Of a DNA stretch of 64,000 nucleotides, positions 1-64,000 are shown in pieces (position 1 is the first letter of the stretch; every line of letters starts with the position of its first letter). Position numbers and translations under genes: made by a program. The stretch lies in assembly GCF_035083965.1 (NCBI RefSeq), contig NC_089730.1, positions 20,098,527 through 20,162,526 on the forward strand, in the 5' to 3' direction. The notes under the pieces were generated by a model. That model saw only the letters and a program-made list of their open reading frames with translations, had not been told where the DNA came from and ran no database searches. Source of the DNA: Branchiostoma lanceolatum (Eukaryota; Chordata; Leptocardii; Amphioxiformes; Branchiostomatidae).

Positions 1-1280
1 CGATCTAAATTGCCCTTCAGTGCGGCAGAGTAGTCGCACTGGTCACATTTGTAGGGTTTCTCACCGGTATGTGTTCTCATGTGTGAACGTAAGCTAGCGA
101 GCTGAGTTGTCGAATACCCACACTGGCCGCACATGTAGGGCTTTTCTCCAGTGTGCTGTGCTAGATGGCTAACTAAATTGCGCTTTTCAGCTGCGGAATA
201 TTCGCAGTGGTCACATTTGTAGGGTTTTTCGCCTGTATGTGTTCTCATATGCCGAGACAGTGTGTTCTTTTGAGTCGCCCGGTACCCACACTCTCCACAA
301 ATGTAGGGTTTTTCTCCAGAATGTTTGCGCACGTGTCGACTTAAGTGACTTTTTTCGGTAAACGAATAGTCACACTGGTCACATTTGTAGGGTTTCTCGC
401 CGCGATGTCTCCGCATATGACCGGTTAGGCTGGACCGGTCAGCCGTCCTATATTCGCACTCTCCACACGTATACGGTTTTTCGCCAGTGTGTTTTAGCAA
501 GTGTTGTTTCAAACTTTTTTTCCACGCTGTGGAATAGTCGCACTGGTCACATTTGTAGAGTTTTTCATCTGTGTGTTTTATCATATGTCCGGAAAGGCGA
601 GACCTGACCGCCGTTCTGTATCCACACTCTCCACACATGAAGGGTTTTTCTCCGGTGTGCTTAGTCATATGGCGGTCTAAACTGCGTTTCTGTGCAGCAG
701 AATAGTCACACTGGTCACACGCATAAGGTTTCTCACCTGTATGCTTTCTCAGATGGAGGTCTAAACTGCCCTTTCGTGCAGCAGAATAATCGCACTGGTC
801 ACACGCATAAGGTTTCTCATCTGAATGCTTTCTCATATGGTGGTCTAAACTGTCCTTCCGTGCAGCAGAATAATCGCACTGGTCACATGTATAGGGTTTT
901 TCACCTGTATGTTTTCTCACATGGCGGTCCAAACTACCCTTAAGTGCAGCAGAATAATCGCACCGGTCACACGTATAGGGTTTTTCACCTGTATGTTTTC
1001 TGATATGTCTCGATAGGACAGTCCTATCAGCTGATCGATAGTCACACTCCGAACACGCAAAGCGTTTATCCGCAGTACGTTTCACTGCTACCCTGCCCGC
1101 GGCCGTCTGCTCTGCTCGAGCCTGTACAGTACTAGTAGGATGGTCATATTTTACCCCGCACGGTTCCTCGCATGGAATGCCCTCTTCCTTGTTTTGCTGC
1201 CTCCCCATGTCTAATGTCTCACTGCTGTTTGGGTCTTTTACATGTTGCACAGTTGGAATCTCGGAGCGTACCTTGTCCAT
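1..1280 (-). CDS. Z1, C2H2 zinc-finger protein, 3' part outside window
   Basis: Minus-strand reading frame open from the ATG at 1280 to the window edge (426 codons plus 2 bases). The leader of about 75 residues begins MDKVRSEIPTVQHVKD; 12 complete C2H2 fingers (C-x2-C-x12-H-x3-H, TGEKP linkers) and the start of a 13th follow. The ATG is chosen because a splice acceptor (TTCACAG) ends 2 nt upstream, as in the paralogues. It is probably a nuclear sequence-specific DNA-binding regulator, inferred from the fold. The leader and first five fingers match Z4 at 11146-12660, whereas fingers 7-12 match Z6 (STAWK, SFTEK, RATQKNTLSRH, STTQLASLR), so the array looks like a mosaic of two paralogues. No stop or frameshift is seen in the visible part. 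Family assignment is certain; target and biological role are unknown. Confidence 0.9.
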   Translation of the reverse strand, partial: MDKVRSEIPTVQHVKDPNSSETLDMGRQQNKEEGIPCEEPCGVKYDHPTSTVQARAEQTAAGRVAVKRTADKRFACSECDYRSADRTVLSRHIRKHTGEKPYTCDRCDYSAALKGSLDRHVRKHTGEKPYTCDQCDYSAARKDSLDHHMRKHSDEKPYACDQCDYSAARKGSLDLHLRKHTGEKPYACDQCDYSAAQKRSLDRHMTKHTGEKPFMCGECGYRTAVRSRLSGHMIKHTDEKLYKCDQCDYSTAWKKSLKQHLLKHTGEKPYTCGECEYRTADRSSLTGHMRRHRGEKPYKCDQCDYSFTEKSHLSRHVRKHSGEKPYICGECGYRATQKNTLSRHMRTHTGEKPYKCDHCEYSAAEKRNLVSHLAQHTGEKPYMCGQCGYSTTQLASLRSHMRTHTGEKPYKCDQCDYSAALKGNLD

Positions 1281-1589
1281 GTCTGTGAACAATAAATAAT
1301 CTGACATTGACAATGGAAAAGAAAACAGTTCCGATACCCACATCATTTCCGGTCAGAAAGCAAGGCCGTAGTAGATTACTATTATTACCAATGTAAAGGT
1401 GGGAAAATGAAAACAAAATATTTTTACAAGCCCTTTACTGCGCATCGGCTCTCTACTTCATGACCTCCTTTCTTCATGCCCCCCTCCCCCATTCCGAGTC
1501 GATGTACGATTGACCCCAAATACTCTTGTAGAGGTTGTTATCATATTTTCCTGTCGTTTAAGTACATTTCGATAACTAACAGAGGTATT

Positions 1590-1755
1590 ACCTGTGTGGT
1601 GGTTTTGCTGATGGGTCGACAAAGCGTTCAATCGCTAGAAAATCGGCTTAGGTTTCGATAAATGATCTTCCTGTCGCTGGTCGAAATGGCGGGAAAGCGC
1701 AATCGGGGTCAGCACTTCCGGTACGGCAAGGTCAAAGTGTACATACCTGATTACC
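1590..1755 (-). promoter_or_regulatory. Z1 promoter block and non-coding exon 1 donor
   Basis: Exon 1 ends at 1592 (CACACAG|GTAATA). Ninety-four bp upstream is a YY1-like ATGGCGG (plus strand 1686-1692), then CACTTCCGGT (ETS-like), AGGTCAAAG and CATACCTGATTACC. The intron holds a C-run on the plus strand (G-run in the transcript) at about 1477-1491. The same order recurs upstream of every gene here. The start of transcription is not determined. Confidence 0.65.
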
Positions 1756-2757
1756 CTATTGAAACCACAAGTGCCAGATAAAGAGTCTTGTACAGACTAT
1801 GGTCTGTAATGTTGGTGTAATCAACGATCATTATACTGTTTTATTCCTTCCCAGTTATGTATATCATCTGTGTTTCTTATTCAACTTGTTTTCCAAAAAT
1901 GTATATCATCTCTGTTACTTTTTTAAAACTTGTTTTCGGAACTTTTGTAGTACTTGACTAACCTGCTACTATTTGTTTGTCTTTCTTTGTGCACACTTTG
2001 ATGACTTTTAAACTACTGAAAACGGCAGGGTTTGATGTCAGGTTGAACTCAAATTGAACGCCTAATTTCACTGCAAAAATAAAGATATAAAGGAGATGGT
2101 TTTCAGTCTAATTTTATATAAGGGCAACTAGGAACAAAGATGTTTAAAAAGTTTTATTAGTCTGACGCAAAACTAGCTACGCTGCAGAAAATGAAATGCT
2201 ACATCTTGACATCGAAGACTGTTTGTTAAATCAAAATGACCGGAACATCAACATTTTTACTAAACTCAGGTCTATATGCTTGATCTCCTATAATTCAGCA
2301 TACTACGTAGCTTCAAACAACATAAAAAGACACCCAAAAAAGGATTATTGACAGTTAACTGGACACTTAATTCCATACCAAATATGAACAAATAAAGAAA
2401 AGAGACGTTTTAAAATATATTTTAATTTTACAGTTTAGCAACAAAGATTTACAAAAGTGATCTCATCCGTCTCAAGCAAGACTAGATACGGAACGGAAAT
2501 GCTACATCTTGACATCGAAGAGTATCATCCATTTCTTTAAACATTACCGGAACTTCTATATTTTAATAAACCTAGATCTACATTAACATTCTGGCGAGTG
2601 AGTTTTTCTTTAGTTGGAGAACAGATCATTTCTTATCATCTAGACATCTACAGGCTTTATGTCGCCTAATACAATGGATTTAGTCAACATTGAAAAACAC
2701 GAAAAATGATTGTTTTCAACCTGAAAGCTACAAGCCTTTAACGACTTTGTAACTCTT
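1756..2757. other. Intergenic, Z2 3' side to Z1 promoter; no gene
   Basis: AT-rich, with no coding frame I can support. A TTTGATGTCA-type upstream repeat (about 2025-2070) recurs near most Z1-Z7 promoters. AATAAAAC on the minus strand near 2150 could be a polyadenylation signal for Z2. The stretch is nearly identical to about 13135-14130 in the duplicated block. Confidence 0.5.
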
Positions 2758-2760
2758 AAC

Positions 2761-2874
2761 CAGTCCAAGTGATCTTGAAATAACTTTACAACAGTGCAAG
2801 TAGAATCAACTTGTAACAGTACAAGTGATATTGAAATAACTTTCTAGCAGTGCAAGTGAATGGACTTTGTAAAA
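2761..2874. repeat. Iterated CAGTGCAAGTGA 3'-region repeat (Z2)
   Basis: Four units of 31, 25, 31 and 27 nt, each starting CAGTSCAAGT or CAGTACAAGT and often continuing GATCTTGAAATAACTT. The array lies in the presumed 3' untranslated region of Z2; related arrays follow Z3 to Z8. Confidence 0.7.
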
Positions 2875-3080
2875 CAAAAAAGGACAATATTATCAAAGGA
2901 ATACGGCATAGTCTCTTGTATGAGGCATAAACGCTAAGAAATGTGTACAGCATCACACCGTGGCTCAAGATAACAAGCAACAATTGACAAAGATTTTCTG
3001 GTGCACAGTGCTACATTGACTTACGAGTTCTTTGAGTTACATTTCCTTGGTTAGAATACGTTCCTCACCAGTGTGTCTCT

Positions 3081-4037
3081 TCATATGGACAGAAAGTCTG
3101 AACTTGACAGAGGTACTATAGTCACATATCTGACACCGAAGGGTTTCTCGCCGGTGTGTGTGAGCATGTGTCGCTTCACACTGTTTCTTGTCACAGACGA
3201 GTAGTCGCACTGGTCACATTTGTAGGGTTTCTCACCGGTATGCTTTCTCGACATGTGTGTGCGTAGGTGACTGAGGTGAGTTGTCGAATACCCACACTGA
3301 CCGCACATGTAGGGCTTTTCACCAGAGTGCTGTGCTAGATGGCTATCTAAATTGCACTTTACAGCTGCGGAATAGTCGCATTGGTCACATTTATAGGGTT
3401 TCTCACCTGTATGTATTTTCATATGCCGAGATAGAGCAGACCTGTAAGCCGTCCTGTATCCACACTCCCCGCACATGTAGGGTTTGTCTTCCGTGTGTCT
3501 AGCCATGTGTCGGTGTAAATCGGATTTCCTTGCAGCAGAATAGTCGCACTGGCTACATGTATAGGGTTTCTCACCTGTATGTTTTCTTCTATGTCTGGAC
3601 AGATCAGACCTTTTAGCTGCCTTGTATCCACATTCCCCGCACATGTGGGGTTTGTCTCCGGCGTGTTTAGCCATATTGAGGTCTAAACTACATTTCTGTG
3701 CAGCGGAATAGTCACACTGGTCACATTTATAGGGTTTCTCACCTTTATGTGATCTGATATGCTTTGATAGTTTAGCATTTGAAGCTGTCCTATATTCACA
3801 TTCCGCACAGGCGAAACGCTTGTCCACAGTACGCTTCACTGCAGGCATTTCCATCTGGTCTGTTCGATCCTGTATTGGAGGATGGTCAGAGTTTACCCCG
3901 AACGCTTCCTCACTTGGAATACCCTCTTCCTTGTTCTGATACTTCCCCGTGCCTAATGTCTCGCTGCTGCTGTTTGGGTCTTTTACATGATGTACAGTTG
4001 GCAGGACAGTTGGAGTCTCGAGGCGTCTCTCGTCCAT
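3081..4037 (-). CDS. Z2, C2H2 zinc-finger protein with frameshifted end
   Basis: 318 residues from MDERRLETPTV. The acceptor ATTCGCAG ends 2 nt before this ATG; a start 60 nt further upstream would translate intron. After a leader of about 75 residues come eight fingers. The second has Asn in place of its first zinc-binding His (LDLNMAKH). The ninth is broken: near 3139 the paralogue Z5 has GACACGCGAAG where Z2 has GACACCGAAG, a one-base loss that turns EKPFACQICDY into EKPFGVRYV and ends the protein after about 20 altered residues. Z5 (14433-15410) is the duplicate and lacks this lesion, so the shift arose after duplication, or is a sequencing error. Probably a nuclear DNA-binding protein with eight usable finger positions. 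Confidence 0.88.
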   Translation of the reverse strand: MDERRLETPTVLPTVHHVKDPNSSSETLGTGKYQNKEEGIPSEEAFGVNSDHPPIQDRTDQMEMPAVKRTVDKRFACAECEYRTASNAKLSKHIRSHKGEKPYKCDQCDYSAAQKCSLDLNMAKHAGDKPHMCGECGYKAAKRSDLSRHRRKHTGEKPYTCSQCDYSAARKSDLHRHMARHTEDKPYMCGECGYRTAYRSALSRHMKIHTGEKPYKCDQCDYSAAVKCNLDSHLAQHSGEKPYMCGQCGYSTTHLSHLRTHMSRKHTGEKPYKCDQCDYSSVTRNSVKRHMLTHTGEKPFGVRYVTIVPLSSSDFLSI

Positions 4038-4329
4038 TTCTGCGAATAATAGGTGAAAATTGAAGAAAAAGATACAAAAACCTCCCATGATAAGCATATT
4101 CGTAGATTAGTGTACGCACGTGCAGTGTCAACAGCGAAGGCCTCTGAGACGCAAACAGTTCTCGTCTCGACATCGTCTCGACATTGTCTCGATTACATAA
4201 CAATGTCCAGAGGGCTTTGTTTACGTCTCAGGGGCCTTGACCTTCGACACTGTACATGCGTACTCGAATCTACGAATGGGCTTATTTTCATACTGCCTAT
4301 ACCCAAGTGCATATTTTTATACTCAAACA

Positions 4330-4333
<4 letters not shown>

Positions 4334-4367
<34 letters not shown>
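4334..4367. repeat. (TA)n microsatellite
   Basis: A run of about 17 TA units in intron 1 of Z2. The duplicate intron of Z5 (about 15711-15724) has only a short, interrupted version, so the repeat expanded in this copy. Confidence 0.9.
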
Positions 4368-4368
<1 letters not shown>

Positions 4369-4609
4369 TACAAGTACATTTCAGGGTACAGGCAGCGATA
4401 TAGATATTGTAGACTGATCACAAATTCTGTCGGTACTAAGTAGAGATCCTTATAAGTTTTAAGCAAATTGTTGAAGAGTAAGAATCATGTATGTATGAAG
4501 AAAGCTGGGCTAACCCGATAACTATTCTCGCGAAGGTATAAAAAAATGCCCCCACACATTGCTGAAAAGCACTCAACTGCGCATCGGCTGTCTGCTTCAT
4601 TCCCTCGTA

Positions 4610-4999
4610 GCAGAACACAGTTTTCGGCCTATGGGGTGACCACAAAGAGACCGACATCGACGTGGATAAAATAATAGTAGGGTGCAATACAAAATCACGA
4701 CAAACTGATATGTTGAAGTCGAGGGTACGATGATTACGATTTACAAAATAACTGAAAACACAAAAAAAGTTGTGTTTTTTAGAACAATTTGACGGCCACT
4801 TTGATATGGGGTCATGCGGGGTCATACGGAACTGCAGCCGATTCACCTCATTCCTACGATCTATTTTATACTGCCATACAGTAAAGTTCGTGCCTCGCTG
4901 GCATTCACGTCAACGTTTTTACACACGGTTCAAGGTTTAGGGCGCACAATTTTTTTACCGCTACGTCACGGGGGGTCGCGGCGAAATACTGTGTGCTGC
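4610..4999. mobile_element. 390-bp MITE with TA target duplication
   Basis: Termini GCAGAACACAG and CTGTGTGCTGC are inverted repeats that extend imperfectly for about 35 bp (TTTCG, CC, GGGGTGAC shared). TA flanks both sides (4608-4609, 5000-5001). The duplicated Z5 intron near 15950 reads CTCGTA-ACGTTATGCACCCC with no insert, giving an empty site. A TA duplication is typical of the Tc1/mariner superfamily; no transposase is present. Confidence 0.7.
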
Positions 5000-5155
5000 T
5001 AGCTTATGCACCCCTCCCCTATATCCTATAATAATATTTGATTTTCAGATCCGATGTACGATTCACCCCCAAACACTCTAGATCTAAGGCTTGAAGGAAT
5101 TGTGGTCATACTTTGCTCTCGTATAAGCACCAGTACACCAACTCAGAACTGTATT

Positions 5156-5312
5156 ACCTGCGTGCTGCTTTTGTTGATAAAGCTTCCAATCGTTTAGAAA
5201 ATCGGCTTAGATAATTTTCGAAAATGACATTCCTGAGGCTGGTCAAAATGGCGGACAATCACGGGTCAGCACTTCCGGTGCTAAGGGGTCAGAGTTTACA
5301 TACCTGATTACC
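5156..5312 (-). promoter_or_regulatory. Z2 promoter block and exon 1 donor
   Basis: The exon 1 donor is CGCAG|GTAATA at 5158. ATGGCGG at 5248-5254 lies 90 bp upstream, followed by CACTTCCGGT, GGTCAGAGTTTACATACCTGA and TTACC. A C-rich intronic tract lies at about 5008-5016. The layout is the same as for Z5 at 16300-16457. Confidence 0.65.
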
Positions 5313-6109
5313 TCACTGAAACCCCGAATGGCCGATGATAGTATAAGAGTCCCTATTTATGTATAAAATGTTTTTTTTTTACTTATATAGATGTTACCTT
5401 TGTTCCAATAGCCTGTATTACTTATGGAACAGTTATAATTTGCTACTAGTTGCATTCATTCTATATGTACGTGTATACTTTGATATAACAATATTGATGA
5501 TTACATGTTTCCATAGACTGTGCCACCTCGAAAAACAACTCGTCAACAATTCATCAGGCCACCCAGATATCTATAACTACATTTAATGAATTCTTTTTGA
5601 AAAATCCTTAATGTTAAGGTCATCCTAATGCCTTCAAAATGGGATTAAGAAGGTTAAACATGACGTAAGATAAGAAATTGACGTGTTTTTTTTTTCATTC
5701 ACAACGTTAACGGCAAAGATACAAACATTTACTAGCTCCGCGTTATTCAAAGTACACAGAACGTCAGGGTTTGTTGTCAAGATGAGCTGAAACTTAACAT
5801 GGCGCATTCTTTTTACAGAAAGTCAGTCATAAGGGATGATTTTGAAAGATTTCAATGTTACAATACAGCAAAGAGGACTGAGTATTTGAACGTTAGCTTA
5901 TTAGTCTCAAGCAGGCTAGCTACGATGCAGGAACTGAAATGGTACATTTTGACATCTTGTATTCAATTGAAACATTACTGGAACTTCAACATTTTAACTC
6001 AGCCTAAATCTATATGCTTTATCTCATATAATACAGTAGCTTCAGTCAAAACAAACGACAAATAACTAAAAAAAACATTCCTAACTAGAAAACGTACAAC
6101 CATTTAACG
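5313..6109. other. Intergenic, no gene seen
   Basis: Low-complexity AT-rich sequence with one copy of the AACGTCAGGGTTTG upstream repeat (about 5758-5797). Short frames here have no recognisable domain. Confidence 0.5.
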
Positions 6110-6315
6110 ACTTTGCAACAGTAGAAGTGAAATAGCTCTCACACAGAATAAGGGCACTAACTTTGTATCAGTCCAAGTCATCTTGAAATCACAGAACAAC
6201 AGCCACGTGAAACAACTTTGCAACGGTGCAAGTAGAATATACTTTTAACGGGAACAGTGCAAGTGATCTTGAAATGACTTTCTCACAGTGCAATATAATT
6301 GAGTTTGTAAAGCAA
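6110..6315. repeat. Iterated GTGCAAGTGA 3'-region repeat (Z3)
   Basis: Diverged copies of the 25-31-nt unit (GTCCAAGTCATCTTGAAAT, GGTGCAAGTAGAAT, CAGTGCAAGTGATCTTGAAA and others) in the presumed 3' region of Z3. Confidence 0.6.
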
Positions 6316-6718
6316 AAAGAGGAGAAACATTAGCAAAGGCACTAAGGACAAACGCTATAAAAGACGTTGAAACATAAGTGTACAGGTAAGCACAACACCA
6401 TGACTTCAACATATATGTTGACCCATTTTGGGTACGTTTTGTGACCTGGGTGTAATGTGCTCAGCAAGAGTCACATAAGGTTAGCTCACGTGAGGTAAAA
6501 AAAATGCCAAGCAACAGATAACAAAGCTTTTCTGCTACACAGTGACACACCAAGTTACATTTCCTTGATGTATAATTCGAACAGCCAACAAGCAAACAGT
6601 TATAACTTTTTAGATGTGTAAATAAACCATGTCATCACATATATCAAAATGGTTAACAACACAACAAACCACAGTACCAAGACGCAATTAAGGTTTGGTA
6701 AATCCTACAATCTTTTCC

Positions 6719-6970
6719 TCATGTTTTCGTCCATATTTCCTGCACATGGCTGATTCTCATCAATGCCATCCGTCCTTTTACCGCACTCCACACCCGTGTA
6801 CAGTTCCTTATATGTGTGTACTTGCTAATGACATGCTTTAAATTGCTTGAGTCATAAAAGTCACAGTAGTTGTAACATATCTGGTTTCTCAGCAGAATGC
6901 GACTCATATGAAGGTAGAAATCAAACGTGTGGTTTTCGCAAGCCCCACACATGTTGGGATTCCCACCTCT
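6719..6970 (-). pseudogene. Decayed finger tail of Z3
   Basis: Minus-strand frame with MCGACENHTFDFYLHMSR and YNYCDFYDSSNLKHVISK. These keep the Cys pairs and the spacing of two C2H2 fingers but have lost linkers and histidines. It lies after the Z3 stop and is probably former coding sequence now in the 3' untranslated region. Similar relics follow Z4, Z6 and Z7. Confidence 0.6.
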
Positions 6971-7007
6971 GTGTGAGCTATACAGTTACTATATTACGGA
7001 AGAGTCA

Positions 7008-8255
7008 TTAATTTTTTGAAGTGCCGTCAGCAAAGTGTCCAGAAACGGCAATGTGTTTCTTCAAACTTCCTTTAGTTGTGGCGGAATAGTAACACTGTTC
7101 ACATTTGTAGGGTCTCTCCCCAGTATGGGTCATCATATGCATAGTTAAGGAAGACCTATGAGTCGTTTTGTACCCGCATTCCCAACAAATGTATCGTTCC
7201 TCACCAGTGTGTCTCTTCATATGTCGGGAAAGCTGATACTTGTCAGATGTACTGTAGTCACAGGTCTCACACACGAAGGGTTTCTCACCGGTGTGTGTGA
7301 ACATGTGTCGCTTCACACTACTTTTTGACACAGACGAGTAGTCGCACTGGTCACACTTGTAGGGTTTCTCACCGGAATGTGTTCTCATGTGTGTACGTAG
7401 GATTGCGAGACAAGTTGTCGAATACCCACACTGGCCGCACATGTAGGGCTTTTCTCCAGTGTGTGTAGTCATGTGTTGATCTAAAGAACTCTTCCGTGCT
7501 GCAGAATAGTCGCACTGGTCACACTTGTAGGATTTTTCACCTGTATGTGTTTTCATGTGCCGAGATAGCGAAATCTTTTGAGCCGCCCGGTAGCCGCACT
7601 CTCCACACATGTAGGGTTTTTCTCCATCGTGGTTACGCAAGTGTCGGTTCAAATTAGATTTTGTGGTAGTAGAAAAGTCGCATTGGTGACACTTGTAGGG
7701 TTGCTCACTGGTATGTCTCCGCATATGAACGGTAAGGCAAGACTTGTAATTCGTCCTGTATCCACACTCTCCACACTTGTAAGGTTTTTCTACGGCATGT
7801 TTAGCCAAGTGATGTTCAAATGTATCTTTTCGTGCAGCAGTGTACGTGCAATGGTCACATGTATAGGGTTTCTCACCTGTATGCTTTCTCATATGGCGGT
7901 CTAAAGCACCTTTCGTTGCTGAAGAATAGTCGCATTCGTTACATTTATAGGGTTTTTCACCTGTATGTGTTCTTGTATGTTCTAATAGTCTAGACTTTGA
8001 AAGTGCCACATAGTTACATTCCGTACACGCGAAGCGTCTATCTGTAGTGCGTTTCCCCGCAAGCCTGTCCGTCTGCTTTGATCGACTTTGTACGGTAGGA
8101 TGGTCAGAGTTTACCCCGCATGGTTCCTCAAGTGGAGTATCCTCTGCCTTGTTTTGCTGCCTTCCCGTGTCTAATTTCTCACCATTGTTCGTCTCATTCC
8201 CAGTTGGTACAGTTGGTACATCGTCCATGGCAATCTCGCTGCTTCTCTTGTCCAT
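7008..8255 (-). CDS. Z3, 12-finger C2H2 protein
   Basis: 415 residues starting MDKRSSEIAMDDVP, 2 nt after the acceptor TTGTCTTAG. Residues 1-74 form the leader (EEPCGVNSDHP, TTDRRFAC entry to finger 1). Twelve fingers follow with canonical TGEKP linkers. All have intact Cys and His; the last has H-x5-H spacing (HIAVSGH), a shared end finger of Z1-Z8 type genes. Fingers alternate between CDQCDYSAA and CGECGYRTA types. The frame is intact and ends FADGTSKN, so this is one of the best candidates for a working gene. It probably binds DNA in the nucleus; the target is unknown. Confidence 0.93.
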   Translation of the reverse strand: MDKRSSEIAMDDVPTVPTGNETNNGEKLDTGRQQNKAEDTPLEEPCGVNSDHPTVQSRSKQTDRLAGKRTTDRRFACTECNYVALSKSRLLEHTRTHTGEKPYKCNECDYSSATKGALDRHMRKHTGEKPYTCDHCTYTAARKDTFEHHLAKHAVEKPYKCGECGYRTNYKSCLTVHMRRHTSEQPYKCHQCDFSTTTKSNLNRHLRNHDGEKPYMCGECGYRAAQKISLSRHMKTHTGEKSYKCDQCDYSAARKSSLDQHMTTHTGEKPYMCGQCGYSTTCLAILRTHMRTHSGEKPYKCDQCDYSSVSKSSVKRHMFTHTGEKPFVCETCDYSTSDKYQLSRHMKRHTGEERYICWECGYKTTHRSSLTMHMMTHTGERPYKCEQCYYSATTKGSLKKHIAVSGHFADGTSKN

Positions 8256-8846
8256 TTCTAAGACAACAAAGACAAATGTTACAACTAAGAGGACAACCAG
8301 ACTACCCGTCAGTGGATACAGAACTGGAGCGAAAATATATGATGATGATGACAACTAATGCTAGTCGGTGAAAGACAACAAACATTCCAATACAATACAT
8401 GTCCATCTGTTATTCTTAGAACAGAATAAAAGCATAGGTATATTTCCCAGGCAGGCAAAATTACCAGGGCAAGGTTTTCTGAAGTAGTGTATTTAGATTA
8501 GGTTGTTTCAAGTATTAGTCGAAAACAACACTGGCGTTTGGAATGCCAAATTATGGTATACAGGGTTGCATCGCTCAAAGAAGTGTAGATTTTAGCTTGT
8601 AGTCATATTTAAAAACAGCATACTTTCCTTTCATCTTTATAAATACGATAACAAAGCAAAATCACAAACAGCAACATTTGCTGCGGATTAATGTCTGCTC
8701 CATGCCCTCCTAACACTTACACCCGCCATGCCCCCCTCCCAAGGCAAATCCAGTTTGCAAATTATCCATCTCAAATTAGTGTTATGCTCTTGTTTTGCTG
8801 TCGAATAGGAATAAATCAGGGCACGTTAGTAACTAACAATGATCTT

Positions 8847-9013
8847 ACCTGCGTGGTTATGCTGCTGTACGATCGGTAAGGCGTTGATTGGCTTCACAGT
8901 CGTCTTTAGATTTGGAGAAATGATCTTCCGTCGCAGGTCAAAATGGCGGACAGGCGCAGTCACAGGTCAGTGCAGCCGGAGGTGAAAGGTCAAAAAACAT
9001 ATACCTGATTACC
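8847..9013 (-). promoter_or_regulatory. Z3 promoter block and exon 1 donor
   Basis: Donor CGCAG|GTAAGATC at 8849. ATGGCGG at 8943-8949, 94 bp upstream. Then GGTGAAAGGTCAAA and ATACCTGATTACC. The ETS-like site is altered to CAGCCGGAGG. The intronic G-run is at about 8728-8736 (plus strand C). Confidence 0.65.
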
Positions 9014-9420
9014 ACCGTAAAACCACAAACGTTCGAATATGTAGCATGAAAGCCTCGTTCAGCTTTTTAGTTTCTCGTGTTTGAGTAATAATGTAAAAAG
9101 TTATAGAAGTGTCTTCACTCACTGCCCGTTTCATTCTGTAAACATGCGAATTTTCCCTGCTCATATCGAACCGCAAAACTACATACAGCAACACAACAAA
9201 TGAGTCCAGCTTCTTTGAACTATACACAGGGCTTGATGTCAAGATTAGTTCGCACTCACCATGTCTTACAAGCTTGCAACCAAGGAAGGAAATCAAAGGA
9301 CAAACACATTATATCACGCACTTAACGTTACTATTGTATTGAACCATCTAGAATCGTATTTACTTCATTTGCCCATCAGAGTTTTGGTATAAAACCTAGT
9401 TCTGCCAGATCTTTCTTTAT

Positions 9421-9460
9421 TTACTGACGAGAGATAGCGGATGCTGTCTGAAACGTCTGA
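9421..9460 (+). ncRNA. Small hammerhead ribozyme-like motif, copy A
   Basis: Core CTGACGA (9424-9430), a 7-bp stem II (AGATAGC 9432-9438 with GCTGTCT 9443-9449, loop GGAT), then GAAACGTC (9450-9457). A 3-bp stem I can form (TTA with TGA). There is no real stem III, as in the small hammerhead variants linked to Penelope-like retroelements. The following sequence (TTCAGTCGCTTGAGTAAC) is shared with the copy near 35.5 kb and a fragment near 17.87 kb, so it is part of a dispersed element. Catalytic activity is not shown. Confidence 0.5.
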
Positions 9461-10440
9461 CTGTTTTGAAATTTCATTCAGTCGCTTGAGTAACTATTTT
9501 TTGGCGTAAACACATTATATGCTTTTTTATATTTTGATTTTTAACAGAGCAATGGTGATCGAACTTTCTAGTGTTTAATATGCTTTTAACTAAGGTCTAT
9601 TAGTGTCCATCTAGTATGAAAAGGCCGCTAATAAGAAACAGATTTGAATACATTTTTAAGATTTCCCTAAACAAATATGATTCAAGTGCTTGGGTAGGTC
9701 AAAAGTATCAGCTCTCCTGACTTGAGATGTACTTTTTTTCCAAGCAGTATAAGTTAATTGTGAGCTAGTCATATTTGTGCGGTTTTGCACAAGTGGGTTC
9801 GTTCATATGGTGCCTGATTGATACGGCATTTGGATGCGCAAAAATCTCCGAAGTTTCAGAGAAATATTACTTCTTCAGATCAAATATGATTGTTAAGATT
9901 AATGAAATGTTGGATTTCGCATTTTTTTACACTAGTCATATTTTCATTTGGCACAATTCCCTACATATAGAGCAACCAGCGATTCTGCAGCGTAAGCGCC
10001 TCACATTTGATATCAATCAACGCATTAAGGTGAAATACAATAAGAACTGCAGCAAAATGTACATGTATCCCTCGTGCCATTTTCGAGAACCAGGTATTAC
10101 ACCAATTGCAAACGTGTTCAATAAATAGGATTTGACTCTTTCAATTACCTCTCTTTTAATACTAGTTTGTCTACATGTATGTCTCGGAGTGAGTGAGTGA
10201 GGCAAAAGGTAAGCAATTTTAAAAAAAAGACAATATAATGTGTAAGATAGCTATTACATTCTAAACCAAGAGGAGGAATACTACAAAAAACATCTTCAAA
10301 TCGAAGAATGTTGGTTGATAAAGACATGAATACGATTTGAATATGGTAGTACAGTCATAACCATATATGATACAGTGACTTCCAAAAAAAGAATAAACCT
10401 GTGGCTAAATTGAACTAGGCACTCTTCAGGCAACCTTTAC
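9461..10440. other. Intergenic between Z4 3' region and Z3 promoter
   Basis: AT-rich. The only long plus-strand frame (9775-10128) has no domain I recognise and is treated as chance. No RNA gene seen. Confidence 0.4.
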
Positions 10441-10445
10441 TAAGA

Positions 10446-10558
10446 AAGTGCAAGTTAAACGAATATGTAACAGTGCAAACGAAATAACCTTTAAACAGTG
10501 CTAGTTATCATAAAATAGCTTTGTTACAGTACATTCAAGTGAAACGAATGTGTAAAAA
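10446..10558. repeat. Iterated GTGCAAGT 3'-region repeat (Z4)
   Basis: Units AGTGCAAGTTAAACGAATATG, CAGTGCAAACGAAATAACC, CAGTGCTAGTTATCATAAAAT and further decayed copies. Same family as 2761-2874. Confidence 0.55.
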
Positions 10559-10959
10559 AAGACGACAAAACATTACTACTGCTATTAATACTAGAAAAGG
10601 CACGATAAACACTACAAGTATACAACAAATATGTTCACACCTTGACCTCTTCATCTTGACCTTAATTTGACCATTTGTATGTCTAACTAAGTTATTTTTC
10701 CGTGAGGTAGGAACATCAAGAAGCAACAGATAACAGAGCTTGCAACATTATTCTGAGTTCTTTTAACTTACTTTTCCTTGATGTAGAATACAAACAGTCA
10801 GCTAGCACAGGGCTATCACTTATAACATTTGTATATATGTCATCACATATATTTGCTGATGGTAAACAATGCAACAAAACCAGTGTCCATACGCAGGGCG
10901 AATCCCTACAATGCTTTGTCACTTTCTTCTCCATCGATCCTGTACAATACTGTTGCTTC

Positions 10960-11145
10960 CCACCATTTTCAGGCCTGCCATCAACCCTGTAGCTACACTC
11001 CAAACCCGTGTGCAGAAGTGTGCTTTACATTACCATTGGCAGATCGATTTTCATTGAGCCATAAAAGTCACATTGATGGTATACATGGGCTTTCTAAATC
11101 TGCATGCCATCCCTGTTGTTTGGCACGTGGTGAGCTAATCAGTTG
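10960..11145 (-). pseudogene. Decayed finger tail of Z4
   Basis: Minus-strand translation contains YHQCDFYGSMKIDL, a stop, then LLHTGLECSYRVDGRPE. These recall CDQCDYS...L and HTGE.CGYR fingers with lost residues. Z7 carries the same relic (22850-23018), showing common descent. Confidence 0.55.
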
Positions 11146-12660
11146 CTATGTTGTGGAATTGTCATCGTTCTGTTTTCCAGCCGTGCTGTCAGATACGTGT
11201 CCCGAAACAGCTATGTGTTTCTTTAAAGTGGCTCTCGATACGGCTGAAAAGTAACACTGTTCACATTTGAAAGGTTTCTCCCCAGTATGTGTCATCATAT
11301 GCCTAGTTAAGGAGGCCTTTTTAGTCGTTTTGTACCCGCATTCCCAACAAATGTATCGTTCCTCACCAGTGTGTCTCTTCATATGTCTGGAAAGCTCAAA
11401 CTTGTCGCATGTTCTATAGTCACATGTCTCACACGCGAAGGGTCTCTCACCAGTGTGTGTAAACAAGTGTCGATTTAAATTGCGCTTCAGGGCGGTAGAG
11501 TAGTCACACTGGTCACATTTGTACGGTTTTTCGCCGGTATGTGTTCTCATGTGTGAACGTAAGTGTGCCAGCTGAGTAGTCGCATATGCATACTGGCCGC
11601 ACATGTAGGGCATTTCTCCAGTGTGCTGTGCAAAATGTTTGATCAAACTACCATTCTGAGCTGCAGAATACTCGCAGTGATCACATTTGTATGGTTTTTC
11701 TCCTGTATGCATTCTCATATGCCGAGATAGTGAAATCTTTTGAGCAGCCCGGTACCCGCACTCTCCACACATGTAGGGTTTCTGTCCATTGTGTTTAAGC
11801 CCGTGACGAATTAAGTTAGATTTAGAGGTAGTAGAATAGTCGCACTGGTGACACGTGAAGGGTTTCTCACCGGTATGGCTTCGCATATGAATGGTTAAGC
11901 TTTTCCTGTCAGCTGTTCTGTATTTGCACTCGCCACACATGTAGGGTTTTTCTCCGGTGTGCTTAGTCATGTGGTAGTCTAAACTGTGTTTCTGTATAGC
12001 AGAATAGTCACACTGGTCACATGTATAGGGTTTCTCACCTGTATGCTTTCTCATGAGCCAGTCTTAATGACCTTTCTGTGCAGCAGAATAATCGCACTGG
12101 TCACATGTATAGGGCTTCTCACCTGAATGCTTTCTCACATGGTGGTCTAAACTGTCCTTCCGTGCAGCAGAATAATCGCACTGGTCACATGTATAGGGTT
12201 TTTCACCTGAATGCTTTCTCATATGGTGGTCTAAACTGTCCTTCCGTGCAGCAGAATAATCGCACTGGTCACATGTATAGGGTTTTTCACCTGTATGTTT
12301 TCTCATATGGCGGTCCAAACTACCTTTATGTGCAGCAGAATACTCGCACCGGTCACACGTATAGGGTTTTTCACCTGTATGTTTTCTGATATGTCTCGAT
12401 AGGACAGTCCTATAAGCTGATCGATAGTCACACTCCGTACACACAAAACGTTTATCCGCAGTACGTTTCACTGCCACCCTATCCGCGTTCTCTGCTCGAG
12501 CCTGTACAGTACTAGTAGGATGGTCATATTTTACCCCGCACGGTTCGTCGCAGTGAATGTCGTCTTCCTTGTTCTGCTGCCTCCCTGTGTCTAATGTCTC
12601 ACTGCTGTTTGGGTCTTTAACATGTTGCACAGTTGGAATCTCGGAGCGTCCCTTGTCCAT
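11146..12660 (-). pseudogene. Z4, C2H2 gene interrupted by an in-frame stop
   Basis: The frame opens at MDKGRSEIPTVQHVKD (ATG 12660, acceptor 2 nt upstream) and runs in one phase to 11146 (505 codons including the stops), but TAA at 12064-12066 interrupts finger 5. There the expected G-S-L-D-x-H-M reads G-H-stop-D-W-L-M, so the Leu codon and the first zinc-binding His are both lost. Fifteen finger positions exist: four intact before the stop, and ten after it, of which one (YMCGQYAYATT) has lost its second Cys. The last ends HIAVSGHVSDST. If the stop is real, only the leader and four fingers are made, or a 302-residue product from an internal ATG at 12054. Z1 is the duplicate and is intact here. 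Confidence 0.85.
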
Positions 12661-12966
12661 GTCTGTGAACAATAAATAATCTGACAATGGAAAAGAAAAC
12701 ACAGTTCCGATACCCACATCATTTCCGGTCAGAAAGCAAGGCCGCAGTAGATTACTAGTATTACCAATGTAAAGGTGGGAAAATGAAAACAAAATATTTT
12801 TACAAGCCCTTTACTGCGCATCGGCTCTCTACTTCATGCCCTCCTTTCTTCATGCCCCCCTCCCCCATTCCGAGTCGATGTACGATTGACCCCAAAATAC
12901 TCTTGTAGAGGTTGTTATCATATCTTGCTGTCGTGTAAGTACATTTCGGTAACTAACAGAGGTATT

Positions 12967-13134
12967 ACCTGTGTGGTGGTTTTGATGATGGGTCGATTAA
13001 GTGTTCAATTGCTAGACGATCGGCTCAGATTACGATAAATGATCTTCCTGTCGCTGGTCAAAATGGCGGGCAAGTGCAATCAGGGGTCAGCACTTCCGGT
13101 GCGGAAAGGTCAATGTGTACATACCTGATTACCC
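12967..13134 (-). promoter_or_regulatory. Z4 promoter block and exon 1 donor
   Basis: Donor CACAG|GTAATA at 12969; ATGGCGG at 13063-13069; CACTTCCGGT, AGGTCAATG, CATACCTGATTACC. Almost identical to the Z1 block 11.38 kb to the left, which also keeps the CATGCCCCCCTCCCC tract at about 12853. Confidence 0.65.
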
Positions 13135-14133
13135 TATTGAAACCACAAGTACCAGATAAATAGTCTTGTTCAGACTTTGGTCTGTAATGTTGATGAAATC
13201 AATGATTATTGTACTGCTTTACTCCTTTCCAGTTGCGTATATCATCTGTGTTACTTATTCAACTTGTTTTCCAAAAATGTATATCATCTCTGTTACTTTT
13301 TAAAAACTTGTTTTCGGAACTTTTGTAGTACTTGACTAACCTGCTACTATTTGTTTGTCTTTCTTTGTGCACACTTTGATTACTTTTAAACTACTCACAA
13401 CGGCAGGGTTTGATGTCAGGTTGAACTCAAATTGAACGCCTAATTTCACTGCAAAAATAAAGATATAAAGGAGATGGTTTTCAGTTATTCAATTTTATAT
13501 TAGGGCAACTAGGAACAAAGATGTTTAAAAAGTTTTATTAGTCTGACGCAAAACTAGCTACGCTGCAGAAAATGAAATGCTACATCTTGACATCGAAGAC
13601 TGTTTGTTGAATCAAAAATGACCGGAACATCAACATTTTTACTAAACTTAGGTCTATATGCTTGATCTCCTATAATTCAGTAGCTTCAAACAACATAAAA
13701 AGACACCCAACAAAGGATTATTGACAGTTAACTGGACACTTAATTTCACACCAAATATAAACAAATAAAGAAAAGAGACGTTTTAAAATATATTTTAATT
13801 TTACAGTTTAGCAACAAAGATTTACAAAAGTGATCTCATCCGTCTCAAGCAAGACTAGATACGGAACGGAAATGCTACATCTTGACATCGAAGAGTATCA
13901 TCCATTTCTTTAAACATTACCGGAACTTCTATATTTTAATAAACCTAGATCTACATTAACATTCTGGCGAGTGAGTTTTTCTTTAGTTGGAGAACAGATC
14001 ATTTCTTATCATCTAGACATCTACAGGCTTTATGTCGCCTAATACAATGGATTTAGTCAACATTGAAAAACACGAAAAATGATTGTTTTCAACCTGAAAG
14101 CTACAAGCCTTTAACGACTTTGCAACTCTTCAC
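13135..14133. other. Intergenic, duplicate of 1756-2757
   Basis: Near-identical to the left block, with small indels. No gene seen. Minus-strand AATAAAAC near 13530 is a possible Z5 polyadenylation signal. Confidence 0.5.
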
Positions 14134-14250
14134 CAGTCCAAGTGATCTTGAAATAACTTTACAACAGTGCAAGTAGAATCAACTTGTAACAGTACAAGTG
14201 ATATTGAAATAACTGTCTAGCTGCAGTGCAAGTGAATGTACTTTGTAAAA
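14134..14250. repeat. Iterated CAGTGCAAGTGA 3'-region repeat (Z5)
   Basis: Four units matching 2761-2874, with a small CTG insertion near 14221. Confidence 0.65.
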
Positions 14251-14432
14251 CAAAAAAGAACAATATTATCAAAGGAATACGGCATAGTCTCTTGCATGAG
14301 GCATAAACGCTAGATATAAATTGAAAAGAAATGTGTGCAGTATCACACCGTGGCTAAAGATAACAAGCAACAATTGACAAAGATTTTCTGGTGCACAGTG
14401 TTCTGACGACATTGACTTACGAGTTCTTTGAG

Positions 14433-15410
14433 TTACATTTCCTTGGTAAGAATACGTTCCTCACCAGTGTGTCTCTTCATATGGACAGAAAGTCTGAACT
14501 TGACAGATGTACAATAGTCACATATCTGACACGCGAAGGGTTTCTCGCCGGTGTGTGTGAGCATGTGTCGCTTCACACTGTTTCTTGTCACAGACGAGTA
14601 GTCGCACTGGTCACATTTGTAGGGTTTCTCGCCGGTATGTTTTCTCGACATGTGTGTGCGTAGGTGACTGAGGTGAGTTGTCGAATACCCACACTGGCCG
14701 CACATGTAGGGCTTTTCACCAGAGTGCTGTGCTAGATGGCTGTCTAAATTGCACTTTACAGCTGCAGAATAGTCGCACTGGTTACATTTATAGGGTTTTT
14801 CACCTGTATGTATTTTCATATGCCGAGATAGAGCAGACCTGTAAGCCGTCCTGTATCCACACTCCCCGCACATGTAGGGTTTGTCTTCCGTGTGTCTAGC
14901 CATGTGTCGGTGTAAATCGGATTTCCTTGCAGCAGAATAGTCGCACTGGCTACACGTATAGGGTTTCTCACCTGTATGTTTTCTTCTATGTCTGGACAGA
15001 TCAGACCTTTTAGCTGCCTTGTATCCACATTCCCCGCACATGTAGGGTTTGTCTCCGGCGTGTTTAGCCATATTGAGGTCTAAACTACATTTCTGTGCAG
15101 CGGAATAGTCGCACTGGTCACATTTATAGGGCCTCTCACCTTTATGTGATCTGATATGCTTTGATAGTTTAGCCTTTGAAGCTGACCTATATTCACATTC
15201 GCGTTTGTCCACAGTACGCTTCACTGCAGGCATTTCCATCTGGTCTATTCGATCCTGTATTGGAGGTTGGTCAGAGTTTACCCCGAACGCTTCCTCACTT
15301 GGAATACCCTCTTCCTTCTTCTGATACTTCCCCGTGCCTAAAGTCTCGCTGCTGCTATTTGGGTCTTTTACATGGTGTACCGTTGGCGTCTCGGGGCGTC
15401 TCTCGTCCAT
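14433..15410 (-). CDS. Z5, C2H2 zinc-finger protein, duplicate of Z2
   Basis: 325 residues from MDERRPETPTVHHVKD, starting 2 nt after the acceptor TTCGCAG. The first finger is damaged: where Z2 reads DKRFACAECEY, Z5 reads DKRECEY, a 12-nt in-frame loss that removes the first Cys. Eight further finger positions follow. The second position has Asn for its first His, a lesion shared with Z2 and so older than the duplication. The ninth finger (FACQICDYCTSVKFRLSVHMKRH) is intact here but frameshifted in Z2. The protein ends RHTGEERILTKEM, where Z3 and Z7 continue with EERYICWECGY, so both Z2 and Z5 descend from an already truncated gene. Confidence 0.9.
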   Translation of the reverse strand: MDERRPETPTVHHVKDPNSSSETLGTGKYQKKEEGIPSEEAFGVNSDQPPIQDRIDQMEMPAVKRTVDKRECEYRSASKAKLSKHIRSHKGERPYKCDQCDYSAAQKCSLDLNMAKHAGDKPYMCGECGYKAAKRSDLSRHRRKHTGEKPYTCSQCDYSAARKSDLHRHMARHTEDKPYMCGECGYRTAYRSALSRHMKIHTGEKPYKCNQCDYSAAVKCNLDSHLAQHSGEKPYMCGQCGYSTTHLSHLRTHMSRKHTGEKPYKCDQCDYSSVTRNSVKRHMLTHTGEKPFACQICDYCTSVKFRLSVHMKRHTGEERILTKEM

Positions 15411-16002
15411 TTCTGCGAAGAAAAGGGGAAGATTGAAGACAAAAAGATACCAAAAAACTCCCCTGATAAGCACATTCGTAGATTCGTGTACGCACGTGCA
15501 GTGTCAACGGCGAAGGCCTCTGAGACGTTAACAGCTCTCTTTTCGACATTGTCTCGATTTGCATAACAATGTCCAGAGGGGTTTGTTTACGTCTCAGGGC
15601 CTGCCTTCACCTTCGACACTGTACATGCGTACTCGAATCTACGAATGGGCTTATTTTCATACTGTCTATACCCACGTGCACATTTCTATACTCAAACTAA
15701 AACTGCCATATACATATATATATACTACAAGTACATTTCAGGGTACAAACAGCGATATAGTAGACTGATCACCAATTCTGTCGGTAGAGATCCTAAATTT
15801 TAAGTAAATTGTATATTATAAGAATTAGAATCATGTATGTATGAAGAAAGCTGGGCTAACCCGATAACTATCCTCGCGAAGGTTTAAAAAATGCCCCCAC
15901 ACATTGCTGAAAAGCACTTAACTGCGCATCGGCTTTTTCCCTCGTAACGTTATGCACCCCTCCCCTATGTCCTATAATTTCCGATCCGATGTACGATTCA
16001 CC

Positions 16003-16203
16003 TACTCTCCAAGCAGAGGTCGGTGGGGGAAGATTGTGACCATCTCTCCAAACAGAGATCGGTGGGGGAAGATTGTAACAATCTCTCCAAGCAGAGGTCG
16101 GTGGGGGAAGATTGTGACCTTTCTATCATATGCGGGAGCCAAAACACGAGGCATATGATAAAAAGGTCACAATCTTCCCCCACCGACCTCTGCTTGGAGA
16201 GTA
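16003..16203. mobile_element. Fold-back MITE with 9-bp target duplication (copy 1)
   Basis: Ends TACTCTCCAAGCAGAGGT and its reverse complement. Flanks CGATTCACC (15994-16002) and CGATTTACC (16204-16212) form a 9-bp duplication with one mismatch. The left arm is repeated three times in tandem as 39-bp units at 16005, 16044 and 16083. The duplicated Z2 intron (about 5055) has the empty site CGATTCACCCCC. A 9-bp duplication with long inverted ends suggests a Mutator-like origin; no transposase is present. Confidence 0.75.
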
Positions 16204-16299
16204 CGATTTACCCCCAAATACTCTAGATCTTAAAGGCTTGTAGGAGTTTGTAGGTCATATTTTGCTCTCGTATAAGCGCCAGTATACCAACTCAGTCTT

Positions 16300-16457
16300 A
16301 CCTGTGTGCTACGTTTGTTTGCTGATCAATAAAGCTTTCAATCGTCTAGAAAATCGGCTTAGATTTCGATAAATGATACTAGTATTCCTGCGGCTGGCCA
16401 AAATGGCGGACAAGCGCAATCACGGGTCAGGGTTCAGAGTTTACATACCCGATTACC
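16300..16457 (-). promoter_or_regulatory. Z5 promoter block and exon 1 donor
   Basis: Donor CACAG|GTAAGA at 16302; ATGGCGG at 16403-16409. A deletion removes the ETS-like site and shortens the spacer to GGTCAGGGTTCAGAG; the distal motif reads CATACCCGATTACC. The C-rich intronic tract at about 15953 is about 350 bp away only because the 16003 MITE lies between. Confidence 0.6.
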
Positions 16458-16800
16458 CCACCGAAACCCCGAATGACCGATGATAGTATAAGAGTCTCTA
16501 GGTATAGTATCTTTTTTACTTATTTAAATGTCACTTATATTACAGCAGTCTGTATTACTTATGGAACAGTTATAATCTACTACTAGTTCTTTTCATTCTA
16601 TAAGTATATGTTGATGATTATATGTTTGGATAGTGTGCCACATCGAAAAACAACTCGTCAACAATATATCAGGTCACTCAGATATCTTAAACTTTAATCA
16701 ATGGATTCTACAAAAAAATAATGTTATACTTATAGTCCTCGTTAATGTCTTTTTCTTCAAGGGGATAATTATCATTGGGAAGATTCTTTTTCTTCTTTAC
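16458..16800. other. Intergenic, no gene seen
   Basis: AT-rich sequence homologous to about 5313-5590. No coding or RNA gene recognised. Confidence 0.45.
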
Positions 16801-16820
16801 TGCTTAGCCTCATATCTGAG

Positions 16821-17085
16821 ATTATCAGCAGTTGCGCATGGGTTAGATACAACACAAGTGTCCGGAACAAGTAAAACGAAGGGAAAATAAAGGAGAGGCG
16901 CCAAGGAACATAAACAACTGAATTTGTGAGTGCAAATGACAGGACAAGTGAATTTAGTGAGTTAGTAATACATGTATTTACATATATACAAGGACGTGTA
17001 GGGGTGGCTCAATGCAGCAGGGTCTTCCCCAGTTCGGTTTTGAACTGGGAGAGGGACCCTGCCTCCGCCACACCAGGCGATAAAC
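16821..17085 (-). mobile_element. LINE 3' end fragment
   Basis: Minus-strand translation at about 17010-17082 gives SPGVAEAGSLSQFKTELGK then a few residues and a stop. It is paralogous to the better copy at 47199-47342, which also has the upstream FFPRTIQEWNEL. This is the C-terminal tail typical of non-LTR retrotransposon ORF2. The flank down to about 16821 (GATTATCAGCAG) is shared with the other copy and is probably the element's 3' untranslated region. It is 5'-truncated. Confidence 0.6.
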
Positions 17086-17361
17086 ATCACGAAGAATACA
17101 TTCTTGATTTTAGTTGTGTTTTTTTCATTCCCAACGGCAAAGATACATACATTTACTGACTCCGCGTTATCTTAACTAACTATACACAACGTCAGAGTTT
17201 GATGTAAAAATAAGCTGAAACTTAACACGACTTATTATTTTCACAGAAAAAAAGGAAAATAAGACAGTGAGCCATAAGAGAAGGTGTTGAAAGATATTGA
17301 TTTTACAATAGAGCGAAGAGGAAGAAATATTTTAGTTAGTTTTCTAGTCCTTATTCAATGA

Positions 17362-17431
17362 ATTCTAAAAAAATCTTAATGTTATGGTCGTTCTTTTAAG
17401 AACGACCATAACATTAAGATTTTTTTAGAAT
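17362..17431. repeat. Perfect 34-bp inverted repeat
   Basis: Left arm 17362-17395 and right arm 17398-17431 are exact reverse complements with a 2-nt centre. It looks like a recent local inverted duplication of the AATGTTATGGTCG region, since a diverged single copy stands near 5600. Confidence 0.85.
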
Positions 17432-18050
17432 GTCATTAAAATGTCTTTCCTATATGGCATTAGTCACCATTGAGAAGATGAAACATGACGAAGAATATGT
17501 TATTGACTTGAGTGTTCTTTTTTTTTCATTCCCAACGGCAAAGATACATTTACTGACTCTGCGTTCTTTACACTATACACAACGTCAGGGTTTGATGTCA
17601 AGATGTGCTGAAACTTAATACGACTTATTATTTTCATACCAAAAAGAGGGAACTAATGGATGGTTTTGAAAGATTTTAATTTTGAAATAGTGCAACGAGG
17701 AAGAAATATTTACAAGTTAGCTTTCTAGTCTCATGCAAGACTAACTACGGCGCAGGAACGAAAATGCTACATTTTGACCATAGATTGTTGCTCGATTTCA
17801 ACGTTACCGGAACTTCAACATTTTGACTAAACCTACATCTATATGCGAATGTACAAATCTTATCCAGTTGCTTGAGTAACTCTTTTTGGGGTACCTAAAT
17901 CTATATGCTTCATCTCATATAATACAAATGCTTCAGTCAACATAAAAATACCCAAAAAAGTATTATCAGTTTCTAACCAAAAACGTACAGCCGTTTAACG
18001 AATTTGCAAGTGAAGAAGCTTTGACCGAATGCAGGTGCACTAACTTTATA
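17432..18050. other. Intergenic, no gene seen
   Basis: Contains another copy of the AACGTCAGGGTTTG upstream repeat (about 17581-17615) and a fragment CTTATCCAGTTGCTTGAGTA (17862-17881) of the element that carries the hammerhead-like motif elsewhere. Confidence 0.45.
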
Positions 18051-18190
18051 TCAGTCCGAGTGATCTTGAAATAACTTTACAACAATGCATTGGAATCGAC
18101 TTTAAAACATTGCAAGTAGAATAAACTTGTTAACAGTGCAAGTGATATTGAAATTACTTTCTAGCAGTACAAGTGAATCGTGCTTTGTAA
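18051..18190. repeat. Iterated CAGTGCAAGTGA 3'-region repeat (Z6)
   Basis: Units CAGTCCGAGTGATCTTGAAA, ACATTGCAAGTAGAATAAAC, CAGTGCAAGTGATATTGAAA and CAGTACAAGTGAATCG. Same family as after Z2. Confidence 0.6.
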
Positions 18191-18481
18191 AACAAAAAGA
18201 GTAAGATCTTAGCTAAGGCATAAACGCTATGTATAAAAAGCGTGGGTACAGCATCAAACCGTGACCCCAGAATGACCCATTTAGGTACATTTCGTGACCG
18301 GAATGTAGTCCGCCTATGCTGAGCTCACATTTCAATGCCTGGGTCCAACCGGGCTGTTTCAGAATGCAAATGATAAGGAATGTATATCAAGAATGTACAT
18401 AATTCATGGAAATTTGTTTACGTTCTGTGTATTTTGTTATCTTTCATATCGTATTTTCGTTCCTGTAAGCTAGCCAACCGT

Positions 18482-18586
18482 AGCCTGGTGCCATCCTATT
18501 TCTACCGGGGGCTCCTACACTCGCTACCCTAGATGCGTACCCTAGAGCGTAGGAGCCCCCGGTAGAAATTAGATGGCACTCAGGCT
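18482..18586. mobile_element. Fold-back element (copy 1)
   Basis: Arms 18482-18518 and 18549-18586 are inverted repeats beginning AGCCTGGTGCCATC and containing TACCGGGGGCTCCTAC. A related fold-back lies at 40994-41087, so this is a dispersed family. No clear target duplication seen. Confidence 0.65.
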
Positions 18587-19059
18587 AAGCCAGCCGCGTT
18601 GGTCGGGTTCACATAAATTTAGTTTTCTTGAAGTGGAAAGATTAAATTAATTAGCCAGGCAACAAGTGACAAAGTTCTTCTGGTGTACAATGCTGCACTA
18701 CATGTATGTTACGAGTTCTTTTTGATTACCTTTTCTTGTTGTATAATTGGAACAGTCGATAACTTTTCATATACTAGATCTAGTAGCGAACGTTGTCATC
18801 ATACATATTTGTAAATGGTAAACATTACAACGAAAAAGCTACCAATCCTTATACCCAGGGTGTATCTCTGTTATATTGTATCTGACCCTTACCTCTTCCC
18901 TCATGACCTCAATGAAAAGCGGCCTGCGTGCCGATTTGAGCTTATCATGAATAAACAAAGGTTCAAACAAACAAAAACCATACTTTATGTTACAACTTCC
19001 TTATGTTCCACCTGTCCTGTGCAAGACTGTTCCCCTACAGTGCTAGTAATATGAATCCG

Positions 19060-19428
19060 CCCTGTAGCGCCACTCCGTACCTGTAAACAGTTCCTTACGA
19101 GGGTGCTTGATAACGTACTGCTCTTAAGTTCCATTCGTTAAGTCATAAAAACCGCACTGGTAGTATCCATGGGTTGTCCCATTTGCAATTGCAAGCCTCT
19201 CATAGGCCAGCACGCATCTTTTTCACAAGCCTCACACGGTTTCCCACCTCGGTGGTTTGGCAAGTGGAGGGCTAATCAGTTGCTATGTTACGAAATAGTC
19301 ATTGTGTTATCTATTTTAAGACGTGCTGCCAGATACGTGTCCAGAAACGGCAATGTGTTTCTTTAACTTACCTTTCGATACGGCTGAGTAACACTGTTCA
19401 CATTTGAAGGGTTTCTCCCCAGTATGTG
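19060..19428 (-). pseudogene. Frameshifted last finger and decayed tail of Z6
   Basis: Just after the Z6 stop, another frame reads HTGEKPFKCEQC and KLKKHIAVSGHVSGST, the usual last finger. It is separated from Z6 by a deletion near 19430 that changed phase. Further down, HGYYQCGFYDLTNGT, a stop, and ELFTGTEWRYRA are older relics like those after Z4 and Z7. Confidence 0.65.
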
Positions 19429-20706
19429 TTAAAACGTCTTTTTAGTCGTTTTGTACCCGCATTCCCAACAAATGTATCGTTCCTCACCAGTGTGTCTCTT
19501 CATATGTAGGGAAAGTTCAAACTTGTCGGATGTACTATAGTCACATATCTCGCACGCGAAGGGTTTCTCACCGGTGTGTGTGAACATGTGTCGATCTAAA
19601 CTACCCTTCACTGTGGCAGAGTAGTCGCACTGGTCACATTTGTAGGGTTTCTCACCGGTATGTTTTCTCATGTGTAAACGTAAGCTAGCGAGCTGAGTTG
19701 TCGAATACCCACACTGACCGCACATGTACGGCTTTTCTCCAGTGTGCTGTGCTAGATGGCTAATTAAATTGCGCTTTTCAGCTGTGGAATATTCGCAGTG
19801 GTCACATTTGTAGGGTTTTTCGCCAGTATGTGTTCTCATGTGCCTAGACAGAGTGTTCTTTTGAGTCGCCCGGTACCCACACTCTCCACACATGTATGGT
19901 TTTTCTCCAGTATGTTTGCGCACGTGTCGATTTAAGTGACATTTTTCGGTAAACGAATAGTCACACTGGTCACACTTGTAGGGTTTCTCGCCGCGATGTC
20001 TCCGCATATGACCGATTAGGCTGGACCGGTCAGCGGTCCTGTATTCGCACTCTCCACACGTGTACGGTTTTTCGCCAGTGTGTTTTAGCAAGTGTTGTTT
20101 TAAACTACCTTTCCACGCTGTAGAATAGTCGCACTGGTCACATTTGTAGAGTTTTTGATCTGTGTGTTTTACCATATGTGTGGAAAGGCGAGACCAGTTT
20201 GTCGTTCCGTACCCACACTCTCCACACATGTAGGGTTTTTCTCCGGTGTGCTTAGTCATGTGGTGGTCTAAACTGCGTTTCTGTGCAGCAGAATAGTCAC
20301 ATTGGTCACACACATAAGGTTTCTCACCTGTATGCTTTTTCATGTGGCGGTCTAAATTACCTTTCAGTGCAGCAGCATAATCGCACTGGTCACACGCATA
20401 AGGTTTCTCACCTGTATGTGTTCTGATATGTATCGATAGTTTCGCCTTTGTAGCTGCCCTGTAGTCACACTCCGTACACGCGAAGCGTTTGTCCGCAGTA
20501 CGTTTCACCGCAAGCCTGTCCGTCTGCTTTATTCGATCCTGCACGGGAGGATGGACAGATTTTACCACGGCCGTCTTTTTGCATGTTATGTCCTCTTCCG
20601 TGTCCGTCTGCCTTCCAGTGTTTAAGTTCTCGCTGCTGTTTGTCTCGTTCCCAGGGTGTTTAGTTGGTAGATCGTCCATGGAAACCTCGCTGCTTCTCTC
20701 GTCCAT
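19429..20706 (-). CDS. Z6, C2H2 zinc-finger protein, truncated
   Basis: 425 residues from MDERSSEVSMDDLP (ATG 20706, acceptor TTGTCTTAG 2 nt upstream). After a leader of about 76 residues come 12 intact fingers. The 13th ends at YICWECGYKTTKKTF because a deletion near 19430 (paralogues have HRSSLTAHMMTH here) brings in TAA. The remaining finger is still readable in another frame (19331-19428). Fingers 5-10 are close to those of Z7 and of the 3' half of Z1. Twelve canonical linkers suggest it still binds DNA. Confidence 0.9.
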   Translation of the reverse strand: MDERSSEVSMDDLPTKHPGNETNSSENLNTGRQTDTEEDITCKKTAVVKSVHPPVQDRIKQTDRLAVKRTADKRFACTECDYRAATKAKLSIHIRTHTGEKPYACDQCDYAAALKGNLDRHMKKHTGEKPYVCDQCDYSAAQKRSLDHHMTKHTGEKPYMCGECGYGTTNWSRLSTHMVKHTDQKLYKCDQCDYSTAWKGSLKQHLLKHTGEKPYTCGECEYRTADRSSLIGHMRRHRGEKPYKCDQCDYSFTEKCHLNRHVRKHTGEKPYMCGECGYRATQKNTLSRHMRTHTGEKPYKCDHCEYSTAEKRNLISHLAQHTGEKPYMCGQCGYSTTQLASLRLHMRKHTGEKPYKCDQCDYSATVKGSLDRHMFTHTGEKPFACEICDYSTSDKFELSLHMKRHTGEERYICWECGYKTTKKTF

Positions 20707-21215
20707 TTCTAAGACAACAAAGACGAATGTCAAAACTAATCATAAAAGATATTAAACATTCCCATACACAATCCATGTCCATCTGCTTTTCCTAGAAAAT
20801 GATTACAGCATGTACTAGTACTCTGTTTCCCAGGCAGTCTTAATTACCAGGGCAAGCTTATGTTAAGTGGTGTACTTAGATTAGGTTGTTTCAAGTATAA
20901 GTGGAAATCAAGACTGGCGTTTGGAATGCCAAATTAAGGATTGCATCACTCAAAGAAGTGTAGATTTTAGCTTCCAGTCATCTTGAAAGCACTCAACCTT
21001 CTTGTAATCTTCATCGACACGATAACAGAAAAACACAAATAGGAACATTTGCTGAGGTTTAATGTATGCTCCATGCCCTCGTAACGCTTACAGCCGTCAT
21101 GCCCCCCTCCCCCTCACTATGCCGGTGTGCAAATGTTTCCAAAAATAGTGATATGCTCTTGTTTTGCTGTCGAATAGGAATAAATCAGTGCATGTTGGTA
21201 ACTAACAATGATCTT

Positions 21216-21384
21216 ACCTTCGTGTTTATGTTGTTGTATGACCGAGAAGGCGTTGATTGACTTCACAATCGTCTTAGATTTAAAGAAATGATCTTTCGTC
21301 GCAGGTCAAAATGGCGGACAGGCGCAGTCACGGGTCAGTTAAGCCTTAGGTGAAAGGTCAAAGATCATATACCTGCTTACTACC
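21216..21384 (-). promoter_or_regulatory. Z6 promoter block and exon 1 donor
   Basis: Donor CGAAG|GTAAGATC at 21218; ATGGCGG at 21311-21317 (93 bp); GGTGAAAGGTCAAAG; ATACCTGCTTAC. G-run in the intron at about 21101-21111. No ETS-like site. Confidence 0.6.
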
Positions 21385-22028
21385 GTAAAACAACAAACGT
21401 TCGAATATAGGACAAAGGTTTGTTTTTTTAGTTTCTCGTGTTTGAGTAATGAAAAGTTATTGATTTGTCTAATTCTGCAAGCGTTTTTATCGAACCGCAA
21501 AACTACATAAACCTAATGACTCCAGCACAAGGATTGATGTCGAGATCAGTTCAACAAGTTTTACCTTCCACCAAGAAAGAAAATCATTGGGCAAACACAT
21601 GATAGATCTAGTGCTGCAAACCTAAGTCATGTTCAGGTTCAAGTCCGGACTTATAAGTGTGGACCTCATGTCATTTTCAAGAACCAAGCACTACAGCAAT
21701 TGCAAACACTAAATGTTAAATGAATTGGAGTAAACTCATTCAATTAAATTTCCTTTAATAGGGCTAAGCAAACGGTAAGAAAGAACTACGACTAAAACAT
21801 GTATAAGATAGCTATTAAGTTCTTAACGAAGATGAGCAACAATACAAAAACTACAAAGCACCATCTTAAAATCTGTAAACATATGTTGGTCAATAAAGAC
21901 ATGCATAGGACTTGAATATGGTAGTACAGTCCTAATCATATATAATACTGTGACTTCAGTAAACAAACAAAAAAAGAAAACACGCTTAATTCAACAAAGA
22001 ACTCTTACAAAGAGCAACATAAACTAAG
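21385..22028. other. Intergenic, no gene seen
   Basis: Diverged copy of the upstream repeat (GATTGATGTCGAGATCAGTT, about 21533). Otherwise unremarkable AT-rich sequence. Confidence 0.4.
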
Positions 22029-22170
22029 GAAGTGCAAGTTAAACTAATTTGTAACAGTGCAAATGAAATAACGTTCAAACAGTGCTTGGCTTACTTACTT
22101 GACTTATTATCCTACTTTCAGTGCCAGCAACCATGAAATAAGTTAAAGTACAAGTCAAACGAATTCGTAC
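22029..22170. repeat. Iterated GTGCAAGT 3'-region repeat (Z7)
   Basis: AAGTGCAAGTTAAACTAATTT, CAGTGCAAATGAAATAACG, then a small TTACTTACTTGACTTATT insertion splitting a unit, and AAGTACAAGTCAAACGAATTC. Confidence 0.5.
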
Positions 22171-22849
22171 AAAAAGATACTACTAATAATAATACTAGCA
22201 AAGTCACGATAAACGCTATATAACATATATATATACAGATCGGCATCACACCTTGACCTCATCATCTTGACCTGAAACTAAATATTTTAGTTTCGCCTTG
22301 TGACCTGACTGCAGTCTTCTTAATCGGGGTCACATAAAGTTAGTTTTCCGTGAGGTAGAAACATCAACAAGCAACAGATACCAGATCTTGCCACATTATT
22401 ATCAGAGTTTTTAAACTTAATTTTCCTTGACGTAGAATACAAGCAGTTAGCTAGCACAGAGTTATAACATTTTCATATATGAATAAAACATGCCAGCATA
22501 TATATTTGTTGATGGGAAATATTACAACCAGTCTCTATTCACTTGGCATTAATTAAAGTTAGCTTTCCGCGAGGTACAAACACCAACAAGCAACAGATAA
22601 CAGAGATTGCTACATTATTCTATGAGTTCTTTTAGTTACTTCTCCTTGACGTAGAATACAATCAGATGGCTAGTACAGGGTTATCAGTTATAACATGTAT
22701 ATATGATTAAACCATGTCATCATATATATTTGCTGATGGTAAACAATGCAACAAAACCAGTATCCATACGCAAGGCGAATCCCTAATGCTTTGTCACTTT
22801 CTTGTCCATCTATCCTGTACAATACTGTTTCTTCCCACCATTGTTCAGG

Positions 22850-23018
22850 CCTGCCATCAACCCTGTAGCTACACTTCAAACCCGTGTGCAGGAGTATGCT
22901 TTACATTACCTTTGGCTGTTTGCTTTCGTTGTGCCAGAAAAGTCCCAATGGTGGTATACACGGGCATCTCTGTTGTTTGGCAAGTGGGAAGATAATCAGT
23001 TGCTATGTTACGGAATTG
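22850..23018 (-). pseudogene. Decayed finger tail of Z7
   Basis: The minus strand contains GLKCSYRVDGRPEQWW and related fragments, the same relic as after Z4. It follows the Z7 stop directly. Confidence 0.5.
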
Positions 23019-24362
23019 TTATTGTGTTTTTTTTTGTTCAGTCGTGCTGTCAGACACGTGTCCCGAAACGGCAATGTGCTTGTTTAAAGTGGCTCTCGAT
23101 ACGGCTGAAAAGCAACACTGTTCACACTTGAAGGGTTTCTCTCCAGTATGTGTCATCATATGCGCAGTTAATGAAGACCTATGAGTCGTTTTGTACCCGC
23201 ATTCCCAACAAATGTATCGTTCCTCACCAGTGTGTCTCTTCATATGTAGAGATAGTGCAAACTTGTCAGACGTTCTGTAATCACATATCTCACACGCGAA
23301 GGGTTTCTCACCGGTGTGTGTGAACATGTGTCGATCTAAACTACCCTTCACTGCGGCAGAGTAGTCGCACTGGTCACATTTGTAGGGTTTCTCACCGGTA
23401 TGTTTTTTCATGTGTGTGCGTAGGTCCCTGAGGTGAGTAGTCGAATACCCACACTGGCCACACATGTAGGGCTTTTCTCCAGTGTGATGTGCTAGATGAC
23501 TAACTAAACTGCCCTTCGCTGCTGCAGAATAGTCGCAGTGGTCACACTTGTATGGTTTTTCACCTGTATGTGTCTTCATATGCCGAGATAGTGTAACTTT
23601 TTGAGTCGCCCGGAACCCGCACTCTCCACACATGTAGGGTTTTTCTCCAGTATGTTTACGCAGGTGTCGATTTAAGTGACATTTTTCGGTAAACGAATAG
23701 TCGCACTGGTCACACTTATAGGGTTTCTCGCCTCGATGTCTCCGTATATGACAGGTTAGGCTGGACCGGTCAGCGGTCCTATATTCGCACTCTCCACACG
23801 TGTAGGGTTTTTCGCCAGTGTGTATTAGCAAGTGTCGTTTGAAACTTCCTTCCCACCCTGTGGAATAGTCGCACTGGTCGCATTTGTAGAGTTTTTCATC
23901 TGTGTGTTTTATCATATGTCTAGAAAGGTTAGACCTGTAAGCCGTCCTGTATCCGCACTCTCCACACATGTAGGGTTTTTCTCCGGTGTGCTTAGCCATG
24001 TGGTGGTCTAAACTGCGTTTCTGTGCAGCAGAATAGTCGCACTGGTCACACGCATAAGGTTTCTCACCTGTATGTGTTCTGATATGTATCGATAGGTTCG
24101 CCTTTTTAGCTGATCTATAGTCACACTCAGTACACGTGAAGCGTTTGTCCGCAGAACGTTTCACTGCCACTCTGTCCGTCTTCTCTGCTCGATCCGGTAC
24201 GATAGGATGGTCAGATTTTACCCCGCTCGTTTCCTCGCATGGAATGCCCTCTTCCTTGTCCTTCTGCCTCCCAACGTTTAGGTTTTCGCTGTTGTTTGTC
24301 TCGTTCACAGGGTGTTGAGTTGGTAGATCGTCCATGGAAACCGCACTACTTCTCTTGTCCAT
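23019..24362 (-). CDS. Z7, 13-finger C2H2 protein
   Basis: 447 residues from MDKRSSAVSMDDLP. The acceptor TTGTCTTAG lies 2 nt before the ATG. Thirteen fingers follow a leader of about 75 residues. All have intact zinc ligands, and the last has the H-x5-H form HIAVSGH. Finger 4 is an odd variant (STGWEGSFKRHLLIH). The frame is complete and ends STTEQKKTQ. Neighbour Z6 shares fingers 4-9 in order, consistent with tandem duplication. A nuclear DNA-binding role is inferred from the fold; regulation is probably through the shared promoter block at 24916-25084. Confidence 0.93.
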   Translation of the reverse strand: MDKRSSAVSMDDLPTQHPVNETNNSENLNVGRQKDKEEGIPCEETSGVKSDHPIVPDRAEKTDRVAVKRSADKRFTCTECDYRSAKKANLSIHIRTHTGEKPYACDQCDYSAAQKRSLDHHMAKHTGEKPYMCGECGYRTAYRSNLSRHMIKHTDEKLYKCDQCDYSTGWEGSFKRHLLIHTGEKPYTCGECEYRTADRSSLTCHIRRHRGEKPYKCDQCDYSFTEKCHLNRHLRKHTGEKPYMCGECGFRATQKVTLSRHMKTHTGEKPYKCDHCDYSAAAKGSLVSHLAHHTGEKPYMCGQCGYSTTHLRDLRTHMKKHTGEKPYKCDQCDYSAAVKGSLDRHMFTHTGEKPFACEICDYRTSDKFALSLHMKRHTGEERYICWECGYKTTHRSSLTAHMMTHTGEKPFKCEQCCFSAVSRATLNKHIAVSGHVSDSTTEQKKTQ

Positions 24363-24915
24363 TTCTAAGACAACAAAGACAATTGTGACAACTAAAAGAA
24401 AACATTCCAATACAATACACGTCCATCAAGCAAGGGGCCAGTTTCTGGCCTGAGCACGTAGGCAGGCAGGACACGTCCATCTGCTATTCCTAGAAAACAA
24501 TTACAGCATGTACTCTGATTCCCAGGCAGTCTTAATTACTAGGGAAAGCTTATGTAAAGTGTTGCTTTTAGATTAGGTTGTTTCGAGTATAAATGGAAAT
24601 CAACACTGGCGTTAGGAATGCCAAATTATGGTATACAGGATTGCATCACTTAAAGAAGTGTAGATTTTAGCTTCCAGTCATCTTGAAAGCACTCAACCTT
24701 CTTGTAATCTTCATCGACACGATAACAGAAAAACACAAATAGGAACATTTGCTGAGGTTTAATGTATGCTCCATGCCCTCGTAACGCTTACAGCCGTCAT
24801 GCCCCCCTCCCCCTCACTATGCCGGTGTGCAAATGTTTCCAAAAATAGTGATATGCTCTTGTTTTGGTGTCGAATAGGAATAAATCAATGCACGTTGGTA
24901 ACTACCAATGATCTT

Positions 24916-25084
24916 ACCTTTGTTTTTATGTTGTTGTATGATCGAGAAGGCGTTGATTGACTTCACAATCGTCTTAGATTTAAAGAAATGATCTTTCGTC
25001 GCAGGTCAAAATGGCGGACAGGCGCAGTCACGGGTCAGTTAAGCCGCAGGTGAAAGGTCAAAGATCATGTACCTGCTTACCACC
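24916..25084 (-). promoter_or_regulatory. Z7 promoter block and exon 1 donor
   Basis: Donor AAAG|GTAAGATC at 24918; ATGGCGG at 25011-25017; GGTGAAAGGTCAAAG; GTACCTGCTTAC. Close to the Z6 block; intronic tract CATGCCCCCCTCCCC at about 24799. Confidence 0.6.
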
Positions 25085-25758
25085 GTAAAACAACAAACGT
25101 TCGAATATAGCATAAAGTCTCGTTTGGGTTTTGGTATCTTGTGTTTGAGAAATTAAAAGTTATTGAAGTGTCCTGTATAATTCTTTTAACATGCGGATGT
25201 TTATATCGAATCGCAAATCTACATACACCCAATGACTTCAGTACAAGGATTGACGTCGAGATCAGTGCAACACGTCTTATGAGCCTTCAATCAAGAAAGA
25301 AAATGGGAAAACACATGATAGATCTAGTGCTGCATACCTAAAGTCATGTTCATGTTCAGGTCTGGATTCAAGTGCAGGGTTTCAGGTTGAAGTCCGGGCT
25401 TATATTCAAGTGTGGCATTTTCAAGAACCAAGCATTACAGCATGTTCAATAAATAGAAGTAAGCTCATTCAATTACCTTTTTCTAATATGGGTAGGCAAA
25501 CTGTAAGAAAGAAATAAGACACAATAACGTGTAAGATTGCTATTAAGTTCTCAGCCAAGATGAGCAACAATACAAAAACTACCAAGCAACATCTTCACAT
25601 CGAAGAATGTTGGTCGGTGAAGACATGGATTAGACTTGAATATGGTAGTATAGCCATAATCATAAATACTACAGTGACCTAAGTAAACAAAGTAACAAAA
25701 AAAAGAATAAACCTATCGCTTAATTGAACTACGAACTCTTCAGGCACCATTAGCTACG
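25085..25758. other. Intergenic, no gene seen
   Basis: Upstream repeat copy GATTGACGTCGAGATCAGTG at about 25249; otherwise AT-rich. Confidence 0.4.
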
Positions 25759-25870
25759 GAAGTGCAAGTGAAACCAATTTGTAACAGTACAAACGATATA
25801 ACGTTTAAACAATATGCTAGTAATCATGAAAGAACTTTCTTACAGTACAAGTGAAAAGAATTTGTAAAAT
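25759..25870. repeat. Iterated GTGCAAGTGA 3'-region repeat (Z8)
   Basis: Units AAGTGCAAGTGAAACCAATTT, CAGTACAAACGATATAACG and CAGTACAAGTGAAAAGAATTT in the presumed 3' region of Z8. Confidence 0.5.
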
Positions 25871-26094
25871 ATGGTGAAAAACATTACTTCTACTATTAAT
25901 ACTAGCAAATGTACAATAAACCCTACATAAAACATATGTTTACAGATCGGCGTCACACCTTGACTTCATTATCTTGACCTGAAATTGACCCATTTTAGGT
26001 TCGTCATATGATCTCATCATGGGATTTCTCATCTGCATGTCATCTCTGTCGTTTGGCAAGTGGTGATATTAACACTTTCTATGTTGCGGAATAG

Positions 26095-27750
26095 TCATTG
26101 TTTTGTTTTTTCAGCCGTGCTGTCAGATACGTGTCCAGAAACGGCAATGTGTTTGTTTAATTTGCTTTTCGATACGGCCGAAAAGTAACACTGTCCACAT
26201 TTAAAAGGTTTCTCCCCACTATGTGTCATAATGTGCGCAGTTAAGGAAGACCTTTTAGTCGTTTTGTACCCGCATTCCCAACAAATGTATCGTTCCTCAC
26301 CAGTGTGTCTCTTCATATGTAGGGAAAGTTCAAACTTGTCGGATGTTCTATAGTCACATATCTCACACGCGAAGGGTTTCTCACCGGTGTGTGTGAACAT
26401 GTGTCGATCTAAACTGCCCTTCAGTGCGGCAGAGTAGTCGCACTGGTCACATTTGTAGGGTTTCTCACCGGTATGTGTCGTCATGTGTGAACGTAAGCTG
26501 GCGAGACGAGTTGTCGAATATCCACACTGGCCGCACATGTAAGGCTTTTCACCAGTGTGCTGAGCCATGTGGTTGATTAAAGAGCCCTTCTCTGCTGCGG
26601 AATAGTCGCACTGGTCACATTTGTAGGGTTTTTCACCTGTATGTGTCCTCATGTGCCGAGATAGTGAAATCTTTTGAGCCGCCCGGTAGCCGCACTCTCC
26701 ACACATGTAAGGTTTTTCACCACTATGATTTCGCAAGTGTCTGTCTAAATTGTCTTTCCGCACTGTGGAATAGTCACATTGATTACAGTTATATTCCTCA
26801 CCTGGTTTCTCACCGTTGTGAGTAAGGACGTGTCGGTCTAAAGCATATTTGTGTGCAGTAGAATATTCACACTGGTCGCAATTGCAGGGTTTCTCTCCAG
26901 TGTGTATAGCAATGTGCTTGTCTAATGCATCTTTCCGTACAGACGTGTATTTGCAATGGTCACATTTGTAGGATTTCACACCTGTATGTATTTTCATGTG
27001 CCGAGATAGAGCAGACCTGTCGGCCGTCCTGTACCCGCACTCCCTACACATGTAGGGCTTTTCTCCAGTGTGTATTTCCATGTGGCGGTCTAAATTGCGT
27101 TTCCGCGCAGCAGAATAGTCGCACTGGTCACATTTATAGGGTTTCTCACCAGTATGCCTTCTAATAAGCTTTGATAGGTCAGACTTTGAAGCTTTATCAC
27201 CTGTATGTTTTCTAGTATGTCTAGATAGGTTAGACCTGTCAGCCGCCCTATATCCGCACTCTTCACACATGTAGGGTTTTTCGCCAGTGTGCTTAGTCAT
27301 ATGGCGGTCTAAACTGCCTTTTTGTGCAGCAGAATAATCACACTGATCACACGTATAGGGTTTCTCCCCTGTATGCTTTCTCATATGGCAGTCTAAATTG
27401 CCTTTCTGTGCAGCAGAATAATCGCACCGGTCACATGTATAGGGTTTTTCACCTGTATGTTTTCTGACATGTCTCGATAGTTCAGACTTTGAAGCTGCCC
27501 CATAGTCACATTCCGCACACGCGAAACGTTTGTCCGCAGCACGTGTCACTGCTACCCTGTCCGTCTGTTCTATTCGATCCTGTACGGGAGGGTGGTCAGA
27601 ATTTACCCCGCACGTTTCCTCAAGTGGAGTACCCTCTCCCCTGTTCTGCTTCCTTCCCGTGTCTAACTTCTCGCTGCTGTTCGTCTCGTTCCCAGTTACT
27701 ACAGTTGGTGCATCGTCCATGTCAATCTCGCTGCTTCGAGTCTTGTCCAT
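26095..27750 (-). CDS. Z8, 16- to 17-finger C2H2 protein
   Basis: 551 residues from MDKTRSSEIDMDDAP (2 nt after the acceptor TTGTCTTAG). After the leader come 17 finger positions. The fifth is a stub, TGDKASKSDLSKLIRRH, which has lost both Cys and its first His by an in-frame deletion. Finger 9 begins KPCNCDQC and its linker to finger 10 is stretched (NGEKPGEEYNC). The last finger is the shared HIAVSGH form. The frame is intact and ends STAEKTKQ. The stub probably divides the array into a four-finger and a 12-finger block, which could bind separate DNA segments; that is inference. Confidence 0.93.
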   Translation of the reverse strand: MDKTRSSEIDMDDAPTVVTGNETNSSEKLDTGRKQNRGEGTPLEETCGVNSDHPPVQDRIEQTDRVAVTRAADKRFACAECDYGAASKSELSRHVRKHTGEKPYTCDRCDYSAAQKGNLDCHMRKHTGEKPYTCDQCDYSAAQKGSLDRHMTKHTGEKPYMCEECGYRAADRSNLSRHTRKHTGDKASKSDLSKLIRRHTGEKPYKCDQCDYSAARKRNLDRHMEIHTGEKPYMCRECGYRTADRSALSRHMKIHTGVKSYKCDHCKYTSVRKDALDKHIAIHTGEKPCNCDQCEYSTAHKYALDRHVLTHNGEKPGEEYNCNQCDYSTVRKDNLDRHLRNHSGEKPYMCGECGYRAAQKISLSRHMRTHTGEKPYKCDQCDYSAAEKGSLINHMAQHTGEKPYMCGQCGYSTTRLASLRSHMTTHTGEKPYKCDQCDYSAALKGSLDRHMFTHTGEKPFACEICDYRTSDKFELSLHMKRHTGEERYICWECGYKTTKRSSLTAHIMTHSGEKPFKCGQCYFSAVSKSKLNKHIAVSGHVSDSTAEKTKQ

Positions 27751-27924
27751 TTCTAAGACAACAAAGACAAATGTCACAACTAAAAAAACATTCCCATACA
27801 ATCCATGTCCATTTGCTTTTCCTAGAACAGAATAAGAGCATATGTCTATTTCCCAGGCAGGCACAATTACCAGGGCAAGCTAAACTAAAGCGGTGTATTT
27901 AGATTAGGTTGTTTCAAGTGCTTG

Positions 27925-28205
27925 TTGTCTGTTAAATGTATTGGCAACGGTAGAGCTCAGGCTGATACCGCGGTAATTCCCTGGCTTTTAATTATGATTA
28001 AACATAAAAAACACCAAGGACGTCCGGATTGCTGTAGCCTCACGAAGCTTTCCACGAAATCGTCTTCCGGGAGGGACGTAAAACGGGGGTCCCGTGCTCG
28101 AGGAGGTGCCTCGAACACGTTAAACAGCCTCATTACCCTACACATTGGGTACCTGCCTGTGGCACTGGCTGCAAATACACCTGATATTAAATACACCTGA
28201 TATTA
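27925..28205. mobile_element. SINE-like insertion in intron 1 of Z8
   Basis: About 280 bp absent from the paralogous introns of Z3, Z6 and Z7, lying between the GTTTCAAGTGCTTGTTG and TATGGTATACCGG segments they share. It contains the GC-rich block GGGGGTCCCGTGCTCGAGGA with GGGACGTAAAACGGGGG and ends in two tandem 16-bp units (AAATACACCTGATATT, 28173-28204), as in a SINE tail. The superfamily cannot be named from the sequence alone, and no clean target duplication was found. Confidence 0.45.
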
Positions 28206-28494
28206 TAATTATGGTATACCGGATTTCATCACTCAAAAAAGTGTAGATTTTAGCTTCTCGTCAGATTTGAAAGCACTAAACTTTCCTTTAATCTTATAAA
28301 TACGATAACAAAGCAAAAACATAAATAGGAACATTTGCTGAGGTTTCATGTCTGCTTCATGCCCTCGTAACGCTTACAACCGTTAGGCCCCCCTCCCCCA
28401 TCAAAGCCGATGTTTTTATCTCAAATTAGTGTTGTGCTCTTATTTTGCGGTCGAATAGGCATAATTCAGAAGTTGATCACTGACAAATGATCTT

Positions 28495-28660
28495 ACCTGT
28501 ATGCTGTTGTATTGGTTGATCGATAGCGTTTTGTTTTGTCTTCCAAATCGTCTTAGATTTAGAAAAAGGAGCTTCCCGTCGCTGGTCAAAATGGCGGACA
28601 AACGCAGTCACGGTTCAGTGCAGCCACAGGTGAAAGGTCAAAGATTACATACCTGATAGC
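28495..28660 (-). promoter_or_regulatory. Z8 promoter block and exon 1 donor
   Basis: Donor ACAG|GTAAGATC at 28497; ATGGCGG at 28591-28597 (94 bp); GGTGAAAGGTCAAAG; ACATACCTGATAGCC. Intronic C-run at about 28387-28397. Confidence 0.62.
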
Positions 28661-29514
28661 CCAAGAAAACGCACAAATAAACGAATGTAGCATAGATTCA
28701 GATTCAGTTTAATTTCTTATGACTTTGCATATGACATTCCGTAGGAATTACAGTCTCGTTTGGGTATTAAAGCATATCAAACAGTTGCATTGTACTGTAT
28801 CAATATTCTGAATCCCCCCCCCCCCCCCGAGTACCCTCCACATTGATTACTGTCAGGTGCAACATGTTATATCGCGAACAACCATTGGGCAAACTTCAAC
28901 TTGGCGACTCTTAAGAAACCTTGGGTTAAGCTTAAAAATTGCCTTTGCAATGTGTTTCTGAATGTTTGTTTGTCAACTTATAGCCTTAGCTTCCAATTAC
29001 TTGCTTTGGGTCAAACATTCTTGTCAATCTTCCCATTGAAACACATACATAATACTTGAAAAAAGGCCCTCACAAAAATTGGCGGCTCTTTAAGGAAATG
29101 TAGTTCCGATGTTGAAAGTAATACTCATTTGGTCTCGTGTGCATCCCTCCAAGTGTCCGGTTAGATTTTTTTTACATATCCGGGGTTTTATTGTTTATGT
29201 ATTGGATGTCCATTGCGCAGCAAATTATTGTTTATACCGATCTCCGAAACTTCACACGGCTATTGGCCCCGGCTTCAAAAACCTATGCACAAGGCATGAT
29301 GCCAAGTAATAATTCAACCTCAACACGTCTAAGTAGCTTACAACCAACGATAGGGGAAAATAAGGCAAACACATCAGCTATCTTTGTTACATTTTACACT
29401 CTTACAACAGAGGAACGAATGGTCCAATTTTCTATTGTTTCATGTCCTTTTAAGTGTCCCTCTGGAAAGAAAACACGTAAACACTGCGTCCTTGAGTCCA
29501 AATTCTCCATGTAC
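28661..29514. other. Intergenic with a poly-C run, no gene supported
   Basis: A 15-base C run lies at 28814-28828. A plus-strand frame at 29137-29649 has no recognisable domain and runs antisense into Z9, so it is not called. GGATATGTAAAAAAAATC-type AT-rich filler otherwise. Confidence 0.4.
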
Positions 29515-29584
29515 GAAGGGTCCTGTGTTGATCCAAACTGTACTTTATTTCCTTGCTGCAGTATAGAGAAACTACTTGCTTTTT
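29515..29584 (-). pseudogene. Decayed finger after Z9 with AATAAA
   Basis: The minus strand reads CSKEIKYSLDQHRTL, a degraded SAxKxSLDQH finger. The AATAAA inside it could now serve as the Z9 polyadenylation signal (inference). Confidence 0.5.
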
Positions 29585-30586
29585 TTAGGATTTTGCACCG
29601 ACATGGGTTCTCATATGTCGTGATAGGTAAGACCTCTCAGCCGTCCTGAACCCACACTCCCCACACGTGTAAGGTTTCTCTACGCTGTGTTTAGCCATGT
29701 GTCGCTTTAAATGACCCTTTTGGGTAGAAGAATAGTCACACTGGACACATTTGTATGGTTTCTCGCCTGTATGCTTTTTCATGTGTCTGGAAAAATCACA
29801 CATGCGAGCCGTCCTATAACCGCACTCTTCACACGTGTTGAGTTTTTCTCCATTGTGTTTAGCCATGTGTTTGTCTAAAGTATCTTTCCGCATACAAGTG
29901 TACTTGCACTGGTCACATTTGTAGGATTTCACACCTGTATGCATTTTCATATGCCGAGATAGAGAAGACCTGTCAGCCGTCCTGAACCTGCACTCCCCAC
30001 ACATGTAGGGCTTTTCTCCAGTGTGTATTTCCATGTGGCGGACTAAATTGCCTTTCTGCGAAGCAGAATATTCGCACTGGTCACATTTATAGGGTTTCTC
30101 ACCAGTATGCCTTCTGATATGCTTTGATAGGTCAGACTTTGAGGCTGCCCGGAAGTCACATTCTGTACACGGGATGCGTTTATCCATGTAGCACGTTTCA
30201 CCGCCACCCTGACCATCTTCTCCATTTGACCCAGTTCTGGGTTCTAGAGGATGGTCAGATGTTACCCCGCACGGTTCCCTGCATTGAATATCCTCTTCCT
30301 TGTTCTGCTGCATTCCCGTGTTTAATTTCTCGCTGCTGTTTGGGTCTTTTGTATGTTGCACAGTTGGAATCTTGGAGCGTCCCCTGCCCACAGTACGTTT
30401 AAGATCAAGCATATCCGTTGCCTCTGTTCCACCCTGAACGAGAGAATGGTCATATTTTACCCCGCACGTTTCCTCGCATGAGATGCTTCCATCCCTGTCC
30501 TGCTGCCTTCCCTTGTTTAATTTCTCGCTTATGTTCGTCTCGTTCCCAGGGTGTACAGTTGACAGATCGTCAATGGGATTCTCCAT
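29585..30586 (-). CDS. Z9, 7-finger C2H2 protein with duplicated leader
   Basis: 333 residues from MENPIDDLSTVHPG (2 nt after acceptor GTTCTTAG). The leader is about 160 residues, twice the usual length, because the leader module is present twice: STVHPGNETNISEKLNKGR...EETCGVKYDHS and then RSKIPTVQHTKDPNSSEKL...EPCGVTSDHP. Just before finger 1, the second copy reads GSNGEDGQGGGETCYMDKR, where the family reads QTDRVAVKRTADKR. The VRVAVKR residues survive in another frame (about 30200-30225), so two frameshifts compensate each other. Seven intact fingers follow and the protein ends RTHVGAKS at a stop in the linker. It is the smallest array here. Confidence 0.9.
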   Translation of the reverse strand: MENPIDDLSTVHPGNETNISEKLNKGRQQDRDGSISCEETCGVKYDHSLVQGGTEATDMLDLKRTVGRGRSKIPTVQHTKDPNSSEKLNTGMQQNKEEDIQCREPCGVTSDHPLEPRTGSNGEDGQGGGETCYMDKRIPCTECDFRAASKSDLSKHIRRHTGEKPYKCDQCEYSASQKGNLVRHMEIHTGEKPYMCGECRFRTADRSSLSRHMKMHTGVKSYKCDQCKYTCMRKDTLDKHMAKHNGEKLNTCEECGYRTARMCDFSRHMKKHTGEKPYKCVQCDYSSTQKGHLKRHMAKHSVEKPYTCGECGFRTAERSYLSRHMRTHVGAKS

Positions 30587-30723
30587 TTCTAAGAACATCA
30601 ATGGATTATCATAAATCGAAAGATGATAAACATCCCCATACAATCTGTATCGCCCTTTTTGTTATTAGAGACTTACAGCATTGGATATAAAATATTCTTT
30701 TTACACAACAAAAAATCTCACCT

Positions 30724-30762
30724 GCTGACGTTTCGGTGTCTCTCAGACACCTTCTTCAGAGC
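30724..30762 (-). ncRNA. Small hammerhead ribozyme-like motif, copy C, sense in Z9 intron
   Basis: On the minus strand: GCT, CTGAAGA (30759-30753), perfect 7-bp stem II GGTGTCT/AGACACC with loop GAG, GAAACGTC (30734-30727), AGC. Stem I is 3 bp (GCT with AGC) and stem III is essentially absent. This matches the small hammerhead class associated with Penelope-like elements. It sits in intron 1 of Z9 in the sense of transcription. Cleavage is not demonstrated. Confidence 0.5.
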
Positions 30763-30781
30763 TTCTGACCTGAGTACTCTG

Positions 30782-30852
30782 ACCGCTAAAAGTAGCCGAG
30801 GTAGGTGTTCTCATCGCAAAAGCGCCAGCTACTTCGGCTACTTAGAGCGGTG
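30782..30852. repeat. Inverted repeat next to the ribozyme-like motif
   Basis: ACCGCTAAAAGTAGCCGAGG (from 30782) pairs with CTACTTCGGCTACTTAGAGC (ending near 30850), with few mismatches. It is probably part of the same retroelement remnant. Confidence 0.6.
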
Positions 30853-31339
30853 ATATATACTTTTAAATCTCTAATATCCTATGTTCTACCAACCTGATGA
30901 AATTAGTTTGAGACTTATAGTATGTTTCCTGGGCAGTCAAAATCAATGGGGAAGCTAATCTCAGGTGCATTTATATCAGGGTGTTTCAAGAACAAGTAGC
31001 GAACAACAGTGACTTTTGAAGCTACCCCCATGCTAACACGTAGATGCAATGGTATACCGGGTTGAACCACTCAAACACGACAACTAGCCAGACTTAAAAC
31101 GAATTGGAACGCCCCGAACTTTGATATTACAAAATAAACACCGAAATGTACATTTACGAGGAACCTACAGCGTAATGGATGTCATTTTCAAGCCCCATAA
31201 CACTTAAAGTTCGTTATGCCCCCCCCCCCCCTATTCAAAGGCGATGTATACGTACGATACACCCATAATTTGACTTGTACTTCTATTTTGCTGCCGAATA
31301 GGCGTCCTTCAGCGCACGCCAATAGCTAACAAGGATCTT

Positions 31340-31512
31340 ACCTGTGTGATTTTGTTGGTAGGGGATCGATAAGGCGTTGTGTTTTCTTCAAAATCGTCAT
31401 GGATTTAGAGACACGATTGCCATCGCCTGCCGAAGGCCGAATGGCGGACAAACACAGCCACAGGTCAGTGCTCGAACAGGTGAAAGGTCAAAGTTTACAT
31501 ACCTGATAATCA
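31340..31512 (-). promoter_or_regulatory. Z9 promoter block and exon 1 donor
   Basis: Donor CACAG|GTAAGATC at 31342; ATGGCGG at 31441-31447 (99 bp); GGTGAAAGGTCAAAG; TTACATACCTGATAATC. Intronic C-run of 13 at 31219-31231. Confidence 0.62.
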
Positions 31513-31960
31513 CTGTAGAACCACAAACGTTCGGATATAGCTCAACAGCCTCGTTTATGTTCAGTTCGTTGTAGTGTCAATTTTTTATTCCCTTAGCATA
31601 AGCGTGTTTTTTTCTTGTTTATTCCGAAAAATACGAATACATAAAGGCTCTGACTTCTCTATACAATACTATTGCAAAATATTAAAGAAAGTTTTATTGC
31701 AAGTTCATGCCCGTGGGCTAATTGCAAATACATGGTAGGAACATAGGGAAAACATACACGTGTCAGTGAACTATGACTGACTTTGTTGTAACAATAGACT
31801 ACTAATACTAAATACGACTGTTGGCTATATCTAAACAATATTATCAAAACCTAATATTATTTCTAAAAACTGCATACAACGAACGTTGTCTTAGCAGCAA
31901 TTTTCTGTATCTGCATCTATAAAGCCGGTATAACCGCCCTTCGGCGTAACACACCAGCGT
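31513..31960. other. Intergenic, no gene seen
   Basis: AT-rich; nothing recognised beyond the LINE remnant that begins near 31960. Confidence 0.35.
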
Positions 31961-32050
31961 TGCAGGCACGCGGCACTCCGGGAAGAATAGTTTGTAGTAA
32001 CGGCACCCATTGTGGACACTTTTAAGGAGAGACTGGACTGTCATACATGA
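31961..32050 (+). mobile_element. Degenerate LINE C-terminal fragment
   Basis: The plus strand reads TSVAGTRHSGKNSL in one frame and FVVTAPIVDTFKERLDCHT then a stop (TGA 32048-32050) in another. The VVTAP-x-V-x-TFKERLD pattern is the usual end of non-LTR retrotransposon ORF2. Frameshifted and 5'-truncated. Confidence 0.45.
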
Positions 32051-32807
32051 AACAGCACCAAGTAATGTACGACTACAGAGATCTGGACCATACCCAGAAA
32101 CCAGAGATGACACAGTGAGCTGAATCAATGATGTTTATTGCATGTTGATACTGGAGGCTAAACTATCTCTGGTTACAGTTTACGATATAATACAGGAATT
32201 CAAAAGGAAAGTATGATATTATGAATGGGTAGTTCGTAATATCTATAACAATAGTAAACTTTAAAAAACAATTCAAAGATCATCATATGCTGATCAGTTA
32301 GCATTCAGCTATGCTATACTACAATCCTCATCACCACTGTACAATACTACTAGTATGCCTGTACGTGAAAGCCTAATTCGGGGATTTTATATTTTACTTT
32401 TTACCTTACATGATTACTGCAGTAAGTAGGAAATTAAAAATGTAGATCATTGTCGACATTACGGAGTTGCTTGTGTAACAATTTTCATCTCAGACTTATT
32501 ATAATGTAAAGTATCCCCTTTAGAAACCTTGCGTATATACAGCCCCTCAAATAAACATATTGCATACATATCATTTCGAATACAAAACTCATATACAATA
32601 CATATATACAAACAAAGTTATACGTCAAACAAAGTACAACAATGGAATTTCAAGAAACCACCAGTGTTCAATATTACTTTTACCCTATAGCCTAGAATAT
32701 TTAGGTGCACTGGTGCACAGCTCCAATTTTGGGTGCACAAATGAAAAGGTGCATATGTATCCAGTATTTCGAGCCTTGCCGTTACATCTGCTTGGGGATA
32801 GTGGTTT
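32051..32807. other. 3' flank of Z10, no gene seen
   Basis: AT-rich; presumed 3' untranslated and intergenic sequence. No decayed finger recognised here. Confidence 0.35.
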
Positions 32808-34400
32808 TCAGCCATCGTGTTTTAATGACAAGTGTCGGCGGAAACTCCTTTGCCATGCCGTTGAAAAGTCACACTGGTCACAGCTGTATGGTTGTTTCCC
32901 TGTATGCTGCACCATATGCACGACTAGGTACTCCTTTCTGGCCGCTCTGAATCCGCACTCCCCGCACATGTAGGGTTTTTCACCCGTGTGTTTTACTCGG
33001 AGATGGTTGTCTAACAGTGTCTTGTACGCTGCCGAGTAGTCGCAAAGGTGACAAAGGAATGATTTTTCACCAGTGTGTTTCTTCATATGTGCGGATAGGT
33101 TAGACTTGTCGATCGTCCTGTATCCGCACACCTCACAGAGATAGGGCTTCTCTCCAGAGTGTGTTTTTATGTGCAGGGCCAAAGAACCATTCCATGCTGT
33201 TGAATAGTCGCACTGGTCACATTTGTAGGGTTTCTCACCTGTATGTTTTCTCATATGTCGGGATAGGTGACACCTCAAAGTGGTTGCGTATCCACACTCC
33301 TCGCACGTGTAGGGCTTCTCACCGGTGTGTTCAATCATGTGTTTTTCTATTCTCTTTTTACGAGCTGAAGAAAAGTCGCACTGGTCACATTTGTAGGGTT
33401 TGTCACCTGTGTGTTTCCTCCTTATATGTCCAGATAGGGTAGCCTTCTTAGCTGTCGTGTACCCGCACTCCTCGCACATGTAGGGTTTCTCACCGGTGTG
33501 TTTTCTTAGAAAGTGTTTGTCTATACTATCTTTCCATGCAGAAGAAAAGTCACACTTGTCACATTTGTAGGGTTTCTCACCTGTATGTGTTCTTTTATGT
33601 CTTGATAAATCAGCCTTGTTAGCTCCCCTGTACCCGCACTCCTCGCACATGTATGGTTTCTCACCGGTGTGCTTTCGTATAATGTGTTGGTCTATACTAT
33701 CCTTCCATGAGGAAGAAAAGTCGCACTGGTCACACTTATAGGGTTTCTCACCTGTATGTGCTCTTTTATGTCTTGATAAATCAGCCTTTTTAGCTCCCCC
33801 GTACCCGCACTCCTTGCACATGTATGGCTTCTCACCAGTGTGCTTTCTTATAATGTGTTTGTCTATGCTATCTTTCCATGCGGAAGAAAAGTCGCACTGG
33901 TCACACTTGTGTGGTTTCTCACCTGTATGTAACCTCTTATGTCTAGATAAATCAGTCTTTTTAGCTGTCCTGTACTCGCATTCCTCGCACATGTATGGTT
34001 TCTCGCCTGTATGTTTTCTTGCGATGTGTAGCTTTAAACCGCCCTTCTGAGCAGTTGAAAAGTCGCACTGGTCACATTTGTAGGGTCGCTCACCCGTATG
34101 CTTCCTTACATGTCTACATAGGTCAGTCCTTTTAGCTGTCTTGTACCCGCACTCCTCACAGATGTAGCGTATATGCCTTGTACGTTTTGCCGCAGGCCTG
34201 TCTTCCTGCTTTCTTCGACCTTCTTCACACGCAGGGTGACGAACACATGACTCGCACGTATCTTCGCGTGGAATGTCCTCATCCTTGTCCTGCTGTTTTC
34301 CCGATATGTCCGATGACTGGTTCTTGCTGTTGCTTGTCTCATTCCAGGGATGATTAGAAGACAAGTCTTCAACACTCTGCCCATCGCTTAATTCCTCCAT
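32808..34400 (-). CDS. Z10, 16-finger C2H2 protein
   Basis: 530 residues from MEELSDGQSVEDLSSNHPW; the acceptor CTTCGCAG is 2 nt upstream. Its leader is divergent but keeps NHPWNET and the RHIRYIC entry to finger 1. Sixteen fingers have complete zinc ligands. CDQCDFSSAWK fingers with H-x4-H spacing (HIIRKH, HFLRKH) alternate with ECGYxxAKKxDLSRHKR fingers of H-x3-H spacing, so the array grew in two-finger (56-57 residue) steps. It ends RHLSLKHDG at a stop in the linker. Intact frame. It is more distant from Z1-Z9 and its promoter block is degenerate. Confidence 0.93.
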   Translation of the reverse strand: MEELSDGQSVEDLSSNHPWNETSNSKNQSSDISGKQQDKDEDIPREDTCESCVRHPACEEGRRKQEDRPAAKRTRHIRYICEECGYKTAKRTDLCRHVRKHTGERPYKCDQCDFSTAQKGGLKLHIARKHTGEKPYMCEECEYRTAKKTDLSRHKRLHTGEKPHKCDQCDFSSAWKDSIDKHIIRKHTGEKPYMCKECGYGGAKKADLSRHKRAHTGEKPYKCDQCDFSSSWKDSIDQHIIRKHTGEKPYMCEECGYRGANKADLSRHKRTHTGEKPYKCDKCDFSSAWKDSIDKHFLRKHTGEKPYMCEECGYTTAKKATLSGHIRRKHTGDKPYKCDQCDFSSARKKRIEKHMIEHTGEKPYTCEECGYATTLRCHLSRHMRKHTGEKPYKCDQCDYSTAWNGSLALHIKTHSGEKPYLCEVCGYRTIDKSNLSAHMKKHTGEKSFLCHLCDYSAAYKTLLDNHLRVKHTGEKPYMCGECGFRAARKEYLVVHMVQHTGKQPYSCDQCDFSTAWQRSFRRHLSLKHDG

Positions 34401-34401
34401 T

Positions 34402-34916
34402 TCTGCGAAGAGTTGAAAAAACAAATTGTCAGAAAAAAAGGTGTCTGTACCAGTCACAAACAGAGACAGCACAATATTGGTAAACACGTTTTTCCACTTC
34501 GAAGCTTAATGAATTCAAAATAAATGGACATTACTAATTATTTGCAAGCTAGTTCATCCATTTCTGCACGATTTGAAAAAAAAAATTGTTAGAAAAAAAT
34601 TGTCTGCATCAGTCACAAACAGACAGCACAATATTGGTAAACACTTGTTTTTTTTCCACTTCGAAGCTAACTGGATTCAAAATAAATTGACAGGACTGAT
34701 TATTTGCACGTTAGATACATCTTATAGTATCGTATTCCATATTAAAACGTTTTTGGCAGCACATTCTTTCAGGACGAAAGAGGTCAATTGTCTAAAACGT
34801 CACATTCCCGAGTAGTGCCTGTCTGTATCTGTCCTAAACTCATCCGTGTATGCTTTTAAACCGACAAAGCATGATCATCAACAAGTCAGCCTCTATATAT
34901 AACAAACAAAACTCTT
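34402..34916 (-). other. Intron 1 of Z10
   Basis: Between donor 34919|34918 and the acceptor before 34402. It holds a tandem duplication: the TTCTGCG-AAGAG... CAGTCACAAACAGAGACAGC segment at about 34400-34510 recurs at 34560-34690 (including a second pseudo-acceptor). The usual C-run tract is missing. Confidence 0.5.
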
Positions 34917-35060
34917 ACCTGTGCGTTTACACCGTTGATTCACTTATACTGTACTCAATTATGGTTATTGACATCGCAGATCTTTCAGACGTGTAGCTGG
35001 TACTGTAGCTGTACCGGCTCTAGCAAAAATGGCAAATAGTCTGACCGCAAGTTGAAAAAC
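34917..35060 (-). promoter_or_regulatory. Z10 promoter block, degenerate
   Basis: Donor CACAG|GTAAGAGT at 34919. The YY1-like site is reduced to AAAAATGGCAAA (35025-35036) and no GGTCAAAG or CCTGATTA is clear. Weakest block of the series. Confidence 0.4.
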
Positions 35061-35438
35061 CGGTAGGTCCAGTCGATTTTCTTACTCAACTAATTACGTG
35101 TCCCCTGGCAAATTTTCAGGAGGAATAATTACTGAATGAGTTTCTGAATAGCCCCAACATGTGATTACACAACTCCCGATAATTATATCAGTCAGAAACC
35201 GTGACGATTTTGCCCCAAGGATCTACTCAGAGATTAACTGCTTAAGTCGTTATATTACTTATTTCTTAATTTACAAACGATGTTTGTATTAATTATTAAT
35301 TATTTGCTATTTATTTATCTTAAAAGGCATACATTGTTAGTCCCTCCAGTCGATTCTAAATGGAGCATATAAAAAGGAATTGTAACATCCGTTGACGAAG
35401 TTTAAACATCCAGGTAATAAGATACGGCAAATAACAGT

Positions 35439-35548
35439 TACTCAGGCAACTGGATAAGTATTCCACTGAATTATCCAGTCACTGACGAAATACAGAGGAT
35501 GCTACCTGAAATGTCTGTTTCAAAATTTCTATCCAATTGCTTGAGTAA
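35439..35548 (+). mobile_element. Element with inverted arms around a decayed hammerhead-like motif (copy B)
   Basis: GTTACTCAGGCAACTGGATA (35439-35458) and TATCCAATTGCTTGAGTAAC (35529-35548) are inverted arms. Between them lie CTGACGA (35482-35488) and GAAATGTC (35508-35515), but stem II no longer pairs. This is a dead relative of copy A at 9421-9460. Confidence 0.5.
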
Positions 35549-35815
35549 CAACTGTCATTTGGCTTAAAAATAATGTCTGAAATCACGTCATATTACTTTG
35601 AGACATGTTAGACATCAACGAAATTGACGGGAATGATTAAGTAACAACTCTTGTGAAAACGGCGCACTTCAAAAATTGTTCTGCGAAGCCGTTGCTTCCA
35701 ATTTGTGCTTGCCAGATAAACACCATCATTATCATAGAAATGGCGGGCAGCCCAGCCGTAAAGTGACAAACTGGATCGTCCAGTCGAAAACATGGTCGCC
35801 ATGGAAAGCTATACA

Positions 35816-35955
35816 TACTGTCCAAGCAGACGTTGGTGGGGAAGATTGTGACCTTTCTATCACATGCCCGATCTCTTGGTGGGGAGAGCGGACAGAAAAC
35901 GGGGCATAGGATAAAAAGGTCACAATCTTCCGCACCAACCTCTGCTTGGAGAGTA
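35816..35955. mobile_element. Fold-back MITE with perfect 9-bp target duplication (copy 2)
   Basis: Begins TACTGTCCAAGCAGACGTTGG and ends with CCAACCTCTGCTTGGAGAGTA, inverted arms of about 45 bp including GGAAGATTGTGACC. Exact target duplication AGCTATACA at 35807-35815 and 35956-35964. Same family as 16003-16203. Confidence 0.8.
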
Positions 35956-35962
35956 AGCTATA

Positions 35963-36228
35963 CAGGCCGGCTTTTCATTGACGTCATAACAATTAAAATG
36001 TGATTCCCCCGGCGACCATGTGAGTCGCCTATTGTCCCTCTCTCCGTAGCCGGCTCCCTTAGCCTACTTTTCACTCCATTTGGACCTTTTCTACAATTTT
36101 TGCTCTATAGCTAGATCCGCGGAGCCTGGTAGAGACTAATGCAGTAGCATTTTCTTGTATCTTACAAACGTGTACGCTGTAATCCAACATGGCGCATATG
36201 ACGTCAATTGATCAAATGAAAAGGGCTG
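35963..36228. mobile_element. Tc1/mariner-like MITE with TA flanks
   Basis: Starts CAGGCCGGCTTTTCATTGACG and ends CAATTGATCAAATGAAAAGGGCTG, inverted arms with TGACGTCA inside each (35979-35986, 36199-36206). TA at 35961-35962 and 36229-36230. The 9-bp-duplication MITE inserted at its left edge later, since that duplication includes this element's TACA end. Confidence 0.65.
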
Positions 36229-36230
36229 TA

Positions 36231-37195
36231 TAATACTTATGCCCGCAGGTTTAAGGCTGTCTCTGCAGTACCGATGCATTCCGCTTAATAACGGAATAAC
36301 ATAGCCAAACATTTAAACTAGCATCTATTTTATACTGTGCGTATCGATAACATGCATAAGCAACAAAGTTGAGTCGAACGCCTGATTTTATTTTTCATAT
36401 ACATTATGTATTGTAAATCACCATAATGTAAACATAATATCAAAGTGGATATAATCTAACAATGTTTCTATATGGTATAACAGAAAATAAGACAGTATAC
36501 TATTAAAACCACGGACGGCGTAGTGCAATATAGACGTTTGGCTAATTATACGCTAACAATTTCAGCCAAGAATATTAGAATCAAGCAACAATATATCGTC
36601 TCATTTAGAATACTTTCATCAGATTGAGTCATACAAAACGTTGCAACAGAAACCATCTACTGCTACTCATTATTGAAACTATTTATCGATCTATTGCAAC
36701 TATATAAGTTGTCATTACATGTCACATGAATATATAAGGGGCGTCCAGGGCCATTGCCGGATCGGAAAGGAAACCGCATAACCACATTTCAGGCCTTAGC
36801 TACAGGTTCAAAAGGGACTGGACTTTCAATGAAATGTCATAATTCAAACTTTAATGGACATAAATAGACGGTTTTAGAGTTGTAGTTATGTTAAGCTTTA
36901 TGTTTCTTCGTGGTGAACCAAGGAGAGGTTACAGTCGGAGGAAGAAGGGGGTAATACTAATATTTCGAGGGGAACTAAAATGAATATTTTTATTGATAAT
37001 GATTGAAACCTTTTTGCAGCCAAAAGGCTGAATTGCAAGATTACGAAAGATTAAATAAATCAGGGCCTCTATTAGCACCCCCTTCTCCGTAACCTTTGTT
37101 TGAAGTATAGGCAACATCCACGCATGTTTTCATCATGTTTGTCCATGTCCGGGTAAATCATAGTTCATCTGGATAGATGATGGGTTACTTTTTTT
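36231..37195. other. Intergenic, no gene seen
   Basis: AT-rich; no coding frame or RNA gene recognised. Confidence 0.35.
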
Positions 37196-37338
37196 ACACG
37201 TATAGTTTATAGCCAGCGTGTTTGACCATGCGCTAAGGCTTGAACCATCATTTCCTACAAACGAAAGGCGAGCACTCGCTGTCAAAGCTGTATTTCATTA
37301 CACTAAGTTACAGCAGGATAGTCTCAGTGGACCCATTC
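37196..37338 (-). pseudogene. Decayed fingers after Z11
   Basis: The minus strand has EWVH, a stop, DYPAVT just after the Z11 stop, and RMVKHAGYKLYV near 37200, which recall CDxCDYSAVT and HMxKHTGEKPYV. Confidence 0.5.
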
Positions 37339-38970
37339 CTACGGCATTTCACCTAGATGTTTTCTCATATGTTTGGATAGGTTAGACCTGTCATTCGCCC
37401 TGTACCCGCACTCCCCACACATGTAGGGTTTATCTCCGCTGTGCGTGATCATGTGTCGACTCAATTTACTTTTTTGTATCGAAGAATAGTCACACTGCTC
37501 ACATTTGTAGGGTTTCTCATATGCTGTGTGTATTCTCATATGTTTGCTTAGGTGACACCTGTCTGTCGTCTTGTACCCGCACTCCTCACACATGTAGGTT
37601 TTTTCTCCGGTATGCGTCCCTACGTGGCGGTTCAAATCCTTTTTCGTTGCAGTATAGTAGTCGCACTGCTCACATCTAAAGGGTTTTTCACCTGTATGCG
37701 TTCTAACATGTTCGGATAGGCGAGACTTTCTAGCCGCCCTGTAACCGCACTCCCAACAAATGTAAGGTTTTTCACCAGTGTGTTTAACCATGTGCCGGTC
37801 TACAGTACATTTCTGTGCAGCAGAAAAGTCGCACTGGTCACACTTGTAGGGTTTCGCACCTGTATGCTTTCTCATATGTTTGACCAGGTAATACTTGTCA
37901 GCCGTCTTGAATCCGCACTCCTTACACATATGCGGTTTAGCACCACTGTGTTTGGCCATGTGTTGGACTAAACTTTTTTTCCAAGAAGAAGAAAAGTCGC
38001 ACTGGTCACATTTGTAGGGTTTCTCGCCTGTATGTTTTCTCATATGTGCGGCTAGCTGGGACTCGCTGGCCGTCCTGTATCCGCACTCTCCGCACAAGAA
38101 GGGTTTTTCTCCAGTGTGCTTGAGCATGTGTCGGTCTAAACGGTCTTTGTCTGCAACTGAATAGTCACACAGGTCACATTTATATGGCTTGTCATGTTTT
38201 GTCATATGTCGGGATAGATTAGGCCTTGAAGTCGTCCTGAACCCGCACTCACCACACATGTAGGGTTTTTCACCAGTGTGTTTAGTCATGTGTCGGTCTA
38301 TCTCGCTTTTTCTTGTAGCAGAGTATTCGCACTGGTCACACTTGAAAGGTTTTACACCTGAATGTATTTTCATATGTTTGGAGAAGTCAGACCTGATGGC
38401 CGTCCTGTATCCACATTCTCCACACAAGTAGGGCTTTTCTCCGGTATGCTTAGCCATGTGTCGGTCCAAAGTGTCTTTAAGTGCAGCAGAATAGTCGCAC
38501 TGGTCACATTTGTAGGGTTTCTCGCCTGTATGTTTTCTCATATGTGCGGTCAGATAGGACCTGTGAGCCGTTCTGTATCCGCACTCTCCACACATGTAGG
38601 GTTTGTCTCCAGTGTGTCTAGCCGCCATGTGTTGACCTAAAGTGGCTTTCGCTGCAGCAGAATAGTCGCACAGGTCACACTTATAGGGTCTCTCACCTGT
38701 ATGGGTTCTCATATGTGTGGCTAAGTTAGACTTGTCAGCCGTCCTGTATCCGCACTCTCCACACAAGAAGGGGGTTCCTCCGGTGTTGCTAGCTTTGTGG
38801 TTGTCAACGGAAGGATGTATGTTTTTCACCCCGCACGGTTCTTCGCATGGGATGTCCTCTTCCTTATTCTCCTGCCTTTCCGTGACTAATTGCACAATGC
38901 AGTTCGTCTCGTTCCCAGGATGCACAGTTGGTAGACTGTCCATAGAAACCTCACCGTTTCTCTTGTCCAT
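37339..38970 (-). CDS. Z11, 17-finger C2H2 protein
   Basis: 543 residues from MDKRNGEVSMDSLPTVHPG, ATG 2 nt after the acceptor GTTCTTAG. The leader is about 70 residues but lacks the usual QTDRLAVKRT stretch and enters finger 1 as GGTPFLCGEC. Seventeen fingers keep all zinc ligands. Two linkers are unusual: HDKPYKC between fingers 7 and 8 (shortened by three residues) and TAYEKPYKC before finger 16. It ends RKHLGEMP at a stop in the linker. Two promoter blocks, not one, lie upstream (39698-39855 and 40464-40625). Confidence 0.94.
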   Translation of the reverse strand: MDKRNGEVSMDSLPTVHPGNETNCIVQLVTERQENKEEDIPCEEPCGVKNIHPSVDNHKASNTGGTPFLCGECGYRTADKSNLATHMRTHTGERPYKCDLCDYSAAAKATLGQHMAARHTGDKPYMCGECGYRTAHRSYLTAHMRKHTGEKPYKCDQCDYSAALKDTLDRHMAKHTGEKPYLCGECGYRTAIRSDFSKHMKIHSGVKPFKCDQCEYSATRKSEIDRHMTKHTGEKPYMCGECGFRTTSRPNLSRHMTKHDKPYKCDLCDYSVADKDRLDRHMLKHTGEKPFLCGECGYRTASESQLAAHMRKHTGEKPYKCDQCDFSSSWKKSLVQHMAKHSGAKPHMCKECGFKTADKYYLVKHMRKHTGAKPYKCDQCDFSAAQKCTVDRHMVKHTGEKPYICWECGYRAARKSRLSEHVRTHTGEKPFRCEQCDYYTATKKDLNRHVGTHTGEKTYMCEECGYKTTDRCHLSKHMRIHTAYEKPYKCEQCDYSSIQKSKLSRHMITHSGDKPYMCGECGYRANDRSNLSKHMRKHLGEMP

Positions 38971-38971
38971 T

Positions 38972-39436
38972 TCTAAGAACAACAAGAAATCATATATGAT
39001 TTGAAATAGGAAAAATGGCCACACTCTCTCTTCCAGCTTTGTTGTCTACCGTAAATAGTAGTACATATAGAATAAAAGATGAATTCCGTATCGCCCGAGG
39101 TTTCCGCCCAACGGTATGTATGGTTTTGGAAATTAAATAATTGTTTCAAATAACACAAAGTGCAAAAGAATAACAATTAAACACCTGGTTTTATTTCGCA
39201 AGAAACCAATCAATCAGATTAATCAATCAATAAAACAAACACATTCTAGCGATTATTCTTGAATGGAGGGCACTTTGCCAGCTAAATAGCATGGCATGAA
39301 TTTGTAGACTGACAAACATATATACAGCTGGCTTCAGACACACACATATGCATGTATATCCGCGTATACTAGTACAGACATTTCATTTAATTCATTTCTT
39401 TATTTAACCACAATACAAAAATACACAAATACAAAC
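38972..39436 (-). other. Intron 1 of Z11, coding-proximal part
   Basis: AT-rich intron sequence between the proximal donor (39700) and the acceptor before 38972. Nothing else recognised. Confidence 0.4.
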
Positions 39437-39490
39437 AATGGCCGAACAAGCATTCGAAGTAAAATAAAGGCTTTGACTTGACCTTAGACC
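39437..39490 (+). mobile_element. Retroelement 3' tail fragment (copy 1)
   Basis: AATGGCCGAACAAGCATTCG then AATAAAGGCTTTGACTTGAC. The same tail is at 45775-45835 (GTGGCTGAACAAGCACTTCG, AATAAAGGCTTTGACTTGAC). This is probably the conserved 3' end of a dispersed retroelement, plus orientation. Confidence 0.5.
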
Positions 39491-39697
39491 TTCCTCCCTA
39501 ATGGGTAAATGATTCAGAAAGAGTGTTGGAAACCGTGCCGTTGCTACTCTTCGACGATGTCCAGAAATAGTTTACATCGTGGTGCCCCCCACCCCCATAC
39601 TGGGGATCGATCATTGTTTGCCCAGTAAAGAAACCTCTATCATGAAGTAAAATATAATTGGTAGATCTAGAGTTGACAGGTAGTTAACATATCTTTT

Positions 39698-39855
39698 ACC
39701 TGAGAGTTTGTGTTTTTTCTTGAGGTGTTGAAATGTCTTGAAATCAGGTTTCAAACAGTGATTGCCGACAAACCAAAATGGCGGTCACTATAAACTGATC
39801 ATAATCTACAGCACTGAAAAGGTCTAAGGTCAAAGGTGACATACCTGATTATCCG
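39698..39855 (-). promoter_or_regulatory. Z11 proximal promoter block and donor
   Basis: Donor CTCAG|GTAAAAG at 39700; ATGGCGG at 39778-39784 (78 bp); AGGTCAAAGGTGACATACCTG then ATTATCC. Intronic C-run at about 39583-39596. Confidence 0.6.
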
Positions 39856-40463
39856 GTATTGTTTAGCATTGTTAAAACGACGTAACGCATTGCACTTCGG
39901 CAAGGACGCTTATAACTGTTTTCGAACTTGATTTTGCCATTAATATCTTACCATTTCAAATTGTTTTCGATTGTGTTTCACGTCAAAACTAAGAAAGTTC
40001 GTGCTATAGCAATGCCTAACACGGTGATCTAGTAAGCTTACTTTGAGTAAATGTTTCGTTCATTCATTACACAGTACATCCCAAATCTTATTTTCAGCGG
40101 AAAATGCTGGATTGATTGATTGATCAAGATATGAAACATTCACACTAGCATGTATGAATCATGAGTTGATAGGATTTATTGTTACAGTTATCGTTCATAT
40201 TGCAAGAAAAGCCAACTGAATTCGACAATCTTGGTGCCTTATACCAAGGAGGATTTATATAAAACCTCCGTGATTATACATCTGGGCTGCTTGGCAAATA
40301 TAATTTAAGGGTGGAGCATCGTAAACTCTCGACGTCTGCATTATTCGCGTCTAACGTTACACTCCCCTCCCCCATTCAAAATCGCCGTAAAACTCTACCC
40401 TCAAATACTTCCGAGGACCTTTTCTACATGAATCGTTGAACGTTGATAGTTAACAAACGTCTT

Positions 40464-40625
40464 ACCTGTGATTTAGTTTAGCTGTAGGATCGACAGAGCG
40501 TTGAATCGTCGTAAAAATCGTCTTATAGAAGCATGGAAGGGTTAAAATGGCGGAGAAGATATCACGTGCCGATGCTTCCGCCAGCGAAAGGTCAAAGGTT
40601 ACGTACTTACATACCTGATCACATC
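40464..40625 (-). promoter_or_regulatory. Second (distal) promoter block upstream of Z11
   Basis: Donor CACAG|GTAAGACG at 40466; ATGGCGG at 40547-40553 (81 bp); GCTTCCGCC; AAAGGTCAAAGGTTAC; CATACCTGATCAC. C-run tract at about 40366-40376. No separate coding exon lies between it and the proximal block, so it is an alternative Z11 promoter or the leftover of a lost gene. Confidence 0.55.
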
Positions 40626-40784
40626 TGCGATGCTAAAGCAACTTTTCTCTTCACAAACTTCAGTACAAAGAAATCGATGAGAGATCTATTTATCTCAGCA
40701 TTTAAGTAGTTTTTAAACGTCTTGTTGCTGATACTTTATTTTGTCTATCCCGACGAAGTACGTGGAATCACAAAGTACATAAAC

Positions 40785-40858
40785 GCTTTTCGTTGCGACA
40801 GAATAGTCTCATTTGTGACATCTAAAGAGTTTCTCCCGAGTATCTTTCCTTACAAGCA
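40785..40858 (-). pseudogene. Isolated decayed finger
   Basis: The minus strand reads LVRKDTREKLFRCHK, a stop, DYSVATKS, clearly HTGEKPFxCDxCDYSVATKS after decay. It lies 575 bp beyond the Z12 stop, with a fold-back element between. Confidence 0.6.
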
Positions 40859-40993
40859 CTATTAGCTATACGCGAGGTTATTACTGCTATACGAAAATAC
40901 AACATAAATTTCCATTTTCTCTCTTGATCTATTTCTATCTTAAACAACAAGAAACAAAAACGGCGACTTTTCCCCCAGTTTATTATAATCGCT

Positions 40994-41087
40994 AGCCTGG
41001 GTGCCATCCTATTACTACCGAGACTCCTACACTCGCTACCCTAAGCGAGTACAGGAGCCCCGGTAGTAAAACGATTGCACCCAGACT
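40994..41087. mobile_element. Fold-back element (copy 2)
   Basis: AGCCTGGGTGCCATCCTATT...CTCGCT pairs with AGCGAGTACAGGAGCC...CACCCAGACT over about 44 bp with mismatches. Same family as 18482-18586 (shared CTCCTACACTCGCTACCCTA). Confidence 0.65.
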
Positions 41088-41432
41088 GTGATCGCAACCC
41101 AATACCAGCAAAATACATACATCGAATGACAACCTCAAAATCCCCTTTAAATTCCACGTAACATGCAACGAAATGATCAGCGATGTATCTTTCACCAAAG
41201 TCTTATTAAGACAACACCTTATTACAAAGTCCCCGTTAATTTTTTTCGTAAAATTGTTGCGTTTAAGAAGGTGGACGTTTAAGTCTGACCAGTATCATCG
41301 GTTCTCGACCAAAGCTAGCCACAGCACGGTAGCTAAAATTCAAGACATCTAAGAATTTAAGTCAATTAAAACATGACCGGATCTTCAGTAGCATAACTTA
41401 TCAACATGTGCAGGTATATATCTTTAGGGCGT

Positions 41433-42250
41433 TTAAACAGTGTGTAATTTAGCGATGTGTCGACCTAAAGTGCCTTTCTGTGCTGCGGAATAGTCGCAGT
41501 GGTTACATTTGTAAGGTTTTTCTGCTGTGTGTGTTCTCATATGTGCGGTCATCGTTGATTTTCCCCATGTCCTGTACCCACACTCCCCACACATGTGGGG
41601 CTTTTTCCCAGTGTGTTTAGCCATGTGAAGGTCTACATGACATTTTTGTGCAGCAGAATAGTCGCACTGGTCACATTTGTAGGGCTTCTCTCCAGTATGT
41701 TTTCTCATATGTACGACTAGGTGAGACCTGTCATTCGTCCTGTAATCGCACTCTCCACAAATGTACGGTTTTTCATCCGAGTGTTTTGCCATGTGTCTGT
41801 TCAAATCACCTTTTCGTACAGTTGAATAGTCGCACTGGTCACATTTAAAAGGCTTGTTACCCGTATGCCTTCTCATATGTACGGGTAGATAGGACATGTC
41901 GGCTGCCCTGTATCCACACTCTCCACACACGTAGGGTTTCTCTCCAGTGTGCTTAGTCATGTGTCGCTTTAAATGACCTTTCTGTGCACCAGAATATTCA
42001 CACTTGTCGCATTTATAGGGTTTCTCACCTGTATGTTTTCTTGTATGAATTATTAGGGTAGCATTTGAGGTTGTCCTATAGTCACACACAGTACACGCGA
42101 AGCGTTTATCCACAGTACGTTTAACTGCAAGCCTGTCCGTCTGCGCTCTTCTACCTTGTACATGTACGGGGAGGTTGACGGAGTCTCGCGTCAGATGTCT
42201 TCGTTTTTTATTCTGCTGCCTTCCCTTGTCTTCTTTCTTGTCCTCGCTTT
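41433..42250 (-). CDS. Z12, 8-finger C2H2 protein, start codon in exon 1
   Basis: Coding exon 2 begins after acceptor TTCATTTAG at 42250 with AAAGCGAGGAC, where all paralogues have AAATGGA, so the usual ATG is gone. Exon 1 ends GTGATGG at 42960. Splicing joins ATG-G to AA-AGC, giving M-E-S-E-D-K-K-E-D in the finger frame. The leader is short (about 55 residues) and lacks the DDLPTVHPGNET part. Eight fingers with complete ligands follow; the last is H-x4-H (HIAKLH) and the protein ends TV. Without the exon 1 start, the first in-frame Met would lie inside finger 2. Confidence 0.85.
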
Positions 42251-42959
42251 CTAAATGAATAACAGAAAATGAAATATTTTGTCCACCACTTGTTATTTTG
42301 AAATGATTGTATGTATACAACAAAAACTCAGATTAGTATACACTTGCTTAAGAACAGGGAAGAGACATGTAAACGATAGATTTTGTGGTACGTAGCTTAA
42401 GTTGTTTTGTTCTCCCGTTGTTTACTTGCAACATAACATGTATGAGTACTTTCTCCTCAGCCTTTTATTATGTAATAGTAAACTAATGCATTTAGCCCAA
42501 GTGGGCAAAAACTGCAAAAAAGATCAATAATATGATATGGGAAACGAAGTCACGAACTTGATTTCAGTTATTTTGACTAGAAGGGGAAAACAATGCTGAC
42601 CTTCAATGCTAGCTCGAAGATAGTGATTTCGAAAACGGTACAAGTGTCTTACATAATTTGGCTCTAAAAACGCTTTTACCAAGGTCAAAGGTTATCTACA
42701 TTTTGAGGCACAGAAACGCTATCATCATCAAAAATTTTATCATAAAGTATCCTAAAATTCATTGTACAAAGGCACCACAGTTAGTACGCTTGGGATGCAT
42801 TATTGGTCCCTTAACTAATGTTACATCCGTTACGCCCCCCTCCCCACACAGAGTCGACCTTCGGTTTTTCCTCCAAACACCTCCCTGAGAGACCCTGACT
42901 CGAACTTGTAGCTGTTTTAGAATCAACCAATGAACAATCTAATTCTGTAGGGTACGTAC
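42251..42959 (-). other. Intron 1 of Z12
   Basis: Bounded by GG|GTACGT at 42960/42959 and TTTAG at 42251. Contains the C-run tract (ACGCCCCCCTCCCC, about 42832-42845), 115 bp from the donor as in the other genes, which supports this donor. Confidence 0.5.
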
Positions 42960-43120
42960 CCATCACATTGGAAGGTAATATCCAAGTCAGATAACACTGC
43001 AGTGCGCTGAAATCGCGTCAGATTGAAAGGGAGATACGTGTACTTTTTTCAGCCTTGTTGTTTTCAAAATGGCGGACGCGTTTATAGGTTAAGGGTTAAT
43101 CAGTACTTCCCTGATTACCC
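42958..43120 (-). promoter_or_regulatory. Z12 promoter block and exon 1
   Basis: Donor at 42960; YY1-like ATGGCGG at 43069-43075 (109 bp); CAGTACTTCCCTGATTACC replaces the usual spacer, with AGGTTAAGGGTTAA in place of AGGTCAAAG. Confidence 0.5.
42960..42963 (-). CDS. Z12 exon 1 coding end (ATG plus one base)
   Basis: ATG at 42963-42961 and G at 42960, directly before the donor GTACGT. An ATGTGA start-stop overlaps it (ATGTGATGG), a minimal upstream reading frame that could tune initiation. Depends on the splice call. Confidence 0.45.
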
Positions 43121-43994
43121 AATTTGAGTCGCAAGATTCTGTCAAACACTTAACGGTTTGATCCATATAGTCGTGTCAACAACCGTTTTTTTTTCGCGAA
43201 AATAACACTTGTTTTCTCAATTGAAAGAAGATACTTTAACCTGTTTGATATTTGTATAGTGATGTATGTGTAATATTGAAAAAAAACTAAACAGGACAAC
43301 TATTCTAGTTTGCGACACGTTTGCGAACGTCGATTTTATTCAGAAGTCACAAAATATAGCTGAACAATTGCTTCTCTATTTTGCTGCGTATGGATGCATA
43401 ACCAGAAGACATCCATTTACAGTTTAGCTTACTATAAGGTTGAAACTTCATTTTCACAATGATAAAGCTAATACATGGTGCTGGGGAAAATTGAGACCAA
43501 TATGATCTACAAGAATCGAGATTCCTTCACCGTTTTTCTTAAACAAGATGATTTACAATAATGAATTAAAGTGTAGAAACAAAAGAGTAATAAACAATCT
43601 AATATCATAACAACTAATAAATCAATAACTAATGATAAGGAAAGATATTAACTAAATTGTTATGTATAAAAACTCAAATAACTAACTGAGCACAGAAAAG
43701 TTACAAACTTAATTAGAAAGGAAACAATTCGATAAATAATAACAAAGCAAATAACAACAAGAGGCTATAACAACACGTGAACAACAGAAGTTGAACACAA
43801 ATCACTACCAGCAGACCAGGCACCTACTGTAGTGTTATATCAACGCTAGATACATGCTGACATTTTCAGGTACTAGAGAATATTAGTATCAACTCGTTAT
43901 AACAGCAATACTATACTAGTACTATTTTACAATTGAGGCTTACAATATCCATGCGTACTGAGCATGCCTGTCCTATGAACACATATTCTTCACA
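43121..43994. other. Intergenic, no gene seen
   Basis: Very AT-rich (tracts such as AACAATCTAATATCATAAC). No gene, RNA or ordered repeat recognised. Confidence 0.35.
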
Positions 43995-44294
43995 CAGGAA
44001 TGGATGTGTGCAGCCAAACTGTATTTCATTGCAGCAGAATAGCCACATGGGTCACGTGTCTAACGTTTATGTATTCTCATATGTCTGGATAGGTTACCCT
44101 GGAAGGCCGTCCAGTATTCGCACTCTCCACACATGAGTGTGCTTGACCAATGGTTGGTTTGGACTGCCTTTCTCTCTTGTAGAATAAGAGTAGTCGCATT
44201 GGTCGCGTCTCATACCCTTATGCTTTCTTTTATGTCTGGATAGGAGAGCTCTGCCGGCAGTCTTGAATCCGCACTCCCCACACATGTATGGTAA
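43995..44294 (-). pseudogene. Broken C-terminal fingers of Z13
   Basis: In frame after the Z13 stop: [20 protein letters not shown], a finger missing its KPYK (HKGMRRDQCDYSYSTREK), then in another frame MCGECEYWTAFQGNLSR...HMRIHKR, a stop, and DPCGYSAAMKYSLAAH. Four former fingers can be traced down to about 44000. Same HKR-stop and MKYSL relic after Z14. Confidence 0.7.
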
Positions 44295-45359
44295 CTATGG
44301 TTTCTCCTTACCGTGTCTTAACATGTGTCGAGCTAGATGACTCTTTGTTGCTGCAGAATAGTCGCATTGGTCACACATGTAGGGTTTCTCACCTGTATGC
44401 GTTCTCATATGGTTGTCTAAAGTGCCTTTCTGTGCAGCAGAATAGTCACACTGGTCACATTTGTAGGGTTTCTCACCTGTATGTATTTTTATGTGATCGG
44501 ATAAGCGAGCCTTGTTAACTGTGCTGTACCCACACTCAACACAAATAAAGGGTTTCTCTCCCCCATGTTTAAACATGTGTCGATTTAGATTAACCTTTGT
44601 TGTTGTAGAATAGTCGCACAGTTGACACGTGTAAGGATATTTTCCAGTGTGTTTAGCCATGTGTTGGTCTAAATTGTTTTTCTGTACAGCAGAATAGTCG
44701 CACTGGTCACACTTATAGGGTCTCTCACCTGTATGTATTTTCCTATGTTTGGTTAAGTCAGACTTGCAAGCCGTTCTGTATCCGCACTCTTCGCACATGA
44801 AGGGTTTTTCTCCAGTATGCCTAGCCTTGTGTTGGGTTAAAGTCTTTTTCTGTGCAGCAGAATAGTCACACTGGTCGCATTTATAGGGTCTCATACCTGT
44901 ATGTCTTCTCATATGCACGGTTAGGGTTGACTTAACGGCCGCCCTGTATCCACACTCCCCGCACATGTAGGGTTTGTCTCCAGTGTGCCTAGTCATGTGT
45001 TTGTCTACAGCACATTTCGTTGTTGCAGAAAAGTCGCATTCGTTACATCTATAGGGTTTCTCACCTGTATGTGTTCTTGTATGTCGTAATAGCTTAGACT
45101 TTGAAAGTGCCACATAGTTGCATTCCGTACACACAAAGCGTGTATCTGTAGTGCGTTTCACCTCAAGCCTGTCCGTCTGCTCTGTTCGATCCTGTGCGGG
45201 AGGATGGTCAGATTTTGCCCCGCACGGTTCCTCACTTGGAGTATCCTCTCCCTTGTCCTGCTGCCTTCCCGTGTCCATTGTCTCGCTACTGCTTGCCTCG
45301 TTCCAAGTGGGTACAGGTGGCAGATCGTCCAAAGCAATCTCGCTACTTCTCTCGTCCAT
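44295..45359 (-). CDS. Z13, 10-finger C2H2 protein
   Basis: 354 residues from MDERSSEIALDDLPPVPTW; acceptor TTTTTTAG 2 nt upstream. A leader of about 74 residues, then ten intact fingers. It ends RHGKEKP at TAG. Normal linker DNA reads AAACCATACATG; here it is AAACCATAGTTACCATACATG, a 9-nt insertion that looks like a tandem duplication of ACCATAGTT/ACCATA and brings an in-frame stop. Four more degraded fingers lie behind it. The proximal fingers match Z3 (ECNYVALSKSKLLRHTRTH) more than Z14, hinting at exchange between groups. Confidence 0.92.
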   Translation of the reverse strand: MDERSSEIALDDLPPVPTWNEASSSETMDTGRQQDKGEDTPSEEPCGAKSDHPPAQDRTEQTDRLEVKRTTDTRFVCTECNYVALSKSKLLRHTRTHTGEKPYRCNECDFSATTKCAVDKHMTRHTGDKPYMCGECGYRAAVKSTLTVHMRRHTGMRPYKCDQCDYSAAQKKTLTQHKARHTGEKPFMCEECGYRTACKSDLTKHRKIHTGERPYKCDQCDYSAVQKNNLDQHMAKHTGKYPYTCQLCDYSTTTKVNLNRHMFKHGGEKPFICVECGYSTVNKARLSDHIKIHTGEKPYKCDQCDYSAAQKGTLDNHMRTHTGEKPYMCDQCDYSAATKSHLARHMLRHGKEKP

Positions 45360-45568
45360 TTCTAAAAAATAAAAATAAAAATGAATTTTCTGAAACCAGA
45401 AAAAAATCCCATACTCTCTATATCCATATTCTCTATCCTGAATGAAACATAATTATGAATATATATTATACAGCATGGCAAGGCAAATACCATCAGGCAG
45501 TGTTTAAGCCAATCCCTTTCATGACCTTGTACCTGTATGATTATTCTAACCAAAATGCATGTTTCTGG

Positions 45569-45707
45569 CAGCCATTTTCTTTCAAAGCTACAGCCCTGTG
45601 TAGTGCGGTGTGAGTGATCAGGTACAGTCACTCTAGTAAACGCACCAAATTATATCACATGTACAGCAGCTATATACAGGCCTGCAGTTTTGAAAGAAGA
45701 TGGCGGC
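45569..45707. repeat. Fold-back with YY1-like ends in Z13 intron 1
   Basis: Arm 45569-45604 (CAGCCATTTTCTTTCAAAGC) is inverted against 45675-45707 (TTTTGAAAGAAGATGGCGGC). Both ends carry an ATGGCGGC or GCAGCCAT YY1-like site facing outward. A copy is in Z14 intron 1 (50102-50247). Confidence 0.65.
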
Positions 45708-45774
45708 CCAAGGCTGTTTCTTTCTGACTTGTGCCGTATCAGGACCTGATGACTTCGACCTTGTTGAAAAGCGG

Positions 45775-45835
45775 CCATGTGGCTGAACAAGCACTTCGAA
45801 GAAAAATAAAGGCTTTGACTTGACTTGGATTAACT
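45775..45835 (+). mobile_element. Retroelement 3' tail fragment (copy 2)
   Basis: GTGGCTGAACAAGCACTTCG and AATAAAGGCTTTGACTTGAC, matching 39437-39490. Located in Z13 intron 1. Confidence 0.5.
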
Positions 45836-46115
45836 TGGGGTTTCTGGAGTTTTTGTCACCCGCAGCCGCAGGTAGGTGAGTTGGGAAGTCAGGGAATGAT
45901 GAACTTATTGCGGCGTCAGTGAATATCCTACATAGCGCTTCTGGGCTCTTCGATCTCTGCTCTATCTACAAGCGTAAGTAACTTGCATTCGATATGCCCC
46001 CCTCCCTAAGTCATGTATACCTTACCTACGATTTTCTTCGAATCACACCCCTGATTCTAACCGTCAGCTGCTCAATAGCGCGACACAGCCACTGTTGGCG
46101 GTTAATCAAGTACTT

Positions 46116-46270
46116 ACCTGTGCAGTTAAGGGTAGGAATAGAGTCGAAGAAAGTTGAAAATCGCCTCCGATCGGAGAGAATGATAACCCTCCCACGGCAC
46201 AAAATGGCGGACAAGCGTGGGTCAAACCAACTCCGTTGTAAAGGTCAAAGTTGATGTTCCTGATTACCCC
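46116..46270 (-). promoter_or_regulatory. Z13 promoter block and exon 1 donor
   Basis: Donor CACAG|GTAAGTAC at 46118; ATGGCGG at 46204-46210 (86 bp); AAAGGTCAAAGTTGATG; TTCCTGATTACC. The GT of the CAGGTATGT seen in other copies is replaced (CAGGAACAT), while CCTGATTA is kept. C-run at about 45996-46006. Confidence 0.62.
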
Positions 46271-46282
46271 CACTATACCAAT

Positions 46283-46302
46283 TCTACTCTACTCTACTCT
46301 AC
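46283..46302. repeat. (TCTAC)4 repeat
   Basis: Four pentamers just upstream of the Z13 promoter block. The same pentamer array lies at a different place near Z14 (about 50714). Confidence 0.85.
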
Positions 46303-47039
46303 ATGTTATAACAATGTTGAGTTGAGTTTATTGAGTTTGACTACGTTGCTGAAAGAACGCTTGTAAAACCATTCTTGATCTGACTTTCTATCTTTTCGTA
46401 CTATTTTTCGTTTGTTTCTTACAAAAATATAAAGGAAAATCCAAGTAAACAGTGCCTTACACTTTAATTCAGCAATCTTACTTCGAGTAAAAGGGTTGTT
46501 CACATTCATAAGACACACACCATATCGCTGGTCATGAATGCCCTATCGATTAAATCACATAACTTCATATATCTATTTCCTAGAAGGAACGCATGAACTA
46601 TACATTTTTCAGATTATTCTATTTTTCAATTTTGTAAGATTCTTTATTGACAAACCATACAAAGGTACATACACTATGACACATGCAACAAGTTATATAC
46701 AAATATAATAGTTGATGAATTAAAGTCGACTGTCGAAGCCAAATCTCAATGAATCTTTAAGTAAAAGTCGTGCAAAACAATTAATAAAGACATTCCACTT
46801 GAAGGCCTTGTTAAAATACTTCACAGTCTATCCTACTTCCTGCAGTCACTCTCTTAAAATATGTCTTAATTAGATTAATAGATCTGTAAGAAATAACCAC
46901 AAGTCTCAGTGATTAAGACTATCCTTACATTCTTTGAATGAACTGTATATGCCTTAAGTGGTTACCATCAAAATATTTTAAACCTGTTTGCAAAAATGGG
47001 CATATTAACTATGCTGGCTTCTTCTACGATACTGCTGAG
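46303..47039. other. Intergenic, no gene seen
   Basis: AT-rich; partly shared with 51007-51350 upstream of Z14 (GCAATCTTACTTGGAGTAAA), so duplicated with the gene. Confidence 0.4.
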
Positions 47040-47342
47040 CCCGCCTTTCGACGGATTATTAGCAGCTGCGCGTTAGTAACAAGTGCAAACAGAGGGTAGA
47101 AAGGGGGGTAGACAAGGACATGTGCAAGAACTGGACAAGTGAACTTTTAGTGTTGTTAGTAATTATATATTTACATATATACAAGGACGGGGGGCAGCTC
47201 AATGCAGCGAAGCCCGTCCCAGCTCAGTTTTGAACTGGGAGAGGGACTCCGCCTCCGCCACACTAGGCTCAAGTTCATTCCACTCTTGGATGGTACGAGG
47301 GAAGAACGTAGTAGTTGGTGTAGATGGGGCGGAGGGTGGTTG
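47040..47342 (-). mobile_element. LINE 3' end fragment
   Basis: Minus strand 47342-47199 reads QPPSAPSTPTTTFFPRTIQE then WNELEPSVAEAESLSQFKTE and LGRASLH with a stop. This is the C-terminal signature (FFPRTIxxWNxL...SLxxFKxxL) of a non-LTR retrotransposon ORF2. The flank down to about 47040 matches the copy at 16821-17085, so it is the shared 3' end. Pieces of the upstream part (GGGGCGGAGGGTGG, TTGACGAGGC) recur at 51400-51440 and 51835-51860. Confidence 0.7.
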
Positions 47343-48250
47343 AAATAAATTTAACGAAGCGGATCCGGGCCGTCCGGCTGGCCACTGTCATGTCAATTTC
47401 CTTGTACGTAGTCCAATACAAATCTACCTCTTTTCTCAAAATAAATCAAATCATCTCCGACACAAGCAATTGATGATTCCTGTGTATCATGCAATACATG
47501 TTCCATATACTAGTACGTATACTGAATTACTCTTATTGGATACCGTAGTGTTTAGACTCAAGTTTTGTAGAATTCATTAGCATTGTTGATAAGAAAAAAA
47601 CTTATATGTCTTGATATTTTGTACTACCCAAGAACTTGCCATACATTGTATCTTCTACATTTGTTGTGTAATAAACTTTGATGAATTGTTACTCACCATA
47701 ACATGGGCGAACGGACCGAACCAAATTATTGTTGTGGCTGATAACAAAAAAATGCACTATATAGATCGGGAAAGTTTTTTTTTCCGCATAAACAGCACAA
47801 AAAGGTATTTCAAGCATTTTTAAGTTGAGCGAACATGTAATTTTATTTTTCGAAATGATGTTAATCATCATATTATAATACATACTGTATGAATGACGTG
47901 AAACAAGTACAATTTCAACATAATGTAATGAAAAGTCAACAAAGTAGAAAGTCAACCATGATAGTGTTATATATACGTTTAGCTGGATACATGCTGACAT
48001 TTTCAGCTAAGAATAGAGTAGTATACAGTATCAATAGTTATAACAGCAATAATAATACGTTTATTACAAATAGGCTAATAGCATGTTGACAACAAACATA
48101 AAGTAAAACATGAGGCATACATGTGATACAAGATCATCATAATATAATACATAACGTATAAATGATTTATCATTTCAACTTTGACCTCATTTTACATAGA
48201 AAATGTCCGTCAAATTGACGGCAGCCGTATGACTTGTTCTGGCCTATGAC
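47343..48250. other. Intergenic repeat-rich DNA, no gene seen
   Basis: Contains a segment (about 47690-47890: ACATGGGCGAACGGACCGAA...TTAAGTTGAGCGAACATG) that recurs at 51460-51590 and 51890-52035. It is a dispersed or tandemly copied repeat. The copy here is uninterrupted and gives the empty site for the LINE insertion at 52040-53025. Confidence 0.5.
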
Positions 48251-48251
48251 C

Positions 48252-48282
48252 ACATATTCTACATATTCTACATATTCTACAT
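48252..48282. repeat. (ACATATTCT)3 short tandem repeat
   Basis: Three 10-nt-spaced copies of CATATTCTA just downstream of the Z14 tail. Confidence 0.75.
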
Positions 48283-48329
48283 TCTGAATGGTTGTGTGCA
48301 GCCTTGTTTTGATCAAAAATATAAACAAA

Positions 48330-48448
48330 CTGTATTTCATTGGATCAGAATAGCAACAATGGTCATATGTTTAACGTTTGTGTATTTTCATATGTCTGGA
48401 TAGGTTAGACCGGTCGGTCGTCCTGTATCCGCTCATGTCCGGCATTTC
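48330..48448 (-). pseudogene. Decayed fingers after Z14
   Basis: In frame after the Z14 TGA: EMPDMSGYRTTDRSNLSRHM, KIHKR, then a stop, then YDHCCYSDPMKYSLF. The first Cys pair is lost by a small deletion; the second finger matches the MKYSL relic after Z13. Confidence 0.65.
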
Positions 48449-49837
48449 TCAGGTGTGTTTAGCCATGTCTTGGTCTAAAGTACCCTTCGATGCAGCAGAA
48501 TAGTCACACTGGTCACACTTAAAGAGTTTTTCACCTGTATGTATTCTCAGGTGTTTGGTTAAGTCAGACCTAAAAGCCGTTCTGTATCTGCACTCCCCAC
48601 ACATGTAGGGTTTTTCTCCTGTATGCCTAGCCTTGTGTTGGGTTAAAGTACTTTGCTGTGCAGCAGAATAGTCGCACTGGTCACACTTATATAATTTCTC
48701 ACCTGTATGCATCCTCATATGTTTGGTTAAGCTATACCTGTCAGTTAATCTGTATTCGCACTCCCCACACATGTAGGGTTTTTCTCCTGTATGCTTAACC
48801 TTGTGTTGGGTTAAAGTACTTTGTTGTGCAGCAGAATAGTCACACTGGTCGCACTTATAGGGTCTCGTACCTGTATGTGTTCTCATATGTCTGGATAGGT
48901 TAGATCGGTGGGATGTCCTGTAACCACACTCCCCACACATGTAGGGTTTTTCTCCGGTATGGGTAATCATGTGTTGGTCTAAATTATATTTCGATGCAGC
49001 AGAAAAGTCGCACTGGTCACACTTATAGGATTTTTCAGCTGTATGTGTCCTCATATGCACGGTTAGGTTTGGCTTGACAGCCGTTCTGTATCCACACTCC
49101 CCACACATGTAGGGTTTTTCTCCAGTGTAAATAGCCTTGTGTTGGGTTAAATTACTTTGCTGTGCAGCAGAATAGTCACACTGGTCGCACTTATAGGGTC
49201 GCACACCTGTATGCGTCCTCATATGCACGGTTAGGTTTGGCCTGTCAGCCGTCCTGTAACCACACTCCCCACACATGTAGGGTTTGTCTCCTGTATGCCT
49301 AGCCTTGTGTTGGGTTAAAGTACTTTGTTGTGCAGCAGAATAGTCGCACTGGTCGCACTTATAGGGTCTCATACCTGTATGCGTTCTCATGTGTCTGGAT
49401 AGGTTTGACCTGACAGCCGTTCTGAATCCGCACTCTCCGCACATGTAGGGTTTGTCTCCAGTATGCTTATTCGTGTGTCGGTCTACAGCACCTTTCGTTG
49501 CTGCAGAATAGTCGCACTGGTCACATTTGTAGGGTTTCTCACCTGCATGCCTTCTGCTGTGTATTAACAGGTTAGCCTTTGAAGCTGCCCTGTAGTCACA
49601 ATCTGAACATGCGAAGCGTTTATCCACAGTACGCTTGACCGCAAGCCTGTCCGTCTGCTCTGTTCGACCCTGCCCGGTAGGATGGTCCGATTTTACCCCG
49701 CACGCTTCCTCGCGTGGAATGCCCTCGCTCTTCTTCTGATACCTTCCCGTGTCTAATATCTCGCTGCTGTTGGTCTCGTTCCCAAGCTGTACAGGTGGCA
49801 GCTCGTCCAAAGCAATCTCGCCACTTCTCTCGTCCAT
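48449..49837 (-). CDS. Z14, 14-finger-position C2H2 protein
   Basis: 462 residues from MDERSGEIALDELPPVQLG, acceptor TTTTTAG 2 nt before the ATG. After the leader come 14 finger positions. Two are damaged: finger 6 ends HKAIY (last His lost) and finger 14 has LDQDMAKH (first His lost). The helix AAQQSTLTQHKARH occurs almost unchanged three times, alternating with ECGYRTA fingers, so the array was homogenised in two-finger (168-bp) units. The protein ends DMAKHT at TGA, a mutated Gly of the linker (normally HTGEKP). Further degraded fingers follow in frame. Confidence 0.93.
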   Translation of the reverse strand: MDERSGEIALDELPPVQLGNETNSSEILDTGRYQKKSEGIPREEACGVKSDHPTGQGRTEQTDRLAVKRTVDKRFACSDCDYRAASKANLLIHSRRHAGEKPYKCDQCDYSAATKGAVDRHTNKHTGDKPYMCGECGFRTAVRSNLSRHMRTHTGMRPYKCDQCDYSAAQQSTLTQHKARHTGDKPYMCGECGYRTADRPNLTVHMRTHTGVRPYKCDQCDYSAAQQSNLTQHKAIYTGEKPYMCGECGYRTAVKPNLTVHMRTHTAEKSYKCDQCDFSAASKYNLDQHMITHTGEKPYMCGECGYRTSHRSNLSRHMRTHTGTRPYKCDQCDYSAAQQSTLTQHKVKHTGEKPYMCGECEYRLTDRYSLTKHMRMHTGEKLYKCDQCDYSAAQQSTLTQHKARHTGEKPYMCGECRYRTAFRSDLTKHLRIHTGEKLFKCDQCDYSAASKGTLDQDMAKHT

Positions 49838-50101
49838 TTCTAAAAATAAAAACGAATTTTCTGAAACCAGAAAAAACTTCCCATACTTTCTATATCCATA
49901 TAATTTCTCTATCTTGAAACATAATCATATACATGTATATATATGCAGCAAGGCAATGCAAATACCATCAAGCGGTGTTTAAGCCAAGCCCTTTCATGAC
50001 CTCACCTTGTCTTTATCTTTATCTTTATTCGAAATTGCAACAATGGACCTCACCTAGGCCTTGTACCTGTATGATTATTCTAACCAAAATTCATGTTTCT
50101 G

Positions 50102-50247
50102 TCAGCCATTTTCTTTCAAAACTGCCGGCCTGTGTAGTGCTGTGCGATTGGTCAGGCACCACAGTCATTCTAATAAACGCACTAAATTATAGCACAGCAT
50201 TGACAGCAGCTATATACAGGACTGCAGTTTTGAAAGAAAATGGTGGC
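50102..50247. repeat. Fold-back with YY1-like ends in Z14 intron 1
   Basis: Copy of 45569-45707. Arms CAGCCATTTTCTTTCAAAAC and GTTTTGAAAGAAAATGGTGG. An ATTGGTCAGG (inverted CCAAT box) lies in the loop near 50147. Confidence 0.6.
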
Positions 50248-50636
50248 CCCAAGGCTGCCTCCGACTTCAACTTCAACTCCAACTTGGGATACCCCCAAAT
50301 AACCCCGCAGGGGGCAAAGTAGGGGGGGGGGGAGGTCCAAGGCTAAGGCGGGCAGGCCTCCAGCCGTAGGACCTGATGTGTCTATTCAGTCTAATGAGGA
50401 TGCCTCCACGGTACTAATGGTTGCAACGAGATCCACTCTACCATCGTTCTAGGCAAATACGAATTTTTGAACACATCAAAAGTTGGGAAGCCAGGGATTG
50501 ATATCATACTAATTGCGGCGTTAATGCGAATATCCTACATAGCGCTTCCAAACTCTTCGATCTCTGCTTTATCTACAAGTATAAGTAATCATTTGCATTC
50601 GATATGCCCCCCTCCCCAAACAATGTATACCCTACC

Positions 50637-50752
50637 ACCATGACAGTTGAGTGAAAAGGAATTCAACAATGAAGAGCGGTCTAAACTGGAACAGTCCTAC
50701 CTACCCGAAAATTCTACTCTACTCTACTCTACTCCTCATCTCCTACCCCTTG
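50637..50752. mobile_element. 116-bp insertion with 8-bp direct repeats
   Basis: ACCCTACC flanks both sides (50629-50636, 50753-50760). Z13 has the uninterrupted TATACCTTACCTACGATTTTC. The insert contains (TCTAC)4 at about 50714. It accounts for the longer distance between C-run and donor in Z14. Origin not recognised. Confidence 0.55.
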
Positions 50753-50841
50753 ACCCTACCTACGATTTTCTTCGAATCACACCCCTGATTTGACCCGCAA
50801 ACCGATCAATAGCGCCAGTGTTGGTGGTAAATAAAGTACTT

Positions 50842-51006
50842 ACCTGTCTATCAAAGCAGTTAAGGGTAGGAATAGAGTCGAAGAAAGTTGAAAATCGCCT
50901 CAGATCGGCGAAAATGACCCCCCCCCCCGCACGGCACCAAAATGGCGGACAAGCGTGGGTCAAACCAACTCCGGAGTAAAGGTCAAAGTTGATATACCTG
51001 ATTACC
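50842..51006 (-). promoter_or_regulatory. Z14 promoter block and exon 1 donor
   Basis: Donor GACAG|GTAAGTAC at 50844; ATGGCGG at 50942-50948 (98 bp); AAAGGTCAAAGTTGATATAC; CTGATTACC. C-run in the intron at about 50606-50616. Confidence 0.62.
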
Positions 51007-52039
51007 AATTCTATACGTACATGTTATAACGATATACTGGCTACTTTGCTGCAAGAACGCTTTGAAAACTGTTATTGATATGATTTTAAAGTATTTTCGG
51101 ACTATTTTTCAATTGTTTCTTACAAAAATATAAAGAAATCCAAGTGTACAGTGTCTTACACTTCAATTTAGCAATCTTACTTGGAGTAAAAGGGTCGTTC
51201 ACATTCATAAAACATGAAAAAAAAGCATATCGCTGGTCATGGATGCCTAATGTTAAAATTACATAACCGCATATATCTATTTCCTAGAAGAAACGCATAA
51301 ACTATATATACCGCAAGTGGTTACCATGAATACATTTTAAACGTGTTGGCAACGATGATTATTGTAACCATGCATGTATTTAACTAAAGGTGTAGATGGC
51401 AATGGGGCGGAGGGTGGGTGAAATAAATTTGACTAGGCTGGCACTTGAAATGTTACTCATAGTCGGGTGGGCGACCGGACCGAAGAAAGTTGTTGTGGCT
51501 AGTTACAAAAATTCCCATATCGGGAAAGTACAAGCACCGTTGCAAGTTAAGTCGAGCGAGCATGTGATTTTATTTTTTTCCAAAAGATGTTAATCATCAC
51601 AGTATAATAAGTAAATCAGGCATCCTCGATTGAGGTGAAGCATAATGCTTTTTCAAGTAGCTAGTGATAGTGCAATGTGGCTTTTATTTTGGCCACGTAT
51701 GATAGATAACGTACAAATGACGTGAAACTATTTCAACATAATGTAACGAAATATCAACAAAAGTATAAAACCAAGGTTCGTTGCCATCCAATTTACGGTT
51801 TGATTTACAAATTCGTATTTAAAACGACATAAATCAAATAAATTTGACGAGGCGGGGAGTCCGGCTTGCACTTTCATCATACTCACAGTCACGTGGGCAA
51901 ACAGACCAAACCAAGTTATTGTTGTGGCTAATAACAAAAAAAATTGCCATATCGGAAAAGTTTTTTCACAAAGACAGCACGAGAAGGTATTCCAAGCACA
52001 TTAGCAAAATTAAGTTGAGCGAAAATGTGATTTTATTCT
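51007..52039. other. Intergenic repeat-rich DNA, no gene seen
   Basis: Two diverged copies (51460-51590, 51890-52035) of the 47690-47890 repeat, each with a fragment of LINE-related TTTGAC[TG]AGGC. No gene recognised. Confidence 0.45.
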
Positions 52040-53025
52040 TATATATATTGTTTCCAAAAATTTCTACTTGGAGTCCATTGAAAATCATCTAACGACGGCG
52101 TGCGAGGAGAGTTAGGAACTTTTCCCATTATGATATATGCTAAAATTCATCTCATCAAATACTGGCACCGTTTAGTAAACTTACCTGAGGACTCTTTGCT
52201 TCACGATGCATACAACACTGTATTTACTGGTGATCATGACTGGACAAATCATGCTAAGGACACTCTCTGTTACCACGGCCTTGGACATATATGGATGAAA
52301 CCTGAGTCTTATAAAGTAGATTATATCTGCCGGCTACAAGATACACATATACAAGAGTGGTTTAACCGTATTAGAAGTAGTTCCAAATTGTCTTTTCTCA
52401 ACAAATCAAAAAACCGTTATGAACAAGAAAAATATCTTGATGATATAAATAACGCTGAAATTCGTAAAGCGATAATCCAGTTAAGAATCAGTAGTCATAA
52501 GTTGAAAATAGAGACAGGTAGATATTACAATATAGCCCCTGACCAAAGGTTTTGCCCATACTGTCCAATGAAAATTGAAGATGAATTTCACTATGTCATG
52601 GAATGCTCTAGATATGATGTTTTACGTAATAAATTATTCACATGTCTCAAAACAAGAACAGATTTTAAGAATATCGATACTACCGACCGTTTTGACTATA
52701 TATTTAAATGCAACAATGCACAATACGAAAATAGGTAAATATCTTAACGACTGCTTTCAGATTAGGAAAAATACCGAAACTAATGATTAAACAAACTCGA
52801 TCATAACTGTTACGCTATATAAAAATGTATGCTAGCCCTTATTGTATTGTATTAGTAATTAGGATGGTATATCAAAATATATACTAGCGCCTTATTGTAT
52901 TGTTACACTATTAGTAATTAGAATGTTAAGTTTTATTCTATACTTCTACTTTGTATTATGTTTACGAATTCTTGCCACACTTTGTACCATGTACAATTGT
53001 CGTGCAATAAAGTTCTTCTTCTATT
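52040..53025 (+). mobile_element. 5'-truncated non-LTR retrotransposon insertion
   Basis: About 985 bp inserted relative to the uninterrupted repeat copy at 47845-47875 (GTGATTTTATT | ATTATAATACAT). It holds the C-terminal part of an ORF2-like protein (52100-52738) and a 3' region ending GTGCAATAAAGTTCTTCTTC. Plus orientation, opposite to the zinc-finger genes. 5' truncation and a gene-end tail are typical of LINE integration. Confidence 0.7.
52100..52738 (+). pseudogene. LINE ORF2 C-terminal fragment
   Basis: Frame of about 212 residues that opens without a Met (GTG at 52100). Contains ELGTFPIMIYAKIHLIKYW, a region rich in charged residues, QLRISSHKLKIETGRYYN and the Cys-His knuckle FCPYC...EDEFHYVMEC. 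This combination is characteristic of the carboxy-terminal domain of some invertebrate non-LTR retrotransposons. A one-base shift near 52728 cuts the normal end; KIGKYLNDCFQIRKN continues in the next frame to 52790. No reverse transcriptase core is left, so it is dead. Confidence 0.7.
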
Positions 53026-53329
53026 ATAATACATAATGTATAAATGACGTGAACTGTACTGTTCCAATATGATGTAACGAAAAGCCAAGTATAAAGTCAA
53101 CAATGGTAGTGTTATATAGACGTTTTGCTAGATACATGCTGACATTTCCAGCTAAGAATATTAGTTTCAACTCGTTACAACTGCAATAATTTACCATTTT
53201 ACATAGAATATCTCCATCAAATTGAGGCTTACAATACCAACGCGTAAAGAGCAGGCCACTGAGTGACCTGTAAACACAAATTCTCGACACACATGGTTGT
53301 GTGCAGCCTTCACTTGTGTTGAACCAAAC
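53026..53329. other. 3' flank of Z15, no gene seen
   Basis: Sequence shared with 47870-48060 (AATGACGTGAAC..., CTGACATTTTCAGCTAAGAAT); duplicated downstream region of Z14 and Z15. Confidence 0.4.
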
Positions 53330-53974
53330 TGTATTTCATTGCAGCAGAATAGCCGCAATGGTCACACCATCACTCACATGTCTAAAGTGTATGTATTCTC
53401 ATATGTCTGGATAGGTTAGCCCGGTGGGACGTCATGTATTCGCACTCTTCACACACGTAGGGTTTTTCTCCGGTGTGTTTAGCCATGTGTCGGTCTAGAT
53501 TACTTTTATAAGCAGCAGAATAGTCGCACTGGTCACACTTATAGAGTTTTTCACCTGTATGTATTCTCATGTGTTTTGTTAAGTCAGACCTGACAGCCGT
53601 TCTGTATCCGCACTGTGCACACAGGTATGGTTTTTCTCCTGTATGCTTAGCCTTGTGTTAGGTTAAAGTACTTTGCTGTGTAGCAGAATAGTCACACTGG
53701 TCGCACCTATACTGTTTCATACCTGTATGTGTTCTCATATGTTTGGATAGGTTAGACCAGTCCGACGTCCTGTAACCACACTCCCCACACATGTAGGGTT
53801 TGTCTCCGGTATGGGTAGTCGCTCTAAATGGCCTTTCCGTGCAGCAGAATATTCGCACTCCCTACACTTGTAGGGTTTCTTTCTTGGGTTGGCGACACAA
53901 CAAAAACGATGACAAAGTAGAAGGCATGACAAAAACGCCTAAAAACACGTCAAAAACCAGCCGAAACCCTAGCT
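53330..53974 (-). pseudogene. Disrupted C-terminal fingers of Z15
   Basis: The minus strand continues [20 protein letters not shown], a [15 protein letters not shown] finger cut by TAA at 53658-53660 (CAA in paralogues), [40 protein letters not shown] and CEECEYMTSHRANLSRHM, ending at 53382. It is separated from Z15 by an insertion (53819-53989) made of a 64-bp copy of Z15 DNA (54185-54249) plus about 105 bp of unknown sequence. A last MKYSL-type relic lies near 53340. Confidence 0.75.
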
Positions 53975-55162
53975 CTATTTGGAGAGTAGTTTTTCTCCTG
54001 TATGGCTAGCCTTGTGTTGGGTTAAATTACTTAGCTGTGCAGCAGAATAGTCAGACTCGTCACACTTGTAGGGTCTCATACCTGTATGCGTTCTCATATG
54101 TCTGGATAGGTTTGACCTGACAACCGTTCTGAATCCACACTCTCCACACATGTAAGGTTTGTCTCCAGTATGCTTAGTCATGTGTCGCTCTAAATGGCCT
54201 TTCCGTGCAGCAGAATATTCGCACTCCCTACACTTGTAGGGTTTCTTTCCAGTGTGTTTATTCATGTGTCGGTCTAAAGCATCTTTCCGTGCAGCAGAAT
54301 AGTCGCACTGGTCACACTTTAAAGGTCTCTCGCCTGTATGTGTTTTCATATGCCAAGATAGAGCAGACCTGTAATCCATCCTGAATCCGCACTCCCCACA
54401 CATGTAGGGTTTTTCTCCAGTGTGTTTATTCATGTGTTGGTCTAAAGTATCTTTCCGTGCAGCAGAATAATCACACTGGTCACACTTAAAGGGTCTCTCG
54501 CCAGTGTGTTTTCTCATATGCCCGGATAGTCTAGACCTGACGGCCGTCTTGAATCCGCACTCTTCACACATGTAGGGTTTGCCTCCAGTGTGTTTATTCA
54601 TGTGCAGATCTAAAGTATCTTTCCGTGCAGCAGTATAGCCACACTGGTCACACTTATAGGTTCTCTCGCCTGTATGTTTTCTCATATGTCCAGATAGGTT
54701 AGACCTGTCGGCCGTCTTGAAAGCGCACTCTCCATTCATGTAGGGTTTTTCTCCAGTGTGTTTATACATGTGCTCGTTTAAAGTGTCCCCAGTGTGTGTA
54801 TACATGTGCTCATCTAAAGCATCTTTCCGTGCAGCACAATAGTCGCACTGGTCACACCTATAGGGCTTCTCACCGGTATGTATCCTTGTATGTCGTAATA
54901 ACTTTGACTTGCTATCTGTCCTATAGTCACACTCCGTACACGCAAAGCGTCGGTCTGCCGTAGATTTCTCGAGGACCTTCTTCTGCTCTCTTCGCCCCTG
55001 TGCAGAAGGATCGTCAGATGTTACATGTACCCCGCAAGTTGGACTGCCACTTTCCTTGTCCTGTTTTCTTGTCTCTAAGATCTCGCTGTTGTATGTCACG
55101 TTCCAATGATGTACTGTTGACAGTTCTTCCAAAGCAATGCTGCTTCTCTCCTGATCCTCCAT
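53975..55162 (-). CDS. Z15, C2H2 protein with truncated array
   Basis: 395 residues from MEDQERSSIALEELSTVHH, 2 nt after acceptor TCTTTAG. The leader (about 70 residues) is of the Z15/Z16 type (EQKKVLEKSTADRRF). Eleven finger positions: finger 2 is followed by a partial repeat (HTGDTLNEHMYKH), finger 3 starts YMNGEC (first Cys lost) and finger 11 reads YKCDESDY (second Cys lost). The protein ends ASHTGEKLLSK where an insertion entered the array; more fingers follow as a pseudogene. Confidence 0.9.
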   Translation of the reverse strand: MEDQERSSIALEELSTVHHWNVTYNSEILETRKQDKESGSPTCGVHVTSDDPSAQGRREQKKVLEKSTADRRFACTECDYRTDSKSKLLRHTRIHTGEKPYRCDQCDYCAARKDALDEHMYTHTGDTLNEHMYKHTGEKPYMNGECAFKTADRSNLSGHMRKHTGERTYKCDQCGYTAARKDTLDLHMNKHTGGKPYMCEECGFKTAVRSRLSGHMRKHTGERPFKCDQCDYSAARKDTLDQHMNKHTGEKPYMCGECGFRMDYRSALSWHMKTHTGERPLKCDQCDYSAARKDALDRHMNKHTGKKPYKCRECEYSAARKGHLERHMTKHTGDKPYMCGECGFRTVVRSNLSRHMRTHTGMRPYKCDESDYSAAQLSNLTQHKASHTGEKLLSK

Positions 55163-55163
55163 T

Positions 55164-56489
55164 TCTAAAGAAAAATAATGAATAATGAATAATCCGAAAA
55201 AGAAAATAGAGAAAAAAAATTGCCATTGTATTGGTTATACTATCTATGCCCACATTTTTATCATAAAACTGTATTATAATAATTCATTTAACTACACCCT
55301 TGTTTGTTGACATTGTATCCTATTTAGTATATGTATATTGTTGACTATACTTTGTATATATAGTTCTATTCTATTTTATGTTGGACAGAAGGTTGAGAAA
55401 GGACCCGTCCTGTTTCTTCTGAGCGGTTGTTATACATTGTATCATAACGTATGTAAAGTATGTAAAGCATGTGAAATGTCATCAAGCGATGCTCATGTCA
55501 AACCCTTCCAATTGTCCTTGTACCAGTATAAATATACTAGTAAAGAAATTTGTAAGACACCTTTCATGTCGTCAACATTTAACAAACTGTATTGATTTCT
55601 TAGTGCTGAAGTACTATCCCTACACAGCGTGGTCGATTCAAATGATACTAATTACTCTGTCATATGTAATAACATTGCAATATTGGCATGTCAAATCTTT
55701 TTCAAATCTAATATCATCATTTCTCCCTGTTGGGTGTCCTTCTGACAATGCTGTGGGCGGCTCTACTTGGATTTGACTTGTATTGAAATGGTTTATTCTA
55801 TTTTGTCATATACTTACAAAAGATTTGGTTTATTCTAAGATAGTAAACATTTTGGGGAACAAATAAACATTATACGAATTCAATGTTAACAAAAAGATAA
55901 CCTCCACTCTACATAATGGGAGGAGTGCTGATCACGGGTGTGTCATGGCGTCATAACACATGGGAAATGTAGGCTTCTTATTGGTCGACGCCATCTGGCT
56001 ATGTGATAATAACTTCTAATGCGGTGTCAGGGTATAGGATTCTTCGACACCGCAGTTGTCTGCTCTATATCCAGATTCCATATATATACACCTAGCCAAT
56101 GTATATACCACGGTATGCAAAAACGAAATTTTACCATTCCTTAATTCCTCGCAAAAAAATAGCCTAGGCACATGCAACACAATCTGTATTAGTTACATGT
56201 ACTGTAGTAATTGCCGTAGATTGCACTTGATGTAGCCTTATATAGTTATAGTAACTAGAAATATTCTTGGATAGAACTAGATTGTTACCTATGTTGTCTG
56301 TTAAATGTCATACATTGTCACTGATACCATTGTTGTGCAATGAAATCATTCATCCATTCTATAGCATTACAGTCGATATGCCACCCCCCCTCCCCAATGT
56401 AGTATGGTTTTCTTCAAATCACACCCCTGAATGTAACCTGCCGGTACAGAAGCGCAACAGAGCGCGTATTGTCGGTAAATAAAGGTCTT
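55164..56489 (-). other. Intron 1 of Z15
   Basis: Long (about 1.3 kb) intron between donor 56492 and the acceptor before 55164. It contains the C-run tract (CACCCCCCCTCCCC, about 56384-56396). No gene inside. Confidence 0.45.
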
Positions 56490-56668
56490 ACCTGGCTATC
56501 AATGAAGTTTAGAGCTGATAAATAGAGTCGAACTCAGTTGAAAATCGCCTCAGGCCGGAGAGAATGACAACAACACCACCTCTCGCAAGGCACAACATGG
56601 CGGACAAGCCTAAACTCGGGTCAAACAAATTGCGGAGCAAAGGTCAAAGTTGATATTCCTGATCATCC
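56490..56668 (-). promoter_or_regulatory. Z15 promoter block and exon 1 donor
   Basis: Donor GCCAG|GTAAGACC at 56492; ACATGGCGG at 56595-56603; AAAGGTCAAAGTTGATAT; TCCTGATCATCC. CAGGTATGT has become CAGGAATAT. Confidence 0.58.
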
Positions 56669-57604
56669 AAAACAGAGCGCTTTAAGCCTGATGACCTACA
56701 CGGCCATGCTTCTGAACAATGTTGTCTGTGAATGTTGTGCAATAATAAAAAACCATTTATATACCCACACTACCAGTACCTGTAATAACGATGTAATAAC
56801 TCCTTTGCTGCAAGTTAAGAATGTTTTTAAACCCGTTTATATTTATCTGATTTGATCTTATCTTCTTTAAAAATCAAGAGGAAATACACGCGAACAGTGC
56901 CTTACACTCTATTTTGGCAATCTTACTTGGAGTTAAAGGTTCGTTCACTTTCATTAAGCATCAAAAATCATATCGCTCAGCATAAATTCATGCTGTAAAC
57001 TAGTTTACCTTATTAAGTTCAAGTATATCCTAATGTCAATACCGCACACTCAGATAGGTGCCATACATACACAGCACGAGGAGGTATTCCAAGCAACTTT
57101 GTAGGTTTTATTTTCCAAAAGACGTTAATCATCATGTTTCGATACACAATGTTGATATGATGTGAAACTATTTCGACATACCGTGACGAAATATTGACAA
57201 AGTATACAAATAATAACGATACAGTGTTATTCAGACATTTGACTAGCTATAGGCTATAGATATAGGATGGCATTTTCAGATATGCCGGTATATCAATATA
57301 CCGTTTTACATAGATCATTTCTATCAGTTTTGAGCTTATGATATCAATGTTATGCTGCAACTGTCCTTCATTGCACGCAAGGACGGTCCTGTACAATTCT
57401 ACTGTAACCAGAGTATAGGGACTATGACGACGGCATACATTTTCGGAGTGCAAAGTCACCTCAATGCTATACCATTACCAAACGAGTACATATATCACAA
57501 AGCAAATCCTGCATATTAGACTTATTACAATGTTCAATATCATAAACCATACATCTAACCTCTTGTATTAACAATTAATGCGCACAACTATCTTTTATAG
57601 CTAA
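56669..57604. other. Intergenic, no gene seen
   Basis: AT-rich, partly shared with the region upstream of Z13 and Z14 (GCAATCTTACTTGGAGTTAA). Confidence 0.38.
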
Positions 57605-57674
57605 TGTATTCAACTATTTGTTGGTCTAAATACTCTTCTGGAAGTTCTGCCATGCTGAATAGTCGCACATGTTT
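57605..57674 (-). pseudogene. Decayed finger after Z16
   Basis: The minus strand reads MCDYSAWQNFQKSI, a stop, TNK, a CDYSAWQNSFxxSLDxH finger that lost its histidines. Confidence 0.45.
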
Positions 57675-59156
57675 TCATGACTTATACCTTGTATGAGTTC
57701 TCACATGTTTATTTAAGTTAGTTTTAGTCCCGGTAGAAAAACCACACTGGCCACATTTGTAGGGTTTCTCACCTGTGTGTGTCCTCATATGTAGGGTTAG
57801 GTAAGACCTATCTGCAGTCCTAAATCCGCATTCCCCACACATGTACGGTTTCTCACCGGTGTGCTTAAGCATATGTTTGTGTAAAGAACCCTTTCTTGCA
57901 GCAGAATAGTCACACAGATTACATTTATATGAGTTATTTCTTGTATGAGTGCTCGTGTGCTTGTTGAAATTACTTTTTGTCCTGGTAGAATAGCAACATT
58001 GATCACATTTGTAGGGTTTCTCACCTGTATGTGTCCTCATATGTAGAGTTAGATAGGACCTGTCAGCAGTCCTGAATTCACATTCCACACACGTGTAGGG
58101 TTTCTCACCAGTGTGCTTAAGCATGTGTTGGTCTAAAGAACGTTTCCGTGCAGCAGAATAGTCGCATTGGTTACATCTGTAGGGTTTCTCGCCTGTATGT
58201 TTCCTTGTATGGCTTAACAGGCTAGACTTTATACTTGCCATATCGCTACATTCCGAACATTTATATGATCTACCACTTGTATGAGTTCTCATGTGCTTGT
58301 TGAAATTACTTTTTGTCCTGGTAGAATAGCAACATTGATCACATTTGTAGGGTTTCTCACCTGTATGTGTCCTCATATGTAGAGTTAGATAGGACCTGTC
58401 AGCAGTCCTGAATCCACATTCCACACACGTGTAGGGTTTCTCACCAGTGTGCTTAAGCATGTGTTGGTCTAAAGATCGTTTTTGTGCAGCAGAATAGTCG
58501 CACTGGTCACATTTATAGGGTTTCATACCTGTATGTGTTCTCATATGTTTTGAAAGGTTAGGCCTGTCAGTCGTCCTGTATCCACACTCCCCACACATGA
58601 AGGGTTTCTCTCCCGTGTGTTGTAGCACATGTTGGTCTAAACCGCGTTTTGTAGCAGCTGAATAATCACACTGATCACACTTATGGGGTCTCTCACCTGT
58701 ATGTGTTTTCATATGTCGAGATAGAGTAGACCTGCCAGCGGCCCAGAATCCGCACTCTCCACACTTGTACGGTCTTTCTCCGGTGTGTTTATTCATGTGT
58801 TGGTCTAAAGTATTTTTCCGTGCAGCACAATAGTCGCACTGGTCACAGCTATAGGGCTTCTCACCTGTATGTTTACCTGTATGTTGTAATAAATTCGAAT
58901 TTGTAGCTGTCCTATAGTTACATTCTGCACACGCAAAGCGTCGATCTTCCGTAAATTTCTCAAGCACCTTCTTCTTCTCTGTTCGCCCCTGTACGGATGG
59001 ATCGTGAGATTTTACCCCGCAAGTTTCCTCCCATGGACTGCAACTTTCCTTGTGCTGTTCTCCGGTGTCCAAGTTTACGCTGTTGTATGTCACGTTCCAA
59101 TGAAGTACTGTTGGAAGTTCTTCCAAAGCAAGGCTGCTTCTCTCCTGATCCTCCAT
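57675..59156 (-). CDS. Z16, 15-finger C2H2 protein with a triplicated unit
   Basis: 493 residues from MEDQERSSLALEELPTVLH; acceptor TTTTAG 2 nt upstream. A leader of about 75 residues, then 15 finger positions. A three-finger unit (SAAxKRSLDQHMLKH, then RTADRSYLTLHMRTH, then STRTKSNFNKH) appears three times, as fingers 6-8, 10-12 and 13-15. The first two copies are nearly identical in DNA (about 57960-58190 and 58300-58490). Finger 9 (YKCSECSDMASIKSSLLSH) is a different type and separates them. Linkers after fingers 8 and 12 are non-canonical (HTSGRSYKC, HTRNNSYKC). It ends RTHTRYKS at a stop in the linker. Confidence 0.93.
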   Translation of the reverse strand: MEDQERSSLALEELPTVLHWNVTYNSVNLDTGEQHKESCSPWEETCGVKSHDPSVQGRTEKKKVLEKFTEDRRFACAECNYRTATNSNLLQHTGKHTGEKPYSCDQCDYCAARKNTLDQHMNKHTGERPYKCGECGFWAAGRSTLSRHMKTHTGERPHKCDQCDYSAATKRGLDQHVLQHTGEKPFMCGECGYRTTDRPNLSKHMRTHTGMKPYKCDQCDYSAAQKRSLDQHMLKHTGEKPYTCVECGFRTADRSYLTLHMRTHTGEKPYKCDQCCYSTRTKSNFNKHMRTHTSGRSYKCSECSDMASIKSSLLSHTRKHTGEKPYRCNQCDYSAARKRSLDQHMLKHTGEKPYTCVECEFRTADRSYLTLHMRTHTGEKPYKCDQCCYSTRTKSNFNKHTSTHTRNNSYKCNLCDYSAARKGSLHKHMLKHTGEKPYMCGECGFRTADRSYLTLHMRTHTGEKPYKCGQCGFSTGTKTNLNKHVRTHTRYKS

Positions 59157-59157
59157 T

Positions 59158-59719
59158 TCTAAAAGCAACAATGAATGATCCGAAAATGAAACTAGATAAA
59201 ACAAACATGCCCTTGTATTGGTTATACTATTTTACCCACATTTTAATCCTGCAACTGTATAATAATTGAACTATCTATACCCATATTTACACCATGAAAC
59301 TGTATTATAATAATCTACATAAATCATCATCATAAATCATCATAAATACCCCCGAATAACCTTGTACCAGTAATAACTACCCTGATCATTATGCTTCTTA
59401 TGTTACTCATGGTGGGCTTTATTGTTCTAGTGTTGCGGATATATCACCTTCAGAAATTTGTGACAGTATAAAAACAAGGCCACTTTTAAGTCGTCGACAT
59501 TTAACAAACTAGATTGATTTGCTAGTAAGTACACAGTGCGCTCGATGGTGGATTCAAATGATACTAATTGATTGATAGATTATGTCAGCGAAATGCCTGC
59601 ATTGCGCTATGTGAACTTTCTACACTGCAGAGCCTACCTTATCTAAAGCGGTTTTCTTAAAGGACGCCTTACCACGCATTACCAGGTTAAACATCGCTGT
59701 TGTCAAATATTAGGTGGGC
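59158..59719 (-). other. Intron 1 of Z16, proximal part
   Basis: AT-rich, with short ATCATCATAAAT repeats near 59325-59350. C-run (GCCCCCTCCC) near 59721. Confidence 0.4.
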
Positions 59720-59844
59720 TGTGCCCCCTCCCACATTCATAACCAACCTATATGATCCAACGTTTATCAAATCAGACTCTTGATTCGAACCCACTGCTGC
59801 TGAGGAGCACGACACAGCCTGTGTTGTTGGTAAATAAAGTACTC

Positions 59845-60008
59845 ACCTGTCTATCAAAACAGTTTATGGTGGATATAGAGTCGAAATAAGTTGAAAATCG
59901 CCTCAGATTGAAGACACCCCTCGCACGGCTCAAAATGGCGGAATCGCAGAATGACGGGTCAAATCAACGATGAACCATAGGTGAAAGTTGACTCGCCTGA
60001 TGACCCAA
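59845..60008 (-). promoter_or_regulatory. Z16 promoter block and exon 1 donor
   Basis: Donor GACAG|GTGAGTAC at 59847; ATGGCGG at 59935-59941 (88 bp); AGGTGAAAGTTGAC; CGCCTGATGACCC, the most diverged distal motif. Confidence 0.55.
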
Positions 60009-60579
60009 ATCGAAGACTTTGTCGATATAAGCCGCTTGTCGGCTTCATGTTCTTTAATATCAGTTCAAGTAACTGTTTTGTCTGCAATTACTCTATTTGT
60101 AAAATAAGAGAGACGAACATAAATCAACAGCAGAAGAGATATTTGCTAAGTGCATGCAGTGATAGTTAACTTTTATTTTTTTACATTAGTATATTTTGCA
60201 ACGGGACTTGAATGAATAAATACACAAAACCATGTATAAGTAGTCCAAAATGGTTTTATCACGTTAATTTCGATATACCTCCCAACAATGTTCCATGATT
60301 TAGAGTTACATATTTACCGTGTCTATGATTGTTTTTTTTTTATAGATACGGACATGCATGGTACACATCTCGTCTTTTTGCGCGACGTCATCAAAACTTG
60401 AGTGTAAATAACACAGCTAGTTAAGTTAAAATCCTCCCACACCATAAGGTGTATAGGGCGGTGCCCATCCCCGTTTCATAGCCCTGGGCTACACTGGACA
60501 GCAATCACTGCAGCAGTGGAGTGTGTTTAACGGGAATTTTTCTACATACACGGTTAAGATGATAAGTATATACAATGGT
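60009..60579. other. Intergenic, Z17 3' flank to Z16 promoter; no gene seen
   Basis: AT-rich; AATAAA-type signals for Z17 are possible on the minus strand near 60170. No other gene recognised. Confidence 0.35.
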
Positions 60580-60644
60580 CTATATACGGTTAAGACAGAC
60601 AAATCAGCTAGCTTGTACCCGCATTCCCCATACAGGTAGGGTGT
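60580..60644 (-). pseudogene. Decayed finger after Z17
   Basis: In frame beyond the Z17 stop: TPYLYGECGYKLADLSVLTV. The stop replaces Glu in the linker (HTG-stop-TPY for HTGEKPY) and the first Cys has become Tyr. Confidence 0.6.
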
Positions 60645-63600
60645 CTAACCTGTGTGTTTCTTCTTGTGGAGTTTTAGACTGTTTCTGTGTGCAGCAGAAT
60701 AGTCACACATGTCACATTTGTAGGGTTTCTCCCCAGTATGTCTTCTCAGGTGCAAAATTAAGCAAGCCTTTTCTGACGTCCTGTAACCGCACTCCTCACA
60801 TATGTAAGGTTTCTCGCCAGTGTGTCTGGTCATGTGTACAGCTAAACTACTTTTCCATAGAGAGGAAAATTCGCACAAGTCACATTGATAGAGTTTGTCA
60901 CGAGCTGTGTGAGTTACCATGTGTTTGGATAAGTAAGACTTATTAGCCGTCCTGAACCCACACTCCTTACACATATAGGGTTTGTCACCAGTATGCCTTG
61001 CCATGTGTTGTTTAAAGTCCCTTTTCCGTGCAGACGAATAATCGCAGTGGTCACATTTGTGGAGTTTCTCGCCTTTAACAATAGCAGCACACCCTGCATG
61101 TTTTCTCATGTGTTTGGATAGTACAGACCTGTATACAGTCCTGAACCCGCATTTCTCACACATATAGGGTTTCTCACCGGTGTGTTTGGCCATGTGTTGA
61201 TCCAAATACTCTTTCCGTGCAGCAGAATAGTCACACTGGTCACATTTGTAGGGTTTTTCACCTGTATGTTGCTTCATATGTCGGGTTAGATAATACTTGT
61301 CAGACGTCCTGAAATCGCACTCCATGCAATTGTAGGGTTTCTCACCAATGTGTTTGTGTGCCATGTGTCGATCCAATGTGCTTTTCAATGCAGTAGCGTA
61401 ATCACACTGGTTACATTTGTAAGGTTTCTCACCAATGTGTCTGTGTACCATGTGTCGATCCAATGTGCTTTTCAATGCAGTAGCGTAATCACACTGGTTA
61501 CATTTGTAGGGTTTCTCACCGGTATGGTGTGTCATGTGCATGGTTAGGCTAGTCTTGCGATCCGTTGTGTACTCGCATTCCCTACACTTGTACGGTTTCT
61601 TTCCAGTATGTTTGAGCTTATGCCGCTTTAACATGCCTTTTTGTGCAGCAGCGTAGTCGCACTGGTCACATTTGTAGGGTCTTTCACCGGTGTGCGTTGT
61701 CATGTGACCGGAGAGACAAAACCTAGTAGCCGTCCTGAACCCGCACTTTTCACACATGAAGGGTTTCTCACCGGTGTGCTTTGACATGTGCCTATTCAAA
61801 TTGCATTTTCGCAGGGCAGAATAGTCACACTGGTCACATTTATGGGGTTTCTCACCTGTATGTTGCTTCATATGTCGGGTTAGATAATACTTGTCAGCCG
61901 TTCTGTAATCGCACTCCTTGCAATTGTAGGGTTTCAAACCAGTGTGTTTAGCCATGTGTCGATCAAAATCCCTTTTCCATACAACAGCATAGTCGCACTG
62001 GTCACATTTGTAGGGTGTCTCACCTGTATGGTTTGTCATGTGTCTGGTTAGGTTTGCCATGTAAGCCGTCCTGTACTCACACTCTCCACACTTGTAGGGC
62101 TTCTCGCCGGTGTGTCTGAGCTTATGCTGCTCCAAATTGCATTTGTGTGCAGCAGCGTAATCACACTGGTCACATTTGTAGGGTTTCTCACCGGTATGGT
62201 TTGTCATGTGGATGGTTAGGCTAGTCTTGTAAGCCGTCCTGTACTCGCACTCCCCACACTTGTAGGGCTTCTCGCCGGTGTGTCTGAGCTTATGCTGCTC
62301 CAAATTGCATTTTTGTGCAGCAGCGTAGTCACACTGGTCACATTTGTATGGTGTCTCACCGGTATGGTTTGTCATGTGGATGGTTAGGCTAGTCTTGTAA
62401 GCCGTCCTGTACTCGCACTCCCCACACTTGTAGACCTTCTCACCGGTATGGTTTGTCATGTGTCTGGATAGATTAGCCTTGTGAGCAGTCTTGTACTCAC
62501 ACTCCCCACAACTGTAGGGCTTCTCACCAGTGTGTTTAGTCATGTGTCGATCCAAATCTCCTTTCCGTGCAGCAGCGTAGTCACATTGGTCACAATGGTA
62601 GGGTTTTTCACCGGCATGGTTTGCAATGTGTATGGTTAGGCTAGACTTGCGAGACGTCTTGTACTCACACTCTCCACACTTGTAGGGCTTCTCGCCGGTG
62701 TGTCTGAGCTTATGCTGCTCCAAATTGCATTTTTGTACAGCAGTGAAGTCACACTGGTCACATTTGTAGGGTCTCTCCCCGGTATGCTTTGTCATGTGCA
62801 TGGCTAGGTTAGCCTTGCGAGCCGTCCTGTACTCGCACTCTCCACACATGAAGGGTTTTGTGTGTTTCGCTTTGTGTGCGTTTAATCTTCTTCTAAACGG
62901 CGAAGAAAAATCACACTCTTCACAGTTGTAGGACGTTTCTGTTTTCGTGCGTAAACAATCCTCATCTGCAGGGTATGCATCAGCGTTATGTTCTGCATCA
63001 TGGCCCTCCGTCTGTCTAGCCTGGACGCCAGCACTATTAGTGTTAACGTTACTTTGCTCCGCAGTGTGTTGAGCCATGTGTCGGTTAACATGGCCTTTCT
63101 GTGCAGAAGTATATTCGCACTGGTCACATTTGTACGGTCTCTCATTAGTGTGTGTTGTCATATGCACATTCAAATGGTCCTTTCGTGCGGTAGAATAGTC
63201 ACACTGGTCACATCTGTAAGGTTTCTCACCTGTATGGTTTCTCATGTGCATGGATAGATTAGACTTGCTAGCCGTCCTGAATCCGCACTCCCCACACATG
63301 AAGGGCTTCGTGTGTTTAGCCTTATGTTTTAACAACCTTTTTCTAAACCGCGTAGAAAAGTTGCACTCGTCACAATCGTAAGACTTTTTTGTTGTCTTGT
63401 GTAAACAATCCTCATCTCCAGGGTATGCACCAGGGGTATGTGCAGCATCATGCGCCTCCGTCTGTTTAACATGGACGCCAGAACTGTCAGCCTTACTTTG
63501 ATCCCCAATGGCTGCTCCACTGCCAACTGTTTCTAACGAGGCCGGAATCCCGGTAACTTTCTGCCCTACATGAGTCTGTACATGTGGTAGAGGTGAGGCT

Positions 63601-63752
63601 CTCTCCTCAGACTGGTTGGAAGTCATACCGAGCGTTTCCTCGCACAGAATTTCCTGTCCCTCCTCCTGCTGCTCTTCTGGGTCTACTTTCTGACCTTCTT
63701 CTGCACATGTCTCGCTCCCAGGATAAGCTGCACCAGTACTTGGCTCTTCCAT
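60645..63752 (-). CDS. Z17, giant 31-finger C2H2 protein
   Basis: 1035 residues from MEEPSTGAAYPGSETCAEEG; acceptor GTCCCTCAG 2 nt upstream. The leader of about 130 residues is unlike that of Z1-Z16. Thirty-one fingers follow, all with zinc ligands. After finger 4 a leader-like spacer (GVQARQTEGHDAEHNADAYP, DEDCL) recurs and is followed by fingers 5-6, which resemble 1-2 (both have the short HTKPFMCGEC linker): a duplication of leader end plus fingers. Fingers 11-15 are homogenised EYRTAYKTSLTIHMTNH and AAxKCNLEQHKLRH pairs; 22-23 are a tandem H-x4-H pair. Two longer linkers (AGCAAIVKGEKL, TARDKL) split off the last five fingers. It ends KKHTG at a stop in the linker. Its promoter lies beyond the window. 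Confidence 0.95.
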   Translation of the reverse strand: MEEPSTGAAYPGSETCAEEGQKVDPEEQQEEGQEILCEETLGMTSNQSEERASPLPHVQTHVGQKVTGIPASLETVGSGAAIGDQSKADSSGVHVKQTEAHDAAHTPGAYPGDEDCLHKTTKKSYDCDECNFSTRFRKRLLKHKAKHTKPFMCGECGFRTASKSNLSMHMRNHTGEKPYRCDQCDYSTARKDHLNVHMTTHTNERPYKCDQCEYTSAQKGHVNRHMAQHTAEQSNVNTNSAGVQARQTEGHDAEHNADAYPADEDCLRTKTETSYNCEECDFSSPFRRRLNAHKAKHTKPFMCGECEYRTARKANLAMHMTKHTGERPYKCDQCDFTAVQKCNLEQHKLRHTGEKPYKCGECEYKTSRKSSLTIHIANHAGEKPYHCDQCDYAAARKGDLDRHMTKHTGEKPYSCGECEYKTAHKANLSRHMTNHTGEKVYKCGECEYRTAYKTSLTIHMTNHTGETPYKCDQCDYAAAQKCNLEQHKLRHTGEKPYKCGECEYRTAYKTSLTIHMTNHTGEKPYKCDQCDYAAAHKCNLEQHKLRHTGEKPYKCGECEYRTAYMANLTRHMTNHTGETPYKCDQCDYAVVWKRDFDRHMAKHTGLKPYNCKECDYRTADKYYLTRHMKQHTGEKPHKCDQCDYSALRKCNLNRHMSKHTGEKPFMCEKCGFRTATRFCLSGHMTTHTGERPYKCDQCDYAAAQKGMLKRHKLKHTGKKPYKCRECEYTTDRKTSLTMHMTHHTGEKPYKCNQCDYATALKSTLDRHMVHRHIGEKPYKCNQCDYATALKSTLDRHMAHKHIGEKPYNCMECDFRTSDKYYLTRHMKQHTGEKPYKCDQCDYSAARKEYLDQHMAKHTGEKPYMCEKCGFRTVYRSVLSKHMRKHAGCAAIVKGEKLHKCDHCDYSSARKRDFKQHMARHTGDKPYMCKECGFRTANKSYLSKHMVTHTARDKLYQCDLCEFSSLWKSSLAVHMTRHTGEKPYICEECGYRTSEKACLILHLRRHTGEKPYKCDMCDYSAAHRNSLKLHKKKHTG

Positions 63753-63753
63753 T

Positions 63754-64000
63754 TCTGAGGGACAATAATAGTCGTGTCAATCCATTATCGACATTATCGC
63801 ATGATCTAAAGGTTTTTTCCTTTCGCAACATACAACTGATCTTATGGAAACAATGTGAATAGGATAAGCCAATAACACCGAAGAGCAACTTAAGTGCTGT
63901 GATGAAACAGCATCAAGTTCTACAATGTTGGGATTTAGAAAGTACTAGTATAAATATAATGACAGGGAAAACACCTGGTTTTATCTCAATTATCCAATCA
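63754..64000 (-). other. Intron 1 of Z17 (partial)
   Basis: Begins at acceptor CTCAG. No donor, C-run or YY1-like block is present before the window edge, so exon 1 of Z17 is outside. Confidence 0.5.

What the first reader, a model, noticed from the sequence alone, without database searches (positions are those of the whole stretch)
30724..30762. Candidate small hammerhead ribozyme in sense orientation in a zinc-finger gene intron
Seen: on the minus strand CTGAAGA, a perfect 7-bp stem II, GAAACGTC, and a 3-bp stem I. These match the hammerhead core (CUGANGA...GAAA...UH) with almost no stem III. Known: small hammerhead variants without a stable stem III are linked to Penelope-like retroelements and can cleave as dimers. 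Inference: this is a retroelement remnant that may still cut Z9 pre-mRNA in intron 1, or be inert as a single copy.
Basis: partly seen in the sequence, partly recalled or inferred. Interest (0 to 1): 0.75.

Follow-up and report, generated by a model that had tools for sequence, protein, structure and literature searches.

The report
Fossil minimal hammerhead in gene intron
A short stretch in the first intron of a zinc-finger gene has the outline of a tiny self-cutting RNA of a kind known from animal jumping genes; it sits in a piece of inserted DNA that related genes lack, and is probably silent as a single copy.

Summary
Minus strand 30762-30724 reads stem I (3 bp), CTGAAGA, one extra A, a 7-bp stem II, GAAA, CGTC, stem I. 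None of 300 random 64-kb sequences held the motif. By splice-site motifs it lies in sense orientation in a 5'-UTR intron, the predicted cut 138 nt before exon 2. It sits inside about 230 nt that paralogous introns lack.

It is not alone. A second intact motif with a different stem II, and again one extra purine, lies at 9421-9460 (+), in a 193-nt insertion with a perfect 13-bp target-site duplication and an empty site elsewhere in the window. A decayed relative of that copy lies at 35482, a tail-only copy with a 15/16-bp duplication at 17847.

The parts
30724..30762 (-). minimal type I hammerhead-like motif: stem I GCU/AGC, core CUGAAGA, extra A at 30752, 7-bp stem II, GAAA, CGUC; predicted cut between 30727 and 30726
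30717..30720 (-). UGAG, possible outer stem I strand pairing with CUCA at 30774-30771 across an 8 x 3 internal loop
   Evidence: sequence; constrained fold (pairs appear in the constrained folds of 30780-30712, 30790-30680 and 30851-30680, not in that of 30902-30682)
30771..30774 (-). CUCA, other strand of the possible outer stem I
30682..30912 (-). approximate extent of the inserted DNA absent from paralogous introns (about 230 nt; ends uncertain by 10-30 nt)
   Evidence: best excisions 30912-30683 (20.8k paralog), 30916-30682 (27.8k), 30914-30712 (24.4k), each the best of a grid of cuts, no null run; alignments
30903..30923 (-). 5' copy of a weak candidate target-site duplication (ATACTATAAGTCTCAAACTAA)
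   Evidence: weak
30662..30681 (-). 3' copy of the weak candidate duplication (ATGCTGTAAGTCTCTAATAA)
   Evidence: weak
30589..31341 (-). [not shown]
   Evidence: splice-site motifs shared by paralogs; no transcript data
9315..9507 (+). 193-nt retroposed insertion carrying the second motif
   Evidence: 13-bp perfect duplication, empty site at 29.3k
9302..9314 (+). left copy of the 13-bp duplication AAACACATTATAT
9508..9520 (+). right copy of the 13-bp duplication
9421..9460 (+). second minimal hammerhead-like motif: CTGACGA, extra G, 7-pair stem II AGATAGC/GCTGTCT (one G-U), GAAACGTC, 3-pair stem I (one G-U); predicted cut after 9457
35482..35515 (+). decayed relative of the 9.4k motif (CTGACGAA...GAAATGTC, 3 of 7 stem II pairs left, counted by eye), followed by the same tail
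35420..35458 (-). inverted partial copy of the tail beside the decayed motif
17847..17892 (+). tail-only, 5'-truncated copy (46 nt) between ACCTACATCTATATGC and ACCTAAATCTATATGC

Best explanation
[not shown]
Confidence: 0.66

Rival explanations
1. A non-autonomous metazoan retrozyme: a small tandem-repeat element of a few hundred bp that spreads as a circular RNA cut out by type I hammerheads; the window holds monomer relics.
Against: No tandem copies in the window. The 9.4k copy carries DNA on both sides of the cut site and two copies share a 3' end 50 nt past it, unlike a unit bounded by its own cut site. Most retrozyme hammerheads of invertebrates are described as able to form a stable helix III (PMC7761336 passages).
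Confidence: 0.13
2. [not shown]
For: Same position: first, 5'-UTR intron with the start codon at the head of exon 2 (PMC3088659, passages). All core letters and all 7 stem II pairs are intact.
Against: Loopless stem III; hammerhead fold worse than the best fold by 1.8 to 6.8 kcal/mol over five lengths; no conservation data; the 9.4k copy lies on the other strand, upstream of another gene's first exon.
Confidence: 0.06
3. A hairpin beside a hammerhead-like word, with no ribozyme history.
For: Rfam scores far below threshold; an extra nucleotide in the junction; phage and prokaryote matches to the extra-A backbone behave as chance; the bare word without the stem is common.
Against: 0 of 300 random windows; a second motif of the same plan in a retroposed insertion.
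Confidence: 0.09
4. Some other short retroelement that carries an inert relic of a hammerhead.
Against: A tail-only copy and an inverted tail beside a motif copy suit Penelope-like elements (inverted copies: recall).
Confidence: 0.06

Closest known systems
Minimal type I hammerheads of Penelope-like elements (Cervera and de la Pena 2014; Lunse et al. 2017; neither held here; known through passages of PMC7761336, PMC6155905, PMC6466107)
   Same: CUGANGA, hairpin stem II, GAAAC directly followed by GUC, almost no stem III, dispersed copies in non-coding DNA, palindrome at stem III suited to dimers
Poseidon of Anolis carolinensis (PMC11167929, main text read)
   Same: hammerhead close to the end of insertions, a short tail beyond the cut site, insertions that end at a fixed site
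   Different: no coding sequence found here; the tail past the cut is 50 nt at 9.4k; activity unknown here, whereas the anole ribozyme cut only with protein added
Metazoan non-LTR retrozymes (PMC7229834, passages)
   Same: small insert with one type I hammerhead
   Different: no tandem units, helix III without a loop, ends not at the cut site
Intronic hammerheads of amniotes, C10orf118 and RECK (PMC3088659, PMC6155905, passages)
   Same: in an intron; C10orf118 also in a 5'-UTR intron before the start codon
   Different: no evidence of conservation or activity here

Membership tests
Hammerhead ribozyme | CUGANGA and GAAA core letters with UH before the cut | tested here: met
   CTGAAGA, GAAA, GTC
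Hammerhead ribozyme | base-paired stem II between CUGANGA and GAAA | tested here: met
   7 Watson-Crick pairs
Hammerhead ribozyme | no more than one or two extra nucleotides between CUGANGA and its stems (PMC10085705, passage) | tested here: met
   one extra A (30752); one extra G in the 9.4k motif
Hammerhead ribozyme | stem III starting with A15.1-U16.1 | tested here: inconclusive
   A and U present, but the monomer has no loop to close them; a dimer would give ACGU/ACGU (sequence); the predicted dimer fold was another one
Hammerhead ribozyme | Rfam gathering score | tested here: not met
   12.4 against 48.5 bits; so it is called only a minimal hammerhead-like motif
Hammerhead ribozyme | loop contacts between stems I and II | not tested
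   an internal loop in stem I is possible; PMC7761336 says the Penelope-like variants lack helix III or these contacts
Hammerhead ribozyme | self-cleavage | not testable with these tools
   needs in vitro transcription
Penelope-like element | reverse transcriptase and GIY-YIG endonuclease frame | tested here: inconclusive
   none in 10 of 74 ORFs; short 5'-truncated copies would lack it
Penelope-like element | hammerheads in tandem pseudo-LTRs | tested here: not met
   single motif per insertion; truncated copies may hold one only
Penelope-like element | insertion with target-site duplication, 5' truncation and a fixed 3' tail past the hammerhead | tested here: inconclusive
   [not shown]
Metazoan retrozyme | tandem units of 150-450 bp | tested here: not met
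   [not shown]

The most novel reading that the evidence does not exclude
The two intact motifs represent a hammerhead subclass with an eight-letter 5' core, CUGANGA plus one unpaired purine, and a loopless stem III. Retroelements spread it through this zinc-finger cluster, and it cuts only when two copies on the same or different transcripts pair through ACGU, linking cutting to transcript abundance.
Probability: 0.07. Interest if true: 0.6.

Novelty: new member of a known kind. Interest (0 to 1): 0.3.

Why it matters
It shows that a minimal hammerhead can be recognised from sequence alone. The window also gives a local demonstration (duplication, empty sites, a shared 3' end past the cut site) that such a motif travels in retroposed DNA whose RNA was not cut at the ribozyme before being copied. 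The intronic copy offers a simple test of whether a lone minimal hammerhead has any effect on splicing.

Tried and rejected
Looked for the motif in the host genome: none is held. Looked for related ribozymes in viral contigs and prokaryote genomes. The extra-A backbone appears there only as chance would give: 138 matches, 119 distinct, the best with 5 Watson-Crick pairs. These are a control, not relatives. A 23-base word of the 9.4k tail has no match in viral contigs.

Full report
Observation. The minus strand at 30762-30724 reads GCT-CTGAAGA-A-GGTGTCT-GAG-AGACACC-GAAA-CGTC-AGC: a hammerhead outline with 3 bp of stem I, 7 bp of stem II and no loop for stem III. [quoted passage not shown] PMC3088659 (passages) describes core insertions, of which one after A6 and one near C3 had low activity and one in GAAA was expected to be harmless; in the passages seen none is at this exact place.

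Place. The window is a cluster of C2H2 zinc-finger genes read on the minus strand. The fingers look like those of amphioxus; this is recall, not a test. The word TAGAAATGGA occurs 10 times on that strand, each at the head of a zinc-finger frame, and CAGGTAAG donors lie upstream of several. For this gene the intron would be 31341-30589. The predicted cut, between 30727 and 30726, leaves 138 nt of intron before exon 2.

The motif is in extra DNA. Paralogous introns at 8.4k, 20.8k, 24.4k and 27.8k align with the upstream part and with the last stretch before the ATG but lack the middle. Taking out about 230 nt (30912-30683) raises the score against the 20.8k paralog from 64 to 144; a similar cut raises the 27.8k paralog from 39 to 112; the 24.4k paralog, which seems to carry extra DNA of its own, prefers 30914-30712 (32 to 90). 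These are the best of a grid of cuts, without a null. A candidate duplication ATRCTRTAAGTCTCWAA flanks the insert but is weak: 657 of 2000 shuffles reach it in a wide search; in a narrow one 234 of 20,000 shuffles and 388 of 9043 equally spaced window pairs reach it. A cut at its exact borders gives 124, 61 and 99.

Sibling copies show what such insertions are. The 9.4k motif lies in 9315-9507, between two perfect copies of AAACACATTATAT; 0 of 20,000 shuffles reach the flank score. The 29.3k region is an empty site: joining the flanks raises the score from 63 to 100. The stretch after the motif recurs at 35482 with a decayed motif (3 of 7 stem II pairs left, by eye), as an inverted piece at 35458-35420, and at 17847-17892 as a tail-only copy. 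The 17.8k copy lies between ACCTACATCTATATGC and ACCTAAATCTATATGC, and three paralogous sites act as empty sites (best joins raise scores 101 to 167, 74 to 129, 68 to 114). Its 3' end aligns with that of the 9.4k copy, 50 nt past the predicted cut. Shared 3' end, 5' truncation and duplications are marks of target-primed retroposition. Because the tail is joined to the motif, the copied RNA had not been cut there.

Verdict. A real but ordinary kind of thing: a minimal hammerhead fossil in what is most likely a retroelement insertion, in an intron where it could be tested.

Noticed in passing
window 30782-30851, -: A strong hairpin (26-nt arms, 85% complementary, 18-nt loop) lies just upstream of the motif inside the insertion; a BLAST of 30690-30870 found no other copy in the window beyond short words. 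It may be part of the element or a nested one.
   Followed up: partly
window 35813-35963 and 16000-16211: A palindrome of about 140 nt with relatives near 16.0-16.2k in both orientations, probably a foldback or MITE-like element.
   Followed up: no
window 52082-52738, +: A 218-aa open frame without a significant Pfam match; it looks like the tail of a retroelement protein, from recall only.
   Followed up: partly
L132, L133, L146, L151, L155: Viral contigs with two or three matches each to the hammerhead backbone without the extra nucleotide; those listed for L132 (5 bp), L146 (4 bp) and L155 (4 bp) have perfect stems, so they are probably real phage hammerheads.
   Followed up: no
window 28807-28833 and 31211-31237: Long runs of C in the upstream regions of two paralogous genes, not at corresponding places.
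   Followed up: no
window 35420-35515, +: An inverted partial tail stands beside the decayed motif copy, a head-to-head arrangement whose ends and duplication were not worked out.
   Followed up: partly
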